From assembly GCA_002720745.1 (NCBI GenBank), contig PBJO01000007.1:261564-325563 (forward strand): a DNA stretch of 64,000 nucleotides, in the 5' to 3' direction. This document shows positions 1 to 64,000 of the stretch, piece by piece; position 1 is the first letter of the stretch, and the number at the start of each line of letters is the position of its first letter. The notes beneath the pieces are model-generated. The model made no database searches, was not told the origin of the DNA, and was given only the letters and a program-made list of their open reading frames with translations. Position numbers and translations under genes: made by a program. This DNA is from Balneola sp. GTDB lineage: Bacteria > Bacteroidota > Rhodothermia > Balneolales > Balneolaceae.

Positions 1-41
1 TTTACTAAATAATTATTATTCCAAGATCCAAGGTATATTAT

Positions 42-506
42 ATGGCGCACGAACGTATAGAAATTGAACTACCCCTATCTAAGGTGTACGAATTATTAAG
101 TAATCCAGTTGATTTCCCTAAGTTTCTAGAGCGCGTTGATTCTGTAGAACGAATCAACTCTCAAACCTTTGAATATAAAACAACTATCGACGGTGAAATA
201 TTTCACTGGACTACTAATCTAATTGATAATTTACGAAATACACGCTTTGCTTGGATTACAATCAATGGTAATCTGAATCAAACTGGTACTATTCGGTTTA
301 CACCACTTGATAACGGCAATCGGACTCAGGTTGAATTTTCTTTAGATTACCGTACTTTCTTTGGAGATCCTTCTCATGGATTAGCAACTTTCATTGAGCA
401 ATCAGCAGCACAACTAGTTAAAGACTTAGAGTCATTTAAAAAGTTAGCAGAAAGTGATACCTTCAAGGGAATTTCCTTAGAACCTACAGAAGAAATCACT
501 GCTTAG
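42..506 (+). CDS. SRPBCC (START-like) superfamily protein
   Basis: A 154-residue protein with no signal peptide or membrane segment. Its pattern fits the SRPBCC/polyketide-cyclase fold: an amphipathic N-terminal strand and helix (IEIELPLSKVYELLSNPVDF), alternating strands in the middle, and a long C-terminal helix from about residue 115 to 145. Members of this fold bind hydrophobic ligands in a cavity, but nothing here identifies a ligand, so the role is unknown. The gene stands alone and is followed 20 bases later by a strong terminator, which separates it from the aroE operon. The fold is a moderate-confidence call. Confidence 0.7.
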   Translation: MAHERIEIELPLSKVYELLSNPVDFPKFLERVDSVERINSQTFEYKTTIDGEIFHWTTNLIDNLRNTRFAWITINGNLNQTGTIRFTPLDNGNRTQVEFSLDYRTFFGDPSHGLATFIEQSAAQLVKDLESFKKLAESDTFKGISLEPTEEITA

Positions 507-525
507 ACTAACAAACTATTATTTT

Positions 526-558
526 AAAATGCGCAACCAATGGTTGCGCATTTTTTTT
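526..558 (+). terminator. Intrinsic terminator after the SRPBCC gene
   Basis: A perfect inverted repeat has arms at 526-539 and 541-554 around a single base, with the core GCGCAACCA/TGGTTGCGC. It runs into an eight-T tract ending at 558. The T tract stops two bases before the aroE ATG at 561, so the terminator occupies the whole space where an aroE ribosome binding site would lie. Confidence 0.88.
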
Positions 559-560
559 AT

Positions 561-1409
561 ATGAAGTTTTCTGAATTTTTACTCGATCCTATTTCTTCAC
601 GAGATCATCTATTATTGATTGGTAATCCAGTGTCACATAGTATTTCTCCTATTATGCACAATCTAGCTATTGACCATCATTCCTTAGATTTGGAATATGT
701 TGCCGTAGAGATTTTAGTAAATGAATTGCCAAGTCTTATCGCCCATTTTAATTCTATAAATTTTAAAGGTGCAAATATCACACTTCCTTATAAGGAAACT
801 TTATTTGAGTCGGTTGATAGGCATTCGGATTTAGCGAAATCTATGCAAGTAATTAATTGTATCCAAAAACTGGATCAGGAGTTAGTAGGTCATAATACCG
901 ATAGTTTTGGTTTTATAGAGCCTTTAAGAGACTTAGGACTCATGAAATTGGATTCAGTATTAATATTTGGTTTTGGTGGTGCGACAAAAGCAATAATACA
1001 CGGATTAAGAGATTTTGGGGTTGATAAATATTTTGTTGTAAGTAGAAATCCTGAACGCCTACAGAACGATTTACCCATAAATTTGATTTCTTATGATGAG
1101 TGGGCAGAATATGCGGTTGAAGTGGATTTGATTGTTAATACCACACCACTTGGTATGCATCCAAATTCAGAAAATTCTCCAGTTGACGCACAATTTACCA
1201 AGTTCTTAGCCGATTCCGTTTGTTATGATATTGTTTACAATCCACAGAAAACGACTTTTTTACGTCAAGCAGAACAGCAAAATTGTACCACAATTAATGG
1301 CTTACCAATGCTTATATACCAGGCATCACGTTCCTTCGAATTATGGACAGGGCAAACATTTCCAATGTCAGAAATCAAGGAATATTTAGATAATGTCTTC
1401 CCCTCTTAA
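561..1409 (+). CDS. aroE: Shikimate dehydrogenase (NADP+)
   Basis: Reduces 3-dehydroshikimate to shikimate with NADPH, the fourth step of the chorismate pathway that feeds the trp operon of this window. With the start at 561 the protein has 282 residues, normal for AroE. Visible signatures are the substrate-binding SHSISP (25-30), the catalytic lysine in ITLPYK (K78), the catalytic aspartate in NTDSFG (D114) and the NADP loop GFGGATKA (137-144). An in-frame ATG at 540 lies inside the terminator hairpin and would add a non-family extension, so 561 is preferred. It overlaps pgeF by 17 bases and heads a six-gene operon. No Shine-Dalgarno site is present because a T tract directly precedes the ATG. 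Confidence 0.93.
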   Translation: MKFSEFLLDPISSRDHLLLIGNPVSHSISPIMHNLAIDHHSLDLEYVAVEILVNELPSLIAHFNSINFKGANITLPYKETLFESVDRHSDLAKSMQVINCIQKLDQELVGHNTDSFGFIEPLRDLGLMKLDSVLIFGFGGATKAIIHGLRDFGVDKYFVVSRNPERLQNDLPINLISYDEWAEYAVEVDLIVNTTPLGMHPNSENSPVDAQFTKFLADSVCYDIVYNPQKTTFLRQAEQQNCTTINGLPMLIYQASRSFELWTGQTFPMSEIKEYLDNVFPS

Positions 1410-2151
1410 ATTTATACGACCTCGCAATCTAAATGAGTCTCGGGTACTAAGTTGGTTTAGTAAAAAAAATACTCATTGCAGTATTTCCAACTCTCGTATT
1501 CCTGGATTAAATATAGGGTTTAATTCTGATGAGAATCAGGATATAATCTTAGAACAATTGCACGTTTTAGCCAAAGAGACTGATACATCATTAAAGCATA
1601 TTGCAATTGCTCAACAAACTCACTCAGACCGAGTTAAAGTAGTGACTAAAGGGGGGATTTATCCTGATACCGATGCTTTTGTAAGTTCAACCCTTGGTAT
1701 TTCATTACTTATACAAGTAGCCGATTGTGGAGCTGTTTTACTAGGTGATGCAACTCATCAGGTTATCGGTGCAGCTCATGTTGGATGGAGAGGCGCTCAA
1801 AAAAATATTATCAATAAAACCGTTGAGTTTATGTTAGAACTTGGTGCAGATATAAATAATATAAAGGCTTATATAAGTCCTTGTATTTCTGTAGATGCCT
1901 TTGAAGTAGGTCAAGATGTAGCCGATTTGTTTCCAGGTCAGTTCGTGGAAAAAAACTTAGGTAACAAGCCACACTTAGATTTAAAAGGTTATATTTTCCA
2001 ACAACTCGTAACCATGGGTATTGTGAAATCTCAAATTGTCATGGATGCAGGTTGTACTTTCAGCGATGAGAATGATTTTTATTCCTTTAGAAGAGAAGCT
2101 TCTAAAGCTGGAAGAATGGCCGCTATTATAAAATTGAATGAAATAGGGTGA
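1393..2151 (+). CDS. pgeF: PgeF/YfiH (LACC1) family multicopper-like hydrolase
   Basis: A 252-residue member of the Cu-oxidase-4/YfiH family. Bacterial members are described as peptidoglycan editing factor, and relatives act as purine nucleoside phosphorylase/adenosine deaminase. The conserved metal-site residues are visible: H77 in QTHSDR, C112 in VADCGAV and H129 in AHVGWRG. The family C-terminal motif YSFRRE is also present. The gene starts inside the end of aroE and stops one base before dxr, so translation of the three is probably coupled. The family call is firm; which substrate the protein acts on in this organism cannot be read from sequence. Confidence 0.88.
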   Translation: MSSPLKFIRPRNLNESRVLSWFSKKNTHCSISNSRIPGLNIGFNSDENQDIILEQLHVLAKETDTSLKHIAIAQQTHSDRVKVVTKGGIYPDTDAFVSSTLGISLLIQVADCGAVLLGDATHQVIGAAHVGWRGAQKNIINKTVEFMLELGADINNIKAYISPCISVDAFEVGQDVADLFPGQFVEKNLGNKPHLDLKGYIFQQLVTMGIVKSQIVMDAGCTFSDENDFYSFRREASKAGRMAAIIKLNEIG

Positions 2152-2152
2152 A

Positions 2153-3325
2153 ATGAAACATAACAAGATCCGAATAGCTATTCTTGGATCAACAGGTTCC
2201 ATTGGACAGCAAGCCTTAGAAATTATTCAGAAGCATAATAAATTATTCGAAGTTGTCTTGTTAAGTGGACACAGTAACTGGCAGCTTTTAGATGAGCAGG
2301 CTAAAACCTTTAATGCTAAACATGCTGTATTGACTGGATTCGAAAATAACAATGCCCGTAAACAAATAGGTGATCCAGCCAAAACTAGAACATACATAGA
2401 TCCATATATACTAAATGAACTAGTCAATTTGCCTGAAATTGATATTGTTTTAAACAGTTTGGTCGGTTTTGCTGGATTCTTTCCAACATATCATGCACTA
2501 AAAGCCCACAAAAAAGTTGCTTTAGCGAATAAAGAAAGTTTGGTTGTAGGTGGAGCTATCATTTCCGAATTATTAACCGAATCCAAAGGCAGCTTGATAC
2601 CAATTGATTCCGAACACAGTGCAATGCTACAATCGCTTATTGGTGAAAAGAAAGAAGACATTGAAGAAATCATTATAACAGCAAGCGGTGGGCCTTTTAG
2701 GTCGTTAAGTCTTGAGCAAATGCATGATGTGTCGGTTGAACAGGCGTTACAACATCCAAATTGGAGTATGGGTTCTAAAATCACTATAGATAGTGCTACT
2801 ATGATGAATAAGGGTTTAGAGATCATAGAAGCACACTGGTTATTTGACCTCCCTATCGAAAAGATAACTCCAGTGGTTCATCCCGAAAGTATTGTTCATT
2901 CAATGGTGACTTATTGTGATGGTTCAACAAAAGCGCAACTTGGTCCACCAGACATGAAAGTCCCCATTTTATATGCTTTGTCTTATCCCCGCAGATTACC
3001 CCTAAATAGTTCACGAATGGATTGGAGCCAAATAAATAAACTTCATTTTGAACCAGTTGACTATTCACGGTTCCCTTGTATTGAATTAGCTATAGATTCT
3101 GTAAAAATGCACAAAGGAGGTCCTGCGATATTAAATGCAGCCAATGAAATTGCAGTCACACACTTTTTAGAGGGTAAAATTAAGTATATTGATATAGCGA
3201 AAGTTATTGAGCGCTGCCTCAACCAAATACAATTTAATTCGATTTTGAGCTATGATTCACTTGTCGAATTAGATCAGCAAACGCGAGATTATGCAAGAAC
3301 TATTTGTCAACATGGAACTTATTGA
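2153..3325 (+). CDS. dxr: 1-deoxy-D-xylulose-5-phosphate reductoisomerase
   Basis: Converts DXP to 2-C-methyl-D-erythritol 4-phosphate, the committed step of the MEP isoprenoid pathway, so this organism makes isoprenoids by the non-mevalonate route. The 390-residue protein has the NADPH loop GSTGSIG (12-18), ALANKES (124-130), the metal-binding PIDSEHSA with D152 and E154, ASGGPFR (177-183) and the third metal ligand E223 in NKGLEIIEA. Length and motif order are normal. It lies one base after pgeF, and its last bases overlap the start of rseP. Confidence 0.96.
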   Translation: MKHNKIRIAILGSTGSIGQQALEIIQKHNKLFEVVLLSGHSNWQLLDEQAKTFNAKHAVLTGFENNNARKQIGDPAKTRTYIDPYILNELVNLPEIDIVLNSLVGFAGFFPTYHALKAHKKVALANKESLVVGGAIISELLTESKGSLIPIDSEHSAMLQSLIGEKKEDIEEIIITASGGPFRSLSLEQMHDVSVEQALQHPNWSMGSKITIDSATMMNKGLEIIEAHWLFDLPIEKITPVVHPESIVHSMVTYCDGSTKAQLGPPDMKVPILYALSYPRRLPLNSSRMDWSQINKLHFEPVDYSRFPCIELAIDSVKMHKGGPAILNAANEIAVTHFLEGKIKYIDIAKVIERCLNQIQFNSILSYDSLVELDQQTRDYARTICQHGTY

Positions 3326-4640
3326 ACTAACACAGACTATTTTCATTTTTATTGGTGCTCTAATGATCCTAGTATTTATACATGAATTAGGACACTTTTT
3401 AGCAGCAAAAATGTTCGGTATGAGAGTTGAACGTTTCTCAGTGGGTTTTCCACCACGAATTTGGGGTTTCAAACGAGGCGATACTGAGTATTGTATAGGT
3501 GCTACCCCGCTGGGAGGTTACGTAAAAATCTCTGGTATGGTAGATGAAAGTATGGATACCGAACATTTAGCAGCAGAACCACAACCCTGGGAGTATCGGT
3601 CGAAGCCAGTTTGGCAGCGTATGTTTGTAATAACTGCAGGCGTGATATTTAACATGATTCTTGCTTTTTTTATATATTCAGGAATCAATTGGAGCCAAGG
3701 CAAATTAAGTTTACCTATTGAAAATGTTGCCGGGATTTATGTACCTGAGGGTAGTTTACTAGAGAATGTTGGTTTTGAGACTGATGATAAAATTGTCGGA
3801 GTAAATGGAAATTATGTTGACGCATTTGAAGAATTAGTTTCCATTTCTGAGTTAACCAGTAGTAATTTGTCATATCAACTAGTCCGCGGTGGAATGTTAA
3901 TTGATTTATTTATTCCATCTACTTTTTTAGATAGCTTACAAGAGCAATCATTCATTAATACAATACACATATATCCACCAATTATATCCAGTATTTCATT
4001 TGGATCACCTGCAGAAAATGCAGGCTTACAAGTCGGGGATCGCTTTGTAAAAATTAATGGCGAGCCTATAGATTATTGGTTAGAATTAACTCAGATTATA
4101 CGTAAGTCAGAAGGTATGATAGAATTTATAGTGGAACGAAAAGGACAGAGACTAACTATTTATATTGAGCCTGATGAAAATCGAACTATTGGAATAGCTG
4201 CTCCAAATTTAGCCCAGGTTGGAGCGACTTCTACTAAACTAAATTTTGCTGAGTCTATTCAAGAAGGATGGCGGCAAGTTACTGAACAAACTATGGGCAT
4301 TATAGGGGGTTTTTCTAGGATGTTTTCTGGGGACATTTCAGTCAGGAAGAATCTTGGAGGTCCTATAGCCATAGCGAGTTTAACTAAACAAGCAACCGAT
4401 CAAGCTGGGTGGATTGGTTTTTGGGAGATGACCGCATTGCTGAGCATCACATTAGCTATTATGAATATACTCCCCATTCCTGCCTTGGATGGTGGACATT
4501 TAGTATTTCTTGTTTATGAGGGAATAGCTAGGAGGGAACCAACGGAAAAAGTAAAGATTATGGCACAGAATATTGGATTTTTATTGTTGATTAGCTTGAT
4601 GGTCTTTGTCATCTTGAATGATGTTATAAGACTATTCTAA
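3312..4640 (+). CDS. rseP: RseP-type site-2 intramembrane zinc protease
   Basis: An M50 family metalloprotease of the inner membrane. Relatives cleave anti-sigma factors or clear signal peptides. The HExxH active site lies in the first membrane helix (HELGH, 24-28). Two PDZ-like regions follow (roughly 110-290), and the C-terminal catalytic helix carries NILPIPALDGGH, which supplies the third zinc ligand. The start at 3312 (MELIELTQ) gives 442 residues. An alternative in-frame ATG at 3291 would lie deeper inside dxr and adds seven residues. The stop overlaps the psd start (TAATG). Dxr-RseP adjacency is common in many bacteria and supports the assignment. Confidence 0.93.
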   Translation: MELIELTQTIFIFIGALMILVFIHELGHFLAAKMFGMRVERFSVGFPPRIWGFKRGDTEYCIGATPLGGYVKISGMVDESMDTEHLAAEPQPWEYRSKPVWQRMFVITAGVIFNMILAFFIYSGINWSQGKLSLPIENVAGIYVPEGSLLENVGFETDDKIVGVNGNYVDAFEELVSISELTSSNLSYQLVRGGMLIDLFIPSTFLDSLQEQSFINTIHIYPPIISSISFGSPAENAGLQVGDRFVKINGEPIDYWLELTQIIRKSEGMIEFIVERKGQRLTIYIEPDENRTIGIAAPNLAQVGATSTKLNFAESIQEGWRQVTEQTMGIIGGFSRMFSGDISVRKNLGGPIAIASLTKQATDQAGWIGFWEMTALLSITLAIMNILPIPALDGGHLVFLVYEGIARREPTEKVKIMAQNIGFLLLISLMVFVILNDVIRLF

Positions 4641-5302
4641 TGAAAATAGCATATGAAGGTATTCCCACCATTGTATTAGTGGGATTAGTCACGGTCCTCG
4701 TCTTAAGCCTTAGTTGGTATTTTTATACCTTAGCATCAGGTATTATTTTAAGTCTTATATTGTTTCCAATTTGGTTTCTGAGTATTTATTTCTTCCGAGA
4801 TCCGGAGCGGATATCACCACTTAATTTATCAGATGAATTTGTATTATCACCATCTGACGGAAAAGTTGTGGTAATTAAAGAGGTAGAAACCGCCGAATAT
4901 ATTGAGCAAGAGGCTATTCAAATAAGTATTTTTTTGTCTCCTTTAGATGTCCATATTAATCGCATCCCAATAAGTGGAGTTTTGGAATATCTTGTCTATC
5001 AGACTGGAGAATACCTAATGGCCTGGGATGATCGCGCCACAATGGATAATGAGCAGGCAAAATTTGGAGTAAGACATGCATCTGGGCAAAAAATTTTATT
5101 TCGACAAATAACCGGTTTTTTAGCCCGTCGGGTCGTGTATTACATTCGTAAGGGCGATTCCCTAGAAAGAGCTAAGCGCTTTGGGCTTATGAAATTTGGT
5201 AGTAGAATGGATGTTGTACTTCCACGATCTTCTAGCGTACTAATTAAGCAGGGGGATAAAGTAATTGCTGGTGAATCGATTATTGCTAAATTAACCATAT
5301 AG
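4640..5302 (+). CDS. psd: Phosphatidylserine decarboxylase proenzyme (short type)
   Basis: Makes phosphatidylethanolamine from phosphatidylserine, directly after PssA, whose gene follows. The 220-residue length fits the short Psd class. Two hydrophobic segments (about 10-28 and 34-52) precede FFRDPER (51-57) and the conserved SPSDGKV (70-76) and DVHINR (103-108). The proenzyme self-cleaves between G187 and S188 in KFGSRMDV, and the serine becomes the pyruvoyl cofactor. The ATG overlaps the rseP stop codon and the stop overlaps the pssA GTG, so the three genes are probably translationally coupled. Confidence 0.94.
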   Translation: MKIAYEGIPTIVLVGLVTVLVLSLSWYFYTLASGIILSLILFPIWFLSIYFFRDPERISPLNLSDEFVLSPSDGKVVVIKEVETAEYIEQEAIQISIFLSPLDVHINRIPISGVLEYLVYQTGEYLMAWDDRATMDNEQAKFGVRHASGQKILFRQITGFLARRVVYYIRKGDSLERAKRFGLMKFGSRMDVVLPRSSSVLIKQGDKVIAGESIIAKLTI

Positions 5303-6111
5303 TGAAATATCCCATTCAACATAGATATCAGAGTTTTAAACAAAAGAGGCTAGCAAAGAAGGAATCAAAGCCTCCAATAAATCGCAAGATTGCGGTTCCA
5401 AGTTTCTTTACTTTAATGAATCTGTTCTCTGGTTTTCTCTCAATCGTGGCTGTGTCAGAGGGAGAGTTGTTTCGTGGTGCTTGGTTTATTGTTGCGGCGG
5501 GTTTTTTTGATGTAATGGATGGATATATTGCTCGATTAGCAAATGCGGGTAGTGATTTTGGGGTAGAACTAGATTCACTGAGTGACATTGTTTCATTCGG
5601 GGTTGCACCATCTTTCCTTATTTATACCTTCGCTTTACATGAATTTCAATTTCTCGGTATACTAATTAGTGCTGTCCCGGCTATGTGTGGAGCTGTCCGC
5701 TTAGCCCGTTTTAATGTTAATACCCGCCTTATCCCCAATCAGAATAATTTTATTGGCTTACCAATTCCGTCACTTGCAATTATATTAGCTGCTTTCTATT
5801 TGAGCTTCCACCAGCAGCTCGAGTTGTTTGATATTTTTCGTAATGGGGTTAGTAGTGTCTTAGGGCCACTAATTATTTTATTGTCAGTGCTCATGTTAAG
5901 TACATTACCCTTCGATAGGATCCCTAAAATGGATCGTACTTCTTTTCAAAAAAATGGGTTTAAATCCTTCCTTTTTTTAGGTTACTTTGTGCTCATTTTA
6001 TTTTTTAGAGAATTAGGACTTATGTCTGTTATACTGATCTACATATTAAAAGGAATTTTGGACGGGCTTAGAGAGTATTTTTCATCAGATCAGCGAGTTA
6101 TGGACCGCTAA
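5302..6111 (+). CDS. pssA: CDP-diacylglycerol-serine O-phosphatidyltransferase
   Basis: An integral membrane enzyme that joins CDP-diacylglycerol and serine to give phosphatidylserine, the substrate of the adjacent Psd. The CDP-alcohol phosphotransferase signature is complete: D70, D73-G74, A77-R78, G87, D91 and D95 in the expected spacing. A basic soluble N-terminus of about 30 residues precedes several membrane helices. The start is a GTG that shares bases with the psd TAG stop (TAGTG). Its last 27 bases overlap, tail to tail, the end of the glycosyltransferase gene on the other strand. No terminator is visible between the converging transcripts. Confidence 0.94.
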   Translation: MKYPIQHRYQSFKQKRLAKKESKPPINRKIAVPSFFTLMNLFSGFLSIVAVSEGELFRGAWFIVAAGFFDVMDGYIARLANAGSDFGVELDSLSDIVSFGVAPSFLIYTFALHEFQFLGILISAVPAMCGAVRLARFNVNTRLIPNQNNFIGLPIPSLAIILAAFYLSFHQQLELFDIFRNGVSSVLGPLIILLSVLMLSTLPFDRIPKMDRTSFQKNGFKSFLFLGYFVLILFFRELGLMSVILIYILKGILDGLREYFSSDQRVMDR

Positions 6112-7155
6112 AGTCATTTCACCGACACTGTCCCAGCTATAATGCGAGGTAATATGGTTTTTCAAGCGGGTGTTTTGAATCCTATGTTCTTCGTTTTCAA
6201 TGTGTAGTAGTTTATTAATAGAAGTCAGTAATGATGAGCTGTCCAGTGGATTAATATAGCTCGCCATCTTTTTAAAGTACTCAATGGTTCCACCATTTTG
6301 GGTAATTACAATAGAGCATCCTGCAAGTGCAGCTTCCATAGCGGCTATCCCAGGAGTTTCAAAAAGTGAGGGCAGTACAAAAACTTTTGCTGCGGCATAA
6401 GCGGAAGCTAATAGAGTCGAATGGTGCTCTTGCGATGGTAAATGAAGTACATTATTACGCTTAATTAATTCTGCGCATTGTTGACTATACTCATCGGTTC
6501 CTAAGTCACCAATAAGTACCAAGGGAGCATCTAGACTCGGTGCAACTTCAAGAAGTCTTATCACATTCTTTCGGGCTGATGATATCTGACCTACAAACAG
6601 AACATAATCAATTAACCCATAACGCTTCTCAAATTCACTACTTTCAGCCTTCAAAAATCGTGTTTCTACTCCATTAGGTATAACATTCATATGACCTAGG
6701 GGTATACCAAATAATTGGTTAATTTGATTCAATTCTGCTCTCGTATTAGGCAAAATTGCATCCGCGATTTGGCATACTTGTTTTTTTATACCGTATTCAG
6801 AATTAATTCCGCTAAAAAAATTACCAAATATCAATTCAATATTTAGTTTGAATTTGGTTATATGCATCCCTTTGGGGGTAAAAAATACCGGAGAAAGGAC
6901 TATAGGTATCTTTTTCTGGTCATTAGAGTGATATCTAGTTTTAAATTGCCGCAAAAATCCCCAATGTTCACTACTCGCCACAAAAACATGTAGAATATCA
7001 ATAGGGGGTAAAACCTCATTGCTATGTATCCAGACAATCTTATGGCCTAAACGTTGGAGAGCTTCAGCGGTTTGCATAACCTGCGTACGAACCCCACCAT
7101 TTACTAATGAGATACTCGATGGTGCTAAAATACCAATGCGTAATACTTGCCTCAT
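6085..7155 (-). CDS. GT4-like glycosyltransferase
   Basis: A 356-residue GT-B fold glycosyltransferase, likely retaining. The N-terminus has the acceptor-domain pattern with a glycine-rich loop (LVNGGVRTQ). The C-terminal nucleotide-sugar domain has VGQISSARKN, LIGDLG and the family E-x7-E motif in SLFETPGIAAMEAA, followed by VITQNGG. Donor and acceptor cannot be read. It is the last gene of the eight-gene minus-strand operon, and its start overlaps the stop of the deacetylase-like gene by four bases. The context of a flippase and a second glycosyltransferase argues for assembly of a lipid-linked surface glycan. Confidence 0.87.
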   Translation of the reverse strand: MRQVLRIGILAPSSISLVNGGVRTQVMQTAEALQRLGHKIVWIHSNEVLPPIDILHVFVASSEHWGFLRQFKTRYHSNDQKKIPIVLSPVFFTPKGMHITKFKLNIELIFGNFFSGINSEYGIKKQVCQIADAILPNTRAELNQINQLFGIPLGHMNVIPNGVETRFLKAESSEFEKRYGLIDYVLFVGQISSARKNVIRLLEVAPSLDAPLVLIGDLGTDEYSQQCAELIKRNNVLHLPSQEHHSTLLASAYAAAKVFVLPSLFETPGIAAMEAALAGCSIVITQNGGTIEYFKKMASYINPLDSSSLLTSINKLLHIENEEHRIQNTRLKNHITSHYSWDSVGEMTLAVHNSLI

Positions 7156-8753
7156 AATCGGATTCTATTTCTGTTCTGTATAATTGTTTCCTTTAAGAGA
7201 CGCCATTTGTTCGAAAAGCGATTTTGTAAAAATTTTTCATCAGCCATGGTTTCGCAGTGTATTTTTCGGAGTGTAAGTGTATTCATAGGAAACACTTTCT
7301 GAGAATCCCAGTCATTGGGTTTTATAATAGCAAAGTCGCGAGTATCTTGCTTCAATTCATAAAATAGGCTTGGCTTTATCTTACTATGTAATTGTCTGCT
7401 TGGTCTATGGTAGTAAATATTGCATTGTTCTGTAGCTCTTTGAGTCCAAAATGCGCACCAATCACTATAGGAAAGCCATTGCAAACCTAATTCTTGAGCA
7501 TACTTCAGGATAAATTCGATACTCGCAAATCCTGGCTGCAATGGATGGTGATAAAGCATTAATGGTTGTTGTAATCCATGTTGAATATCCATGTAGCGTT
7601 TAAAGTATGCGATAAAATGAGATTCCGTGGCCTGATACCGGTGAAGACTTCCTGTACAAATAGGGTGGACTGGTATCTGCAAGCGTTTATTGAATGCATC
7701 ATTGCTATTAGGTAACGATTTAGGTGACCAATACGGTAGTCCATCATAACCATGCGTAAATTCTGAGCTGTAGCTAAAAGGGTAGGTATCCAATACTTTA
7801 GACAGCTGCAAGCTCCAAATACCATATGGAGCCGCATAGCCTTTGGGCGTCATTCCAGCATCTGCCATCGCCTGGTACCCATTTTCAACATCTTGATAGA
7901 GTGGATAGGAAGAGGATATATGCGCATGTTCGTAGCCATGTAAAGCATGTTCGTGATTTGACCATTGCGCAAACCAATCCAGCCAATCTTCGTGAGCTTT
8001 TACATGCAGAAAAGTTGTCAGAATAGCAGAATACTCATTAGCTAGACCATATAGAGTTCGCAAGGATTCTTGTGTCCCAAAATCACTGTCAATACGGAGG
8101 GTGATTATCGGTTTTGCAGTTGGGAAACGCCACTTGGTTAAATAAGGTAAATCTACTGAATAAAATAACTGCTCAAGAGCATAACGAACGAGATGTTGCA
8201 GATGCCCAATATGTGAGCGTGATACCAATTCATTAGGCTGATGACCCGTTGGGCTTGGAAACACTTTGCGAGTATACGAAAATTGATAGAAGGCTGCCTC
8301 AATAGGAATGCCCAAGTAGATGGATTGCTCAAAGGCTTGGCTATTCTTCTTATCTACAAAGCATATTCCATGTATATCTTGTTTTCCACCATAAAAATTA
8401 ACTTTTGCATAGCAATCAATCATGCATAGGTGACTGAGTGGGCCATTCAATAAATCTGGGCTATGTACACTACGACAATAACGGTTTTGTACGGGGATAT
8501 TAGCTGGTTGTATACTAGATTCTGAGGTAAAGAGTACAGCTAACTTATTACCGCTATGCTGTTGGGTTTCCAGCCAATGTTGTTCTTGACGATTTAGAGG
8601 TCTATGCACAATATATATTGAATAGGAATATAGCGCTGATTCTTCGACGATTACCTCTCTATAATTCAACCCAATACTATCCAATAAGGAAACTAAACCT
8701 GGACTAAGCCCAAAAACTCCTACTCCTAGATTATGCAGTATATCCCTCATCAT
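7152..8753 (-). CDS. NodB-like polysaccharide deacetylase superfamily protein
   Basis: A 533-residue cytoplasmic-looking protein, since no signal peptide is visible. From about residue 215 it resembles a carbohydrate esterase 4 (NodB) fold: LRIDSD (D222, D224) in place of the first motif, HGYEHAH (H272, H276, H278) as the metal-binding histidine motif, AAPYG (307-311) in place of RxPxG, and LYHHP (400-404). The first 200 residues are unfamiliar. The arginine of motif 3 is missing, so catalysis is uncertain. It may deacetylate a precursor sugar or be a non-catalytic relative. It sits between the flippase and a glycosyltransferase gene with almost no spacing, so a role in the same glycan pathway is inferred. 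Confidence 0.7.
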   Translation of the reverse strand: MMRDILHNLGVGVFGLSPGLVSLLDSIGLNYREVIVEESALYSYSIYIVHRPLNRQEQHWLETQQHSGNKLAVLFTSESSIQPANIPVQNRYCRSVHSPDLLNGPLSHLCMIDCYAKVNFYGGKQDIHGICFVDKKNSQAFEQSIYLGIPIEAAFYQFSYTRKVFPSPTGHQPNELVSRSHIGHLQHLVRYALEQLFYSVDLPYLTKWRFPTAKPIITLRIDSDFGTQESLRTLYGLANEYSAILTTFLHVKAHEDWLDWFAQWSNHEHALHGYEHAHISSSYPLYQDVENGYQAMADAGMTPKGYAAPYGIWSLQLSKVLDTYPFSYSSEFTHGYDGLPYWSPKSLPNSNDAFNKRLQIPVHPICTGSLHRYQATESHFIAYFKRYMDIQHGLQQPLMLYHHPLQPGFASIEFILKYAQELGLQWLSYSDWCAFWTQRATEQCNIYYHRPSRQLHSKIKPSLFYELKQDTRDFAIIKPNDWDSQKVFPMNTLTLRKIHCETMADEKFLQNRFSNKWRLLKETIIQNRNRIRL

Positions 8754-8759
8754 TGTAGT

Positions 8760-10259
8760 TTATATCTTGGATCTATGCATCAATAACTTTCGGATGGTAT
8801 TCCAATCTGACCTGTTTATAGTCTTTGTCAGTACTAGTGGAATTACTGCCACTGCCATTGTAAAAGTGATCTTAAACCAATGAGGCAATGAGCTTAGGAA
8901 ATTATTTGGCGGATATTTGATGTAGCTCAATAGCACAGGGTCCCCCATTAACCAGAGATAGCATAGAAATCCGATAGCTAAGGCCAGGAACATGGGATAA
9001 AAGCAAAACTTGACCATCGGTAAGGTATACTTATTGAAATAATAGTATGCTAGGTACATTATAATACCTTCACTAAGTACAATGAGTAAGGGGGCATAAG
9101 GGGCATTATTTAATAATACATAACTTCCTGCAATAATAAGTATTGCGCTAAATAGACCACCCAATAGATTAGCTTTTAAATAGTATGTACTTTGCTGTGC
9201 GGCAATTAAGGAGGTCGCAAACACACTATTTTGAAATGTTAAAAACAACACAGGGGAGAGTATTTGAAGCATGGATATACTTTCTGTGTATAGATCCCCA
9301 TAGATCAGGGGAATAATGATAGGTGCTAAAAATAGTACCGCAAAACTCCCTAATAACCCTAGTAAGGTATGGTAGCGATAAGCCTGCTCTAGCCTAGCGC
9401 TTATACTATAAGCTGAGATCTCTTTATCCCAACCATTTGCCAGATTTGGGAGTAATAATTGCACAAATATACGATCTAATACCATGTATAACATGATTAT
9501 ACGTAGGGCAGCCCCGTACCATCCCACAAATGCATCGCTATAGAACAATGCAAATATAAGTGGAGGGAAGAGAAGAATAATTTGACTCCCCACCCAACCA
9601 ATTCCAAGTTGTAAAGATTCTTTTAGAATAGAATATAATCTTTTAATTAAATCTAGGGTCAGGGCGGAGGGTGAAATCACTAAATACCGTTTGTATATAC
9701 TAACGGTACAGAGTAGAAGGGAGGCTAGCCCGACCGAAAGTCCATAATACACAGGTAATTTTTCAAGATCATCTGCGCGTTGAATGCCATATAATATTAG
9801 GGCAAAAAATACGGTCGCCTGAGCCGCTTTAATACTTTGTAAGGTCAGAAATTCCTGCTTCCCTGAAAATATCCACTCAGTATGCAAGGCGTATGGTATT
9901 AAACTAAAAAGTAAAAGCCATACCAGAGTGTTAATATCCTCGGAATAGGGTAAAAATGGTGCGAATAAAAATAAAATGATCATCGCACATAAAGCCCATA
10001 TAAGCTTGCCTAAAAATAGTTCTGCGGTACTATATAAACATCTATGGCCTTCTTTTGCTACCTCTCTGGTTCCTAACTGCATTATGCCAAGATCAGAAAA
10101 CCACAATAAATAACTAAAAATCGCCAAAGCCGTTGTCCAGATCCCATAACTTTCCGGTCCTAGAGCACGAGCAAGCACCATACTGCTTACAAAGCCTAAG
10201 CCCCTAGTTACTAGGTCACCAAAGGCTAAACTCGCTACTTTCTGGCTAATACTACTCAT
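8760..10259 (-). CDS. Wzx-type oligosaccharide flippase (MOP superfamily)
   Basis: A 499-residue polytopic membrane protein with about 12-14 hydrophobic helices. It starts with the typical MOP flippase N-terminus: an amphipathic segment, then GDLVTRGLGFVSSMVLARA and LGPESYGIW. Relatives flip lipid-linked oligosaccharides across the inner membrane for O-antigen, capsule or exopolysaccharide assembly. The start overlaps the end of the upstream glycosyltransferase by eight bases, and the deacetylase-like gene follows after six bases. No Wzy polymerase is recognisable nearby, so the glycan may be a single short repeat or be polymerised elsewhere. Confidence 0.9.
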   Translation of the reverse strand: MSSISQKVASLAFGDLVTRGLGFVSSMVLARALGPESYGIWTTALAIFSYLLWFSDLGIMQLGTREVAKEGHRCLYSTAELFLGKLIWALCAMIILFLFAPFLPYSEDINTLVWLLLFSLIPYALHTEWIFSGKQEFLTLQSIKAAQATVFFALILYGIQRADDLEKLPVYYGLSVGLASLLLCTVSIYKRYLVISPSALTLDLIKRLYSILKESLQLGIGWVGSQIILLFPPLIFALFYSDAFVGWYGAALRIIMLYMVLDRIFVQLLLPNLANGWDKEISAYSISARLEQAYRYHTLLGLLGSFAVLFLAPIIIPLIYGDLYTESISMLQILSPVLFLTFQNSVFATSLIAAQQSTYYLKANLLGGLFSAILIIAGSYVLLNNAPYAPLLIVLSEGIIMYLAYYYFNKYTLPMVKFCFYPMFLALAIGFLCYLWLMGDPVLLSYIKYPPNNFLSSLPHWFKITFTMAVAVIPLVLTKTINRSDWNTIRKLLMHRSKI

Positions 10260-11334
10260 ATCTGGGTTTAGATTGACTATTCCATATTTGATTAATTATC
10301 TGATAAAGTTCGTCTTTATCATTAAATAGTTGCACATCCGTATTATCTTTTTGGCTTAAGAATATACCAATATTAGGTGCAATCACCTTTCTATTGTAGG
10401 ATAATGCCATCATTAGACCTCCCGAAGTATGTATACTTTTATAATTAAAGAGGCAGTAATCCGATGCGGACAGTAGGTATGGGTATTCATCCTCTGGAAA
10501 GAAATAGGGTAGATAACTAAAATATTGTGGGTTCAATGAGATAGCGGTTCTGATACGTTGATGATAACCTACTTGCCCTTTTTTTACGGGCCCCGCTATT
10601 ATAATATGAATAACATCATCCCAATTCTTTCTGTTTAAATACCCTATCATCCAATCGATAAATTCCAATATACCCTTATAAGCGCTTATATTGCCAAATA
10701 GGAGTATAATTGTGGCATTTTCTGGTATGCTGGCAGAGTAGCGTTCATTTAGTGTGCTAATAGAGTGTTTTCGTTCTTTAACTTCTGCGGGAAAGTAGGG
10801 ATGAGGAACTATGCACCATTTATTACTGTGCATAGGCACATTTAAATAGTGTGAGGTATCTCTTAGTAAGACTTTATCATGTATATGCAATTTATGGGCA
10901 TGCTTAGCCATACTTTTATGAAGCCATTTATGAAAGCTAAGCCACTTACCATCATGAGGTTCTAGATTATGAACAGTCCAAATTATAGGATTTTTCATTA
11001 ATGCAAAAATACTAAACCACAATAGTTTATAGGGAAAAGCTAACAATGATTTTAGATTTTGAAATTCAAGCCAATGATAATGTAAGGCTATTTTTTTTCG
11101 GTAACGCAGGGCATAAAAGGGTAATAAAATATGCCTGAAAGCATTTATACTTTTTACGGTATATTGGAAGGGTCGCTTCTCTAATAAATCAGAATATAAA
11201 AGGTAAAGATAGTCAGTCTTGGGAAATTTATTTCTGATTGGAGGAAACACTAGTACCACTGATTCATAATCCAATATCTCCTCATAGCACTGGGTGATAT
11301 TGGTGTAATGCGCTTTAGTGATGCTAGGATTCAT
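10252..11334 (-). CDS. Glycosyltransferase, GT-B fold
   Basis: About 360 residues. The WTVHNLEPHDGKW segment is typical of GT4-related sugar transferases. The C-terminal half has a donor-binding pattern: IILLFGNISAYKG, IIIAGPV, then LLSASDYCLFNYKS and HTSGGLMMALSYNRKVIA. There is no signal peptide. The ATG at 11334 is chosen; a TTG at 11358, eight bases after the preceding stop, would add eight residues (MVLSAVKF) and is a real alternative. It overlaps the flippase start by eight bases. Substrates are not predictable. Together with the second glycosyltransferase it would build a surface glycan. Confidence 0.83.
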   Translation of the reverse strand: MNPSITKAHYTNITQCYEEILDYESVVLVFPPIRNKFPKTDYLYLLYSDLLEKRPFQYTVKSINAFRHILLPFYALRYRKKIALHYHWLEFQNLKSLLAFPYKLLWFSIFALMKNPIIWTVHNLEPHDGKWLSFHKWLHKSMAKHAHKLHIHDKVLLRDTSHYLNVPMHSNKWCIVPHPYFPAEVKERKHSISTLNERYSASIPENATIILLFGNISAYKGILEFIDWMIGYLNRKNWDDVIHIIIAGPVKKGQVGYHQRIRTAISLNPQYFSYLPYFFPEDEYPYLLSASDYCLFNYKSIHTSGGLMMALSYNRKVIAPNIGIFLSQKDNTDVQLFNDKDELYQIINQIWNSQSKPRYE

Positions 11335-11366
11335 AAATTTGACTGCTGATAATACCAAGTCCTCAA

Positions 11367-12368
11367 CTAAAATAAATATTGTAATCCGACCGAGTGTACT
11401 GTGCCAAAACCAGTCTCAAAAGGAATAATAGCATAGTTGAATCGAATATCTGAGAGTATATAGCCTACCCCAAATGAATGAGGTCGCGCGGTATTACCTG
11501 TACGAAACCCCGTGGTGAGTTGTAAGGTTTCTGCTACTAGTACTTCAACACCTACTCTCGCATAAGCTTCGATATTTGTGAAGGTATTTTGTGATAAATT
11601 GGATTCATTATTAAGTGGATAGACGTAGTCCAAATGGGTTCTCACAAACACTGGAAGCTCCGGATTTTTACTTCCATTCCATTCTAATAAACCAATGGAT
11701 AATCCGCTAATCCAAGCCTTTGGTAGAGGGGTTTCCTCCACGTCTAAACGTTGCATTTCACCTAAACTACGTACAGCGGTACCAATATGAATACGATCTT
11801 TGGCGAAAGAACGGGATAGGCCTACATTGAATGCGTAGCCATTAGAGCGATAGGGATATATTTCTTCGCTTAGATAATGCACACTAGCGCCAACATTAAA
11901 CCATCTAAACGATTGTGCATAAGCGGTAGAAATACTTAGGTATTGAACTGAAAATAAGCCATTAGACGGACCTGGCTCATCTCTTTGCTCTAAATCTTGT
12001 AGTCCAGAGCTGTAAAAACTTATGGAAAAGGCTCGTTGCTCTAGTTTTTTATGATAAGAGCCAAAGATATTTTTTGTATCAGCAATCCAATTGGTGTACC
12101 CAATCTCAACCGAAGACCGCTTCGAGTTTACCAATAGCGAGGGATTGGTAAAAGAATTTCCTCCGCCTTGGCCCCAAGCGCTTCCCGCTTCAGAGAGAGA
12201 AAGGGCAAAAGGATTTGGGGCAATGTCGAGTAAGGCAACACCTGAGCGCTGGGCATCTGCACTAGTAAAGTCCACGCTAAGTATGAATAAACAAACCAAA
12301 AATCGATGAGTTCGGCTAAGCAAATGTAAGCAGCTGTGTATTTTTTGTATTTTAATGGCACTATTCAT
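11367..12368 (-). CDS. PorV/PorQ-like outer-membrane barrel protein
   Basis: A 333-residue protein with an N-terminal signal region (RFLVCLFILSVDFTSADAQ). The PorV/PorQ opening follows: GVALLDIAPNPFALSLSEAG, then GGGNSFTNPS, and then alternating amphipathic strands up to the terminal aromatic LQYLF expected of an outer-membrane barrel. PorV proteins are shuttle or attachment partners of T9SS cargo. The ATG at 12368 is used because it lies 10 bases after the preceding gene and directly precedes the signal peptide. Longer in-frame starts would overlap that gene and spoil the signal. It follows a second barrel of the same class and a T9SS cargo gene. Confidence 0.8.
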   Translation of the reverse strand: MNSAIKIQKIHSCLHLLSRTHRFLVCLFILSVDFTSADAQRSGVALLDIAPNPFALSLSEAGSAWGQGGGNSFTNPSLLVNSKRSSVEIGYTNWIADTKNIFGSYHKKLEQRAFSISFYSSGLQDLEQRDEPGPSNGLFSVQYLSISTAYAQSFRWFNVGASVHYLSEEIYPYRSNGYAFNVGLSRSFAKDRIHIGTAVRSLGEMQRLDVEETPLPKAWISGLSIGLLEWNGSKNPELPVFVRTHLDYVYPLNNESNLSQNTFTNIEAYARVGVEVLVAETLQLTTGFRTGNTARPHSFGVGYILSDIRFNYAIIPFETGFGTVHSVGLQYLF

Positions 12369-12378
12369 AGTTAGAATA

Positions 12379-13452
12379 TCATAAAATATATCGAAGGGTA
12401 AAAACATGCATGGATTGAAGAGTATGACGGTTAGTTGAAAAACCATAATCCACCTTCAAAGCGGGTTGAAATGGCAGTGCAAGGCTAAATCCCGCACTCC
12501 ATTTATTGGCATTTTGCTCCGCTAAATATCGATTCCAGCCCATATGTAAACGAAATAATGGGTGTAGTGATCGAGAAGCGGCTAAACGTAGAAAACTAGC
12601 TCGTGTAAAGCGCGTTTCTAACTCTTCAATGTATGAAACAGGTGTTCCATTTGATATAAAGAGCTCCCTTGTGGTAACCTCCGCGCTAAATCGCTTTATC
12701 TCAAACTCAGCGAATACCTGCGTACCTATCACAAGAGTAGCTAAACTTGTTTTGAGCCTTAGGGGCATTGCTTCGACTCGGTTTCTTGACTGTGGTTGAT
12801 TGTATAACTCACCTGAGTTCCATGTGTGCTCAGCTAAAAGATCTTGCATTACAAATGACCAATGGGTGTTAGGATTAAGTTTTATCTGTATGCCAAGATC
12901 CATCCCCACGCTTGTAGATGGTTTCATATCGCTGTGATAATCGGCTCTGTTTATCTTAAAACCAATTCCTGCTTGGATATTTTCACTGAGCCGAATACCA
13001 AAAGCTGATTGAAGTTGAATATCTGAGGTAGATACCATACCTAAGGGATAACCACTTAAACTTCGGGTATCGATATCTTGAACTCCAGCCCGAATTAACC
13101 CAATAAATAAACCGGCTTTGGGTGGTAGAGCAACACGTGCGCCAACACTCTGATAATGCCGGTCTAAACCTAATTGAAAAACACTAAGACTTAGATGGGT
13201 TTGAGCGGTATAGTTTGCTGCTAGGGCAGGATTATAATAAGGTTGTACTTCCAGTGAAGTACTATCTACCCGTTCTTCTCGGCTAAACCCAGCACTCACC
13301 GCATCACCAAGAGCTACACTCTGCGCATCAAACCCTAATTGTAGCGTAGATCCAGCATATCCACCAAATTGAGCGTTGATTAGAGCATAGGGCATCCCAC
13401 CAACCAATAAGGCTGTGATCAAAGTAAGGACAATACGAGATAAAATAGGCAT
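12379..13452 (-). CDS. PorV/PorQ-like outer-membrane barrel protein
   Basis: 357 residues with a signal peptide (LTLITALLVGGMPYALINAQ). The mature N-terminus has the PorV-like pattern GSTLQLGFDAQSVALGDAV followed by YYNPAL, where the asparagine-proline pair is typical of this barrel group. The rest is beta-rich with aromatic strand ends, closing in VFTLRYIL. It overlaps the T9SS cargo gene by one base (ATG inside the preceding stop). Sequence and position suggest a partner of that cargo in the outer membrane. Whether it is a true PorV, a PorQ, or a more general UPF0164-type barrel cannot be settled by eye. Confidence 0.77.
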   Translation of the reverse strand: MPILSRIVLTLITALLVGGMPYALINAQFGGYAGSTLQLGFDAQSVALGDAVSAGFSREERVDSTSLEVQPYYNPALAANYTAQTHLSLSVFQLGLDRHYQSVGARVALPPKAGLFIGLIRAGVQDIDTRSLSGYPLGMVSTSDIQLQSAFGIRLSENIQAGIGFKINRADYHSDMKPSTSVGMDLGIQIKLNPNTHWSFVMQDLLAEHTWNSGELYNQPQSRNRVEAMPLRLKTSLATLVIGTQVFAEFEIKRFSAEVTTRELFISNGTPVSYIEELETRFTRASFLRLAASRSLHPLFRLHMGWNRYLAEQNANKWSAGFSLALPFQPALKVDYGFSTNRHTLQSMHVFTLRYIL

Positions 13453-15056
13453 TAATCGATGACTAATATTTTTCCATTGAATTTTGATTCGCCTTGAGTT
13501 ATTTCATAGAAATAAACCCCATTACTTACTTTTGAACCCATATCATTAAAGCCTGTCCAGATAATCTCATATTCTCCAGGGACAACTTGCTGCTGCTGTT
13601 CAAGGACTAAATTCATGCCAAAATCAACAATCCGTAAGGTTGCCGCATTGGTAGATCTACTCTCAAATCGTATTCTAACTTCCCCGTGTAGATTGGGTGA
13701 AAACGGATTAGGATAGGCATAGGTCGACACAGTTTCAGCTTCCGGTTTAAATTGGTTGCCTCCATCTAAGGGGAAATTTACCCGTTCGATATTCCAGCCA
13801 TTATCTGGATCCCTGCTCCATAATAATCCATCTGAAGTTCCAATGAATAAATAGTCCGAGGTACTGCTAATACTTTGATATGATGTCTTGGGCTTCAAAC
13901 GATTATTTACTGACATAGGTACAGAGATCATTTCCCAGCTTGTTCCCTCATCTTTGGATCGGAATAAACCATTTTCACCTGCAGCCCACACATCACCCTG
14001 GAAGAAACCAATAGAGAGTATTTTTTGACCTTGTAGGCGTTGTTCAAAACTCGAACCACCATCGTCTGTAAAGACTATACCATATTGATCTAATCCCTGT
14101 AGATTAGACGTACTATTTTCCGCAATCCAGTTGGTAAGCCAAATACGATCTCCATTTGGATCCTCTGCAATTTCTATAACCCATCGTGCCAACAGACCAT
14201 TAGGATCATAATTAAAACCCACATTATTCCACCGGATTGAGTCAATAGGTGCGTATAGTGCATTATCAGATACATTGATGCCACCAGCGCTTCCATACCA
14301 AACACGATTATTGCGATCAATATGTACTGCAAATCCCTTAAGGTTGTCATCACTTACAGCGGTATATAATTCTTCAGATTGGGCACAAGTATTTGCCGAC
14401 CCAGCTGCACAATTACGCCAAACATAGCGGCCCCCGTCTGCTCGCATTGATGAAACTCCAAAGGGGGGAAGTGCAATTCGTTCCCATTGGCGCCCAAAAT
14501 CTGTACTGCGAAGTAATCCAGAAGCCCAATTTGCTGAAAATATCACTGTGTCCTTAATTGCTACACTGTATGGTGGGGATTGTTCTGGAACAATAATTCG
14601 TGCTCGATCATACTCAATACCCCCATAAACAAAGGTGGTATCTTCATCTATGTAACGGTCTAAAGGAAAGGGTGAAAAAGACCAGCTTTGTCCATTATTT
14701 GAACTGATATAATACCCATATCCAGCAGGAACCGTACCAGCCGGAGTCGATGAACTAAATCCTAATCCTGCGACAATAGTGTTACCTTGAGTAGCGATGG
14801 AGAATACGCGACCTTTACCACTAGTTAAACTGTCTATACCATCAGGGATAGCCCAGATTACGTCGGGACGATCAATGGGAGCATAATTTAAAAGAGGGGA
14901 GACCCAAATAAATCCATTACTTGTTTCAACAGTTGAGATACCATTCTGCCGAAATCTTTCAAAATCAGAATTCATTGGTCCTAACCATTGAGATTGAACT
15001 CCGTTTGGAAACGATAGTATCACTATTAATACCGAAATATATAGGTATTTAGGCAT
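13452..15056 (-). CDS. T9SS-sorted secreted beta-propeller (BNR-like) protein
   Basis: 534 residues with a signal peptide ending near AQSQW. The body has repeated Asp-box-like turns (ISSNNGQSWSF, RSTDFGRQWERI, FTDDGGSSFEQ, RSKDEGTSWEMI), the hallmark of a BNR/sialidase-type propeller. From about residue 448 to the end is a T9SS type A C-terminal sorting domain: YPNPFSPN, a strand region, then VSNGVYFYEI and the terminal GKILVID. Such domains direct export through the type IX system and are often exchanged for a glycolipid anchor. No catalytic residues are evident. It lies one base after the Ig-like protein gene and overlaps the first PorV-like gene. Confidence 0.85.
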   Translation of the reverse strand: MPKYLYISVLIVILSFPNGVQSQWLGPMNSDFERFRQNGISTVETSNGFIWVSPLLNYAPIDRPDVIWAIPDGIDSLTSGKGRVFSIATQGNTIVAGLGFSSSTPAGTVPAGYGYYISSNNGQSWSFSPFPLDRYIDEDTTFVYGGIEYDRARIIVPEQSPPYSVAIKDTVIFSANWASGLLRSTDFGRQWERIALPPFGVSSMRADGGRYVWRNCAAGSANTCAQSEELYTAVSDDNLKGFAVHIDRNNRVWYGSAGGINVSDNALYAPIDSIRWNNVGFNYDPNGLLARWVIEIAEDPNGDRIWLTNWIAENSTSNLQGLDQYGIVFTDDGGSSFEQRLQGQKILSIGFFQGDVWAAGENGLFRSKDEGTSWEMISVPMSVNNRLKPKTSYQSISSTSDYLFIGTSDGLLWSRDPDNGWNIERVNFPLDGGNQFKPEAETVSTYAYPNPFSPNLHGEVRIRFESRSTNAATLRIVDFGMNLVLEQQQQVVPGEYEIIWTGFNDMGSKVSNGVYFYEITQGESKFNGKILVID

Positions 15057-15057
15057 A

Positions 15058-15867
15058 CTATGGGTTGATGATATTAAATGTTGATTTCAGGGTATCACTA
15101 AATAGTCCCGCTTTATCCTTTGCATAGTAAAGTACGGTTCTGTTTTGTGGTGTGTTTGAACTGTTAACAGAAAATGTGATGGTATATACCGAATCACCCG
15201 CTACTTCGTCTAAACCTGTTCCTGAATCGGTTAGAACATTCGGTGTAGGAGTGAGTATGCTGCCATCTTCATCTTCAAACGCGATGAAAACTCTATCGAG
15301 TGTTTCTTGTCCATCTGGGTCGGTCACCTTAGCTTGGAATGGAATATTCAGCGTAGTAGACCCTGTAGGAATTTCAACAGAATTAGGATTCTCCACCCAA
15401 ATGATTTTGGGTGGAGAGCTAGCAATACCCTCTATTGACAATATGGCTTGATGTTGTATCCTATATCCATATCTGTCCAATGCATATAATTCAAGCAGTA
15501 ATCGCTCATATGAAGTCGTAGTTGTTTCCCAACTAAAATTGCCTTGAATTTCAATCGGTAAGGTGTCAATTATAAGTTTTTCCAAACTTTCCTGTAATAA
15601 AATCTCACTAGTTCTTGGATTTCTGACTATGTAACCTAAATGCTCTAAAAACTCAGAATTATGTAGTAGGGCAAAAAATGTATAGTGCAGCGTAGTATCC
15701 TTAAATCCATCTAAGTCCACATCAAAACTAATATCTGTTGGCTCCACACGAAAATGACTCAGATCAACAAATGTATAGGATTGCGTGGGTGTATAAGGTA
15801 TGTTATCGCAGTGGATGCCACCTAGAATGGCCAGAATAAGTGTAGACAAAAGAGCTTTATGGAACAT
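15058..15867 (-). CDS. Secreted or lipid-anchored Ig-like domain protein
   Basis: 269 residues. The N-terminus (LLSTLILAILGGIHC) ends in a cysteine that may be lipidated, though GIHC is a weak lipobox. The C-terminal half resembles an Ig-like or cadherin-like domain with a calcium-type signature (VTDPDGQETLDRVFIAFED, then LDEVAGDSVYTITFSV). The central portion is unfamiliar. It is the first gene of the eight-gene operon and lies one base upstream of the T9SS cargo gene. A surface or periplasmic partner of that cargo is a reasonable guess, not a demonstrated function. Confidence 0.65.
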   Translation of the reverse strand: MFHKALLSTLILAILGGIHCDNIPYTPTQSYTFVDLSHFRVEPTDISFDVDLDGFKDTTLHYTFFALLHNSEFLEHLGYIVRNPRTSEILLQESLEKLIIDTLPIEIQGNFSWETTTTSYERLLLELYALDRYGYRIQHQAILSIEGIASSPPKIIWVENPNSVEIPTGSTTLNIPFQAKVTDPDGQETLDRVFIAFEDEDGSILTPTPNVLTDSGTGLDEVAGDSVYTITFSVNSSNTPQNRTVLYYAKDKAGLFSDTLKSTFNIINP

Positions 15868-16013
15868 CCAGTATGCTTTCCTATAGGTTAAGGGAGGCCT
15901 TTAGACCTGCCACTCCATTAAACAAAATATAAGGCAAGTTTTACTATAAATGTATAATATCGCTAATCTAATTTATGTTGAATAAATGAGCTTGATAAAT
16001 TTTTGCTGATCCA

Positions 16014-16042
16014 TTGCATTTAGACTACAACAAAGGTATATT
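16014..16042 (+). promoter_or_regulatory. Candidate trp operon promoter
   Basis: TTGCAT (16014-16019) and TATATT (16037-16042) are separated by exactly 17 bases. Read in the Bacteroidota style, TTG is followed after 20 bases by TATATTTT, one base short of the TAnnTTTG consensus. Transcription from here would start near 16049 and would place the three leader hairpins in the mRNA. No experimental support is available. Confidence 0.5.
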
Positions 16043-16060
16043 TTTTAAATAGTCTTAACT

Positions 16061-16155
16061 CTTGACATGTTCAAGTCTCTAAAGATTGAAAATCTTAATT
16101 GTTCGGCTGTTACTAGTGTTTACCCACTTTTTTGCCAAAAAGTGGGTTTTTTTTT
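16061..16155 (+). terminator. trp leader: two small hairpins and an intrinsic terminator (attenuator candidate)
   Basis: Three inverted repeats follow one another: CTTGA/TCAAG at 16061-16075, AAGATT/AATCTT at 16082-16096, and a 10-bp stem CCCACTTTTT/AAAAAGTGGG at 16123-16146 with a four-base loop and a nine-T tail to 16155. The last is a textbook intrinsic terminator in plus orientation. The flanking genes diverge, so there is no upstream gene for it to end. It lies 58 bases before trpE, so it most plausibly controls readthrough into the trp operon. No Trp codon (TGG) occurs in the leader before it. Confidence 0.75.
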
Positions 16156-16213
16156 AAAAACGGATTGTTTTGGAGTTATCTAACTCACAATCACTTTTAT
16201 CTAGGTAAATAGA

Positions 16214-17692
16214 ATGAATGTTGAATCGTTTAAACAACTAGCCAAAACATTCTCGGCTATACCAGTATATCGACAGCTTTTAGCTGATACTTTAACGCCC
16301 GTTTCACTTTTTTTCAATATTCGTGAGGGGAGCAATTATCCTTTCCTTTTTGAATCTGTTGAAGGTGGCGATCGGTTGGCTCGATATTCTTTTTTGGGTT
16401 GTAATCCATATGAAGTTTTGCAGTTTGATGGTCAGAAAACAGATTTGAGAGCGAAAGATGGAGAGCTAAGGGTTTTTGATTCCTACTTTGATGCCTTAAA
16501 AATTTGTACGACCAAATATACTGAACCTAACATTCCTGGTTTACCTCGTTTAACCGGTGGGGCTGTAGGCTTTTCATCCTATGACACCTTTAGAGAGGTT
16601 GAATATCTTCCAAATACTCCAAATGATGATCTTGGGTTACCCGAAGCTGTTTGGGGCTTTTACGATGAAATTTATGCATTTGATCATGTCAAACATCAGG
16701 TAATCCTCATTCATACAGTTCGAATTGAAAGTAGTACAGACGATGAGCTTGAATTACAAAAAATGTATGCAGAGGCCCAGTCATCCCTAGATCAAATGGA
16801 AGCAAAAGTAAATCGTGGAGTAAACAAATCACCCGATTTTTATATAAATCCAGATCACCTTCGTAGTAATATGGACCAGGCTTATTTTACTGAGATGGTT
16901 CAAAAAGCCAAAAATCATATTTACGAAGGAGACATATTTCAAGTAGTATTATCCCAACGGTTTGAAACGGATATGTCAGGTGATACTTTTATGCTCTATC
17001 GTGCATTACGCATGGTTAATCCTTCACCTTATTTATTTTACTTAGATTTTGATCACTTTACGTTAGTTGGCAGTTCTCCAGAGGTGCTGGTAAGTGTACA
17101 AGATCAAAGGGTTCGAGTTTTACCTATCGCAGGAACAAGAAAAAGAGGTGCAAGCCTGCAAGAAGATTTGCAATTAGAAGCAGACTTAAAGAAAGACCCA
17201 AAAGAAATAGCCGAACATATTATGTTGGTTGACTTAGGACGCAATGATGTGTCTAGAGTCTGTGAAGCTGGTTCGATTCGTTTAGATAGAAATCAAGTGA
17301 TAGAACGATATTCTCATGTTATGCATATTGTGAGTGATGTATCAGGTCAATTAGCTAAAGAGAAAACGACTGTTGACGCCCTCATGCAATGCTTTCCAGC
17401 AGGGACCGTAAGTGGGGCTCCAAAAATTCGTGCCATGGAAATTATCGATGAAATGGAGCCCACAAAACGCGGAATTTACGCAGGAGCTGTCGGATATTTT
17501 GATTATTCAGGCAATATGGATACTTGTATAGCTATTAGAACTATGGTTGTAACCGGTAATAAGGTGTATATTCAAGCCGGTGCAGGCATAGTAGCTGATA
17601 GTGTAGCTGAAAGTGAATTTGAGGAGACAGTTAATAAAGCAGGCGCCTTAGTAAAAGCCTTAAGTACTGCCTTAGATATACGAGATAACTAA
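16214..17692 (+). CDS. trpE: Anthranilate synthase component I
   Basis: Converts chorismate plus ammonia, supplied by TrpG, to anthranilate, the first committed step of tryptophan synthesis. The 492-residue protein has the chorismate-binding architecture. The N-terminal feedback region carries PFLFESVEGGDRLARYSFLG, equivalent to the LLESAE-type tryptophan-binding motif, so allosteric inhibition is expected. The C-terminal catalytic half contains IFQVVLSQRF, the GTRKRG motif, HIMLVDLGRND and FPAGTVSGAPK. The first gene of a complete trp operon, preceded by the attenuator-like leader. trpS starts six bases after its stop. Confidence 0.96.
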   Translation: MNVESFKQLAKTFSAIPVYRQLLADTLTPVSLFFNIREGSNYPFLFESVEGGDRLARYSFLGCNPYEVLQFDGQKTDLRAKDGELRVFDSYFDALKICTTKYTEPNIPGLPRLTGGAVGFSSYDTFREVEYLPNTPNDDLGLPEAVWGFYDEIYAFDHVKHQVILIHTVRIESSTDDELELQKMYAEAQSSLDQMEAKVNRGVNKSPDFYINPDHLRSNMDQAYFTEMVQKAKNHIYEGDIFQVVLSQRFETDMSGDTFMLYRALRMVNPSPYLFYLDFDHFTLVGSSPEVLVSVQDQRVRVLPIAGTRKRGASLQEDLQLEADLKKDPKEIAEHIMLVDLGRNDVSRVCEAGSIRLDRNQVIERYSHVMHIVSDVSGQLAKEKTTVDALMQCFPAGTVSGAPKIRAMEIIDEMEPTKRGIYAGAVGYFDYSGNMDTCIAIRTMVVTGNKVYIQAGAGIVADSVAESEFEETVNKAGALVKALSTALDIRDN

Positions 17693-17698
17693 CATACG

Positions 17699-18694
17699 AT
17701 GCAACAAGAACCGACTAATCCAATCATACTTTCTGGTATACAGCCCTCTGGTAAATTACATATAGGGAATTACTTTGGGGCCATTAGGCAGCATATTGAA
17801 ATGCAGGATAAAGGCAGAGCCTTTTATTTCATTGCAAATTACCATTCGCTAACCTCACTTAAAGATGGAAAAGCCTTACGGCAGTTTACTTATGAGGTGG
17901 CATTAGACTATCTGGCACTAGGGCTTGATCCTGATAAAGCCACCTTCTTCGCTCAGTCAGATGTGCCTCAGGTAAATGAATTAGCATGGATTTTATCCAC
18001 CTTAACACCAGTAAGCTTGATGGAAAAAGGAGTTTCTTATAAAGACAAAATTTCAACGGGACTAAGTCCAAACATAGGATTATTTACCTATCCAATTCTT
18101 CAAGCAGCTGATATTTTGATTTATCATTCCGATATTGTACCTGTGGGGGAGGATCAGAAACAAAACATTGAGATTTGCCGTGACTTGGCAGTTAAGTTCA
18201 ATAGAGCCTATGAAGGAGATTTCTTGGTTGAACCAGAAGAGTATATCGTGAAATCGGTGGCAACCGTTCCTGGCACCGATGGTCAGAAAATGAGTAAGAG
18301 TTACGATAATACCCTAGCCATATTTGACCAGCCAAAGGCTTTAAAGAAGAAGATAATGAGCATCCAAACGGATTCAACCCCTCTAGAAGAACCAAAAGAT
18401 CCGTCAAAGGATAACGTATTTGCCTTAATTTCACTTTTTGCCTCACAAGACCAGAAAGAAGAGATTGCTCAGAAATATCGAGCCGGTGGATACGGTTATG
18501 GACATGCGAAAAAAGAATTATTAACACTTATTTCCGATTACTTTGCAGAGGCAACCGAACGCCGAAGGGAACTTAATCAACATCCAGAAAGGGTGTATGA
18601 GGTGCTTCAAGAGGGTGCAAAGAAAGCTCGCATTCAGGCTGAGCGTGTAATGCAACCTATACGAGATGTTGTTGGATTACATAGAAGCTTTTGA
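17699..18694 (+). CDS. trpS: Tryptophanyl-tRNA synthetase
   Basis: Charges tRNA-Trp in the cytoplasm. A class I synthetase of 331 residues with the HIGH-type motif HIGN (21-24), the tryptophan pocket region around GLFTYPILQAADIL and KMSKS at 197-201. Length and motifs are normal for bacterial TrpS. It is embedded between trpE and trpG with six bases before and eight after it, so the supply of charged tRNA-Trp and tryptophan synthesis would be transcribed together. This placement is not the common trp operon layout. Confidence 0.97.
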   Translation: MQQEPTNPIILSGIQPSGKLHIGNYFGAIRQHIEMQDKGRAFYFIANYHSLTSLKDGKALRQFTYEVALDYLALGLDPDKATFFAQSDVPQVNELAWILSTLTPVSLMEKGVSYKDKISTGLSPNIGLFTYPILQAADILIYHSDIVPVGEDQKQNIEICRDLAVKFNRAYEGDFLVEPEEYIVKSVATVPGTDGQKMSKSYDNTLAIFDQPKALKKKIMSIQTDSTPLEEPKDPSKDNVFALISLFASQDQKEEIAQKYRAGGYGYGHAKKELLTLISDYFAEATERRRELNQHPERVYEVLQEGAKKARIQAERVMQPIRDVVGLHRSF

Positions 18695-18702
18695 GGCAGG
18701 CC

Positions 18703-19275
18703 ATGATACTAATTATAGATAATTACGATTCTTTCACCTACAATCTTGTTCATTTAGTTGCCGAGCAAACAAACGATTATCGGGTCATAAGAAACGATGA
18801 GTGCAGCTTGTATCAAATAATTGACTTGCAACCGACGAAGATTTTAATATCACCCGGCCCAGGAAAACCAGAAGATGCAGGTGTTACCAAGCAAGTTATT
18901 GCTGAATTAGGACAAAAAATACCCATACTAGGCGTTTGCCTGGGGCATCAAGCCATAGGTGAAGTATTCGGAGCAAAGGTAGTGCATGCTCCAAGTTTAA
19001 TGCATGGCAAAACATCAATGGTTAAGCATTATGGAAGTCCCTTATTTAATTCTATCCCAGAAGAATTTGTCGCAACTCGATACCACTCTTTGGTACTTAG
19101 CCCTGAAAGCATACCAAACAGCTTGGAGGTTACTGCCTTGACGGACGATCATACCGGTACCATTGTCATGGGAGTACGCCATAAAAGCTATCCAATTGAA
19201 GGAATACAATTTCATCCTGAAAGTATTCTGACTATTGTAGGCCCTCAAATGGTTAAGAATTGGGTGATGCAATGA
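18703..19275 (+). CDS. trpG: Anthranilate synthase component II (glutamine amidotransferase)
   Basis: Hydrolyses glutamine and passes ammonia to TrpE. A class I amidotransferase of 190 residues with the catalytic triad C79 (GVCLGHQ), H171 and E173 (FHPES), and the typical start ILIIDNYDSFTYNL. The ATG at 18703 is chosen over an in-frame TTG at 18691 because it matches the family N-terminus and has GAGG seven bases upstream. There is no fused TrpD domain; TrpD is a separate gene 95 bases downstream. Confidence 0.96.
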   Translation: MILIIDNYDSFTYNLVHLVAEQTNDYRVIRNDECSLYQIIDLQPTKILISPGPGKPEDAGVTKQVIAELGQKIPILGVCLGHQAIGEVFGAKVVHAPSLMHGKTSMVKHYGSPLFNSIPEEFVATRYHSLVLSPESIPNSLEVTALTDDHTGTIVMGVRHKSYPIEGIQFHPESILTIVGPQMVKNWVMQ

Positions 19276-19370
19276 AAAAAGACTTAGGATTAATGTATCT
19301 CACCCAACATTCTATGAATCATTCCCAAGACCTTTATTAGAGCCTTAATACAATTTTAGCGCGGACCAAT

Positions 19371-20399
19371 ATGAATTATAATTTCAAGGAAACACTTCAA
19401 AACATCACTTTAGGCAATGACTTAAGCACGGGTGAGGCTATGTTTGCCTTAGAATCTATCATGAATGATGAAATTAGTTCTGAAGAAATAGCCTCCTTTT
19501 TAACCGCTATGAAAATGAAGGGAGAAACAATTGAAGAACTATCTTCCTTTGTTAAAGTTATGCGATCAAAATCTCTAAAGGTTCAAGCCGACATAACAGG
19601 TGCTGTAGATATTGTTGGGACAGGAGGAGATAAATCCGGTACCTTTAATATTTCCACCATTACTGCTTTTGTCACAGCCGCTGCAGGTGTTCCTGTGATC
19701 AAACATGGAAATAGAAGTGCGTCAAGTAAATGTGGGAGTGCTGATGTCTTAGAAATTCTTGGTGCAAATATAGAATTAAATCCAGTGCAGGTTGCTGAAG
19801 TTTTTGAACGAGTGGGTATTGCTTTTATGTATGCTCCAATGTTTCATCCAGCAATGAAATATGTCATGCCAGCTAGGAAAGCTATTGGGTTTCATACTTT
19901 TTTTAACATACTTGGCCCATTAACGAATCCTGCTGGTGTGCGAAATTATGTTATTGGTGCCTATAACAAAGATGTTGCGCATAAAATAGCTCAGATATTA
20001 GCGACACTTGATACCCAATTTGCCTATACGTTTAGCTCTGATGATGGACTTGACGAAGTAAGTTTATGCAACCCCACAACTTTTTTTGAGGTAAAAAAAC
20101 AATTAAGTTCTCAGCCAAGATTATTTGAACCTGAAGAATTAGACTTTAATCGTGTTGAAATGACAGAGCTTTTAGGTGGAGAACCATCAGAAAATGCTCG
20201 TATATTTATTGATATTTTGAGCAATAGAGCGACAGAGGCTCAAAAAAATATGGTAGTGCTTAATGCAGCATTTGCCATACATGCAGTAACTGACCTGCAA
20301 CATCTTCATGAAGCAAAAAATATAGCCGAAAAAGCTATCCAATCTGGTGCAGCTTTGAATAAACTTAATGAGTTCATATCGGCGACTCAGGCTTATTAA
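19371..20399 (+). CDS. trpD: Anthranilate phosphoribosyltransferase
   Basis: Transfers phosphoribose from PRPP to anthranilate. 342 residues, normal length, with the PRPP-binding GTGGDKSGTFN (83-93), KHGNR (111-115) and SSKCGSADVLE. It follows trpG after a 95-base gap that shows no terminator. Its stop is one base before the trpC ATG, so trpD and trpC are closely coupled. Confidence 0.96.
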   Translation: MNYNFKETLQNITLGNDLSTGEAMFALESIMNDEISSEEIASFLTAMKMKGETIEELSSFVKVMRSKSLKVQADITGAVDIVGTGGDKSGTFNISTITAFVTAAAGVPVIKHGNRSASSKCGSADVLEILGANIELNPVQVAEVFERVGIAFMYAPMFHPAMKYVMPARKAIGFHTFFNILGPLTNPAGVRNYVIGAYNKDVAHKIAQILATLDTQFAYTFSSDDGLDEVSLCNPTTFFEVKKQLSSQPRLFEPEELDFNRVEMTELLGGEPSENARIFIDILSNRATEAQKNMVVLNAAFAIHAVTDLQHLHEAKNIAEKAIQSGAALNKLNEFISATQAY

Positions 20400-20400
20400 T

Positions 20401-21210
20401 ATGAGTATACTTGAAAAGATAGTTTCCCAAACTAAGATTGACCTCAAAAAGAGAATCTTAGAACGCAGTTATACAAGCTTAGAATCGGAATGGGGCTTTG
20501 AAAAAGAGTTACAGTCATTCTCTCAAGCTATAAAAGGCAAAGTGGTTCAGTTTATAACTGAAGTTAAAAAAGCCTCTCCTTCTAAGGGTCTTATTCGAGA
20601 GGACTTTGACCCTGTGTCTTTAGCTAGAATCTATGAGAAATCAGGAGCCTCTGCTATATCAGTTCTAACTGAAGAACCCTTCTTTAAGGGGCATTTATCC
20701 TATTTGGATGATATTGCTCAACAAATTACTATTCCAATATTACGGAAAGACTTCATTATAAATCCATATCAGATAGTAGAAGCCAAGGCCTTTGGCGCAG
20801 ATGCCATACTATTAATTGCACGAATTCTATCTGACTCTCAGTTGGATGAGCTATTATCGGCAGCTAAAGAATATGAATTAGACGCCTTAGTAGAATGTTA
20901 TGATTTAGTTGACCAGGAACGCATCAATTATGAAAAAGTATCTATTCTTGGTGTAAATAATCGTGATTTAGAAACCTTTGAAGTTGATGTTCACCGTGGA
21001 GTATCACAGTTAAATATGGCTCCTGAGTCCACTATCACGGTCTCTGAAAGTGGTATTTCGACGGTTGATGATATTAAATTCTTACAAAAAAATGGTATAA
21101 ATGCTGTTTTAATTGGAGAACACTTAATGAGACAAAGCAATATTGGTGAAGAACTTAGAACATTGGTTTTAGCCGCCCAAAAAGCAGCTCATTCGCATGG
21201 CACAATATGA
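20401..21210 (+). CDS. trpC: Indole-3-glycerol phosphate synthase
   Basis: Cyclises CdRP to indole-3-glycerol phosphate. A TIM barrel of 269 residues with the catalytic segment EVKKASPSKG (54-63, general-acid lysines), the catalytic LRKDFI, and the C-terminal phosphate loop SESGIST. The start at 20401 (MSILEKIV) directly follows the trpD stop and fits the family. A longer in-frame start inside trpD is not needed. It is not fused to TrpF, unlike in enteric bacteria. Confidence 0.96.
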   Translation: MSILEKIVSQTKIDLKKRILERSYTSLESEWGFEKELQSFSQAIKGKVVQFITEVKKASPSKGLIREDFDPVSLARIYEKSGASAISVLTEEPFFKGHLSYLDDIAQQITIPILRKDFIINPYQIVEAKAFGADAILLIARILSDSQLDELLSAAKEYELDALVECYDLVDQERINYEKVSILGVNNRDLETFEVDVHRGVSQLNMAPESTITVSESGISTVDDIKFLQKNGINAVLIGEHLMRQSNIGEELRTLVLAAQKAAHSHGTI

Positions 21211-21304
21211 TAGTATTATAAAGTGCTGTAAAATTATTAATCAAGTGCCTTATAATTGGGTTGCATTACCCCAAATCTGGCCTAAAAGGGTAGAAAGTAA
21301 TTGA
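21197..21304 (+). CDS. Possible 35-residue ORF with two Trp codons, trpC-trpF gap
   Basis: An ATG at 21197, inside the last codons of trpC in another frame, opens a 35-codon frame that ends in TGA at 21302-21304. The peptide would begin MAQYDSIIKC and contains tryptophans at codons 21 and 28. The frame covers most of the 143-base gap before trpF. It may be a chance ORF. The two TGG codons and the overlapping hairpins make a regulatory leader peptide conceivable, but there is no independent coding evidence. Confidence 0.22.
   Translation: MAQYDSIIKCCKIINQVPYNWVALPQIWPKRVESN
21215..21274 (+). other. Two adjacent RNA hairpin candidates in the trpC-trpF gap
   Basis: The first stem pairs 21215-21226 with 21245-21256: twelve positions with one A-C mismatch and two pairs that are G-U wobbles on plus-strand RNA. 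The second is a short TTGGG/CCCAA stem at 21256-21260 and 21270-21274, so the two share one base at 21256. The second stem contains the first Trp codon of the small ORF. No T tract follows, so this is not a terminator. Confidence 0.35.
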
Positions 21305-21353
21305 TCTACTGATAAATTTACACAACATTGTTTAACTCAAATAATTGTGATAA

Positions 21354-22010
21354 TTGAAGAAATGTAAAGTGAAAATATGTGGGCTGACAAATTTAGCTGA
21401 TGCTAGGTTTGCAGCTGGAGCTGGTGCTGATTATTTAGGATTTATTTTTGTGGATGGAACACCAAGATATATAGAACCTGCCATGGTAGGTGCTATCAAT
21501 GAGTGGGTAGAAGGCCCAGAAAAGGTGGGGGTCTTTCAAAATCATGAACTCAGTTTTGTACAAGAAACCGCTCGACAGGTAGGTTTAGACCTAATTCAAC
21601 TTCATGGCCATGAAACAGTAGAATATTGTTCCCAACTAGCACAAATTTATAGCATAATTAAAGTTATTTCTATGGAAGAAAAATCGACCTCAACTGAACT
21701 TTCACAAATACTTAATTCTTACAAAGATGTATGTAGTTACTTCATGTTTGATACTAAGATCAATGGGCAAAGTGGGGGCACAGGCATCTCCTTTGATTGG
21801 GCAATTATTAACGAATTGGATATTCCACTACCTTACTTCTTATCCGGTGGATTATCACATATGACAGTAAATTCAGCCTTGGAATTACTTTCAGGGAACC
21901 CTCCATTAGCTATTGATGTATCTTCTAAAATAGAAGAAAGTATAGGTATTAAAGATTTTGATAAACTATCTTTGTTAATGGAAGAAGTTAACCTAAATTC
22001 TAAAGATTAG
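21354..22010 (+). CDS. trpF: Phosphoribosylanthranilate isomerase
   Basis: Isomerises PRA to CdRP, the step between TrpD and TrpC. A TIM barrel of 218 residues with the N-terminal KICGLT (catalytic cysteine C9), QLHG, the catalytic aspartate in MFDTKI, and the phosphate site SGGLS. There is no ATG in frame before the essential KICGLT segment: the start must be the TTG at 21354 or the GTG at 21369. Both would keep the active site. The weak start and the 143-base structured gap upstream suggest lower or regulated translation relative to its neighbours. Confidence 0.93.
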   Translation: MKKCKVKICGLTNLADARFAAGAGADYLGFIFVDGTPRYIEPAMVGAINEWVEGPEKVGVFQNHELSFVQETARQVGLDLIQLHGHETVEYCSQLAQIYSIIKVISMEEKSTSTELSQILNSYKDVCSYFMFDTKINGQSGGTGISFDWAIINELDIPLPYFLSGGLSHMTVNSALELLSGNPPLAIDVSSKIEESIGIKDFDKLSLLMEEVNLNSKD

Positions 22011-22068
22011 ACTTCCAAATTCTTCAATCGTTATATTCAACTAACTGATCATACCTCAAATCACAATA

Positions 22069-23268
22069 ATGTCTGTTATTACTACAAACACTTATTCCGA
22101 GCCCAATCATAAAGGATATTTTGGAGCCTATGGGGGTAAATTTGTCCCAGAGACACTGATACCAGCCCTAAATGAACTCGAGTGTGCTTACAAAGAGGCC
22201 AGCGAAGATCCTGAATTTGAGAATGAGTATCTACGCTTACTGCATGAATATGTAGGAAGACCTACCGAATTAAGTTTTGCTGATCGTTTAACCAATTATT
22301 ATGGTGGTGCAAAGATCTATTTAAAGCGCGAGGATTTATGCCATACTGGTGCACACAAAATAAATAATGCTATTGGCCAGATACTCTTAGCACTAAAAAT
22401 GGGAAAGAAGAGAATAATTGCTGAAACTGGCGCAGGTCAGCATGGTGTGGCAACTGCAACTGCATGTGCGAAATTTGGAGTGGAATGCATAGTCTATATG
22501 GGAGAAGAAGATATGGTACGTCAAAAACTCAATGTCGATCGAATGCGATTGATGGGAGCGGAAGTTCGTGGAGTAAGTAGTGGTTCTAAAACTTTAAAAG
22601 ATGCAACCAACGAAGCTATACGCGATTGGGTTACTAATGTCGATGATACATTCTATATCATAGGTTCAGTAGTTGGTCCTCACCCATACCCTATGATGGT
22701 TAGAAATTTCCACCGCATAATTGGTGATGAAACCAAGCGACAATTAATGGACATTGAAGGGCGATTGCCTGATTATCTAATCGCATGTGTTGGAGGTGGA
22801 TCCAATGCTATTGGTATTTTTTATCCATTTATTAATGATAATGTACATATTATTGGGATTGAAGCAGGTGGATTAGGAGTTGAATCTGGACAAACAGCTG
22901 CTACCTTGACCAAAGGAATACCTGGCGTGCTCCATGGGTCAATGAGTTATCTTCTCCATGATCAAGAAGGACAAATTGAATTAGCCCATTCAATCAGTGC
23001 TGGGTTAGATTATCCTGGAATTGGTCCAGAACACGCTTACTTACACGATACAAAAAGAGTCGATTACCGTGCTGTGACTGATGCACAAGCACTTGAAGCA
23101 GTGTCTTTACTTTCCAGGTTAGAGGGAATAATTCCTGCTTTGGAAACAGCGCACGCTTTTGCCTGGCTGGATGAGCTAATGCCAAAAACTACATCCGAAG
23201 AGATTGTTGTACTGAATTGTTCTGGTAGAGGTGATAAAGACATGGAAACCATTTCCAGATATCTTTAA
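22069..23268 (+). CDS. trpB: Tryptophan synthase beta chain
   Basis: Condenses indole with serine using PLP. 399 residues, normal for TrpB1, with [15 protein letters not shown] at the N-terminus, the PLP lysine K97 in [18 protein letters not shown], and the phosphate loop [10 protein letters not shown]. It is 58 bases after trpF and five bases before trpA, with which it forms the alpha-beta complex. Confidence 0.97.
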
Positions 23269-23273
23269 GATAA

Positions 23274-24089
23274 ATGGAACACTTAATGAATCGAATTAAT
23301 AAGGTTTTTGAGCAAAAGAAAGACGAAAAAGTTATGAGTCTTTTCATTACTGCTGGATATCCTGATATAAATGAAACCGTTGATCTAATATTAGGATTTG
23401 AACGCAATGGAGCTGACATTATTGAACTAGGTATGCCATTTAGTGACCCATTAGCTGATGGACCGACCATTCAATACTCATCCAATATGGCCATTTCTAA
23501 TGGGGTAACCATTCAAGGCATATTTGGCATGGTGGCTGAAACTAGAAAAAACTCTGAAATTCCAATTATATTAATGGGATACATTAATCCTATACTTAGG
23601 TTCGGATTGGGGGAATTTTTCTCTAGTGCAGCTAAGGCTGGTGTAGACGGGCTAATTGTACCTGATCTACCACTCGACGAAGCAACTATGATTGAGGAAT
23701 TTGCTCATACACATGAAATCCAACTAATTTACTTAATTGCACCTAATACGAGTGATGAAAGAATGCAATTAAGTGATGATAAATCCAATGGGTTTGTATA
23801 TTGCGTGTCGGTAACGGGAGTTACAGGCGCTAGAGATGGTAGTGAGGTTCAGCAATCAGTAGATACATTCATTCAACGCTCAAAAGCAAACATCACTAAA
23901 AACCCATTGATGGTCGGTTTTGGAATAAAAAATTATAATGATGCACAAAGTATATCTAAAGAGGTAGATGGTTTTATCGTTGGTAGTGCACTTATTGAAA
24001 CAATAAAAAATGCGTATCCAAATGAGCATTGGAAGGAAGAGGTCTTTAACTTTGTGCATCAACTCAAATTTGGCTATCCTAATCAATAG
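23274..24089 (+). CDS. trpA: Tryptophan synthase alpha chain
   Basis: Cleaves indole-3-glycerol phosphate and channels indole to TrpB. 271 residues with both catalytic residues in place: E51 (IIELGMPFSDP) and D62 (ADGPTIQ). The glycine-rich phosphate site GFGIKNYND is also present. The ATG at 23274 is used; a second ATG at 23286 (MNRINKVF) matches the family start equally well. It is the last trp gene. No intrinsic terminator is evident in the 84 bases before the DUF4837 gene, so readthrough is possible. Confidence 0.96.
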   Translation: MEHLMNRINKVFEQKKDEKVMSLFITAGYPDINETVDLILGFERNGADIIELGMPFSDPLADGPTIQYSSNMAISNGVTIQGIFGMVAETRKNSEIPIILMGYINPILRFGLGEFFSSAAKAGVDGLIVPDLPLDEATMIEEFAHTHEIQLIYLIAPNTSDERMQLSDDKSNGFVYCVSVTGVTGARDGSEVQQSVDTFIQRSKANITKNPLMVGFGIKNYNDAQSISKEVDGFIVGSALIETIKNAYPNEHWKEEVFNFVHQLKFGYPNQ

Positions 24090-24173
24090 TATTCATTGGT
24101 TTATTACATCGGGCTAAGATTCCACGTCCACGGACTATTAGTACAGAAATTTGATTAAAATTTGTTCAATTTT

Positions 24174-25247
24174 ATGCGTTTTTTATTTTGTTTAACCTTT
24201 TTATCTCTAGTGGCATGTACATTGGCCTGTAATGGTGACTTTAGAGAACGTGCCAAAGGCGATACACGTGAGTTTTTTATTGTAATGGACTCTGCAGACT
24301 GGGATAGTGAAACGTCTAATGCACTACGAGAAACATTTGGGAAATATGTATTCACCCTACCAAATCCAGAGCCTTATTATGACTTAACATTTATGCAAAT
24401 ACGTTCCCGTTCCCAACTAGAACGTATTATGGGGTATAAGAATATTATTTTTGCTGCGCCAATTGATGATTCTACCACGGTTGCGGCACAGGTTAGAGCT
24501 TTCTTGGATGAGTCAACTGAACAGCGAGTACGTAATGGGGAAAGTTTTGCTTTCCCTCTATTGGATCAATGGTATAAGGACCAATATTCCTTAATTTTAA
24601 GCTCAAATAGTGATTCTGCGTTAGCATACAAAATTAGGAATACAGAAACGGCTTTATTAACCAATGCTTTGGATAAAGAATTATTACGTTGGAATTGGTT
24701 TGTTTATGAGAAAAAAGAACAAACGCAGTACAGTGACTCTTTGTGGAATGATCATGGGTTTATGGTTCGGATTCAACATGATTATATAAAAAGAATTGAT
24801 ACAACCAACTTTATAAGCTACCGTCGATTCTTACCGGATAATGACCGATGGATGTGGGTATGGTGGCAGGATGACATAAATGATATTAGCTTCCTAGATG
24901 ATGATTGGATAAATCGGACTAGAGATTCACTGAATCAGCAATTCATCAAGGGAAGAACTGATTCTATGTTTATCACTACCGAATATCGGAGACCGGTTGA
25001 AAGTAACAGCTTCCAAAAAGCCCGGTATTTAGGATACGAAACCCTGGGTACATGGCAAATGATTAATGGGGCAATGGGCGGACCATTTGTAAATTTTACC
25101 TATTATGACGAATCTACTTCAAGGTTGTTTATGGTTGAGTATTCTCAGTTTGCACCATCTGTTAGAAAAAAATTGCGCTTTGTTCGTCAGTTCAGAGCTA
25201 TGGGTAGAACTTTTAAGGCAGATAGCCTTTATTTGACGCGCCTTTAA
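24174..25247 (+). CDS. DUF4837 family lipoprotein
   Basis: 357 residues with a lipoprotein signal: MRFLFCLTFLSLVAC gives a good lipobox, and a second cysteine follows at TLAC. The body matches the DUF4837 pattern known from Bacteroidota: an early VMDSADWDSETSNALRETFG and a late aromatic stretch FVNFTYYD with FMVEY. The function of the family is unknown. The ATG at 24174 is chosen because it starts the signal peptide. It ends three bases from the converging SpoU methylase gene. Confidence 0.82.
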   Translation: MRFLFCLTFLSLVACTLACNGDFRERAKGDTREFFIVMDSADWDSETSNALRETFGKYVFTLPNPEPYYDLTFMQIRSRSQLERIMGYKNIIFAAPIDDSTTVAAQVRAFLDESTEQRVRNGESFAFPLLDQWYKDQYSLILSSNSDSALAYKIRNTETALLTNALDKELLRWNWFVYEKKEQTQYSDSLWNDHGFMVRIQHDYIKRIDTTNFISYRRFLPDNDRWMWVWWQDDINDISFLDDDWINRTRDSLNQQFIKGRTDSMFITTEYRRPVESNSFQKARYLGYETLGTWQMINGAMGGPFVNFTYYDESTSRLFMVEYSQFAPSVRKKLRFVRQFRAMGRTFKADSLYLTRL

Positions 25248-25250
25248 CTT

Positions 25251-25790
25251 TTATTTGTAGGTTGATTTGCTAACTAAATCGTACAAAATTACACCAGTGG
25301 CTACCGATAGATTGAGTGAATGCTTACTTCCAAACTGCGGAATAATTAAGTGATAGTCTGCTGACTCAAGGGCCTGATCGTCTAAACCTTTCACTTCATT
25401 TCCAAATATAAAAGCAAGATTTTTATTAGTAATATCCGTGTAATTAAAGCTTGTAATTGGAATAGATTGACGGGTCTGCTCTACAGCAATTATGCATGTA
25501 TTTCTTTTCTTTAACTCTTCAAGACAATTACTCCATTGTATAAAGTGCCTCCAGGAAACATACTGTTCAGCACCAATAGCTGTTTTACAAACTTCAATAT
25601 TAGTTTCTGGAGTAGGGGTAATGCCGGTAAGAAACAGCTTATTTATGCCAAATGCATCTGCATTTCTAAATACTGCCCCTACATTGTACGCACTTCTAAT
25701 GTCATGAAGACAAATAATAGATTTCTGTAATAAACTTGGTTTATCCGCTTTTGAATGTCGAATAAACAATTCTTCTGCTGTTAATTTCAT
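25251..25790 (-). CDS. SpoU/TrmH family RNA 2'-O-methyltransferase
   Basis: A 179-residue SPOUT methyltransferase without an extra N-terminal RNA-binding domain. The three SpoU motifs are present: NVGAVFRNADAF (motif 1, N36 and R42), FGNEVKGL (motif 2) and IPQFGSKHSLNLSVA (motif 3, which forms the SAM knot). It uses SAM to methylate a ribose 2'-OH in tRNA or rRNA, and the exact target cannot be told. Its ATG lies seven bases after the end of the decayed gene described next, so it probably belonged to the ybeY transcript. Confidence 0.88.
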   Translation of the reverse strand: MKLTAEELFIRHSKADKPSLLQKSIICLHDIRSAYNVGAVFRNADAFGINKLFLTGITPTPETNIEVCKTAIGAEQYVSWRHFIQWSNCLEELKKRNTCIIAVEQTRQSIPITSFNYTDITNKNLAFIFGNEVKGLDDQALESADYHLIIPQFGSKHSLNLSVATGVILYDLVSKSTYK

Positions 25791-25797
25791 TCATAAA

Positions 25798-26322
25798 TTA
25801 GATTAGATAATCGTCTAATGAATATTTGTTTTTATATATAAATAAATCCAATGTATACAAGCTTAGTAATACGATTGTAATAGAAATTAAACTTATAATC
25901 GGGTTCCAGATCGTTAAACCATCAACCGTATCGATTATAACTCCAAGTCTTTAAAATATACCCCAATTCTTTATTAGTTGAAGTTTTAATTAAAGTTTCG
26001 ATTCTAGATTCATCATACCATTTTAAATGGTATATAATGATGTGATATATATTTAAGCGACTGATAAGTCCATGAAGCCATATCGTAATTTGCTGCTCAA
26101 TAGTATCGACTTACTCGCCAATTATAGAATGTATTTTTCAAATAAGTTATTTACCTGTTCAAATTGAAGTTTCAATTCGTCAAGTAACTCGATAAGTGCT
26201 TCTTTAACTAATTCCTGAACATTAGCCACTTTAAAAATAGTATTGGTTTTTAATGCAATTCGACCTAAAATTCTATTTTGTAACTTGCTATTTACCTCAT
26301 CCTCATCAATAATACGAATGAC
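25798..26322 (-). pseudogene. Frameshifted remnant of a ~174-codon gene between ybeY and the SpoU gene
   Basis: The 525 bases between the ybeY stop and the SpoU start hold three consecutive coding-like segments on the minus strand. They are 26125-26322 (66 codons, helical, includes VQELVKEALIELLDELKL), 25925-26110 (62 codons, a different frame) and 25801-25950 (50 codons, back in the first frame, with the hydrophobic segment NPIISLISITIVLLSLYTLD and a TAA stop at 25798). The outer segments share a frame and the span is exactly 174 codons, as if two compensating frame changes had occurred. There is no ATG; an ATT at 26317-26319, followed by RIIDEDE, may mark the lost start. No family was recognised. 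Confidence 0.55.
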
Positions 26323-26784
26323 CTATTCTAATATTATCTGTTGAATGATCGCATCTTCTTCCATAGTCATAATTTTTTTCTGTTGCTCAGTTGAATCGTC
26401 AAAACCAAAGATATGTAGTAATCCATGAACTAATATCCGTAGACACTCTGTATGAAGTTTTACGTTTAACTCTCTGGATTGTTCGATAATCCTTGGTAAG
26501 CAACAATAAATTGTACCTTCTAGACAAGTTCTGTTGAGTGAATCCACTGATTCACTTTCTTCATGATAATGAAAGCTAATAATATCAGTAATATAATCCC
26601 TCTTAAGGTATTCACTATTGATACGCCTTATTTCAATTTCGTCGACAAGTACAATTTCTATGAATTCAATTGTACACGAATGACGTTGAATAAATAAATT
26701 AATGAGCTCATTTATAGTTGTTTCAGCTACCGGAAATTCAAGTTTAGTGGTATTAAAAAATTGAAACATTTTTGAAATCGACAT
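26323..26784 (-). CDS. ybeY: Endoribonuclease YbeY (16S rRNA maturation)
   Basis: A single-strand-specific metal-dependent RNase for rRNA maturation and ribosome quality control. 153 residues with the start at 26784. The TDIISF motif (66-71) and the metal motif HGLLHIFGFDD are present. The first two histidines are H120 and H124, and the third ligand is aspartate (D130), a variation also seen in Bacteroidota relatives. The usual GDI element reads EGTI here. The start lies 19 bases after the upstream gene. A longer frame upstream would overlap that gene and is not supported. Confidence 0.88.
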   Translation of the reverse strand: MSISKMFQFFNTTKLEFPVAETTINELINLFIQRHSCTIEFIEIVLVDEIEIRRINSEYLKRDYITDIISFHYHEESESVDSLNRTCLEGTIYCCLPRIIEQSRELNVKLHTECLRILVHGLLHIFGFDDSTEQQKKIMTMEEDAIIQQIILE

Positions 26785-26803
26785 GAACTTGAGGCTTAAA
26801 TAA

Positions 26804-27256
26804 CTAATCCTCAAAGCTAAAATCATCATCCATTGACTCGGTGAGGGATAAGGCAATACCACACATCATCAAATCTTCTGGAAGTTGAGTGAAATCTTTT
26901 GATTTTATTTCTCCATCAACACTAGCATGTAAACAACAACCTGCTTCTTTTTCAATGATTAATCCAGAAGTTTTACTACCTGATGTGCCAAAAAAGGTTA
27001 CCTTTTGTAGAATTTTACTTGCCACAAATGCAGTAGAATTATGTAATTGGAGAAAGGTATCTTTCGCATACACTGGGACCATATACATAGAATCACCCTG
27101 AATATCTAGACCTAGATAGATTTCTAATGCAAATTTTCGATCTGATTCAGTATCTTTAAATTTTAATTGGGATACATTATCACCTAAGGGCTTAGGATCT
27201 GTATCAAAAATCTTAGCAATTGTTTCGATGTTCTCAACTGTGAATGTATGTTTCAT
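26804..27256 (-). CDS. Conserved-looking hypothetical protein
   Basis: 150 residues from the ATG at 27256; another ATG at 27283 would add nine. Not recognised. There is no signal peptide or membrane segment. The N-terminal two-thirds are mixed alpha/beta with YLGLDIQGDSMYMVPVY, then KVTFFGTSG and a cysteine pair in EAGCCLHASV. The C-terminus is strongly acidic (SMDDDFSFED). It lies 19 bases upstream of ybeY and just downstream of the structured element at 27291-27394, so it is probably the first gene of the ybeY transcript. Confidence 0.6.
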   Translation of the reverse strand: MKHTFTVENIETIAKIFDTDPKPLGDNVSQLKFKDTESDRKFALEIYLGLDIQGDSMYMVPVYAKDTFLQLHNSTAFVASKILQKVTFFGTSGSKTSGLIIEKEAGCCLHASVDGEIKSKDFTQLPEDLMMCGIALSLTESMDDDFSFED

Positions 27257-27290
27257 AAACAATTTTTTATAGTTTATCTCCATTGTAAAA

Positions 27291-27394
27291 AATATTATAG
27301 ACTAACGCATACAGAAATAATACATAGGTGTATCAAGTTTAACCTACATATTTATTGATATTTAAGTTTCAATCATTCGTTAATCTATAATATT
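27291..27394 (-). terminator. Two-stem structured RNA element, terminator-like
   Basis: The outer stem pairs 27378-27394 with 27291-27307: 17 positions, all paired on minus-strand RNA with one U-G wobble. The inner stem pairs 27342-27352 with 27319-27329: 11 pairs including two G-U wobbles and a 12-base loop, then a one-base bulge and three more pairs. Read on the plus strand these wobbles become mismatches, so the structure favours the minus transcript. The outer 3' arm ends in AATATT followed by four more T. The UAG stop of the DUF2723 gene lies within the outer stem. It may be a terminator or a regulatory element for the ybeY genes. Confidence 0.6.
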
Positions 27395-30369
27395 CCATAT
27401 CTGCGAACTTCTTGCTCACTTTCCTCTCTACTGATAGGTAGAGAAGGGATTTGGGTGCCGAGCATTAAAGTGTTTAGCTCTTGTGTCAGCTCAACTGCTT
27501 CAGATTCATTACCGGACTCATAAAGTAAATGCTGAGTAATGATTAAATACTGTCGAATTTGTATAATTTGTTCCCCTAAACGTTGCGTTTCATCATATAC
27601 AGCCTGAACACTTGCTCTTAATTCACGTTGTTTTTTTACATCACCTGATCTTCTAGAAGTTTCAAATTCATTATTTAATTCATCAAACTCTTGTTGATAT
27701 CGCTGAAATACTTCAAACTCACTAATGAATTCTCTTCTAATTACCGGTTTAATCCGATGCGCTATGATTGAAGCTTGATCTAGCGCATTTAGCTTGAGAT
27801 AGTTAATGGCGAATAATGATTGAATGTTATAGCTCTCTTCATCAGATCGAAACGGAATCTTTTCTTCTGAAAATTCTAGCCAATAACGGGCAGAATCTGG
27901 CTCATTTAACTCTTTATATCGTTCGGATAATTGTAAAAAGGTATACCGGTAATTACTGAGCATTCGGCGGATATTTTCATCGAAATATGCGTTTGGATTA
28001 TTCCATTCAGTAAAAGAAAAGTTGCGTAGACGTTTTGCATGAATCGCAGGATCTAAGTACCCCATTGTTCTAGCATTATATTTTTTTGGCATTATGCGAT
28101 AGGCCTTACCCTCCGTTCGGAAATACGGTTGAAGATCTAGCATACTAGATGATGAGACTGTGTTCGCAAAGTAAATTGGACGTAGCCAATTGTTTGATTG
28201 TAGTAAATCGATAATCATAAGATCCTGTACTTGCATGTAGTAAATTCCATTACCTTGCTGGTCTCGTCCGTATAAACGACCTTCTACGCGCCAGTTTAAT
28301 TGATCATCTAACTCATCTAGAGGTATTTCAAAATCGACACCTGTTTTTAGTAACTGAAGATTTGTATCTGGCCGTACACCTATGGCTTCTTTGTATTTTT
28401 GATCTTCTGAGAAAGCAACTCCTAAGATCTCTTTGTTAACTGGTATGGTAATAGTTTTCGGTTCCCATCGGTCAATCTTAGAGGTTATTTGTTCAATTTC
28501 TTTGTCTGAATAACTGAATGGTAAAGGAGCAGACTCGTGAGACCATTGATTTTTTAGTTGCTTTATATACCAATCTGTATTTAGTAGACTTAGACATACA
28601 ATTCTGACATCCGTTCTAACTCCCTCTATTTCTTGGGCGTACCAAAGTGGGAAGGTGTCATTGTCACCATTGGTGAAAACTATTGCATTTGGAGCTAATG
28701 AATTCAACAAGTTTTTTGCATAATCTGGAGCAACATAACGATTACTACGATCATGATCGTCCCAATTCTGCGAGGCCATCCAGAGAGGTGAGGCCAGAAG
28801 TAGTAAAAATAAGGCAGCAAAATTAATGGTTGAATTCTTTAATTTTGTTTGGATGAATTGAAGTAGACCTGCACTACCTAAACCTATCCATATGGCAAAG
28901 GCAAAATAGGAACCTACATAAGCATAGTCTCTTTCCCTTGGTTGATAGGGAGGTTGGTTCAAAAATACAATAATGGCTAAGCCCGTCACTATGAAAAGTA
29001 CTAAGACAGCTAATGCTCTATTTCTATCTGCTTTAAAATGGTATAATACCCCAGTTAGTCCCAGTAAAAGGGGAATAAAGTAGTAGGAATTACTAGCTCT
29101 GTTTTCAGGGTATTTTTCTTCTTCAAACCCAGATTGCCAACCTGTATCTTGAATATCTGCTACTCTTCCTACGAAATTCCAGTTGAAATAGCGTATATAC
29201 ATGTGTCGAACTTGATAGTCCCAGAAATATTCTAAATCACTATTATAACGTGCATAATATGACAGGTGATTAGGAGCTTGTGAGTGTCTACGAGGAAGCC
29301 AAACGGCCTTTTGTGTATTAATTTGACCTGTTGCAGCATCATAAGAATTTCCCTTGAGTATTGGAGTATCACCATATTGCTCTCTCTTCAAATAACTCAC
29401 AAAGTCTTCTACTGTTTCCGGATCATTTTCATCTACTGGGGGGTCAGCTATGGAACGTATCATTATAACTGAGTACGATGAATACCCAATTATTATCATT
29501 ACATAACTAATAAGGGCAATATTCGCGAGTCTATATTTATGTTTTTGGGTGTAATATATGCCGTAAATTAGTAAACCAATCAATAAAAATATAAATGTAA
29601 AGGGACCAATTAATCCGTAGGAAGCATCATTAATTTTAGATGCCCAATCTGGGAGTTTTTGAATAGTTATGGGATATATAAGAAAGAATGAAAAAACAGC
29701 AATGATTCCCATTATAACAAAGGATTTTATTTCAATGGTTTCCTTGACTTTAAAGTATACAATGAGTGCCACAAAAAATATGGCCAACAAATTAAGTAAG
29801 TGAACGCCTATAGCTAGGCCGAACATGTATGCAATAAGAACTAACCAACGTTCACTGAATGGTTTATCATGTTGTTCGGACCACTTTAGTGCGAGCCAAA
29901 CTACAATAGCAGTAAAGAACATAGACATTGCATACACTTCAGCTTCAACCGCATTAAACCAAAAGGTATCGGTTACAGCAAAAGTTAAACTACCAACTAA
30001 CCCCCCACCATAATGGACAATTTTATGATCCAAATTCCATTCATGTACATCTTGTTTGAATTCTCTAATAAGTCGAATGATTATTAGATAAAGAAGCATG
30101 ACAGTGAAAGCTGAAGAAATTACACTCATGAAATTTATACTCACTGCGACATATTCCGTAGGCATAAACATTGAGAATAGACGACCTAAAATAGAGTAAA
30201 ATGGTGCTCCTGGAGGATGATTAACCTGTAGTCCATGTGCGACTGCAATGAATTCCCCAGCGTCCCAAAAACTAGCTGTTGGAGCCATTGTCATAGTGTA
30301 TATAATAATAGAGATAAAAAAGGTCGCTAGCGCTAACCACTTATTTGTTTTCTGATGTGAGTCAAACAT
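27385..30369 (-). CDS. DUF2723 (TMEM260-like) membrane protein, GT-C fold
   Basis: A 994-residue protein. About a dozen membrane helices fill the first ~540 residues and a large soluble C-terminal domain follows. The opening has WDAGEF (35-40) and NHPPGAPFY (50-58), the DUF2723 signature, which resembles the acidic loop of GT-C glycosyltransferases such as protein O-mannosyltransferases. The extracytoplasmic part has the family motif FTNGDNDTFPLWYAQE, and helical repeats follow near the C-terminus. A role in protein O-glycosylation is known for the eukaryotic TMEM260 relatives and is inferred here. The gene is transcribed divergently from the adjacent transporter. Confidence 0.85.
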   Translation of the reverse strand: MFDSHQKTNKWLALATFFISIIIYTMTMAPTASFWDAGEFIAVAHGLQVNHPPGAPFYSILGRLFSMFMPTEYVAVSINFMSVISSAFTVMLLYLIIIRLIREFKQDVHEWNLDHKIVHYGGGLVGSLTFAVTDTFWFNAVEAEVYAMSMFFTAIVVWLALKWSEQHDKPFSERWLVLIAYMFGLAIGVHLLNLLAIFFVALIVYFKVKETIEIKSFVIMGIIAVFSFFLIYPITIQKLPDWASKINDASYGLIGPFTFIFLLIGLLIYGIYYTQKHKYRLANIALISYVMIIIGYSSYSVIMIRSIADPPVDENDPETVEDFVSYLKREQYGDTPILKGNSYDAATGQINTQKAVWLPRRHSQAPNHLSYYARYNSDLEYFWDYQVRHMYIRYFNWNFVGRVADIQDTGWQSGFEEEKYPENRASNSYYFIPLLLGLTGVLYHFKADRNRALAVLVLFIVTGLAIIVFLNQPPYQPRERDYAYVGSYFAFAIWIGLGSAGLLQFIQTKLKNSTINFAALFLLLLASPLWMASQNWDDHDRSNRYVAPDYAKNLLNSLAPNAIVFTNGDNDTFPLWYAQEIEGVRTDVRIVCLSLLNTDWYIKQLKNQWSHESAPLPFSYSDKEIEQITSKIDRWEPKTITIPVNKEILGVAFSEDQKYKEAIGVRPDTNLQLLKTGVDFEIPLDELDDQLNWRVEGRLYGRDQQGNGIYYMQVQDLMIIDLLQSNNWLRPIYFANTVSSSSMLDLQPYFRTEGKAYRIMPKKYNARTMGYLDPAIHAKRLRNFSFTEWNNPNAYFDENIRRMLSNYRYTFLQLSERYKELNEPDSARYWLEFSEEKIPFRSDEESYNIQSLFAINYLKLNALDQASIIAHRIKPVIRREFISEFEVFQRYQQEFDELNNEFETSRRSGDVKKQRELRASVQAVYDETQRLGEQIIQIRQYLIITQHLLYESGNESEAVELTQELNTLMLGTQIPSLPISREESEQEVRRYGIL

Positions 30370-30552
30370 TTAGTATAATCTTACAGCAATGATGATTGAA
30401 ATTGATACAACTTAAAAATAGTTTGTCGAAGCCATATATTTATAACCGTAATAATAGAGATAGCACTATTTGAATCAAAACAGAATAAGGCATATCAACA
30501 TCATTCAAGATACTATACTCTAATTAAAAATTCCCAATTTAGACCAAAATAG

Positions 30553-32043
30553 ATGAATACAATAGAAGGTAAAAATGAGGATAAGGAGCGGTTTTCAACC
30601 AAATGGGGTCTCATACTAAGTGTACTCGGAATTGCCATAGGAACAGGGAATATATGGCGTTTTCCGAGAATAGCTGCTCAAAACGGAGGAGAAGCTGGAG
30701 CAGGGGCTTTTTTAGTAGCATGGTTAAGCTTTTTATTTCTATGGTCAATACCTCTTATAATCGCTGAATATGGTATTGGAAAAAAAGGTAGAAGAGGTAT
30801 TGTAGAATCTTATGTGGCTATAGCTGGTAAAAATAAAGCATGGATGGGTTCTTTTATTGGTTTTGTTGCCACAGCTATTATGTTTTACTATAGCGTAGTG
30901 GCAGGTTGGTGTTTGTATTATTTATCGCAGTCTCTTCAATCAGGACTACCAAACAGTTATGAGCAGGCGATGGATGCATGGAATTCTTTTCATGCGCAAG
31001 GTATACCTGTATTCACTCATGGTATAATTATGATTTTGGGTTCTTGGGTAGTTATCAAAGGTATTTCATCTATTGAGAAGGTTAATAAAATATTAATACC
31101 AATATTATTTACAGTCTTATTGTTTTCATTGGGCAAGGCGATCAGTTTACCAGGTTCTTGGGAAGGTATTAGCTATCTATTTACCCCTGACTGGCGGACT
31201 TTGACTGAACCACGTATTTGGCTTGAAGCACTGACTCAAAACGCATGGGATACAGGTGCTGCATGGGGATTAATTCTTACATATGCTGCTTATATGAGAA
31301 CACACGATAGGATCACGATTAGTGCATTCCAAACAGGAATAGGTAATAATGTCATCTCATTAATTGCTGCAATTATTATTTTTTCCACTGTATTTGGAAC
31401 TCTAGGTAATAATATGTCTAATGCTGAAGTTTTAGAAATTATGCAGAATTCTGGACCAGCAGGAACGGGGCTAACGTTTATTTGGATGCCTCAGTTATTT
31501 GCAACAATGTCAGGTGGTGGCATATTCTCTATTCTTTTTTTCTTAGGTTTAAGCTTTGCTGCATTTAGCTCTTTGTTGTCTATGATTGAATTAGTTGTGA
31601 AGGTAGCTGTAGATGTTGGATTTACACGCAAAAAAGCAACTATTTTGACAGGAATTGCAGGATTTGTATTTGGTCTACCATCTGCTTTGAATCTCACATT
31701 TTTTGAAAATCAAGATTTTGTTTGGGGAGTCGGTCTTATGGTTTCAGGTGCCTTTATTTCTTACGCGGTTATCCAGTATAACGCAACAAAGTTTCGAGAA
31801 GAATTAGTACATCAAGCAGGAGATTTAAAACCTTTAGGTAAATGGTGGGATATAGTCATAACCTATATTGTACCTATAGAAGTAATAACTTTACTTGGTT
31901 GGTGGATGTATTTAAGTGTTACTGAATACGCACCTCATGAATGGTTTAACCCATTAAGTCCGTACTCTTTAGCTACTATTTTAGTACAATGGGGTTTAGC
32001 TTTAGCGATGGTAAGATTGGTACAAAATAAAATTTGGCCGTAG
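30553..32043 (+). CDS. Sodium-dependent transporter (neurotransmitter:sodium symporter family)
   Basis: A 496-residue inner-membrane transporter of the LeuT/NSS fold with about 12 helices. The first helix carries the unwound sodium and substrate segment GIAIGTGNIWRFP (26-38), and NGGEAGAG follows. Later come WDTGAAWGL and GLSFAAFSSLLSMIE, which match the conserved helix 6 and 8 sites. Family members import amino acids or related solutes with sodium; the substrate cannot be told. The gene is alone on the plus strand between divergent and convergent neighbours. A second NSS gene lies at 44291-45637. Confidence 0.92.
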   Translation: MNTIEGKNEDKERFSTKWGLILSVLGIAIGTGNIWRFPRIAAQNGGEAGAGAFLVAWLSFLFLWSIPLIIAEYGIGKKGRRGIVESYVAIAGKNKAWMGSFIGFVATAIMFYYSVVAGWCLYYLSQSLQSGLPNSYEQAMDAWNSFHAQGIPVFTHGIIMILGSWVVIKGISSIEKVNKILIPILFTVLLFSLGKAISLPGSWEGISYLFTPDWRTLTEPRIWLEALTQNAWDTGAAWGLILTYAAYMRTHDRITISAFQTGIGNNVISLIAAIIIFSTVFGTLGNNMSNAEVLEIMQNSGPAGTGLTFIWMPQLFATMSGGGIFSILFFLGLSFAAFSSLLSMIELVVKVAVDVGFTRKKATILTGIAGFVFGLPSALNLTFFENQDFVWGVGLMVSGAFISYAVIQYNATKFREELVHQAGDLKPLGKWWDIVITYIVPIEVITLLGWWMYLSVTEYAPHEWFNPLSPYSLATILVQWGLALAMVRLVQNKIWP

Positions 32044-32176
32044 AATACTTAATTCCTTAACCAAATTATAATTTAGATGATAAGCAATAGAACTACTAAA
32101 AGTTTAGAAATTTTATACTGATATAGGAACAATAATTGAATTAAAAAAACCATCAAAAATTACAAATCAAAGTTTT

Positions 32177-33010
32177 TTAAAGTTCTTCACCACAGTATTT
32201 ACAAAATAATGCATCTCTTTCATGATCTTGTTTTCCACATACTGAGCAGTGGTGCATCTTACGTGTATTCTTTGTCATTTCATAGGTTACAATCCCTGTA
32301 GGTACCGCTATAATCCCATAACCAAGCATCATGATTATAGCAGATATAAACTGGCCAAGCGGAGTCACAGGTGCTATATCTCCAAAACCTACTGTTGATA
32401 GAGTAACAATAGCCCAATATATTGATATTGGTATGTTACTAAAACCATACTCAGGGCCTTCGACTACATACATTATTGATCCAGCAATCATGCATATCAG
32501 GACTACAGCAAAAAGGAACACCAGTATTTTCCTTCTACTTTGCCACAATGCCTTACTTATAAAATTAACCTCTGATAAATAAAGAGCCAATTTTAAAACA
32601 CGAAATATACGCAGTATTCTTAATACTCGTATAGCTACGAGGTATTGTGTGCCCGGTATGAGAATGCTTAAATAGGTAGGTAAAACTGCTAGAAAATCTA
32701 TAATACCATAGAAGCTAAGCACATAATCCTTGACATTTTTTACTGTAGCGATCCTAAAAAGATATTCAACGCTAAAAAGTAGGGTAAAAGCCCATTCTAA
32801 GTTCCACAGTAAATCACCGTATCTAACCCTGATTTCGCTGATACTGTCCATCATGATCACAGCAACACTTAGGACTATAGCTGCAATTAAAATTATATCA
32901 AATAATTTTCCCGAAAAGGTATCCGAACCGAATATAATTATATGTAGATTCCTTCTGAACCCTTTTTTTGGAGGAATATTGACTAGATCAACTTGCATCC
33001 AGTAACTCAT
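32177..33010 (-). CDS. Voltage-gated-type ion channel with C-terminal zinc ribbon
   Basis: 277 residues with six membrane helices. The S4 helix has arginines at regular spacing ([13 protein letters not shown], 128-140), and the pore has the potassium filter TVGFGD (206-211). The C-terminal tail ends in a rubredoxin-like zinc ribbon: C255, C258, C270 and C273 (CSVCG and CKYCG). The first eight codons overlap the cyclophilin gene; an inner ATG at 32998 is an alternative start that still overlaps. A voltage-gated potassium channel is the best reading. The zinc ribbon may act in assembly or metal/redox sensing, which is speculation. Confidence 0.88.
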
Positions 33011-33491
33011 TCCACATTTTTACTTCTTTAACTTGTGAGAGTAGTGTTTCCGTTGAACCAATTATTTCGATTTTTTCGATGATATCACCTTGTTGTATAA
33101 TGTTTACAATATTTTGGTCTTTTTGACTAATAACCTGTCCAAATATAGAATGTCGGTCATCTAACCAAGGAGTTGAAATATGTGTGATGAAAAATTGACT
33201 ACCATTTGTACTAGGTCCTGCATTTGCCATTGATAATTTACCGGGTTCATTATGACGTAAACTAGGTACAAATTCGTCCTCAAAGCGATAACCAGGTCCA
33301 CCTACACCGGTGCCAAGCGGGCAACCACCCTGTATCATAAAATCTGGTATAACTCTATGAAAGGTCAATCCATCATAAAAACCACGTTCACATAAGTTAA
33401 CAAAATTGGCAGCAGTTTTAGGCGTTTTATCAGGGAATAGTTCGAGATGAATAATTCCTTTGTTAGTGTGAAGGTTTGTTTGTATTGACAT
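32988..33491 (-). CDS. Peptidyl-prolyl cis-trans isomerase, cyclophilin type
   Basis: A single-domain cyclophilin of 167 residues with no signal peptide, so it acts as a cytoplasmic folding catalyst. Family residues are in place: [16 protein letters not shown] (catalytic arginine and the FMIQGG loop), [16 protein letters not shown] and HSIFGQVI. The length is typical of PpiB-like enzymes. It overlaps the ion channel gene by 23 bases, which suggests one transcript, and follows the PagL-like gene by 33 bases. Confidence 0.94.
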
Positions 33492-33524
33492 AATTTGAAT
33501 GGATGTAATGTCTTGTTTAGATAT

Positions 33525-34163
33525 TTATTCAATAAGATAAGATAATCTTAATAACAAGTATATAGAGTCTATACCAGGATTTTGTTTACCTGTTTGTGCG
33601 TTTGAAATATGATGGAATGCTCCACCAAAAGACACGATGTAGTGGTTTCCTATCACTTGTTCAATAGTTGATTGCAATTCAAAATGATAATTTAGCCGCC
33701 GTCCCTTGTCCGTTGGAAATGCTTTAGACATATAACTAAATCCTCCATAAATACTATTTCGTAGTTTTGTTACTTTGTTAAGTTGGACTCTTGAACTTAA
33801 ACCAAAGGGATCTAGCGACCAGCCTTGAATATTATCTAGTCTACCGCCTTCATCCCGTTTAGAATAAATATATTTTATGTTTGGATGAAAGCGTGTACTA
33901 AGGTTAAAATTAGTACCAAAAATCTGTAATGAATAAGGTGAAATGAAACCAATTCCAGCCCGCTGAGAAGATGAGTATGGCGTTTTACCCAATATTGTAA
34001 ATGAGGTGGGTGAATGTGAAAATTCCATAAATATTTGTGCTGCTGAAATATAACCTAAATTTATTGATTTATTCACTTTATCACTTTGAGCCATAGTCAA
34101 TAAGGGTTTAAAAGTTAGAAGTAAAAACATTATTGACTGAAATACAGAGTACCTAACAACCAT
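33525..34163 (-). CDS. PagL-like lipid A deacylase / acyloxyacyl hydrolase
   Basis: 212 residues with a signal peptide (IMFLLLTFKPLLTMAQ) and a small outer-membrane barrel pattern. The catalytic signature of PagL is visible near the end: GGAFHHISNAQTG with H184/H185 and S187, then NPGIDS (195-200). The glutamate expected in this region is not obvious. PagL relatives remove the 3-O acyl chain from lipid A in the outer leaflet. It lies downstream of a DUF5777 barrel, YceI and cytochrome genes in the same direction. The family is fairly sure; activity is inferred. Confidence 0.77.
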   Translation of the reverse strand: MVVRYSVFQSIMFLLLTFKPLLTMAQSDKVNKSINLGYISAAQIFMEFSHSPTSFTILGKTPYSSSQRAGIGFISPYSLQIFGTNFNLSTRFHPNIKYIYSKRDEGGRLDNIQGWSLDPFGLSSRVQLNKVTKLRNSIYGGFSYMSKAFPTDKGRRLNYHFELQSTIEQVIGNHYIVSFGGAFHHISNAQTGKQNPGIDSIYLLLRLSYLIE

Positions 34164-34195
34164 AAAACCTTAAAAAAGTTTAAAAAGGTTCAATC

Positions 34196-35050
34196 TCACT
34201 TTCTTTTCATTTGGTATACCCTATGGATAGCAAAACCTAAACGTATATCACCATCCCAAAATGAGTCAGAGGTTTGTTTAATAATGTATTGCTCAGTAAA
34301 TAAATACCCTGATTGTAAAAATAACTGAAAAACATGACCACCTGATGCAATTTCATAGCTAAATGCCCAGTGACTTACTGATTCCGGATCAGTATTAATG
34401 GGTACGGTTTCAAAACACAAAAAGTTTGTTTCATTAAGTTTTAACCTACCTAAAAATAGGGCACTAAAAGTAGTGTGGTCAAGGTTATTTGTATTTTGTG
34501 ATACAAGGGTATTAAAATGGGATAATGATGGACTTAATTGTAATGAAATCCTATTTCCAAATCTCCGAGCTATGAAAAAACTACTATGATAATTTAAACG
34601 CTCATTAAAACTATAATTGAACCGCCGTTCCTCTAATGTCTCTAAGCCTATGTTGAAGTAAATACCCATACTTACAGGTTTATTATCGAAATTACTTTGT
34701 CTATAAGGCATCCATTTTAATCGTAAATCAAAAACATCATCAACACTGGTACGCCCAAGGCCAAGACTTAAATTCTTTGTTATACCATAATCTATTGCAA
34801 GGTGGACAGCAGCATTGTTATCTAGACCAAACAAATCGCCCCATCCACTACGAATAGTTCCAAAGGAATGTGATATTGCACTTTGCATTTCTCCTTTAGG
34901 AACAATACTTACTGTTTGAGCAGTAACTAGAGAAGTACTAGAAAATAATTCTGTGTCGGGCATATTTTTAGTAGCCCTTTTTCTTTCCATTTGAGCCTGA
35001 GCCGAATCAAAAAATAACAAGAAAAAAAATATATAGAATAGTAATCTCAT
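34196..35050 (-). CDS. DUF5777 family beta-barrel protein
   Basis: 284 residues with a signal peptide (FYIFFFLLFFDSAQAQ). It matches the DUF5777 pattern: AISHSFGTI, then GWGDLFGLDNNAAVHLAIDYGIT and LSLGLGRTS, followed by alternating strands and a final region with IRLGFAIHRVY. Probably an outer-membrane barrel. The function is not known. In Bacteroidota, genes of this family are often found beside YceI and c-type cytochrome genes, as here. Confidence 0.82.
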   Translation of the reverse strand: MRLLFYIFFFLLFFDSAQAQMERKRATKNMPDTELFSSTSLVTAQTVSIVPKGEMQSAISHSFGTIRSGWGDLFGLDNNAAVHLAIDYGITKNLSLGLGRTSVDDVFDLRLKWMPYRQSNFDNKPVSMGIYFNIGLETLEERRFNYSFNERLNYHSSFFIARRFGNRISLQLSPSLSHFNTLVSQNTNNLDHTTFSALFLGRLKLNETNFLCFETVPINTDPESVSHWAFSYEIASGGHVFQLFLQSGYLFTEQYIIKQTSDSFWDGDIRLGFAIHRVYQMKRK

Positions 35051-35080
35051 AGGGAATAGATAATGATATTAATTATACAA

Positions 35081-35650
35081 CTATTGTTGGATTAACAGAA
35101 CATTAATATATATTTTTTGAATTGGATCTACTTTAATTATGAGAAAGGATGGGGGTAAAATATCATAGTCATCAAGTTTTACTATCCATTCAGCTGTTAA
35201 TTTTAAAGCATTGTCTATCATCGTTAAATTTCCTTTTACTTCGATTTCCTGTGATACTCCATGAATACTAAAGTTCCCTTTGGTTCGTATATTTTGTACT
35301 TGAGTACTTTTCAAATCAATGCTGTCTAAAAGAATACCATAGAACTCTGCAAAGGGATATTTTTTTGTTTCTAAGATTAGTCGCATATCCTTATCTCTTT
35401 TTCTAATACCACTATCTAAAGTCTCTAGGTCTAAATAAAAGTCCACTGTATTTTTCGAAACATCAATTAGCCCTGTTAACTGATTACTGGAACCTGTAAA
35501 TTCATAATATGGTATACTAGAAGTAAAAGAGGCTGTACCAACTTCCGAGTAGTAGCTTTGAGCCAATACCTGCATTGACATAAATACTACAAATTTAGTT
35601 GTAAGTAAATAAAACTTGAAATTAGAATTAATTATTTTTTGCACCCTCAT
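35081..35650 (-). CDS. YceI family periplasmic protein
   Basis: 189 residues with an N-terminal signal segment (TTKFVVFMSMQVLAQ). The body is a YceI-like barrel: SIPYYEFTGSSNQLTG, LETLDSGIRKRDKDM, the family motif YPFAEF, and GNFSIHGVSQEIEVKGNL. YceI proteins bind isoprenoid-type lipids in the periplasm, and some are linked to respiratory chains. The start overlaps the end of the upstream cytochrome gene by 23 bases, so the two are co-transcribed. Confidence 0.86.
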   Translation of the reverse strand: MRVQKIINSNFKFYLLTTKFVVFMSMQVLAQSYYSEVGTASFTSSIPYYEFTGSSNQLTGLIDVSKNTVDFYLDLETLDSGIRKRDKDMRLILETKKYPFAEFYGILLDSIDLKSTQVQNIRTKGNFSIHGVSQEIEVKGNLTMIDNALKLTAEWIVKLDDYDILPPSFLIIKVDPIQKIYINVLLIQQ

Positions 35651-36059
35651 TAATCCATGATTTTATAATTTCTATTTCATTACCTGTTAAGTAAGGTCCA
35701 CCAGTTGGCATTTGTTGAAGCTGGAATTGTGGTCTTTCTAACAGTACATCATATAAACCACTATTTAAAGCATCACCAGGAACAACAACATTCTCCTTCC
35801 AATTAGTACCAATATTACTCATGACTGCTTCATAGCTGCTTAGGTTTATGCCTGCGACATTACCATGGCAAGAAACACAATATTGTTTTAGAATAGGTTG
35901 TACATTAAGTTGAAACGAAACATCCTGCACTTCTTGGCCCTCAATATTTTCTATATTAGTCATACAGCTAGGAGTCAACAGCCCAACTATTAGTACTGTC
36001 AATCCATAAATTGATTTTTTTTTGTAGTTGCAAAAATTTGATGTTAGTCTATTATACAT
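35628..36059 (-). CDS. Lipid-anchored c-type cytochrome domain protein
   Basis: 143 residues. The N-terminus has a lipoprotein-like signal (LTVLIVGLLTPSC, C32). The haem-binding site is CVSCH (61-65), in a context similar to planctomycete-type cytochrome domains: FQLNVQPILKQYCVSCHG. A likely axial methionine is in QQMPTGGP, and GNEIEIIKSWINEGA is the family end. It is probably a single-haem electron carrier facing the periplasm. The first gene of the YceI, DUF5777 and PagL-like cluster. Confidence 0.87.
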   Translation of the reverse strand: MYNRLTSNFCNYKKKSIYGLTVLIVGLLTPSCMTNIENIEGQEVQDVSFQLNVQPILKQYCVSCHGNVAGINLSSYEAVMSNIGTNWKENVVVPGDALNSGLYDVLLERPQFQLQQMPTGGPYLTGNEIEIIKSWINEGAKNN

Positions 36060-36206
36060 TCCTGATTGTTTATACTTATCTAAAAAGTATTTAAATGGTT
36101 AAATTAGATTAATTCTTCCATACTTTTTTTAGTAAATAAAATTGAATATTTAATATTGTTATTTTTACCTAATACTTAATTATCTATAAAATCAATAGTT
36201 TGATAA

Positions 36207-36767
36207 ATGGAAAAAAAGCAAGCCGAATTAATACTTAATAAATATGTTAAAGCAAATTCTTTGTTAAATCATTCACATATGGTGGCAAATGCCATGAAGG
36301 CATATGCAAAAAAACTAGAAAAAAATGAAAATACAATTCATGATTGGTGGTTATGTGGTTTATTGCATGATATTGACTGGGAGGTATATCCCGATCAGCA
36401 CCCCAATCATGCTGTAGAGCACATATTCCCAGTAATTGAATTATCAGATGAAATACAACATGCGATCCTTGCTCATGCACCTAGTAGAACAGGTGTAACT
36501 GCCGAATCTGAAATGGATCGTTATTTATTTGCTTGTGATGAAATATCTGGTTTTATACATGCTGTATCCTTAATGAGACCAACAGCTTATGATGGGATGA
36601 AAGTTAAATCAGTTATGAAAAAATTAAAAACTCTTAACTTTGCCGCGAATGTTTCTCGAAACGATATACATACTGGCGTAGAGCTGATTGGTGAATCATT
36701 ATCCGATCACATCCTTTTTTTAATTGATGTGTTTCAAGACGCTAAGCAAAAGAATTTAATTAATTAA
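36207..36767 (+). CDS. HD domain hydrolase
   Basis: 186 residues, all helical, with HD-superfamily metal motifs: HSHMVANAM (H22/H24), LLHDIDW (H54-D55) and ILAHAP (H90). The size and the motif DRYLFACDEISGF fit the YedJ-like or hypothetical HDIG subgroup of phosphohydrolases. The substrate is unknown. It is transcribed divergently from the cytochrome gene across 147 AT-rich bases, and mltG follows after 77 bases. Confidence 0.83.
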   Translation: MEKKQAELILNKYVKANSLLNHSHMVANAMKAYAKKLEKNENTIHDWWLCGLLHDIDWEVYPDQHPNHAVEHIFPVIELSDEIQHAILAHAPSRTGVTAESEMDRYLFACDEISGFIHAVSLMRPTAYDGMKVKSVMKKLKTLNFAANVSRNDIHTGVELIGESLSDHILFLIDVFQDAKQKNLIN

Positions 36768-36844
36768 TTATTCTTTAAATATCCAGAAACTGTTTATGCA
36801 AGCCATATACTTTTAATGCAACCAGCGTATATCTATCAAAATTT

Positions 36845-37888
36845 ATGAAACCACTTATATTGCAAACAGTTTTTTTCTTAGCGTCTTTTTTATTTGTGTT
36901 TAGCCCCAGAAACTATCTTTTACACTCCAATGGATTCATCCAGACGTCATTTACCTCACAAGATGATATCTCATTGTACTTTGATCTAGCACAACCAATG
37001 GATAGTGTTTTTAGCGTATTAGAAAAAAAAGGCTTATCCATAAACTCAGAGATTTTTGATTGGGCAAGACGTCTATCAGGTTGGAAAATTGTGCCAAAAG
37101 GTCATTATTTAGTAACTAAAAGCAGTTCTTTGGATCAATTATTGGAAAAACTTGGAAGGGGTTTGCAAGATCCAATTTCATTGACAATACTTCCTGGGAA
37201 GAATATTGAATCAATTATTGAGCAACTCGATCGACAGAGTTTATATGATGAATATGATTTCCTCGAAGTCCTAAAAGATGATACTTGGCTGTCAGAAATT
37301 AACTCAAATGCGACTCGAGTAATTGGACAATTGTATCCAGAGACCTACAGTGTTTATTGGACCGATAAACCTAAGACTATCATAGGTCGATTAATAGAAG
37401 AGAGCACTAAAGCCTTATCAAATTTTATTGACGAAGATCCATTCGCATCATCCAAATGGGAAGAAATTATCATCATGGCTTCAATCATTGAATGGGAATA
37501 CAGATTTGAGGAGGAAAAAAAACGTATAGGAGGACTATATTGGAATCGCATAAATAGTAATATGAGGTTACAAGCAGACCCAACAGTAAATTTTGCCTTG
37601 GGTGAGCGCAGAAGGTTATTGTATAAAGACTATAATTTTGAGCATCCATACAATACCTATCAAATTGATGGTTTACCACCTGGCCCTATAACCAATCCTT
37701 CTTACAGCAGTTTAGAGGCTGCTGCACGCCCTGAACGTCATGAGTACTTGTATATGGTAGCTAGTCCTAAAGGCACACACGCATTCAGCACTAGCTATAA
37801 AGATCATTTAAAAGCTAGTAAAATTTGGAGAGATTGGATACAAGAGCAATACCGAATCAAAAAGCAACATGAACAATCATCATATTAA
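36845..37888 (+). CDS. mltG: Endolytic murein transglycosylase MltG
   Basis: 347 residues anchored by one N-terminal membrane helix (about 5-22). It cleaves nascent glycan strands and sets the length of new peptidoglycan. The YceG domain is visible, with a LysM-like region LSGWKIVPKGHYLV (78-91) and LPGKNIESI. The catalytic motif reads ASIIEWE (212-218) with E216 as the catalytic residue; the usual form is ASIVEKE. The C-terminal motif includes YNTYQIDGLPPGPITNPS. It ends five bases from the converging LpoA-like gene. Confidence 0.93.
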   Translation: MKPLILQTVFFLASFLFVFSPRNYLLHSNGFIQTSFTSQDDISLYFDLAQPMDSVFSVLEKKGLSINSEIFDWARRLSGWKIVPKGHYLVTKSSSLDQLLEKLGRGLQDPISLTILPGKNIESIIEQLDRQSLYDEYDFLEVLKDDTWLSEINSNATRVIGQLYPETYSVYWTDKPKTIIGRLIEESTKALSNFIDEDPFASSKWEEIIIMASIIEWEYRFEEEKKRIGGLYWNRINSNMRLQADPTVNFALGERRRLLYKDYNFEHPYNTYQIDGLPPGPITNPSYSSLEAAARPERHEYLYMVASPKGTHAFSTSYKDHLKASKIWRDWIQEQYRIKKQHEQSSY

Positions 37889-37893
37889 GCAAC

Positions 37894-39717
37894 TCAATTT
37901 TGTTCATCTGTAGTTTGAAAAGAAGGAATATGCTGAATAAATACCGAAGAATTGACGTGAGTATTACGGAAATTAATAGTAAATGCATGTCCTTTGTAGG
38001 CCGAGGATTTTTTAATTTTATTTTTTAAAGCCTTAGGATTTTTAGCTGAGTATAATTCGCGCATGACATAATATGCTACATCAAACCCTATATAACTAAA
38101 GTTAGTAGGATAGTCACCATAGCGTTCTTTGTATGATGAGGCAAACAATTGGGTTTTACTTTGTGTAGTGTCAACTGCAAAGCCTCTACTAAAATAAATA
38201 TTGGTTTCTGGAAGTCTAGAAGCATTAATATTTACACCACCCCATTCTTCTGATCCTAGGATGTCAATAGTACTTCGCATAGCTTCAAGGTCTGTAAGTA
38301 GTGATTCAATTAGTGTTTGAGCAATAGTTCCCGTAAATGGTGCATAAACTGCGTCAACGATGGTTACACTATCTAATGTATCGGTAGTGAAATATTTGGT
38401 GAAATCTGTTATTCCATAACCTTGCTCTTCAAGATTTTCTACAAAGTTATAGGCTACAAAAGCTCCCAATCGCTCTGATTCTCTTAGAAAAGAGCGCGCT
38501 GCTGCTTCCCCTAAACTACCTTGTTCGGCTATGATGCCGAGTGTATCGTAGCCGAGGTTTTCTACAGCATACCTAGCCAATCTAGCCCCTTGAGAACTAA
38601 AACTCGGATTAACTTGGAACATGTAATTATTATGAAGATCTAAACTATCGGCATTGGCTAGAGGTAAAAATAGTGGTGTATCATATTCTTCTGCGAGTGG
38701 AGCATATGATGGAGCTTCATTAGAGTATAAGGGTCCAATTACAGCATTGACTCGATCAGAAATAACCATGGACGAAAATTGGGTATGCGCAAAATGATTG
38801 GAATTTGATTTTTGGACACTTAGTTCTCTATTTCTCGATGCGGTATCACTGGTAGATTTATAAATAAGAAAAAATTTTGCATCTGGAGTATTGGCATTGA
38901 ATTCTTCTGCTGCAAATGACATGCCTTTATATAAATCTTGAACCACAGTATATCTAGGATCATCTAACGAATACATAGGAAGTAATACCCCCAACCGGTA
39001 ATGAAACCCATCAGGTATACTATACTGCTTAAGTGGATCATATCTGTTTTGGTATTGAACAGGTACTGATAATTGTTGTTTAAGCCTACTTAAGGTTATG
39101 TTATTACTCTCACCAGACTTTTCAGCCAACTGTTCTACATCTGAAAATAATGAATTAGCAAGCCCATATGGAATAGTGTATACAAGCTCCTCTAATATAC
39201 TAGCTTTAAGCTGAACTGGGTAAATATCAGTAAGTAATTGTACTAAATCAGCTGGACTTAAGTACCCTAAGATATCTTCGACGAATATAGCAGCTCTATT
39301 TTTTTGATCCTCGGTTGAGCTAGAATGAATAGATAGGGCGTAAGCCTGCTCTAATGCGGTGGAATGATTATCGAGATAAAATAATATTTTAGCTCTTGCT
39401 AAACCTGCTTCGATGTTCCACCAAATAGACTCTTCTGAATTTAAAATTTTGATCAAGCTTGAGAAGTAAATTAAAGCTTGATTATAATCTCCTAAACGTA
39501 AATAACTACTGGCGAGATAATAATATTCAGCCTCTGAAGTAGGAGTGGAGTATTGTTGTATTATAATACTATCTAAGCCTTGCTCATATAAGGATAGAAG
39601 TTCCTGATACTGTATTTGCTGTGGTAGAGTTTGAGCTACAACTATGTTTTGCGACGAAACCATTGCTATTGCTGACATAAACAATGTTATTAATAAATAA
39701 ATAATCGATTTTGTCAT
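37894..39717 (-). CDS. TPR plus type I periplasmic-binding protein (LpoA-like)
   Basis: 607 residues with a signal peptide ending near VVAQ. The first part (about 35-230) is helical with TPR-type repeats (YYYLASSYLRLGDYNQALIY). From about 236 it has a type I periplasmic-binding fold: YRLGVLLPMY, DLYKGMSFAAEEFN, VNAVIGPLYSNEAPS, DTLGIIAEQGSLGEA and SYIGFDVAYYVM. This order is that of the penicillin-binding-protein activator LpoA, which stimulates peptidoglycan synthases. A branched-chain amino acid binding protein is the alternative. It follows guaA after 16 bases. Confidence 0.78.
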   Translation of the reverse strand: MTKSIIYLLITLFMSAIAMVSSQNIVVAQTLPQQIQYQELLSLYEQGLDSIIIQQYSTPTSEAEYYYLASSYLRLGDYNQALIYFSSLIKILNSEESIWWNIEAGLARAKILFYLDNHSTALEQAYALSIHSSSTEDQKNRAAIFVEDILGYLSPADLVQLLTDIYPVQLKASILEELVYTIPYGLANSLFSDVEQLAEKSGESNNITLSRLKQQLSVPVQYQNRYDPLKQYSIPDGFHYRLGVLLPMYSLDDPRYTVVQDLYKGMSFAAEEFNANTPDAKFFLIYKSTSDTASRNRELSVQKSNSNHFAHTQFSSMVISDRVNAVIGPLYSNEAPSYAPLAEEYDTPLFLPLANADSLDLHNNYMFQVNPSFSSQGARLARYAVENLGYDTLGIIAEQGSLGEAAARSFLRESERLGAFVAYNFVENLEEQGYGITDFTKYFTTDTLDSVTIVDAVYAPFTGTIAQTLIESLLTDLEAMRSTIDILGSEEWGGVNINASRLPETNIYFSRGFAVDTTQSKTQLFASSYKERYGDYPTNFSYIGFDVAYYVMRELYSAKNPKALKNKIKKSSAYKGHAFTINFRNTHVNSSVFIQHIPSFQTTDEQN

Positions 39718-39733
39718 AACTTAACCTTATGAT

Positions 39734-41281
39734 TTATTCCCATTCAATGGTAGCAGGTGGTTTTGAGCTTATATCGTAAACCACTCGATTAACGCCATTT
39801 ACCTCATTTATTATACGATTAGATACATCTGCCAAGAAGTCATAAGGTAGACGAGCCCAATCTGCTGTCATACCGTCGGTAGAAGTTACTGCTCTTAGGA
39901 CAATAGTATATTCATAAGTTCGTTCATCTCCCATAACACCCACACTCTGTACAGGTAAAAGTACTGCTAAGGCCTGCCAAATTTTGTTATATAAGCGAGA
40001 TTCGCGAAGAGATTGAATGAAAATTGCGTCTGATTCCCTCAAAATATGTAATTTTTTACGACTAAGTTGTCCAAGTACTCGAATACCTAAGCCAGGCCCA
40101 GGAAATGGATGTCTATCGATAAAAAGATCTGGTATGCCTAACGCTCGACCCACAATTCGAACTTCATCCTTGAATAACTCCCGTACAGGTTCAATTAGTT
40201 TGAGCCTCATTTTATCCGGTAAACCACCTACATTATGATGTGATTTTATAGTTGCTGATGGTCCTTTAAATGAGATGCTTTCTATAACGTCTGGGTATAA
40301 AGTACCTTGAGCTAAATACTTGAATGAATCTATATTTTTCACTTCTTTCTCAAATACATCAATAAAGGTTTTACCAATAATCTTTCTTTTTTTTTCCGGA
40401 TCAGAAATACCTGTTAAACGATCTAGAAACAGTTCAGAGGCATCTATGCCTTTCACAGGTAAATTCAGCTCTTCTTTATAGAGTTGTAGGACATCACTAT
40501 ATTCGTCTTTTCGTAATAATCCATTATTCACAAAAACACATAATAGCTGTTCACCAAGTGCTTTATTCAGTAGCGTTGCAACAACGGTAGAATCTACACC
40601 ACCCGACAATGCGCAAAGTACTTTATCATTACCCACTCTAGCTTGGATGGCTTCAGTTTGTTCGTCGATGAATGAAGAGGCAGTCCAGTCACCAACTAGA
40701 CCACAAATATCTAGTGCGAAATTGGAAAGTAATTGTGTTCCAAATTCAGTGTGTACTACCTCTGGGTGAAACTGCACTCCAAAAATTGGTTTATAACGAT
40801 GCTTTACAGCAGCAACATGCGCATTTTTGGTATGTCCAATGATGACTAATTTAGAATCCATGTCTTTGATTTGATCACCATGAGACATCCATACTACTGA
40901 TTTTTGCGGAATATCTTTGAGCAGGTCACTTCCATTGTCAATTAATAAATGAGCTCTCCCATATTCTCTTTTTTGTGCTCTTTCAACAGAGCCAGGTTTT
41001 AAGTTATGTGACAGTAGCTGTAGTCCATAACAAATACCTAAAATTGGTGTTTTAAATTCTAAGATTTCGGGTTGAAGATGGGGTGCACCATCATCATTAA
41101 CACTCATTGGCCCACCTGATAGTATTATTCCCGAAGGCTGAGGGATAATGACCCCAGCTAAATCTACATTATATGGGTGAATTTCGCAGTAAATGTTGAG
41201 TTCTCTAAGACGTCTTGCTATTAGCTTGGTAAATTGAGAACCATAATCTAATATTAGAATCCATTCATTATGTCGACTCAT
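39734..41281 (-). CDS. guaA: GMP synthase (glutamine-hydrolysing)
   Basis: Converts XMP to GMP with glutamine and ATP. 515 residues in the normal order: N-terminal class I amidotransferase with C84 (GICYGLQ) and the FHPEVVHTE motif, the ATP pyrophosphatase domain with SGGVDS, and the C-terminal dimerisation domain with HPFPGPGLGIR and the ending KPPATIEWE. The first five codons follow gcvH closely (five bases). All catalytic motifs are intact. Confidence 0.97.
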   Translation of the reverse strand: MSRHNEWILILDYGSQFTKLIARRLRELNIYCEIHPYNVDLAGVIIPQPSGIILSGGPMSVNDDGAPHLQPEILEFKTPILGICYGLQLLSHNLKPGSVERAQKREYGRAHLLIDNGSDLLKDIPQKSVVWMSHGDQIKDMDSKLVIIGHTKNAHVAAVKHRYKPIFGVQFHPEVVHTEFGTQLLSNFALDICGLVGDWTASSFIDEQTEAIQARVGNDKVLCALSGGVDSTVVATLLNKALGEQLLCVFVNNGLLRKDEYSDVLQLYKEELNLPVKGIDASELFLDRLTGISDPEKKRKIIGKTFIDVFEKEVKNIDSFKYLAQGTLYPDVIESISFKGPSATIKSHHNVGGLPDKMRLKLIEPVRELFKDEVRIVGRALGIPDLFIDRHPFPGPGLGIRVLGQLSRKKLHILRESDAIFIQSLRESRLYNKIWQALAVLLPVQSVGVMGDERTYEYTIVLRAVTSTDGMTADWARLPYDFLADVSNRIINEVNGVNRVVYDISSKPPATIEWE

Positions 41282-41286
41282 ACTAA

Positions 41287-41664
41287 TTAAATAAGTGCTT
41301 GATAGGCTTTGGAGTCTAACAGTTCGGATTGTTGATCTGGATTCAAAATCGTAATTTTGATCATCCAGCCTTGCCCATAGGGATCATCATTAATTAATTC
41401 AGGTTCATCTTCAAGAGCTTTATTGATTTTAATAATTTCTCCATCTATTGGAGCATAAAGATCAGAGACCGTTTTTACCGCTTCTACAGTTCCAAAAGTT
41501 TCCTCTTTTTCGAATAAATCCCCAATTTCATTTAATTCTACAAAAACAATATCTCCTAACTCTCCTTGGGCAAAATCAGTAATTCCAATAGTAGCAGTAC
41601 CATCATCATGAATATTTATCCATTCATGATCTTTAGTGTAAAACAAATGTTTTGGTGTCTTCAT
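41287..41664 (-). CDS. gcvH: Glycine cleavage system H protein
   Basis: The lipoyl carrier of the glycine cleavage complex. 125 residues with KDHEWI near the N-terminus and the lipoylated lysine K64 in the segment ETFGTVEAVKTVSDLYAPI. Full length. The other glycine cleavage genes (gcvT, gcvP) are not in this window. It lies between accC (15 bases upstream) and guaA. Confidence 0.95.
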   Translation of the reverse strand: MKTPKHLFYTKDHEWINIHDDGTATIGITDFAQGELGDIVFVELNEIGDLFEKEETFGTVEAVKTVSDLYAPIDGEIIKINKALEDEPELINDDPYGQGWMIKITILNPDQQSELLDSKAYQALI

Positions 41665-41679
41665 AAATGTGCAAAATAT

Positions 41680-43041
41680 TTAAAAATTTAGCTTTTCTTC
41701 TGATTTGTAGGTAAATGTAGTTTCTAGATATTTGGTACTAACAGAGCCTTGATTAAAGTTTGGGTCATCCATCAATTGAATGTGATAAGGAATAGTTGTT
41801 TTGATACCTTCTATAATAAACTCTTGCAAAGCTCTGCGCATTTTAATAATTGCTTCAGGTCTAGTTTTAGCTGTAACAATGAGTTTAGCTATCATTGAAT
41901 CATAATTAGGAGGGATCAGATAACCTGAATAGACATGGGTATCTAGCCGAACACCTTGACCACCAGGGGGATGGAAGACAGTAATTTCACCTGCAGAAGG
42001 TTGGAAATTAAATTCAGGATCTTCAGCATTAATTCGGCATTCAATAGAGTGACCTGTTAATTTAACCAGATAATCTGCGATAGACATTCCCGCGGCAATT
42101 TTAATTTGCTCTTCTATAAGGTCAAATCCAGTAATTTGTTCGGTAACTGGATGTTCAACCTGTATTCTTGTATTCATTTCCATAAAGTAGAAATTAAGTT
42201 CATCATCGACCAAAAATTCTACAGTTCCAGCACCTTCATATTTAACCGAGAGAGCCGCATTTATGGCTGCTTCGCCCATTTTTTTACGTAACTTAGGTGT
42301 TAAAAGAGGGGACGGAGCCTCTTCTAAGATTTTTTGATGTCTGCGTTGTAAAGAGCAGTCTCTTTCACCAAGTGAGATAGCATTACCATATTGATCGGCT
42401 AAAATTTGTATTTCAACATGATGAGGATTTTGAACAAATGTTTCTATATAAACTTCTGGATTATTGAAAGCTGTTTTAGCTTCATTTCGACACATGTCAA
42501 AGCTTTTTTGAAGCTCAGATGCATCCATTACTACTCTCATTCCACGTCCACCGCCTCCCGAGGAGGCTTTTACAATGACGGGGAATCCAATTTCATCACA
42601 AATTGCTTTAGCGTCTTCATAACAAGAGACAACACCATCGCTACCTGGGACAACAGGCACTTTGCTATTTATCATCGTTACTTTTGCAATGGCTTTATCA
42701 CCCATAGAAGAAATAGCTTCGGGTGAAGGGCCAATAAACTTTATATTATGCTCATCACAGATTCTAGAAAATTCAGCATTTTCTGCTAAAAACCCATACC
42801 CTGGGTGCACAGCATCTGCATTTGTGATTTCTGCCGCAGCTAATATCGAAGTTATTTTTAAATAGCTATCCCTGCTTGAAGCTGGACCTATACATACTGC
42901 TTCATCGGCAAATTTAACATGCAAGCTGTCTTTGTCGGCAGTCGAGTATACGGCTACAGTCGGAATACCCATTTCCTTGCATGTACGAATTATACGAAGG
43001 GCTATTTCACCTCTATTTGCAATTAAGATTTTATTAAACAT
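41680..43041 (-). CDS. accC: Acetyl-CoA carboxylase, biotin carboxylase subunit
   Basis: Carboxylates the biotin on AccB with bicarbonate and ATP, the first half-reaction of malonyl-CoA synthesis. 453 residues with the N-terminal [16 protein letters not shown], the ATP-grasp glycine loop [23 protein letters not shown] and [15 protein letters not shown]. Length and motifs are standard. It starts five bases after accB. Confidence 0.97.
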
Positions 43042-43046
43042 TTAAA

Positions 43047-43511
43047 CTAGTCCTTAGAAATTGAAAAAAGAGGCTGCCCATATTCTACAGGTGTTCCATC
43101 AGGTACCAATATCTCAGTTATAATACCACTACAATTTGATTCAATTTCATTCATAATCTTCATGGCCTCAATGATACAAAGAGTTTGCCCAGTTTGAACC
43201 TTGTCACCAACTTTTACAAATGGGTTCGAATCAGGGGATGCTGCTTGATAAAATGTTCCAACTATAGGCGCAACAATGCTATTAGATGAATTGCTTGTAG
43301 TGCTTACCGGTGCTGAAGATTCTAGATCTTCAGAAGCTGTAAGAGGGGCGGTGTGAGGGACTTGAGCTACTACTGGTTGAGTGTAGCTAATATGTGAACT
43401 TTCTGAGAGTTTTTTTACTTTGATTTTAAAGTCAGCTTCTTCAATAGCAACTTCATTTAAATCACTTGCTGCAATAAGATCAATAATCTTTTTTACTAAT
43501 TTTAAGTCCAT
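43047..43511 (-). CDS. accB: Acetyl-CoA carboxylase biotin carboxyl carrier protein
   Basis: 154 residues. The N-terminal helical part and a flexible linker (about 40-75, rich in Ser, Thr and Ala) lead to the biotinyl domain with APIVGTFYQAASPD and the biotinylated K118 in EAMKIMN. It carries CO2 between AccC and the carboxyltransferase. It precedes accC by five bases and follows efp, the common efp-accB-accC arrangement. Confidence 0.96.
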   Translation of the reverse strand: MDLKLVKKIIDLIAASDLNEVAIEEADFKIKVKKLSESSHISYTQPVVAQVPHTAPLTASEDLESSAPVSTTSNSSNSIVAPIVGTFYQAASPDSNPFVKVGDKVQTGQTLCIIEAMKIMNEIESNCSGIITEILVPDGTPVEYGQPLFSISKD

Positions 43512-43606
43512 AATAAATTGTTAGCTATTTATAAATTAATATAGAATTTTGGTAAAGATGACAAAGTATAAAGTCGGTTAAGTCCATTACCAGTATGTGT
43601 TTATAG

Positions 43607-43625
43607 ACTACTTACTGTAAGTAGT
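43607..43625. other. Hairpin between efp and accB
   Basis: A perfect 8-bp inverted repeat, ACTACTTA/TAAGTAGT, with a three-base loop lies in the 133-base gap after the efp stop. No T tract follows on either strand, so it is not a convincing terminator. It may be an operator or an mRNA end. Confidence 0.35.
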
Positions 43626-43644
43626 TCTGTTTAGATCGTTAATT

Positions 43645-44214
43645 CTATTTTGCACGTTCCAAGTATGTTCCATTTCTTGTATCAACTTTGATTAATTCAC
43701 CCTCATTAACAAAAAGAGGTACATTAATAATAGCTCCTGATTCTAGAGTAGCAGGCTTAGATCCACCTTGAGCAGTATCTCCTTTAACGCCAGGATCTGT
43801 TTGTACCACTTTTAATACTAAGTGGACGGGTGGTTCTGCATAGAGAACTTTCTCATCGTCGGCATTAAATAAAATAGTACAATTTTGGCCTTCTATTATA
43901 AATTCTTTGCGTTCTACTTGATGGGGAAATACTGGAATCTGCTCAAACGTTGTGTTGTTCATGAAATAGTAAGACTCGCCATCGTTGTACAAGTACTGAT
44001 ATTCTCTAGATTCAACACGCACAGCTTTTGTTTTTTCGCCAGAACGCCATGTTTTATCAATATTTTTCTCGTTTACAATACCTTTTAATTTAGTGCGAAC
44101 AAATGCAGGCCCTTTACCTGGTTTGACATGTTGAAATTCTGTTATGGCGTACAAAACACCATCTAAATTTAAAACCATTCCGTTTCGGAAATCGGCGGTA
44201 GATACTTTGGACAT
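43645..44214 (-). CDS. efp: Translation elongation factor P
   Basis: Relieves ribosome stalling at polyproline. 189 residues and three beta domains. The loop that reaches the peptidyl transferase centre is HVKPGKGPAF, with K34 at the position modified by lysylation, rhamnosylation or similar in other bacteria; a lysine here points to the lysyl-type or unmodified class. The C-terminal NGTYLERAK is conserved. It is upstream of accB, separated by 133 bases with a small hairpin. Confidence 0.96.
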   Translation of the reverse strand: MSKVSTADFRNGMVLNLDGVLYAITEFQHVKPGKGPAFVRTKLKGIVNEKNIDKTWRSGEKTKAVRVESREYQYLYNDGESYYFMNNTTFEQIPVFPHQVERKEFIIEGQNCTILFNADDEKVLYAEPPVHLVLKVVQTDPGVKGDTAQGGSKPATLESGAIINVPLFVNEGELIKVDTRNGTYLERAK

Positions 44215-44290
44215 CTATTAGAATTAAATTTATATATATACGAAAATAAAGCTACTTAGCCTGACTAACAAGTTTTCATAAAATTAAACT

Positions 44291-45637
44291 CTATAAGAAG
44301 TTGCTGATTATATTATATGCTATTGCAGCTGGGCAAATTACATACAAAAACAGAGGCCATACTTTAGCAAAGAGACTTTCTTTGATTGTTGGGAAGCCGT
44401 GCTCAAGCTCACTGAATGCTTGTTCTTTTTTCCAGAAAAAGGCTACGAATAAACATATTAATAAGCCTCCAATAGGTAATCCTAAGTCACTAAAGATATA
44501 GTTGAAAATGCCAATTAAGCTTGTTTCGAACGCTATTATCACTGAGACAATAGTAACCCCAACTCCTACAAACCAAGCTGCTTTTGAGCGCTCCATTTTA
44601 TGCTCATCGATAACATAAGAAACCGGTACTTCTAATAGTGATATCGTTGATGTTAAAGCGGCAATACTCAACAATAAGAAAAAGACTACACCAAGGCCTA
44701 AACCGACAATTCCCCCAATTGTATTAAATAGAGCCGGTAGAATTTGAAATACTAAGTCAGTACTTGATGCAAGTTGATCACCTACAAAAATTTCTATTCC
44801 AGCACTTCTTGCAACATACATTGCAGGTATGATTAGAAGCCCTGCCAAGAAAGCTATCCCAACATCAGCTAGTGTTACATATGCAGCTACTTGTGGAATA
44901 TTTTCTTTTTTACTCAGGTAAGAACCATAAGTGATTAGTGCGCCCATTCCTAGCGACAACGAGAAGAAAGATTGACCCATAGCAGAGAAAATCAATTCTG
45001 TGGTTATGCGTGAAAAATCGGGAAGTAAATACTCTCTAACCCCATCCATTGCTCCATCCTGTGTGAACACATAGAGAATCATTGTAATAATAATTCCGAT
45101 AAGCAAAGGCATCATTGTTTTAGTAGCTTTTTCGATACCTTCGCTAACTCCGCTGGTAATAATCTTAATGGTAGCTAGCATGAAAATCACCGCTAAAAGG
45201 GCGTTTTTCAATCCATATCCTGTATCAGTAAGTACTTCAGCTATTTCAGTCCAACCTAAAAAATAAAAAATTTCTTCGAATGCATAGCCAAATGCCCATC
45301 CAGCAATTACAGAATAGAAGGAGAGAATCATAACACCACAAATCACACCCCATAGTCCAACTAAAGGGAAAAATTTATTACTACTTAAGACTTTAAATGC
45401 TCCAACCGGATTTCGTCTAGATGCTCGTCCAATACTCAATTCAGCTACCATTACTGGAAAACCAATTAAAAATGTACATAACAAATAAATTATGAGGTAA
45501 GCGGCACCACCTTCTGTAGCTACCTTAGTTGGAAAGCCCCAAATATTACCTAAACCAACTGCAGACCCAGCCGCTGCTAATATAAAACCTAATCTTGAAT
45601 TCCAGGATCCTCTTTTAGTAGAAGTTTGTGTAGCCAA
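44291..45637 (-). CDS. Sodium-dependent transporter (NSS family)
   Basis: A 448-residue LeuT-fold transporter with about 11-12 helices. GSAVGLGNIWGFP (24-36) is the helix 1 ion site, and SLSLGMGALITYGSY and LLSIAALTSTISLLE match the other conserved helices. The start is a TTG at 45637, supported by a strong Shine-Dalgarno sequence (AAGGAG, complement of 45644-45649) six bases upstream, and no better ATG exists before helix 1. It follows the pullulanase gene on the same strand. The substrate is unknown. Confidence 0.92.
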   Translation of the reverse strand: MATQTSTKRGSWNSRLGFILAAAGSAVGLGNIWGFPTKVATEGGAAYLIIYLLCTFLIGFPVMVAELSIGRASRRNPVGAFKVLSSNKFFPLVGLWGVICGVMILSFYSVIAGWAFGYAFEEIFYFLGWTEIAEVLTDTGYGLKNALLAVIFMLATIKIITSGVSEGIEKATKTMMPLLIGIIITMILYVFTQDGAMDGVREYLLPDFSRITTELIFSAMGQSFFSLSLGMGALITYGSYLSKKENIPQVAAYVTLADVGIAFLAGLLIIPAMYVARSAGIEIFVGDQLASSTDLVFQILPALFNTIGGIVGLGLGVVFFLLLSIAALTSTISLLEVPVSYVIDEHKMERSKAAWFVGVGVTIVSVIIAFETSLIGIFNYIFSDLGLPIGGLLICLFVAFFWKKEQAFSELEHGFPTIKESLFAKVWPLFLYVICPAAIAYNIISNFL

Positions 45638-45663
45638 TGAAATCTCCTTTTTAGATGATTGTG

Positions 45664-45690
45664 CTAAATTATTACTAACTTATAATTTAG
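45664..45690. other. 9-bp inverted repeat upstream of the NSS transporter
   Basis: CTAAATTAT (45664-45672) and ATAATTTAG (45682-45690) form a perfect stem with a nine-base loop between the pullulanase stop and the transporter Shine-Dalgarno site. It is too AT-rich and has no T tract, so an operator or mRNA-end hairpin is more likely than an intrinsic terminator. Confidence 0.35.
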
Positions 45691-45722
45691 AAATTTCTGT
45701 TAAAAAGTATTCAGTGTACTTA

Positions 45723-47735
45723 TCAGCGCCTTTGTCGTAGAAGGACACCCGCGGAATAGGGTACCAAATAACTGTGTTCTATATACTTTCCCTTAGGTAC
45801 AAGTTTCTCTGTGAGTAATAGTTCCCATTTACCCTTGGGTAGAATAATTTCATGCGACTGGTTTCTATTACAGTTAATAGATATAAAATAAGTGTATTGA
45901 CTGTCAGTAAATTCACCATCAATTGAAAAAGTTATATGTAATGGATCTTGATAGACTTTAAACACAATTGCTTCAGGAGAGGAATTCCTTAGGGCTTTTT
46001 CCGATTTTCTAAGTTCGATTAGCCGCTTATAGTATTCAAAAATTCCTATTGAGCTCTCTATTTTATCAAAATCTAAATAATTCACATTACTGTCTTTGTT
46101 ATAAGAATCATGATCGTAGACCGCATCTTGATGTATTGTAGCAGGTTCTAAAACTTTACTTCTTGCCCATTCCTGACCAGCATGTAACATACAAACCCCT
46201 TGGCTTACAAACAGCATGAACCCAGCTAATTTTTGTAAACGAATTACATCTTTTTCGTGCGCATCTTCGATAGCATGCTCATTGTCCTGCTCATTTTCGT
46301 GTTCATGGAAAACATTACTATTTACTTGTTGATGGTTTTGATCATGTTTTAGTGCCAGACGTATAAAATCACCTAATGTATAGCCATCATGACTTGCAAC
46401 ATAATTTACTGAGTGGGATGATTTATGATATAAACCATGTTCATCTCGTAATAAAGTACCCCTAAAAAAATTTTCAATGGTATATCGGTGTACACCTTGA
46501 GGCCACTCACCAAATAATATCCCTCTTTGATGAATTGGATCATAGCCTTTAAAAAAATTTCGAAATTTATCATTCCATGAAGGCCAGTCACGTTCAGAAA
46601 AACCAGTAGGCTTGTATTCACCACCCCATGGCTCTGCAATAAGTGTTACCCCTGGATGAATATTACGAGCTAACTCAGTTAATTCATCAACACACGCCCA
46701 GTCTAGTATACCGGCTAAATCGAACCGAAAGCCATCTACTTTGTATTCGGTAAGCCAATGCTTTATGGATGAAAATATCAGATTCTTTGTTGCTTGTTTA
46801 GATGAGTCCAAATCATTACCTGTCCAGGATTCATTACAATAATTACCCTGATGATCTAATCGATAGTATCCACTTTTATCGGTATATTTTAGCGGATTTA
46901 AATCGTATTGAGATGCATGATTATATACAACATCCATGATGACCGCTATACCTTCCTGATGGCATGCTTTAATAAGTGATTTTAATTCATAATCAACGTT
47001 TGTATTTAATCCTATATGGGTCAAATGTTCTGTTGTAGCTCCTGAAGCATACAAAGTTTCTGGAGCATGGAAGAATGATGTCATATAACCCCAGTAATTA
47101 ATAAAGGTTGGATTCCATGTATTTTTCAAACCACTCTCTATACGTGTATTAAAGGGGGGTTCGTAATATGCAAATTTTTGAAGGGGTAGGAATTCAACTG
47201 CATTTACACCTATGTTTTTAAGATGATGCAAACCGCCTTTTCTAGCCTCGACAAAATCTAGATATGAGCCACAATTGTTCGTTTTTGCAGATGAATGTGC
47301 TACTAAATCTTTTAAATGAGCTTCGTAAATAATTAAATCACTTGGGTCATCAATTAATACATAAGTACTATTACCCCAATCAAATGGAGTAGGGCGTTTT
47401 ATTAATGCCTTATAAAACCCCAAGTAATGGAGGGTGTTAGCAACATGATGGGCATAAGGATCAGCAATTTCATGGTCAGTTGCTTCGAAAAATGATGAGT
47501 TAGAAGGTCCTTGAATAGAATATGTATACCAAAAGTTTTCCCACTCAAATCCATTTTTAAAATATTGCCAGATACCATCATCAGTATTCTGCATAGGTAT
47601 TCTTATAATCGCATCCTGATCATACCTATTATATACACATAAACTTACTTGTTGAGCTAATGGTGCTCGCAAAGCAAAATGAATTCCATCTGAATTAAAC
47701 GTGCATCCAAGTTTATATGTAGAATTAATTGACAA
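45723..47735 (-). CDS. Type I pullulanase (GH13, alpha-1,6-glucan hydrolase)
   Basis: 670 residues with an N-terminal carbohydrate-binding/Ig-like domain (about 1-110) and a GH13 catalytic barrel. The pullulanase motif appears as NYWGY (213-217). The GH13 regions are DVVYNH (268-273), GFRFDLAG with nucleophile D339, LIAEPWG with acid/base E368 and ASHD (H449, D450). There is no signal peptide, so it probably debranches intracellular glycogen-like polymer. No ATG occurs before residue 48, so the TTG at 47735 is used; it has no clear Shine-Dalgarno site. It follows metG after 24 bases. Confidence 0.9.
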   Translation of the reverse strand: MSINSTYKLGCTFNSDGIHFALRAPLAQQVSLCVYNRYDQDAIIRIPMQNTDDGIWQYFKNGFEWENFWYTYSIQGPSNSSFFEATDHEIADPYAHHVANTLHYLGFYKALIKRPTPFDWGNSTYVLIDDPSDLIIYEAHLKDLVAHSSAKTNNCGSYLDFVEARKGGLHHLKNIGVNAVEFLPLQKFAYYEPPFNTRIESGLKNTWNPTFINYWGYMTSFFHAPETLYASGATTEHLTHIGLNTNVDYELKSLIKACHQEGIAVIMDVVYNHASQYDLNPLKYTDKSGYYRLDHQGNYCNESWTGNDLDSSKQATKNLIFSSIKHWLTEYKVDGFRFDLAGILDWACVDELTELARNIHPGVTLIAEPWGGEYKPTGFSERDWPSWNDKFRNFFKGYDPIHQRGILFGEWPQGVHRYTIENFFRGTLLRDEHGLYHKSSHSVNYVASHDGYTLGDFIRLALKHDQNHQQVNSNVFHEHENEQDNEHAIEDAHEKDVIRLQKLAGFMLFVSQGVCMLHAGQEWARSKVLEPATIHQDAVYDHDSYNKDSNVNYLDFDKIESSIGIFEYYKRLIELRKSEKALRNSSPEAIVFKVYQDPLHITFSIDGEFTDSQYTYFISINCNRNQSHEIILPKGKWELLLTEKLVPKGKYIEHSYLVPYSAGVLLRQRR

Positions 47736-47759
47736 AATAATGGATTAATAATTCCGCAT

Positions 47760-49802
47760 TTAAGATAGAATGCTACCTTCTTCTGCATCGGATTGTACGA
47801 AATATAAACTACCATCTGATGACTCAGCCATTAGGATCATGCCTTTACTTTCAATACCCATTATTTTACGACTTTCTAAGTTACAAACAACCGTAACTTT
47901 TTGTCCAATTAACTTGTTATTATCTACGTGCTTTTTTATGCCAGAAAGTATTGTTCTTGTTTCAATACCAATATCTATCTTAAAGGCTAGTAGTTTATTT
48001 GATTTAGGCACATCATGTACCTCCTTTATGACACCAACTCTAAGATCAAGATTCTTAAAATCCTCAAAGTGAATAGTTTTTTTCAGGATAGGGTATTCAA
48101 CTTTTAGCTCCCTTGATTGATCCTTTAAACTATTTTGTAATTTATCTAGTTCTAGCTGTATAGATGCATCCTCAATTTTTTTGAATAGTAGGGTAGTATG
48201 TTGTAATGATTGCCCTGTAGTTAACATTGATGAGGATATATCAGTCCATTTAATTGATTCTGCTAAACCGATTTGACGTCTCAATACCATCATACTTTCG
48301 GGTAAAACCGGCTCCATTAGTACCGATAATGCAGCTACTACTTGAATACTAACATGAAGTGAATTAAAGCAAGCAATTTCGTTGGTTTTTCGAGTTTTCC
48401 AGGGCTCGCTGTCTGTGAAATATTTATTTGCTAAACGAGCTAATTGCATACCTTCTTGCACAGCTTCTCTAAATCTAAAATGTTCATAAGCACGTTCAAT
48501 TTTATGCTTTTGAATCGTTATAGCCTCAAGCATCTCTAAATCTAATGGTTTAGGATCAACTAGTGGTGGCACCGTAGAATCAGCATATTTTTCGATAAAA
48601 GTACTTGCGCGGTTTACGAAATTACCTAAAACAGCTACCAATTCGTTATTAACTCTGTTTTGGAAATCTTTCCAAGAAAAATCTGAGTCTTTCGATTCTG
48701 GCAGGCTCACTCCCAAAGCGTAACGTAAATAATCGCATTCAAAATGTTCCAAATAATCATGAAGCCAAACCGCCCAACCCCTAGAAGTAGATAATTTCTT
48801 ACCCTCAAGATTCAAAAATTCATTAGCTGGTACGTTTTCAGGCAGTATAAGGTTGCCATGTTCCATGAGAATTATAGGGAACATGATGCAATGAAAAACA
48901 ATATTATCCTTTCCTATAAAATGATACAGTCTAGCCTTATCATTCTTCCAATAGTTTTTCCATGCTTCAGGTTTATTGGATTGCATGGCCCATTCTTTGG
49001 TGGCAGATATATATCCAATAGGTGCCTCAAACCAAACATATAGAACTTTACCATCAGCACCCTCTACAGGAACGGGAACCCCCCAATTAAGATCTCTTGT
49101 TGCCGCTCTATCATTTAGGCCTTCTTGCAACCAACTTTTAATTTGGCCCATTACATTGGGTTTCCAATCTTTACGAGTCTTTAACCAAGATTCCAATTTA
49201 TTCTGCATTTCGCCTAAAGGTATGTACCAATGTTGTGTTTCTTTGCGAATAGGGGTTTCCCCACTTAATGAACTTACCGGTTTTATTAATTCTGTTGGAT
49301 TGATGCTGTTACCACATTTTTCACATTGATCTCCATAAGCTTCACCGTATCCACAATTTGGACATTGACCTTTAACATATCTATCAGGTAAGAACATTTG
49401 GTTTGATTCATCATAAAACAACTCTTCAGATTTAACTTTAAAAAAACCCTTTAAATTTAATTCGGTAAATATTTCTTGAGAAGTATTGTGGTGTACACTG
49501 CTGCTGGTACGACCATAATAGTCAAAGGAAATGCCCATTTTTTTGAAAGTTTCTTTGTTCCATTCGTGATACCGATCTACAATATCTTGTGGAGACACGC
49601 CTTCTTTTTCTGCAGCTATGGTGATGGGCACTCCGTGTTCATCTGATCCACAGATAAATAAAATATCTTCGTTTTTTAAACGATTATATCTAACAAAGAA
49701 GTCTGCAGTCAAATAAGCACCAGCTAAATGACCTAAATGTAGAGGTCCGTTTGCATATGGTAGGGCAGAGGTAACTATAATTGGAGATGAATGAGTAGAC
49801 AT
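47760..49802 (-). CDS. metG: Methionyl-tRNA synthetase
   Basis: 680 residues from the ATG at 49802. Class I motifs are HLGH (22-25) and KLSTS (336-340, the KMSKS equivalent). The zinc-binding knuckle has C147, C150, C160 and C163. The C-terminal tRNA-binding domain (from about 578) reads FKNLDLRVGVI and IGQKVTVVCNLESRKIMG, which supports dimerisation. A TTG at 49820 would add six residues ahead of the family start and is less likely. It precedes the pullulanase gene. Confidence 0.96.
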   Translation of the reverse strand: MSTHSSPIIVTSALPYANGPLHLGHLAGAYLTADFFVRYNRLKNEDILFICGSDEHGVPITIAAEKEGVSPQDIVDRYHEWNKETFKKMGISFDYYGRTSSSVHHNTSQEIFTELNLKGFFKVKSEELFYDESNQMFLPDRYVKGQCPNCGYGEAYGDQCEKCGNSINPTELIKPVSSLSGETPIRKETQHWYIPLGEMQNKLESWLKTRKDWKPNVMGQIKSWLQEGLNDRAATRDLNWGVPVPVEGADGKVLYVWFEAPIGYISATKEWAMQSNKPEAWKNYWKNDKARLYHFIGKDNIVFHCIMFPIILMEHGNLILPENVPANEFLNLEGKKLSTSRGWAVWLHDYLEHFECDYLRYALGVSLPESKDSDFSWKDFQNRVNNELVAVLGNFVNRASTFIEKYADSTVPPLVDPKPLDLEMLEAITIQKHKIERAYEHFRFREAVQEGMQLARLANKYFTDSEPWKTRKTNEIACFNSLHVSIQVVAALSVLMEPVLPESMMVLRRQIGLAESIKWTDISSSMLTTGQSLQHTTLLFKKIEDASIQLELDKLQNSLKDQSRELKVEYPILKKTIHFEDFKNLDLRVGVIKEVHDVPKSNKLLAFKIDIGIETRTILSGIKKHVDNNKLIGQKVTVVCNLESRKIMGIESKGMILMAESSDGSLYFVQSDAEEGSILS

Positions 49803-49856
49803 AATATAATTTTTGCTCAATCGTAAAGATAAGGAAGCTAAGGGATAATTTGGTAA

Positions 49857-51026
49857 TTAGTCCAAGTAGTATTCAATTTCTAAGGAATATTCTACCGAAA
49901 GCTGCCTAAAGAGATCTAAGCGATAACTAGGAAACTTAGTCTGCCCTAAAGCAAGCTCTTGAATAACTCTATTGCTAAGCATGTACGATTGTACATGTTT
50001 CCCATATTTTTTGATTAATCTATCCTTAAGTGGGCCAAAAACCTTCTTTTTAGCTTCTTTTATAATTTTTTGCTCTTGCTTTAACTTAGTATAATCATAG
50101 GAGGTAAGAGGAATATTGGCCGGCTTCAAGGCATTTAAACCATCTTTGATAGCCTCCTCTAATGCTAGTGATAGTTCTTTTGATATTTCATCCCGTATGG
50201 TACTTTTTCTTAATAAGTAATGCACTGCGCGTTCATTATTCCAATTATCAATTAAGCAATGTTTTTGAGATAATAATTTTAGATAATGATTATCAATAAT
50301 CTTAAAGGGGGGTTTGCCAAGTTTTTTAGCTTGCTTATCTCTCCATTCAAATAGTTTTTTAAACGTATAGCCTTCTATTTCATTTAGACCATCCAAATCT
50401 TTTGGTTTTATAGCAATCTTATTCAGGTTCTCATCTTGTGAATTTTCCAGTGAATAGACCCAATCGTTTTCTTGTTCAAACCAAGTATAACGGTCATTAG
50501 ATTGTAATTCGGTCACTATAGAGTCTCTTAGTTCAAATAAGTAATGAACATCTTCGCAGGCATATCTTATTTGCTTTTCTAAAAGAGGTCGGGTCAACCA
50601 ATTACTCGTTTGACTCCCTTTACTAGTTTGTACACTTAGTCTCGATGAAATTTGCTTAACTAGAGATTGTTTAGCTGTATTGATCAAGCTCAAGCCTATA
50701 TCTAAATCTCTAACGGTAGTAACATCACAGCCCAATGATCGCAAAAGACGAAAATCTTCACTAAAAGAAAAACATACAACTGTACGCTTAGAATCCTCTA
50801 GATATGCAAAAAATTCCTCAAAGGAGATATCTAGGAGAAGAGGATCAATAATATAACAGGTGGAATGCACCTTACATTGTATCAAGCATAGTTGAAAACC
50901 ATAACCATAACGATTACGATCAAATTCTAAATCTAAGGCTACTTCATTGGTCTGATAAAGTTCTGTTAGAAATGCCTGATAACCCGGAAGAGTTACAATA
51001 TATCGGATTGGGTTTAGATTATTCAT
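49857..51026 (-). CDS. rnd: Ribonuclease D-type 3'-5' exoribonuclease (DEDD, HRDC domain)
   Basis: 389 residues from the ATG at 51026. The DEDD exonuclease domain begins with LDLEFDR (D32, E34). Later it has DLDIGLSLINTAKQSL and YACEDVHYLFEL (the C-terminal DEDDy aspartates and tyrosine). The helical region after about residue 200 has IEGYTFKKLFEWRDKQAKKL, resembling HRDC. It processes tRNA and other small RNA 3' ends. The start overlaps the end of the esterase gene by eight bases; longer in-frame starts run well into that gene and lack support. Confidence 0.88.
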   Translation of the reverse strand: MNNLNPIRYIVTLPGYQAFLTELYQTNEVALDLEFDRNRYGYGFQLCLIQCKVHSTCYIIDPLLLDISFEEFFAYLEDSKRTVVCFSFSEDFRLLRSLGCDVTTVRDLDIGLSLINTAKQSLVKQISSRLSVQTSKGSQTSNWLTRPLLEKQIRYACEDVHYLFELRDSIVTELQSNDRYTWFEQENDWVYSLENSQDENLNKIAIKPKDLDGLNEIEGYTFKKLFEWRDKQAKKLGKPPFKIIDNHYLKLLSQKHCLIDNWNNERAVHYLLRKSTIRDEISKELSLALEEAIKDGLNALKPANIPLTSYDYTKLKQEQKIIKEAKKKVFGPLKDRLIKKYGKHVQSYMLSNRVIQELALGQTKFPSYRLDLFRQLSVEYSLEIEYYLD

Positions 51027-51942
51027 CAGCCGCCTTGAGGCTATGAGAGAGGAACCATTTATATAACTCAGCCCCGGAATAGACTCGTTTCCAAGCATCA
51101 TGTCCAAGATCTTCATGTATAGTAAATTGCACTTTTGTGTGGCCCAATGACTCAAGCATCGCCATACCTTTGTAAAAGAATTTCTTTTCAACGGTAAGGT
51201 CTTTACCGCCAGCAATTACCCAAATTGGCAGATTATGTTGAGCAATCGGTGGAATAATTAAGGGATGGCCCCAAGCTACAACAGGGGCGATTGCAGCAAA
51301 TTTTTCAGGGTATTTACTTCCTAAATACCAAGTCCCAAAACCTCCATAACTAAGTCCTGTTAAATAAATTTTATTTGAATCTACCCGAAATTCATTTTGA
51401 GTTTTTTCAAGTATTACTAATAAATCTTCCTCAATACGATTCCATCCATCATCAAATAATGGTAATTGATCTGGAAATACTTCCACCATGGGTGAACTTT
51501 GAATTGGATGCCCATCAAAATAAGGGGCACGTTTAGGCACTCCATCATCCAATCTCTTTGGTACGCTAGAAATTGATCTGTTCTCCAAATAAGTAATACC
51601 TAGTGTATCTCTGCCAAACATTGGTAATTGTGGTACAATGAGTACAAATGGTAGGTTTTTTTTCATTACCCAAGCTTCAAATAAGGGTCCATGTATACGG
51701 GTATAGGCTAATTCATCAAGTCCATCTCCACGTTCTCCATCTCCATGTAAAAAGAGAATAGCAGGCCATTTTTTTGTTTTATGACTATGATATCCTTCAG
51801 GCAAATAGACATAATACATTCGTTCGGAATTATCCAGTGAACTGATGTAAGATGATCGATTAAGTTCTTCTGTTGATACAAATTCTTTACAGTTCACAAA
51901 AAAACTAATACATAATAAAATAAGATATAAGTATAGCTTCAT
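51019..51942 (-). CDS. Secreted alpha/beta-hydrolase, esterase/PHB depolymerase-like
   Basis: 307 residues from the ATG at 51942. The N-terminus has a lipoprotein-like hydrophobic segment ending in FFVNC (C18). The catalytic serine is S198 in GLSYGGFG and the histidine H281 in EDLGHDAW, with the acid probably D248. The oxyanion region reads LFLHGDGERGDG. This pattern matches the LpqC-like or prolyl-oligopeptidase-like esterases, whose natural substrates include feruloyl or acetyl esters of polysaccharides. It lies four bases after the GDSL gene, with which it forms an esterase pair. Confidence 0.83.
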   Translation of the reverse strand: MKLYLYLILLCISFFVNCKEFVSTEELNRSSYISSLDNSERMYYVYLPEGYHSHKTKKWPAILFLHGDGERGDGLDELAYTRIHGPLFEAWVMKKNLPFVLIVPQLPMFGRDTLGITYLENRSISSVPKRLDDGVPKRAPYFDGHPIQSSPMVEVFPDQLPLFDDGWNRIEEDLLVILEKTQNEFRVDSNKIYLTGLSYGGFGTWYLGSKYPEKFAAIAPVVAWGHPLIIPPIAQHNLPIWVIAGGKDLTVEKKFFYKGMAMLESLGHTKVQFTIHEDLGHDAWKRVYSGAELYKWFLSHSLKAADE

Positions 51943-51946
51943 GACA

Positions 51947-52654
51947 TCATTTAGGTTCGTATAAATAAGGTCCAATAGTTTGTTTCCAAATCTGATAACC
52001 GGCTTTATTCATATGAAGACTATCTTGTAAATATATGCTAGACATTGGTTTATTATTATCACCTAACATTGGTTTCCATATATCTATAAAGGTAAACTGT
52101 TCATGTTCATGCGCATAATTAGAAAAATATGAATTAAGTTTATCATAGGATGGTTTTAAGTTCCAGCGTAAAGGACTGGGTTTAGCTGCTAAAATAATGA
52201 TTCTAGCCTCAGGTAGTTCTTGTGTTAAATAAGTATATAGCTCACTTGCTGTAGCAAAGATTTCGTCCATGTTAATAGTTCCAGTAACATCATTATCACC
52301 CTCATAAATGACTACAATGTCTGGGATATATTGTCCAATTAACAGATCTCGATAGTGAAAAAGTTCGGCATAAGTTGATCCTCCAAAGCCTGTGTTTAAA
52401 ATGGTGAACTCTGGAAAGTCATACGATAAACTTGTCCAAAACCTAATGCTAGAACTTCCTGTAAAAACAGCTAATGGCTTTTCTCTCTGACTAGTTGCTA
52501 AGTGTGAATCAGTCCGATCACTAAGACTATAGTCAGCATATCGCTTTACAATAATATCTACTTCGTTCTGAAATCGATCAAGGTTTTGTGCAAAGAGATT
52601 ATTTACAACAGTAAGGGAAGAAATAAGAAAAAAGTGCCAAAATATTTTTTTCAT
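51947..52654 (-). CDS. SGNH/GDSL-type esterase, secreted
   Basis: 235 residues with a signal peptide (MKKIFWHFFLISSLTVV to FAQ). SGNH blocks are visible: FTGSSSIRFW (nucleophile S68), NTGFGGSTY, EGDND (N121) and the terminal DSLHMN (D211, H214). The start of the first block is a variant of GDSL. Likely an extracytoplasmic esterase or lipase. It precedes the alpha/beta-hydrolase by four bases and follows thrC after 41 bases. Confidence 0.87.
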   Translation of the reverse strand: MKKIFWHFFLISSLTVVNNLFAQNLDRFQNEVDIIVKRYADYSLSDRTDSHLATSQREKPLAVFTGSSSIRFWTSLSYDFPEFTILNTGFGGSTYAELFHYRDLLIGQYIPDIVVIYEGDNDVTGTINMDEIFATASELYTYLTQELPEARIIILAAKPSPLRWNLKPSYDKLNSYFSNYAHEHEQFTFIDIWKPMLGDNNKPMSSIYLQDSLHMNKAGYQIWKQTIGPYLYEPK

Positions 52655-52695
52655 AAGTATAGCAATGTATTTAACGAATAAAGCAAATTGACACT

Positions 52696-54000
52696 TTATC
52701 TGCTCGATATCAAATATTCTTTAAAATTAGAATATTCGTTACTGAGACTCATAATATTCTCGTCCCTGGCATTCACTTGAATATGATTAGGCATTAGAAC
52801 TTGATCTGGTATAACTGCTTCGACTACCTCTTTAAATTTGATTGGATGAGCTGTCTCTAATATTATGTTTATTCCCTTCTTGGGCGCCATTGATAATGCT
52901 TTGTAACCAATTGCACCATGAGGGTCAAGCATATAATTATATTGTTCATAGACTTGGTCAATAGTCTGTAAGCAGTCTTGATCTGAAAAGCTTGCGCCAG
53001 TAATATCATAGGACATCTTTCTTGAATCAAAATCGTAAAGTGCATCAATCCTGCGGACGTTACTAGGATTACCAACATCCATAGCATTAGATAAGGTGGA
53101 TATACTTGGTTGAGGCTTATAACTACCAGTTTCTAAATATTTTGAAAAACTGTTGTTTGCATTAGAAGCGGCTATAAAGTGATTAATTCGCAATCCCATT
53201 CTTTTAGCTATCAGTCCGGCTGTCAGGTTACCGTAATTCCCACTTGGTACTGAAACATTCACCTCTAAATTGGGTGTAGGGGCATAATCTTTTTTTAGTT
53301 GTGCTATTGCCCAAAAATAATATATCATCTGCGGTAAAAAGCGGGCTACATTAATTGAATTGGCAGATGTTAAATTGTATTCATCTTGTAATTTTCTGTC
53401 TAAAAATGACTTTTTAACCAAGTCTTGGCAGTCATCAAAAACCCCATCAATTTCGATTGCCTGAATATTTTTTCCTAATGTAGTCATTTGTTTACGTTGA
53501 AACTCACTTACTTTTCCCTTAGGATAAAGAATAAGTACATCTACATTGGGTACTTCATAAAATCCATGAGCCACAGCACTACCTGTATCTCCTGAAGTGG
53601 CTACCAAAACAGTAATTTTGCGTTCATTTAAGGTTGCAAAATGACCTATGATTCGGGCTAAAAAACGAGCTCCAACATCTTTGAAAGCTAAAGTTGGGCC
53701 ATGGTATAATTCTAAACTATATATCTGATCATGTATTTTCTTAAGGGGGATTGAGAAGGAAAGTGTTTCAGCGACAATATCCTTGAAGGTTGGTTCATTT
53801 ATTTCCGAGCCCACATATGGACTAAGTACTTGAAACCCAATTTCTGCTAAACTAAGCTTCGATAGTTTATTGAAAAATGATGACGAAAGTATGGGTATCT
53901 GCACAGGCATAAAGAGGCCTTTAGAATCTGGTAAACCTTTGAATACAGCTTCTTCAAAATTCGCAATGAGTGATGGATTATCCGTACTTAGATAGTTCAT
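52696..54000 (-). CDS. thrC: Threonine synthase
   Basis: Converts O-phosphohomoserine to threonine with PLP. 434 residues, the long type. The PLP lysine K107 lies in YHGPTLAFKDVG. ATSGDTGSAVAHGF is the phosphate site and SVPSGNYGNLTAG the substrate site. It completes the thrA-thrB-thrC pathway and starts 13 bases after thrB. Confidence 0.96.
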   Translation of the reverse strand: MNYLSTDNPSLIANFEEAVFKGLPDSKGLFMPVQIPILSSSFFNKLSKLSLAEIGFQVLSPYVGSEINEPTFKDIVAETLSFSIPLKKIHDQIYSLELYHGPTLAFKDVGARFLARIIGHFATLNERKITVLVATSGDTGSAVAHGFYEVPNVDVLILYPKGKVSEFQRKQMTTLGKNIQAIEIDGVFDDCQDLVKKSFLDRKLQDEYNLTSANSINVARFLPQMIYYFWAIAQLKKDYAPTPNLEVNVSVPSGNYGNLTAGLIAKRMGLRINHFIAASNANNSFSKYLETGSYKPQPSISTLSNAMDVGNPSNVRRIDALYDFDSRKMSYDITGASFSDQDCLQTIDQVYEQYNYMLDPHGAIGYKALSMAPKKGINIILETAHPIKFKEVVEAVIPDQVLMPNHIQVNARDENIMSLSNEYSNFKEYLISSR

Positions 54001-54013
54001 ATTCTTTAAATAA

Positions 54014-54946
54014 TTATTGGATTACCTGACAACCCATTTTATTTATTTTGGATAGATATACATCGCAACTTATAAAATTATTCATATATAGAGATTCAAG
54101 TGAATCTGCTATGTTTTTCGCTTTCTCCATAGAATCGGTTAAAACAAAGATAGATGGTCCAGATCCAGAAATACTACACCCAAGTCCACCCATTTCTCTG
54201 GATATAATTTTTACTTGTTCATACATTGGAATTAGCATAGATCGAGTAGGCTCAGCGACTACATCATGTAGTGAATGACCAATAAGTTCAAAATTTTCTT
54301 GGGCTAAGCCTGCTACTAATCCTCCTACATTAGCCCATTGGGTTATTGCTGTCTTTAGTGATATATTCTGTTTTAAGATACGTTTTGAATCCACTGTTTT
54401 TACCTCTACATGTGGGTGTACAACAGTTACAACTAATTCTTCTGGATAATGCAAATTCACAACCCGTAAGGGTTCATAACTTTGGATTAATGTAAAGCCT
54501 CCCAATATAGAGGGTGCGACATTATCCGCATGTTCTGCTCCAGAGGCTAATGCTTCACCTTTCATCGCAAAAGGAATGAGATCATGGCGAGAAAAAGGGG
54601 AACCTAATAATTCATTTAACGCTACTACTGCCGCAGCTGAGGAGGACGCACTAGAGCCAAGACCGCTACCGGCAGCCACTTCTTTGGTAATAATGAAAGA
54701 ATATCCATTTTCTTGTTTTTCTTCCAGGCAATCCAATAATGCCTGAGCCGCAACAGTGCACACATTTTTTACTGGATCAGATGGAATATTATTAGCTCCA
54801 ATAATTGATTCAATAACAAGTCCAGGAGTCGAGCTTTTTTTAACATGTACAGTATCCCCAACATCACATAATGCAAAACCAAGCACATCGAAGCCGCTTC
54901 CTACATTAGCGACGGTGGCTGGGGCAAATACTGTACATTTCTTCAT
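54014..54946 (-). CDS. thrB: Homoserine kinase
   Basis: Phosphorylates homoserine with ATP. A GHMP kinase of 310 residues with the N-terminal APATVANVGSGFDVLGFAL and the ATP loop AAGSGLGSSA (91-100), plus the C-terminal GGLGCSISGSGPSIFVL. It lies between thrA and thrC on one transcript, with 17 bases to thrA. Confidence 0.96.
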   Translation of the reverse strand: MKKCTVFAPATVANVGSGFDVLGFALCDVGDTVHVKKSSTPGLVIESIIGANNIPSDPVKNVCTVAAQALLDCLEEKQENGYSFIITKEVAAGSGLGSSASSSAAAVVALNELLGSPFSRHDLIPFAMKGEALASGAEHADNVAPSILGGFTLIQSYEPLRVVNLHYPEELVVTVVHPHVEVKTVDSKRILKQNISLKTAITQWANVGGLVAGLAQENFELIGHSLHDVVAEPTRSMLIPMYEQVKIISREMGGLGCSISGSGPSIFVLTDSMEKAKNIADSLESLYMNNFISCDVYLSKINKMGCQVIQ

Positions 54947-54963
54947 ATGTATTCCTTATTAAT

Positions 54964-57423
54964 TTAAGCGTCAGCAATACGTAATAGATCTGCAAAAATA
55001 CCTGATGCAGTCACTGCCGATCCAGCGCCCGCACCTTGGACTATAAGCGGATGATCATAATATCTTTCTGTATAAAATAAGACCATATTATCCTTTCCTT
55101 TTAGATTAAAAAAGGGATGTTCTACAGAAAATGCTTTTAAACCAATTTCAGTATGCCCTGATTCCTTGTCAAATGAAGCTGTATATTTGAGTTTTTTGCT
55201 TTGATCAATTGCCTCTCTATATAACTGCAAGAAATGATCTTCGTACTCAATTAAGATTTGATATAATTCATCTAATGTTTGAGCTTCTAAACATTCAGAA
55301 GGTAAGAACGATCGATTTATAATTTCATCTAATTCTAACTTATGTCCACTTTCTCTGGCTAGTATTAGAATTTTTCGTTGAACGTCAATTCCACTTAAAT
55401 CTATTTTGGGATCAGGCTCGGTATATCCTTCATCTTTAGCCCTCTTAACGACCTCTTGGAAGGGTATTGTAGTGTCATAATGGTTAAACAAAAAATTTAG
55501 GGTTCCACTTAATACAGCCTCAATTTTATTAACTTTATCACCACTCTTAAGCAAATCACTTGCCGTTGAAATAATCGGCAGGCCCGCTCCAACATTAGTT
55601 TCAAATAAAAATCGAGCATGGTATTTAGTAGCTGTTCTTTTTAAATCCAAATAATGTTCAAAGTTGGAGGAACATGCTACCTTATTAGGAGTTACAATAG
55701 AAATACTCTGCCGTAGAATAGATTTATAATAGGAGGGCACATCATTGGATGCTGTGCAATCGATGAAAATGCTATTGCGTAAATTCATTTCAACCATTTC
55801 GGCGTAAAATGAGTCCATTGACATAGGGATCCCATGCTCAACTAATAATTCATGACTTTCTGGCATTTCTATACCATTTGAATCAAACAGCATGGTGCGC
55901 GAATTCGCTAATCCACAAAGGCGGATATCAATTTTTAATTCCTTGGATAAAAAATCTTTTTGCTGTTTTATTTGGTCTAATAATGCTTTACCGACATTAC
56001 CTATACCAACTAAAAATACATTATATTTTTTTGTATCCGACAAAAAGAAACTCTCATGGAGTGTATTTAATGCTTTTTTAAGATTCTTACGATCAATAAC
56101 CACAGATATATTTAGCTCTGTAGATCCCTGAGCAATAGCTTTTACATTAATTCCATTATGAGAAAGTGCATCAAATAAAGTGGAGCTTATTCCTACTTGT
56201 TCTCTCATACGACTACCAACCAATGCTATAATGGAAAGTTCTTTTTCCACCCTGAGTCTATTGACTTTACGTTGATTAATCTCATTCAAAAATTCAGATT
56301 CAATTACATCAGTAGCCATTTCCGCTTCAAATTTAGACACACCCACGGTGATGGTATGCTCCGAAGACGCTTGGGTAATCATTATAACATTGATCGAAGC
56401 TTTACTAAGAGCAGAAAACAGTCGATATGAAAAATTTGGAACAGCTATCATACCTGAACCTGAGAGGGTGCATAAGGCTACTTCCTCTATACTAGAAATA
56501 CCCCTTACAGGATTCTCCACCTCGCTGCCATCAACCGTTATGCGGGTGCCGTTACCCTTGGCTAAAAAGGTATTTTTGATCATAACAGGAATTTCCGCAT
56601 CCAATACAGGCTGAAAAGTAGGAGGATAAATTACTTTAGCCCCAAAATGGGACAGCTCCATTGCTTCTTCGTAGGATAAACTATCAATAGTTCTTGCTCT
56701 ACTTACTATTTTTGGATTAGCAGTCATCATACCGCAAACATCTGTCCAAATTTCTAATTCCTCGGCATTAATGGCAGCAGCAATTAAAGCGGCCGTATAA
56801 TCAGAGCCACCTCTACCCAAGGTGGTAATCTGATTTGTTGTGTTAGATGAAGCCACAAAGCCTGGAAAAAGATATAGATCATTTGAATAGTCAATTTCCT
56901 TTACTAGCAGTTCATAAGTCAACCGTGTATCCACAATTGCATTGCCAAATTGTGCGTCTGTTTTTATATAATCACGAGCATCACATAGTACAGTTTTAGG
57001 TATGAATTGAGATAAAAAAGAGGCTAATATGGTAGAGGATAAACGTTCTCCGAAACTCAATACTAAATCAGACGATCTTGGGGATAACTCACCAACTAAG
57101 AATAGGCCTCTAAGGATATCCTCTAAGTCATTTAACAGAACTTTGGTCTGTGTAAGTGCAGTACTTCGAGTAACTAAGGGAATAATCTCATTACAGAGTT
57201 GTAGATGCCTCTCTTCAATTTCAATAAATAATTCCGTATAATTTTCATTGCCAGCAGCTGCTAAATGACTAATATCCGCTAAGGTATTGGTAATGCCACC
57301 GAGAGCAGAAACCACTACCACCTGTCTCTTTTTCTGTAAATAATTCTTATGGACTATATCTTTTACAAAAGATAAACTTTCAGCACTACCGACTGAAGTA
57401 CCGCCAAATTTGAGTACAATCAT
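54964..57423 (-). CDS. thrA: Bifunctional aspartate kinase/homoserine dehydrogenase
   Basis: 819 residues. The kinase half begins MIVLKFGGTSVGSAES and includes TLGRGGSDYTA. ACT-type regulatory segments follow at about 310-450 (PVRGISSIEEVAL, IALVGSRM). The dehydrogenase half begins near 465 (VFLVGIGNVGKALLDQI) and has LSGTLNFLFNHYD and DPKIDLSGIDVQRKILILARE. It catalyses the first and third steps of the aspartate-to-threonine route. The gene order thrA-thrB-thrC is that of enteric bacteria. The ATG lies in an inverted repeat, described separately. Confidence 0.96.
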   Translation of the reverse strand: MIVLKFGGTSVGSAESLSFVKDIVHKNYLQKKRQVVVVSALGGITNTLADISHLAAAGNENYTELFIEIEERHLQLCNEIIPLVTRSTALTQTKVLLNDLEDILRGLFLVGELSPRSSDLVLSFGERLSSTILASFLSQFIPKTVLCDARDYIKTDAQFGNAIVDTRLTYELLVKEIDYSNDLYLFPGFVASSNTTNQITTLGRGGSDYTAALIAAAINAEELEIWTDVCGMMTANPKIVSRARTIDSLSYEEAMELSHFGAKVIYPPTFQPVLDAEIPVMIKNTFLAKGNGTRITVDGSEVENPVRGISSIEEVALCTLSGSGMIAVPNFSYRLFSALSKASINVIMITQASSEHTITVGVSKFEAEMATDVIESEFLNEINQRKVNRLRVEKELSIIALVGSRMREQVGISSTLFDALSHNGINVKAIAQGSTELNISVVIDRKNLKKALNTLHESFFLSDTKKYNVFLVGIGNVGKALLDQIKQQKDFLSKELKIDIRLCGLANSRTMLFDSNGIEMPESHELLVEHGIPMSMDSFYAEMVEMNLRNSIFIDCTASNDVPSYYKSILRQSISIVTPNKVACSSNFEHYLDLKRTATKYHARFLFETNVGAGLPIISTASDLLKSGDKVNKIEAVLSGTLNFLFNHYDTTIPFQEVVKRAKDEGYTEPDPKIDLSGIDVQRKILILARESGHKLELDEIINRSFLPSECLEAQTLDELYQILIEYEDHFLQLYREAIDQSKKLKYTASFDKESGHTEIGLKAFSVEHPFFNLKGKDNMVLFYTERYYDHPLIVQGAGAGSAVTASGIFADLLRIADA

Positions 57424-57492
57424 AGTTTCTAATTTTTAGTGAGTAGTGCGAATGTAAGAATAAATAAAAAACCTAACCTAAAAACTATGATT
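57418..57492 (-). promoter_or_regulatory. Inverted repeat that would sequester the thrA start codon
   Basis: An 11-bp perfect inverted repeat has arms at 57482-57492 and 57418-57428. On minus-strand RNA it extends by four more pairs, two of them G-U. The arm nearest thrA is AAACTATGATT, which contains the thrA ATG. The 53-base loop separates it from the stop of the upstream alpha/beta hydrolase gene. Formation would close the initiation codon, so it may be a translational switch for the thr operon. No Thr- or Ile-rich leader peptide is visible. Confidence 0.5.
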
Positions 57493-58271
57493 TAGATATT
57501 TTGTAAATAGCTAATTGCCATTCGGTTAAAAGTATTTGGTTGTTCAACATTACACACATGACCACAATTATTAACAATTTGCAGGGATGAGTGTTTATGT
57601 AATTGAACAATAGATCTAGCGGCAGATAGAAACATATGATCTTGATCGCCCATAATGTATAAAAAGGGAATGGAGGTATCTTTTTCTTTAAAAAATCTTA
57701 ATAGTAGATTTAATCGTTTAGTAAGCCCAAACCATCGAATAAATTCCATCTGATACAGTTTTTTGGCTTCTTTAATAAATAGGTTTCGAGCTTTTTTATG
57801 CCTTGATCTAGGCATTATAATCCAGGCAAATAATCTATAAAGCCACATATACGGAATGAGCTTCTTGAACCAATTTGTAAGTTGTACAAGGACTCTAGAT
57901 CGTATATCTAGACGAGTTATTGCTCCACACAAAACTCCTGAATGTATTCGCTCAGGGGCAATTTCAGCAATTTGTCGTATTATTATAGTTCCAAGGGAAA
58001 CACCTATAAAATGAGCTTTTTCAATTCCTAGATGATCCAAAACTTTTAATACGTCAAGGCTAATGTTCTCAAAGGTATACTCATTATTGTAATACTGCTC
58101 AAAAAACCCTTTTGATTTACCATGCCCTCGAAGATCTACTAATAATAGATTGAAGTTGGTACGAAATGCTTTTATTTGTTGGAACCATATGGAAGAACTA
58201 CCACCAGCTCCATGGATAAAAACTACCCAATCTTTTTTATCGCAAATAAAATAAGTTTTGTGATATAGCAT
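57492..58271 (-). CDS. Alpha/beta hydrolase
   Basis: 259 residues, cytoplasmic by appearance. FIHGAGGSS (18-26) is the oxyanion loop, LVDLRGHGKS follows, S92 in GVSLGT is the nucleophile, and H238 or so in NNCGHVCNVEQP the catalytic histidine, with the acid likely in MGDQDHMF. No substrate hint. It lies upstream of the thr operon by 68 bases and is transcribed in the same direction, so its transcript probably continues into thrA. Confidence 0.86.
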   Translation of the reverse strand: MLYHKTYFICDKKDWVVFIHGAGGSSSIWFQQIKAFRTNFNLLLVDLRGHGKSKGFFEQYYNNEYTFENISLDVLKVLDHLGIEKAHFIGVSLGTIIIRQIAEIAPERIHSGVLCGAITRLDIRSRVLVQLTNWFKKLIPYMWLYRLFAWIIMPRSRHKKARNLFIKEAKKLYQMEFIRWFGLTKRLNLLLRFFKEKDTSIPFLYIMGDQDHMFLSAARSIVQLHKHSSLQIVNNCGHVCNVEQPNTFNRMAISYLQNI

Positions 58272-58477
58272 ACCAAAGTAAAATTATTGAGAGATTTTGA
58301 CCCCAATGTCTATGATATCTGTGTTAAGAGCTATGACAATAGAATTGTTATATCATAATATAGTGTTTCTAATATTTTTTTACCCAACCCTAATGTTAAA
58401 TAGTGACTTGTTAGCTAAAGAATGCTTGTCTATTTTGGGTTAGAATTTTACTAAATCTTGCAACTACACTATTACAT

Positions 58478-59269
58478 GTGACGATAACTTTAACAGGTTG
58501 GATACGACTACTTTTACGACTACCATTCATTTGTTTAATAACTTTAGTGCATATTTTTTTTATTGCTCTATGCTATCCTCTTAAATGGATTTCAAATTAC
58601 TATGCACTACTAGTTGGTTACATAACTCAAAGTTGGGGTAAATTAATGTTAGTATTTACTGGCGGTAGAATAGATATACAGGGTCCATTACCTCAGCCTC
58701 CATTTTATCTGGCCTCGAATCACCTTAGTTATGTGGATATCTGGGTATTATTTGCGACACTTAGAGCAACCTTCATTGCTAAACATGACTTAAAATCTTG
58801 GCCAGTAATGGGGTATGCAATGAAACTCACTGGGATCATATTTATCAACAGATCTAAAAGAATGGATGTATCAAGGGTAAATCAAATGATATCCAAAGAA
58901 TTACACAGTCCACGTGGTATTATTGTTTTTCCAGAAGGGACAACCTCCCTTGGGAGTGAACTAAAACCTTATAACTCACCCTTATTGGAAATACCTGCTT
59001 CTCAGCAGTTCCCTGTTCATTCTGTGTTATTGCATTATGAGGACAAGCTGGAGGGGGGGAAATCGCTGCTTGGATCTTCATATATCCCATGGTGGGACGA
59101 AACTACTTTTGTACATCATTTTTTATCCTTACTTACCGGAAAAGGATATATTGCTAAATTATCATTCTCAACCAAAATATGGCGTGACAAGTCAAGAAAA
59201 AAATTAACAGAATCCATTTTTCAATGGTCAAAAGTTGAATATGAGAATCTAAAAAAAGATGCCCATTAA
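58478..59269 (+). CDS. 1-acyl-sn-glycerol-3-phosphate acyltransferase (PlsC family)
   Basis: 263 residues. Two or three N-terminal hydrophobic segments (about 8-60) anchor it to the inner membrane. The acyltransferase motif HLSYVD (H82, D87; a HX4D form) and the glycerophosphate site FPEGTTS (151-157) are present. It adds the second acyl chain to make phosphatidic acid or acylates a related lysolipid. The start is a GTG at 58478; no in-frame ATG precedes the first hydrophobic segment. It overlaps the DedA-fusion gene by 11 bases, so the two proteins are probably made together. Confidence 0.88.
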   Translation: MTITLTGWIRLLLRLPFICLITLVHIFFIALCYPLKWISNYYALLVGYITQSWGKLMLVFTGGRIDIQGPLPQPPFYLASNHLSYVDIWVLFATLRATFIAKHDLKSWPVMGYAMKLTGIIFINRSKRMDVSRVNQMISKELHSPRGIIVFPEGTTSLGSELKPYNSPLLEIPASQQFPVHSVLLHYEDKLEGGKSLLGSSYIPWWDETTFVHHFLSLLTGKGYIAKLSFSTKIWRDKSRKKLTESIFQWSKVEYENLKKDAH

Positions 59270-60821
59270 AAAATATTATTTTCTCAAAAGTCTACTTTTT
59301 GTTTTTGTAAGCCTAGTACTTATATCAAATTCTCAGAGTCTTTTGCAGAAGCAAGATGAACGCACAGCCATACAATCTAATAGTTCATTTCTTGAACACA
59401 CTACTTTGGAAAATAATCAAGAAGAAATTATTGACTCATTACTTACAACAAATAGGTTAATTGTGTCTTTTGGTCTGCCAGATCAAATCAACTCTAGATT
59501 AAAACAGTATTTTGCGTCGGATTCACTGGTTGCTGAGGCCAATTATGTCATGTATCCCGTATTGGGTAATAATGAAAAGGAAAAGATTCGTAGAGAGTCC
59601 CTTCTTACACGAATTGAAAATAGTTCATCACTATTACTATTTGTAGCCTATAAGGAATGGACACATTTAGCCTTGGAAATAGGAAGCGAGATAAATACAC
59701 CAAACCTTCAATTAGTTTTACTGAATCCCTCACCATTACCCGATTCATATTTATTAGGTGGGTATTATTTAAACAATCTATTTATTCAAACCTATGGACT
59801 TACACTGCGTATTATGTATCATATCATTCCTCATTTTGATAAACTGAAGCATTGGAAGGAGAAAGCAGAGAAGATTCGGCTAGTTTCGGGTTATCAGTTA
59901 TCACAGGCTATGAAACACAGCTTTGAATTATCCAAAATTTCAAAGGTTATACGAACCCGCATTGATGATGAAAATCGCTGGGTGATGAATGAAAAACAAC
60001 AGATTCCACTCTTAGACAGCTTTGTGCAAACCTATTCCTTAATATCAAAAGATATCATGCATGTTAAGGATAAACAAACATTAGCAGAAGTATTACCTAC
60101 TGAGTTGGCTTCCTTAGACAAAATTGATACCCAAGAATCACCTAAACTAACTTGGGATTCTACTGTTCAAGAGGAATTTAGTCTTAAGAATTATGTTCGA
60201 GTTTCAGGAGTTTATTTAATACTGTTAATGCTCATTATATCTTTAATTTCTTTGTTTTCAGAAGATTTAGCTTGTATTTCAGCAGGTGTACTAGCTTCCA
60301 GAGGGGTACTACATTTGAGTAATGCCATATTGGCCTCAGCGCTTGGCGTTATTATATTCGACGTATTTATTTATTTGTTGGGCCGAATATTTAAACGAGA
60401 TTGGTTGGAAAAGATGCCATTGAAATGGATGATTACCGAAAAGGACTTAGATTATTTCGCTGGATGGTTCAGTAAAAATGCTGTGGGAGTACTCTGGCTA
60501 AGTCGATTCATACCTGGAAGTCGTTTCCCAGCATATTTTAGTGCTGGGCTTTGCCGATATCCCTTCTTTTCCTTTATGCTTCACTTTATTGCCAGCACTC
60601 TTGTATGGGCTCCTATTTTGGGAATCTTAGCCTATTTACTAGGACAGGAAATGATGAACTACTATGAAAGTTATTATGGGTATATACCTCAATTAATATT
60701 AGGACTCGGCTTTTCGCTTTATTTTCTCTTTAATTGGATCCTTCCACTAACTACCCCATTGGGTAGGCGTAAGATTTTTCGTCGATGGATTCGCCTAAAA
60801 AAACTTTATTCAGTAAAATAA
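59259..60821 (+). CDS. Large extracytoplasmic domain fused to a DedA/VTT membrane domain
   Basis: 520 residues. A signal anchor (about 8-27) leads to a ~290-residue soluble region of unknown family with a hydrophobic patch SSLLLFVAYKEWTH and helical stretches. The C-terminal part from about 310 is DedA/VTT-like: GVLASRGVLHLSNAILASALGV, WFSKNAVGVLWLSRFIPGSRFPAYFSAG (the DedA arginine and proline motif), then several membrane helices. DedA proteins act as lipid or undecaprenyl-phosphate transporters in other bacteria. The N-terminal domain is not normally part of DedA. It overlaps PlsC, which suggests a phospholipid or carrier-lipid role. Confidence 0.78.
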   Translation: MPIKKYYFLKSLLFVFVSLVLISNSQSLLQKQDERTAIQSNSSFLEHTTLENNQEEIIDSLLTTNRLIVSFGLPDQINSRLKQYFASDSLVAEANYVMYPVLGNNEKEKIRRESLLTRIENSSSLLLFVAYKEWTHLALEIGSEINTPNLQLVLLNPSPLPDSYLLGGYYLNNLFIQTYGLTLRIMYHIIPHFDKLKHWKEKAEKIRLVSGYQLSQAMKHSFELSKISKVIRTRIDDENRWVMNEKQQIPLLDSFVQTYSLISKDIMHVKDKQTLAEVLPTELASLDKIDTQESPKLTWDSTVQEEFSLKNYVRVSGVYLILLMLIISLISLFSEDLACISAGVLASRGVLHLSNAILASALGVIIFDVFIYLLGRIFKRDWLEKMPLKWMITEKDLDYFAGWFSKNAVGVLWLSRFIPGSRFPAYFSAGLCRYPFFSFMLHFIASTLVWAPILGILAYLLGQEMMNYYESYYGYIPQLILGLGFSLYFLFNWILPLTTPLGRRKIFRRWIRLKKLYSVK

Positions 60822-60860
60822 TAAAATCTTTTTAAACCAAAACATTATGCAAGCTATCGA

Positions 60861-61340
60861 TCAACCTTTAATTCTTTTTTTAGCAAAGAATCTTTTCAAT
60901 AGGTTTTCCGCATCCGCCTCCAAAATACCTTGAATGACCTCAAATCGATGATTGAGTAATGGGTTATTATGGATGTTAAAAAGGCTACCGCAGGCACCTG
61001 ATTTTGAATCAGACGCCCCAAAAACAAGCCTGTCGATTTTTGACCAAATCAGTGCACCCGCACACATAACACAAGGCTCTAGGCTAACATATAATGTAGC
61101 CCCATGAAGATATTTAGAGCCACTGGTCTCATAGGCGGCAGATAATGCAATCATCTCAGCATGAGCAGTAGCATCGCCGAGCAATTCTGTTTGGTTATAA
61201 CCCTTACCAATGACTTTGTTCTCTTTCACCACAACCGCTCCAACGGGCACTTCATCCACTTTATATGCCTGCTCAGCTAATTCTATAGCTTTAGCCATGA
61301 AAAATTGATGTTGCAGCCAAATAGGTTCATTGTTGTTCAT
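60861..61340 (-). CDS. tadA: tRNA-specific adenosine deaminase
   Basis: Deaminates A34 of tRNA-Arg(ACG) to inosine. 159 residues with the zinc motif HAE (H60, E62) and PCVMC (C90, C93), and the C-terminal SGACGS typical of TadA. It is transcribed divergently from apt with about 50 bases between the starts. It converges with the DedA fusion gene across 39 bases without a clear terminator. Confidence 0.95.
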   Translation of the reverse strand: MNNNEPIWLQHQFFMAKAIELAEQAYKVDEVPVGAVVVKENKVIGKGYNQTELLGDATAHAEMIALSAAYETSGSKYLHGATLYVSLEPCVMCAGALIWSKIDRLVFGASDSKSGACGSLFNIHNNPLLNHRFEVIQGILEADAENLLKRFFAKKRIKG

Positions 61341-61390
61341 AATTTTAATATACTTTTCTTTTATAAATTGCTAAAGAGTTTTTGTTACCT

Positions 61391-61915
61391 ATGGATACAG
61401 ATTACATACGTTCACATATTCGAACCATCCTTGACTTTCCAGAAGAAGGAATACAATTTAAAGACATTACCCCATTATTATTAGATTCTAAAGCAAATGA
61501 ATTAACACTCTCGGCCTTACTCGAACCGTTTAAGACCTTATCCGTTGATAAAATTGTGGGTCTTGAATCGAGAGGTTTTTTGTTTGGTCCAAGCTTAGCA
61601 AAGGATCTCAGAGCAGGCTTTGTGCCCGCAAGAAAGAAAGGTAAATTGCCTTATAAAACCACACAAAAAGAATATGGGCTAGAATATGGTCAGGATGTTC
61701 TTGAAATGCATATCGATGCCATAAAACCTGGAGAAAATGTAGTCATTCACGATGACTTGCTTGCTACAGGTGGCACTGCAAAAGCCGCAACGGATTTGGT
61801 ATTAGAGCTTGGTGGTAAAGTTATTGGTTATTCTTTTATTATTGAATTAAGTTTTTTATCAGGAAAAAATCAGCTTCTTGAAGGTATCCCTATTCATTAC
61901 ATCATTCAGTACTAG
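61391..61915 (+). CDS. apt: Adenine phosphoribosyltransferase
   Basis: Salvages adenine to AMP with PRPP. 174 residues from the ATG at 61391 (MDTDYIRSH), preferred to an in-frame TTG at 61382. The PRPP loop VIHDDLLATGGTAKAA is present, and GLESRGFLFGPSLA and ARKKGKLPY match the family. Normal length, complete. It faces tadA in the opposite direction. Confidence 0.94.
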   Translation: MDTDYIRSHIRTILDFPEEGIQFKDITPLLLDSKANELTLSALLEPFKTLSVDKIVGLESRGFLFGPSLAKDLRAGFVPARKKGKLPYKTTQKEYGLEYGQDVLEMHIDAIKPGENVVIHDDLLATGGTAKAATDLVLELGGKVIGYSFIIELSFLSGKNQLLEGIPIHYIIQY

Positions 61916-62057
61916 CTATTCTTTTCGTTCTAACTTTTTGTAGCGGTTGATACATTTACTGCTCGATGAACATTCAGGCAATAGATTCACTAGTCGATGT
62001 TTTGTCAGTCAATGCATAGTTAATTTATGGAATAGTACCTCTAAAGATAGCTGCTGA

Positions 62058-64000
62058 TTACAGCAAACCGTACCATTTCCTGGCAAACCATTCTATTCCG
62101 AGTAAAATCAGAACGATAATGAACCAAAATACCTGTCGAATAGGGTAGAAGTATTTTTCAATCAAAATATCAACGTTTTCAAATAATCCATTCATTCGCA
62201 TACCAGATTCAAGCTTTTCTAGTTCATTAAACTCCACAACAACGCCTCCAGTTTCAGAAGTAATACGACCTAAAAGTGCATTATCACGTCTTGTGACTAT
62301 AAATTCATCATTTGATTGTTGAATAATAAATTGAGCGGAGCTCCTATGCATTTCAATACCGTTCTTACGAATAATGGCACTGTAAGAAAAAATCCCTTCT
62401 TCATCGATTTCTATAGTTCCTGTATATTCTCCTGATCCGGAGGGCGTTAACTGCATATTAAAGCGTAATTCGGATTGATTATTCGATTTTTCAGCCTCGA
62501 TAGTTGCCGGTAACTGATTGTCCATTCTATCAACCTGGTATTCGGAATTTTTTAGAGTGGCATCTCGGTAAATAAGTATTTCAACAGAAGCATCATTCTC
62601 AGGCTGCCCACTATCGTTGAGTAAGGTTGCATTAAATGCTACAGACTCATTTACAGAGTAGGTTGTTCTTGTGGTATTTACTTGAACATTATCCTGGTTG
62701 GGATTACTGTTAAGCCAGTAGATTATGTTTGAAAACAACTGATCAACATAATCTCGTTGAAGAACCCGCGAGCTTTGATAGAATAGATACCAATTCCAGT
62801 GAGAAACGAGTACCATTCGGTTCGAGTTATATTGTTTTACTTGAATAATTGGATAATTCTCTTGATCTGCAACATAGCGAGCATTGAGTACGGCATCATG
62901 CATTGGAAACGGACTAGTCAATATGCCAGATAGGCTAGGGGTTATGCCTGTAAGCTTTGGTACATCAGTCAGTAACGAATGTTCATTTGACATCCCAGGA
63001 CTAGCAATTGATGCAGACTCATCCTCAAAAGCCTCGTTATTTAATTGAAAACGACCCACTGAATTACTAAACCAAGTATGCATTGGTTCCCAAGCTGAGC
63101 TGTTCAATAGTCTTCTATTTACAGGACTTGGAATATGTAGGTAAACCAATGGTTTGGATAAGAGATCAAATCCGACCTTTTCTTTTAGATCAAGAACATC
63201 TACCCAGGGTTCTCCATGAATAATAAGCACATCTGCTTCTATTTCTGAGTCCAAATCCGACTCTAAAAATTCACCATTTCGCTGCAGGGTTAAGGTATGT
63301 AAGCGTATTTGAGGATTAGTAGCCATGATATCTCGTACCATTCGGATATCGGGATGCACCTGGTTTGCAATGTGCACCACATCGATCTGATCGTCAACCA
63401 CCTGTACCGACAAACGCATTTCATTATTCATAAGGGACCACTCATTTTCAAGTGCTTCAATAGTAAAATGGAACGATTGTAAGCCAGTTTCTTTCAAAAA
63501 AACCCGGAAAGGGTGGACTATACTTTCCTCATTGGATGAAATGAATAATATCGCAGTATCTAGTATGTTCCCCATCACATCACGTATAGATAATATTACC
63601 CTCTTATTAGCATAGCCATCTGCCTGAACGCTAACCAAGAATTCATGCGTAGTATTCAAATAGCCAAGGTTATTGCGTTGTACTTCTATAATGGATACAT
63701 CTTGAACACCATTTGTATCACCCATTGCAACCACATAAAATGGTAGCCCTGTTAATTCCGCTTCTATACTCGCATCTATAGTCGAATTGTGTATTCCATC
63801 AGTGACTAATAGCACTCCTTGAAAATCCTCTTTCAACGTTTGCACCTGCTGTATTGCTTGGATTAATCGAGTGTCTGAGTCGGTGAGATCTAGACTATCA
63901 ATCTTAGAGGAGGGGCGCATAAAATTACCAAATTGATACCACTCAACATTAAGCTGAGCCTCTAGTTGTTGCAGTTTATTCAGCACATTTCTATAGGTTG
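62058..64000 (-). CDS. VWA-like membrane-anchored protein, N-terminus outside the window
   Basis: At least 646 residues; the frame stays open to the right edge, so the gene continues upstream and its start is unknown. The beginning visible here has an Ig-like and von Willebrand-like pattern (QGVLLVTDGIHNSTID). Later segments are beta-rich, with DSGQPENDASVEILIYRD and EYTGTIEIDEEGIFSYSAI, typical of BatA-like or extracellular repeat domains. The C-terminus ends in a membrane helix (VFWFIIVLILLGIEWFA) and a basic tail, so most of the protein lies outside the cytoplasm. Function is unknown. Confidence 0.7.
   Translation of the reverse strand, partial: TYRNVLNKLQQLEAQLNVEWYQFGNFMRPSSKIDSLDLTDSDTRLIQAIQQVQTLKEDFQGVLLVTDGIHNSTIDASIEAELTGLPFYVVAMGDTNGVQDVSIIEVQRNNLGYLNTTHEFLVSVQADGYANKRVILSIRDVMGNILDTAILFISSNEESIVHPFRVFLKETGLQSFHFTIEALENEWSLMNNEMRLSVQVVDDQIDVVHIANQVHPDIRMVRDIMATNPQIRLHTLTLQRNGEFLESDLDSEIEADVLIIHGEPWVDVLDLKEKVGFDLLSKPLVYLHIPSPVNRRLLNSSAWEPMHTWFSNSVGRFQLNNEAFEDESASIASPGMSNEHSLLTDVPKLTGITPSLSGILTSPFPMHDAVLNARYVADQENYPIIQVKQYNSNRMVLVSHWNWYLFYQSSRVLQRDYVDQLFSNIIYWLNSNPNQDNVQVNTTRTTYSVNESVAFNATLLNDSGQPENDASVEILIYRDATLKNSEYQVDRMDNQLPATIEAEKSNNQSELRFNMQLTPSGSGEYTGTIEIDEEGIFSYSAIIRKNGIEMHRSSAQFIIQQSNDEFIVTRRDNALLGRITSETGGVVVEFNELEKLESGMRMNGLFENVDILIEKYFYPIRQVFWFIIVLILLGIEWFARKWYGLL

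Follow-up and report, generated by a model that had tools for sequence, protein, structure and literature searches.

Within a 64,000-nucleotide window of the genome of a marine member of the Balneolaceae (2.17 Mb, 98.6% complete), the operon read from position 15867 down to 6085 consists of two blocks, H-G-F-E followed by D-C-B-A, and three of its genes, H, B and A, track the T9SS sortase PorU within the family, which supports the earlier suggestion that T9SS-type surface proteins are coupled here to glycan enzymes. We propose that H-G-F-E may constitute a second PorZ/PorQ-like T9SS attachment subcomplex, coupled through the operon to enzymes that would build or modify the glycan it handles, a reading to which we give about an even chance. 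It is founded on gene order, folds, conservation, the joint loss of H, B and A with PorU, and the recurrence of glycan genes as neighbours.

All eight reading frames of the preliminary description were found at their coordinates on the minus strand and are lettered from H to A in order of transcription. The first, H (15058-15867), is a predicted lipoprotein with Ig-like domains, and it is followed by G (13452-15056), a PorZ-like protein with one beta-propeller and a T9SS-like C-terminal domain, F (12379-13452), an outer-membrane barrel of FadL/PorV fold, E (11367-12446), a second barrel of PorV/PorQ type with an alternative start at ATG 12368, D (10252-11358), a putative divergent glycosyltransferase starting at TTG 11358 or ATG 11334, C (8760-10259), a Wzx/MOP-type flippase, B (7152-8753), a NodB-like polysaccharide deacetylase, and A (6085-7155), a GT4 glycosyltransferase and the last gene of the operon. 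The measured junctions agree with the tight spacing reported earlier (overlaps, or gaps of at most 10 or, for one start, 32 bases), being +1 for H-G, -1 for G-F, -68 for F-E or +10 with the E start at ATG 12368, +8 or +32 for E-D depending on the TTG or ATG start of D, -8 for D-C, +6 for C-B and -4 for B-A. A divergent gap of 346 bp separates the head of the operon from trpE, and at its end gene A shares 27 bp (window 6085-6111) with a pssA-like gene in a tail-to-tail overlap; given this flanking gap and tail overlap, it is plausible that H to A form one transcript. A promoter scan of the locus returned fewer sites than were found in shuffled sequences. On the plus strand, about 70 bp before trpE, a strong terminator-like hairpin with a T run (window 16122-16147, no Rfam match) could possibly be an attenuator of the trp genes or the terminator of a short leader.

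The AF2 model of G (534 aa, pLDDT 87) has a propeller followed by a beta-sandwich tail, and the length leaves room for one propeller and that tail. A Foldseek search of the PDB gave PorZ as the best match (5m11, E 2.4e-15, probability 1.00), with two-propeller sensors such as BT4663 close behind; the TM-scores of the matches were low, as is expected when one propeller is superposed on two. Residues 435-532, the tail, score 38.7 bits on the NCBIfam PorZ equivalog NF052228, the match covering the C-terminal part only and lying far below the cut-off of 260, and the single propeller departs from the PorZ architecture of two seven-bladed propellers and a CTD. The T9SS sorting domain originally assigned to G stands in so far as the tail is T9SS-like, but the tail scores below the cut-off of both cargo models (18.9 bits against 27 for Por_Secre_tail, 18.8 against 23 for TIGR04183) and higher on PorZ, and a FlgD-Ig model scores it about as well as the cargo-tail models do. 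G is PorZ-like, yet no PorZ by the equivalog test; it occurs class-wide and is nearly always single-copy.

The barrel type proposed for the two genes downstream of G is upheld by profile and fold, although both remain under the 90-bit cut-off of the PorV/PorQ family model NF033709 (PorV_fam), on which E scores 82.3 bits (64.3 bits on PorQ) and F 60.8 bits. Both match the solved PorV 6h3i_F in profile comparisons, with E-values of 7.8e-16 for gene E and 3.9e-6 for gene F. The AF2 model of F (pLDDT 85) matched FadL and PorV (PorV 8gl6_F, TMq 0.60), so that a FadL-like barrel fold is indicated by a model for F and by profile only for E. As for H, the preliminary description as an Ig-like envelope protein can be corrected to a predicted lipoprotein with Ig-like domains, since it has a signal region and Cys20, one of four columns that are invariant in 24 homologues from across the class, the next residue in these being mostly Asp. 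The copy in the window has G-I-H before Cys20, a poor lipobox, and a profile search of the PDB with H yielded antibody-fold matches only, which carry no meaning. Two variants of this part of the operon were seen: at L142 and L143 the length of H is down to about 160-168 aa, in a family (f12) in which PorU shows up only as weak matches of about 1e-50, and at L169:12250-17287 (genome G118) the H-G pair is tandemly duplicated upstream of F-E-D-C-B-A.

The canonical attachment complex is encoded elsewhere in the genome. PorU, as well as a polymerase and a ligase, had been said to be missing from the operon, and this is borne out; PorU is found on another contig, where it adjoins PorV (290 bits on the equivalog model). 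A canonical PorQ (234.5 bits, above cut-off), SprA, a barrel resembling PorV2 (242 bits, below the cut-off of 325) and about 35 cargo tails above cut-off are also present, and the idea that G is the PorZ of this genome was rejected, as a separate full PorZ scores 421 bits. The operon therefore adds a second set to the standard one. Behind the canonical porZ, a same-strand run comprises a GT2, a GT2/PGT-like fusion, a WcaJ-like polyprenyl glycosylphosphotransferase and another GT2 (G000:C7, L209:1842-10468); the run was followed to completion in this genome and over 1.5 kb in each of ten other Balneolaceae loci, and in all ten porZ is directly followed by a GT2-containing gene, the fusion gene standing directly behind porZ with or without the first GT2. 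Hence a glycan run lies behind each of the two PorZ-type genes, and the one behind porZ includes the WcaJ-like initiating enzyme that the window operon lacks.

The assignments of the glycan genes themselves differ in strength. C matches PF01943 (Polysacc_synt) at 86.1 bits, above the cut-off of 28.2, and A matches PF00534 at 63.5 bits. B reaches 16.7 bits in Pfam, below the cut-off of 23.1, and its profile (A2) matches solved polysaccharide deacetylases down to E 1.9e-8; D222, D224, H272, H276 and H403 are invariant among 15 homologues, and B has a D-S-D motif (D222-x-D224) in contrast to the usual adjacent Asp pair of NodB deacetylases. D is assigned as a glycosyltransferase only because NCBIfam matches it weakly to IagA/BgsA (20.1 bits); it has no Pfam match, and its orthologues were seen only in loci of the Balneolaceae. 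At one locus from another class (L203), E is followed by homologues of B and A (29% and 39% identity), ordered as here and with a further glycosyltransferase between them.

The link between the operon and the sortase emerged from the distribution of its genes among 74 Balneolaceae genomes. PorU and B occur together in 32 of these, PorU occurs without B in none, B without PorU in one, and 41 have neither, that is, B is present in 32/32 PorU-positive and 1/42 PorU-negative genomes (Fisher p 3.7e-20, a value that ignores relatedness). The one genome that departs from this, the MAG G001, is 93% complete and has 45 cargo tails, and PorU may therefore sit in a gap of the assembly. Counted by locus, with three short-contig rows left out and G002 (partial PorU at a contig edge) taken as positive, H, B and A are present in 29/29 PorU-positive loci and absent from all PorU-negative G-bearing loci but that of G001 (22/23); E and F are retained in 22/23 of the latter. 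C mostly follows PorU, D does so only partly and E and F hardly at all, and D, in some loci also C, persists in the absence of H, B and A. H is physically gone from the H-less loci, the gap between trpE and G shrinking from about 1166 bp to 220-694 bp. The changes in PorU, H, B and A fall on separate lineages of a tree built from G, F and E: three to four independent pairs differ in PorU, H, B and A change in the same direction in three and never in the opposite one, and E and F change along with PorU in almost none. Three pairs are too few for formal significance (sign test p 0.25); G028 and G166, which have small genomes, were left out of the counts, as they join the long-branch G034 in the full tree, likely an artefact.

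PorZ above cut-off is also missing from the same PorU-negative genomes, in a smaller sample, and SprA scores above cut-off in 57/58 relatives. Loss of the whole T9SS in the PorU-negative genomes was considered and rejected in view of this retention of SprA. A search for GldM (TIGR03517) failed in nearly all genomes, including PorU-positive ones, and is therefore uninformative as to retention of the T9SS motor. A number of near-complete genomes (G011, G013, G018, G019, G021, G026, G031 and others) keep SprA and have neither PorU nor PorZ, with mostly 5-13 cargo tails (32 in G026), and thus represent a T9SS without sortase.

Beyond the family, conservation is greatest for the first block. Group names above Balneolaceae are inferred here from the taxonomy, and the family codes are those of the genome search, f1 being the family of the window. 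Homologues of G were found in most of 58 relatives, in 178/196 genomes of the class and in 13 further families of the phylum, in the last with matches that span most of the protein at E-values of 1e-68 to 1e-110. Balneolales genomes have the genes in the order H-G-F-E; so do the other families of the class, where E was not found in every case, and most of 18 loci outside the class, two families having F-H-G variants; in the Balneolales families f3 and f5, as in the window, the block lies between trp genes and pss/psd/rseP. The genes behind E are more variable. D-C-B-A follow as a set in the Balneolaceae only; in Balneolales f4 a GT4 gene lies 9-61 bp behind E (four loci scanned), with no detectable relatedness between this glycosyltransferase and the Balneolaceae D at the equal position; and in 10/14 loci of other classes with E the next gene on the same strand encodes a glycosyltransferase, a GNAT/FemAB-like transferase or a PMT-type enzyme. 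H-G-F(-E) also occurs in the other order of the class, with no identifiable glycan genes behind it. Separation of the glycan genes from the T9SS genes in most relatives was what the preliminary description took as the finding that would speak against it. D-C-B-A do lie apart both in the remaining Balneolales families and in the other order of the class, but some glycan gene trails E in the Balneolaceae, in f4 and in most loci of other classes. The presence of other glycan genes at this position in other families, together with the glycan run headed by the canonical porZ, also speaks for the coupling.

PorZ of P. gingivalis, which is anchored by PorQ, binds A-LPS and brings it to PorU; PorU, seated on PorV, attaches the A-LPS to cargo (PMC8545088, PMC5562754). 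By analogy, G would cross the outer membrane by means of its C-terminal domain, probably through the SprA translocon, stay uncleaved like PorZ, and be held at the surface by one or both of the barrels E and F, much as PorZ is by PorQ, with the lipoprotein H as an accessory subunit that would be needed while the sortase is in use. The propeller of G would bind a surface glycan and present it to the PorU attachment complex, and the enzymes of the D-C-B-A block and of the glycan run behind porZ would jointly build, flip and deacetylate this glycan in undecaprenyl-linked form. The surface location, the binding of a glycan, its hand-over to PorU and the nature of the glycan are what we infer, and the disappearance of H, B and A with PorU fits such a glycan-presenting model. 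Like the PorZ-PorQ half of the P. gingivalis complex (PMC8545088, PMC5562754), the operon combines a propeller protein with a T9SS-type C-terminal domain, genes for PorV/PorQ-type barrel partners, and ties to both the sortase and glycan genes; it differs in that G has one propeller instead of two, that two barrels and a lipoprotein share the operon with glycan enzymes, and that H-G-F-E is additional to canonical PorZ and PorQ and keeps its core upon loss of PorU. The porR/porS/wzy/gtf cluster for A-LPS (PMC7323717) likewise has a flippase along with glycosyltransferases that serve a T9SS anchor glycan, but the part of that source covering the cluster names no propeller or barrel gene, and the window operon has a NodB-like enzyme and lacks a polymerase. 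B resembles NodB-type deacetylases (PDB 7y51, 3qbu) in sequence, in the conserved His pair and in the late His, and differs from them by D-S-D and by an N-terminal region of about 200 residues.

The weakest point of the subcomplex model is the retention of G-F-E in PorU-negative genomes. With SprA also remaining there, the core G-F-E would have a role beyond attachment or persist as a sortase-less surface complex. A second set is, by analogy, not needed where canonical PorZ, PorQ, PorV and PorU are all present, and the single propeller and failed equivalog of G, the D-S-D motif of B, the glycan-free H-G-F(-E) of the other class order and the small number (three) of independent co-loss events also count against the model. 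The same retention favours a different, in our view rather unlikely explanation, in which H-G-F-E would serve lineages other than Bacteroidia as a general module for assembly of, or transport at, the outer membrane, acting outside the T9SS, for example on a surface polysaccharide or lipid via the FadL-like barrels, with a structural, FlgD-Ig-like tail on G and glycan genes that serve the polysaccharide. The likeness of F to FadL as much as to PorV, the FlgD-Ig score of the G tail and the lack of glycan genes behind the module in the other class order agree with it, but H, B and A depart with PorU, the tail of G is most like PorZ, and the PorU-negative genomes retain SprA, which leaves G an export route.

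Still less probable, we believe, is the absence of any functional link, the glycan genes having gathered by chance and been lost with PorU as lineages shed whole surface functions. The small number of independent differing comparisons would permit this, and lineages may differ in lifestyle; however, the loss is selective, sparing D and in some loci C, and in other families this spot is repeatedly taken by unrelated glycan enzymes. Least probable of all is the model of the preliminary description, that G is a T9SS cargo for which the operon makes a dedicated glycan anchor, for although its tail is T9SS-like, glycan genes share its operon and H, B and A are lost together with PorU, G is retained in 22 PorU-less genomes that lost these three genes, it fails the cargo models and is closest to PorZ in fold and tail, and some 35 other proteins with proper cargo domains would share the same anchor.

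We found no description of such an operon in the open-access literature, the coverage of which is incomplete. More speculatively than for the subcomplex itself, and as a possibility that we consider somewhat doubtful, H-G-F-E outside the best-studied Bacteroidia could be an ancestral second glycan-presenting complex whose operon gains lineage-specific enzymes and encodes a variable cargo anchor sugar, in which case each lineage's anchor chemistry could be predicted from the genes that follow E. If our reading of the operon is correct, it would supply candidate genes for making and presenting the T9SS anchor glycan, a conserved landmark by which anchor genes may be located across many genomes of uncultured organisms, and a division of labour between two PorZ-type proteins that can be put to the test.

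Follow-up and report, generated by a model that had tools for sequence, protein, structure and literature searches.

The trp operon and its leader

The window, that is, the whole 64,000-nucleotide stretch of the Balneola sp. genome (G000) analysed here, contains a trp operon with the gene order trpE-trpS-trpG-trpD-trpC-trpF-trpB-trpA, with a divergently oriented gene upstream of trpE. The trpS gene immediately follows trpE in 38 of the 39 tested loci of the order Balneolales (L031–L069). The genes and the predicted features of the leader are listed in Table 1.

Table 1. Features of the trp locus (positions in the window)
Feature	Position	Strand	Basis
Promoter TTGCAT-17-TATATT	16014..16042	+	sequence; family homologues; 9/9 genomes of the genus
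P1, predicted 7-bp stem AATAGTC (16048–16054) / GGCTGTT (16105–16111)	16048..16111	+	covariation; single-sequence folds
P2, predicted hairpin with a bulge, apical CTCTAAAG at 16077–16084	16072..16088	+	covariation; motif conservation
Single-stranded spacer ACTAGTGTTT between P1 and the terminator	16112..16121	+	7/10 columns invariant
Predicted intrinsic terminator: 11-bp stem, 4-base loop, nine T	16122..16155	+	scan; 9/9 genomes
Possible small ORF LFWSYLTHNHFYLGK (TTG start), stop 1 base 5' of trpE	16165..16212	+	weak
P3, hairpin TTGGAGTT-ATCT-AACTCACAA, 3' of the terminator	16170..16190	+	folds in all clusters
trpE, anthranilate synthase component I	16214..17692	+	TIGR00564, 559 bits (cut-off 517.7)
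trpS, tryptophanyl-tRNA synthetase, second gene of the operon	17699..18694	+	TIGR00233, 294 bits (cut-off 176.75)
trpG, trpD, trpC, trpF, trpB, trpA	18691..24089	+	NCBIfam matches; ORFs

The promoter proposed in an earlier sequence-only reading was recovered by a check of the sequence, with TTGCAT at 16014–16019, TATATT at 16037–16042 and 17 bases between them. The first pair of P1 is situated about six bases 3' of the −10 hexamer, near the predicted transcript start. P1 encloses P2, and the terminator comes next; the three inverted repeats of the same reading are thus better described as a nested domain followed by a terminator than as three hairpins in a row. The last repeat had been described as a 10-bp stem with nine T. 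The T run (16147–16155) was correct, whereas the arms ACCCACTTTTT (16122–16132) and AAAAAGTGGGT (16137–16147) form 11 perfect pairs. The distance of 58 bases between the T run and the trpE start codon (16214) also agrees with the original description. The resulting leader RNA would be roughly 107 nt long. Since the T run is present on the plus-strand side only, and the upstream ORF (15058–15867, minus strand) is divergent, the terminator is not the end of an upstream gene, as had been argued earlier.

The terminator scan yielded three sites in 1 kb, compared to 0.7 ± 0.9 in shuffled sequences, the site at 16122–16155 being the strongest by far. Each of the nine genomes of the genus has it, with 98.9% of the cells paired, and the changes within the stem mostly retain pairing through G–U. 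Synonymous sites in the genus are near saturation, yet no genome has lost the terminator. It is very probable that the leader contains a working terminator; the transcript start, the termination and the response to tryptophan are all inferred from the sequence.

Ribosome-mediated attenuation in other Balneolales

We compared approximately 450 bases upstream of trpE in 105 genomes, nine from the genus of the window, 74 from other members of the family Balneolaceae and 22 from the remainder of the order. Outside the genus, 95 of 96 Balneolales genomes have a short ORF in which two or more Trp codons are clustered. Among 93 leader peptides starting with ATG, 81 contain WWW, e.g. MKNATLHTNNWWWPRLT and MLKKQLHNTWWWPNAYISSGIVA; the peptides of G030 and G068 begin with TTG and GTG. 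The Trp codons are followed by an antiterminator strand, such as CAGTGGG, complementary to the 5' arm of the terminator, CCCACTG. The two partners change together between groups of genomes (CAGTGGG/CCCACTG, AACAGCGGG/CCCGCTGTT, CTGAAAGCGG/CCGCTTTCAG), and an antiterminator strand with 6–10 perfect pairs is seen in 72 of the 91 scored genomes outside the genus. The whole leader of the relatives folds into hairpin 1:2 and the terminator, and deletion of everything as far as the Trp codons yields the antiterminator. The scores of the Rfam Trp_leader model (RF00513) in these leaders reach 27.5 bits, under the threshold of 41 bits.

Given the Trp-codon peptides, the covarying antiterminators and the classical alternative folds of the relatives, enteric-type attenuation is almost certainly ancestral here, as judged from sequence comparison, and was then lost in the genus of the window. 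The sequence-only reading, having found no TGG in the window leader before the terminator, which is correct, did not support the enteric type. This holds for the genus, but the mechanism is not foreign to the group, being its ancestral state. A search of the open-access literature retrieved nothing on trp attenuation in the Balneolales or Bacteroidetes and, within its incomplete coverage, no account of Trp-codon leader peptides in the Balneolales.

In the relatives from the family, the start of the Trp leader peptide is usually situated about nine bases after a TATATT-like −10 hexamer (L010–L028, L111–L163), which suggests that the peptide is translated from a leaderless or nearly leaderless transcript. 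The sole exception outside the genus is G055 (L167), from another family of the order, that has no Trp codons and has kept the terminator. It is possible that this is a second, independent loss of the Trp-codon leader peptide.

A promoter of the form TTG[CA][TA]..N15–19..(TATATT-like) precedes the Trp leader peptide at the matching position in 65 of the 74 other family genomes, 47 of these 65 having the 17-base spacer, and all nine genomes of the genus have retained the trp promoter. The window promoter escaped a strict scan, since TTGCAT matches TTGACA at only three of six positions. Since its equivalents occupy the same place in these 65 genomes, the window promoter is real by homology. No consistent −10 hexamer of a second promoter between the terminator and trpE was seen by eye. 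Upstream of the trp promoter, the block ATATAAGGCAAGT (window region 15948–15965) is identical in the nine genomes and probably serves the divergent gene as its promoter.

Loss of the ribosomal sensor and the search for known regulators

None of the nine genomes of the genus has a run of Trp codons before the terminator. The antiterminator strand is absent from all eight scored members, which yield at most five pairs, no better than shuffled sequences. No conserved leader ORF was found before the terminator among the ORFs listed, several per genome, the list being partial for G007 and G002. The 38-codon ATG ORF of the window was rejected as a leader peptide, as it extends across the terminator, and genomes beyond the close cluster of the window show no equivalent of it. 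The RF00513 model does not match the window leader, and the matches to other known RNA families were all sub-threshold and chance-like. No tRNA was called in the window, and hence a tRNA-like gene was discarded as an explanation of the leader.

The sequence-only reading had suggested a protein, a T-box-like RNA or another RNA as the sensor. TRAP (MtrB, PF02081) was not found in any of the nine genomes, while the Bacillus subtilis control was detected, and TRAP control is therefore not supported. Nor is the T-box suggestion, since there is no RF00230 match in the nine genomes or in the window and no UGG specifier in the leader. The spacer sequence TGTNACTAGTG resembles half of a TrpR site (motif from PMC9413887), but eight of the nine members have no TrpR-family gene, and TrpR control was rejected. 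The single PF01371 (TrpR family) protein, found in the genome of the window, passes the YerC/YecD cut-off, fails the TrpR cut-off and abuts hisG. This YerC/YecD (HisR)-type protein is 87 aa long, and its gene overlaps the hisG start (L208:1495–1758, contig C5). As a YerC-type gene occurs in only one of the nine genomes, the his locus of G000 may have been acquired or may be differently regulated.

A covarying domain in the genus

The alignment of the leaders of the genus, a comparison of the kind proposed earlier as a check, features two covarying stems. In P1, four of seven pairs have changed on both sides and 95.2% of the cells are paired; in P2, three of six pairs have changed on both sides, with 96.3% of the cells paired. 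Jointly, this amounts to seven pairs with two-sided changes and 95.7% of the cells pairing. None of 500 shuffles reached the covariation score, although the relatedness of the genomes, which form about five independent clusters, inflates such controls, and slid partners pair in only 21–53% of the cells. P1 is present in the single-sequence minimum-energy folds of eight of the nine genomes and is damaged in G003. Based on the comparison of some five independent clusters, P1 is likely to be real, and P2 is a probable structure on the same basis.

As the yardstick for conservation, we used the fourfold-degenerate sites of trpE, 5% of which are invariant and up to 60–70% of which differ between clusters. 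By comparison, six of eight columns are invariant in the apical motif of P2, CUCYAAAG across the genus, seven of ten in the spacer ACTAGTGTTT, and 64% in the terminator. Just past the terminator, the heptamer GTTTTGG (16167–16173), shared in part by P3, is invariant in all seven columns. P3 folds in all clusters and scores better than 95–99.7% of shuffles. None of the 19 columns between P1 and P2 is conserved, and these linking bases set the leader apart from most riboswitches. P1 and the terminator use different bases and coexist without competition. A search for the element in the nine genomes yielded one copy in each, before trpE only, and no others above chance, which is consistent with control in cis.

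Possible roles of the leader

Transcription attenuation, the proposal of the sequence-only reading, is well supported by the descent of the leader and by the conservation of the promoter and terminator, the lack of which would, according to that reading, have refuted it. The reading that we favour, tentatively and as somewhat short of an even chance, is that the trp attenuator of the genus derives from a ribosome-mediated one, and that its read-through is now set by a non-ribosomal factor. The usual leader of the Balneolales consists of one promoter, a short Trp-codon peptide, the antiterminator strand and the terminator. In the genus, the promoter and terminator have stayed, neither Trp codons nor an antiterminator strand are left, and the P1/P2 domain precedes the terminator. 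The latter would still halt a part of the transcripts before trpE, and the read-through would depend not on Trp codons but on a factor, more probably a protein than a small ligand, that recognises the ACTAGTGTTT spacer next to the terminator, CUCYAAAG in P2, or both. The retention of the promoter and terminator in nine genomes, with just 5% of the trpE fourfold sites invariant, argues for an attenuator. On the other hand, as P1 and the terminator share no bases and the genus yielded no strong antiterminator, the leader lacks the architecture that a switch normally has. We give regulated read-through by a non-ribosomal sensor slightly less than an even chance.

The main rival, which we consider rather unlikely, is a relic acting as a fixed brake: the sensor was lost, the terminator cuts trp expression by a constant factor, sensing of tryptophan at the transcript level is gone, and P1 is a 5'-end stem protecting or insulating the mRNA. 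It would account for the absence of Trp codons and the antiterminator strand from all members, for the fact that none of the known tryptophan regulators (TRAP, TrpR, T-box) was found in the genus, and for the lack of competition between P1 and the terminator. The genomes of the genus are also small, 1.4–2.7 Mb compared to mostly 3–5 Mb in the family (some are incomplete), and G055 likewise has a terminator without Trp codons outside the genus. However, a mere brake does not explain why the terminator, the apical motif and the spacer are strongly held although the fourfold sites differ so widely, and expression could be lowered more simply by weakening the promoter. A distinctly improbable alternative places the control 3' of the terminator, where an ORF starting with MFW, whose third codon is that for Trp and whose stop lies at the start of trpE, would couple trpE translation to the supply of Trp-tRNA. 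This ORF is open in all nine genomes, its stop lies −11 to +4 bases from the trpE start, and the invariant GTTTTGG is consistent with it. Against it, its start is ATG in six genomes and TTG in three, there is no coding pattern (codon positions 1, 2 and 3 are equally conserved, 3, 4 and 4 of 11), the P3 hairpin accounts for the region equally well, and a stalled ribosome would by default lower, not raise, the coupled translation.

Two other schemes assign the conserved motifs to different partners. The leader might be a small regulatory RNA of about 107 nt that uses CUCYAAAG or the spacer to work either in trans or on its own read-through product; Sinorhizobium is known to have trp leaders that act in trans (PMC7298713). 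The RNA is compact, it exposes an invariant spacer before the terminator, and CUCYAAAG can pair with UUUUGGA 3' of the terminator; yet this pairing shows one-sided changes only, and the scheme accounts for less of the history, so we regard it as highly unlikely. The poorest prospect, with a very slim chance of being correct, is that P2 is a mimic of the tRNA-Trp anticodon arm to which TrpRS binds, in an autogenous circuit as in E. coli thrS. The loop of tRNA-Trp in the genus is indeed CTCCAAA, and trpS directly follows trpE. However, five of the nine genomes have CUCUAAA, with CUA replacing CCA, the covarying P2 stem leaves a 4-base loop and not a 7-base one, and the trpE-trpS arrangement is widespread in the Balneolales, including members with the Trp peptide.

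If the favoured reading of a non-ribosomal factor is correct, the leader may represent a new type of attenuator, in which a compact 5' hairpin domain with the CUCYAAAG loop and an invariant spacer stand beside an intrinsic terminator, a putative protein or ligand acts as the reader, and the whole replaces ribosome-mediated attenuation in one genus of the Balneolaceae; we consider such novelty doubtful. We found no earlier description of the loss of the sensor with the output kept, or of the covarying domain, while the parts are of a known kind, that of transcription attenuators. The literature retrieved on tryptophan riboswitches and aptamers deals, judging by the titles, mostly with synthetic or selected RNAs. 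As nearly every genome of the order retains the classical trp attenuator, the genus offers a natural experiment: the textbook sensor was removed while the output was kept, and one can examine directly if regulation was taken over by something else or abandoned. Another product of the comparison is a catalogue of the leader peptides with Trp codons in the Balneolales.

Comparison with known systems

The leader resembles several known regulatory systems in part. With the synthetase autogenous control of E. coli thrS, it shares a hairpin resembling an anticodon arm and a synthetase gene in the operon, but the anticodon is lost in five of the nine genomes, and the loop is of the wrong size. As in T-box riboswitches (RF00230), a structured leader ends in a terminator; unlike them, it is only about 107 nt long and has neither the UGG specifier nor a T-box match in the nine genomes. 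The TRAP-controlled trp leader of Bacillus subtilis also exerts terminator-based attenuation without Trp codons and, if the favoured reading is true, the two would have a trans-acting factor in common; the differences are the absence of a TRAP gene from the nine genomes and a hairpin domain in place of the array of (G/U)AG repeats. In the textbook trp attenuator, the ribosome stalls on tryptophan codons. This ribosome-mediated system (RF00513, the E. coli trpL type, and that of other Balneolales) is similar to the leader of the genus in the position before trpE, the promoter, and the terminator with the CCCAC/GTGGG stem and a T run, reflecting common descent, whereas the genus, having no Trp-codon peptide, antiterminator strand or RF00513 match, features the P1/P2 domain instead.
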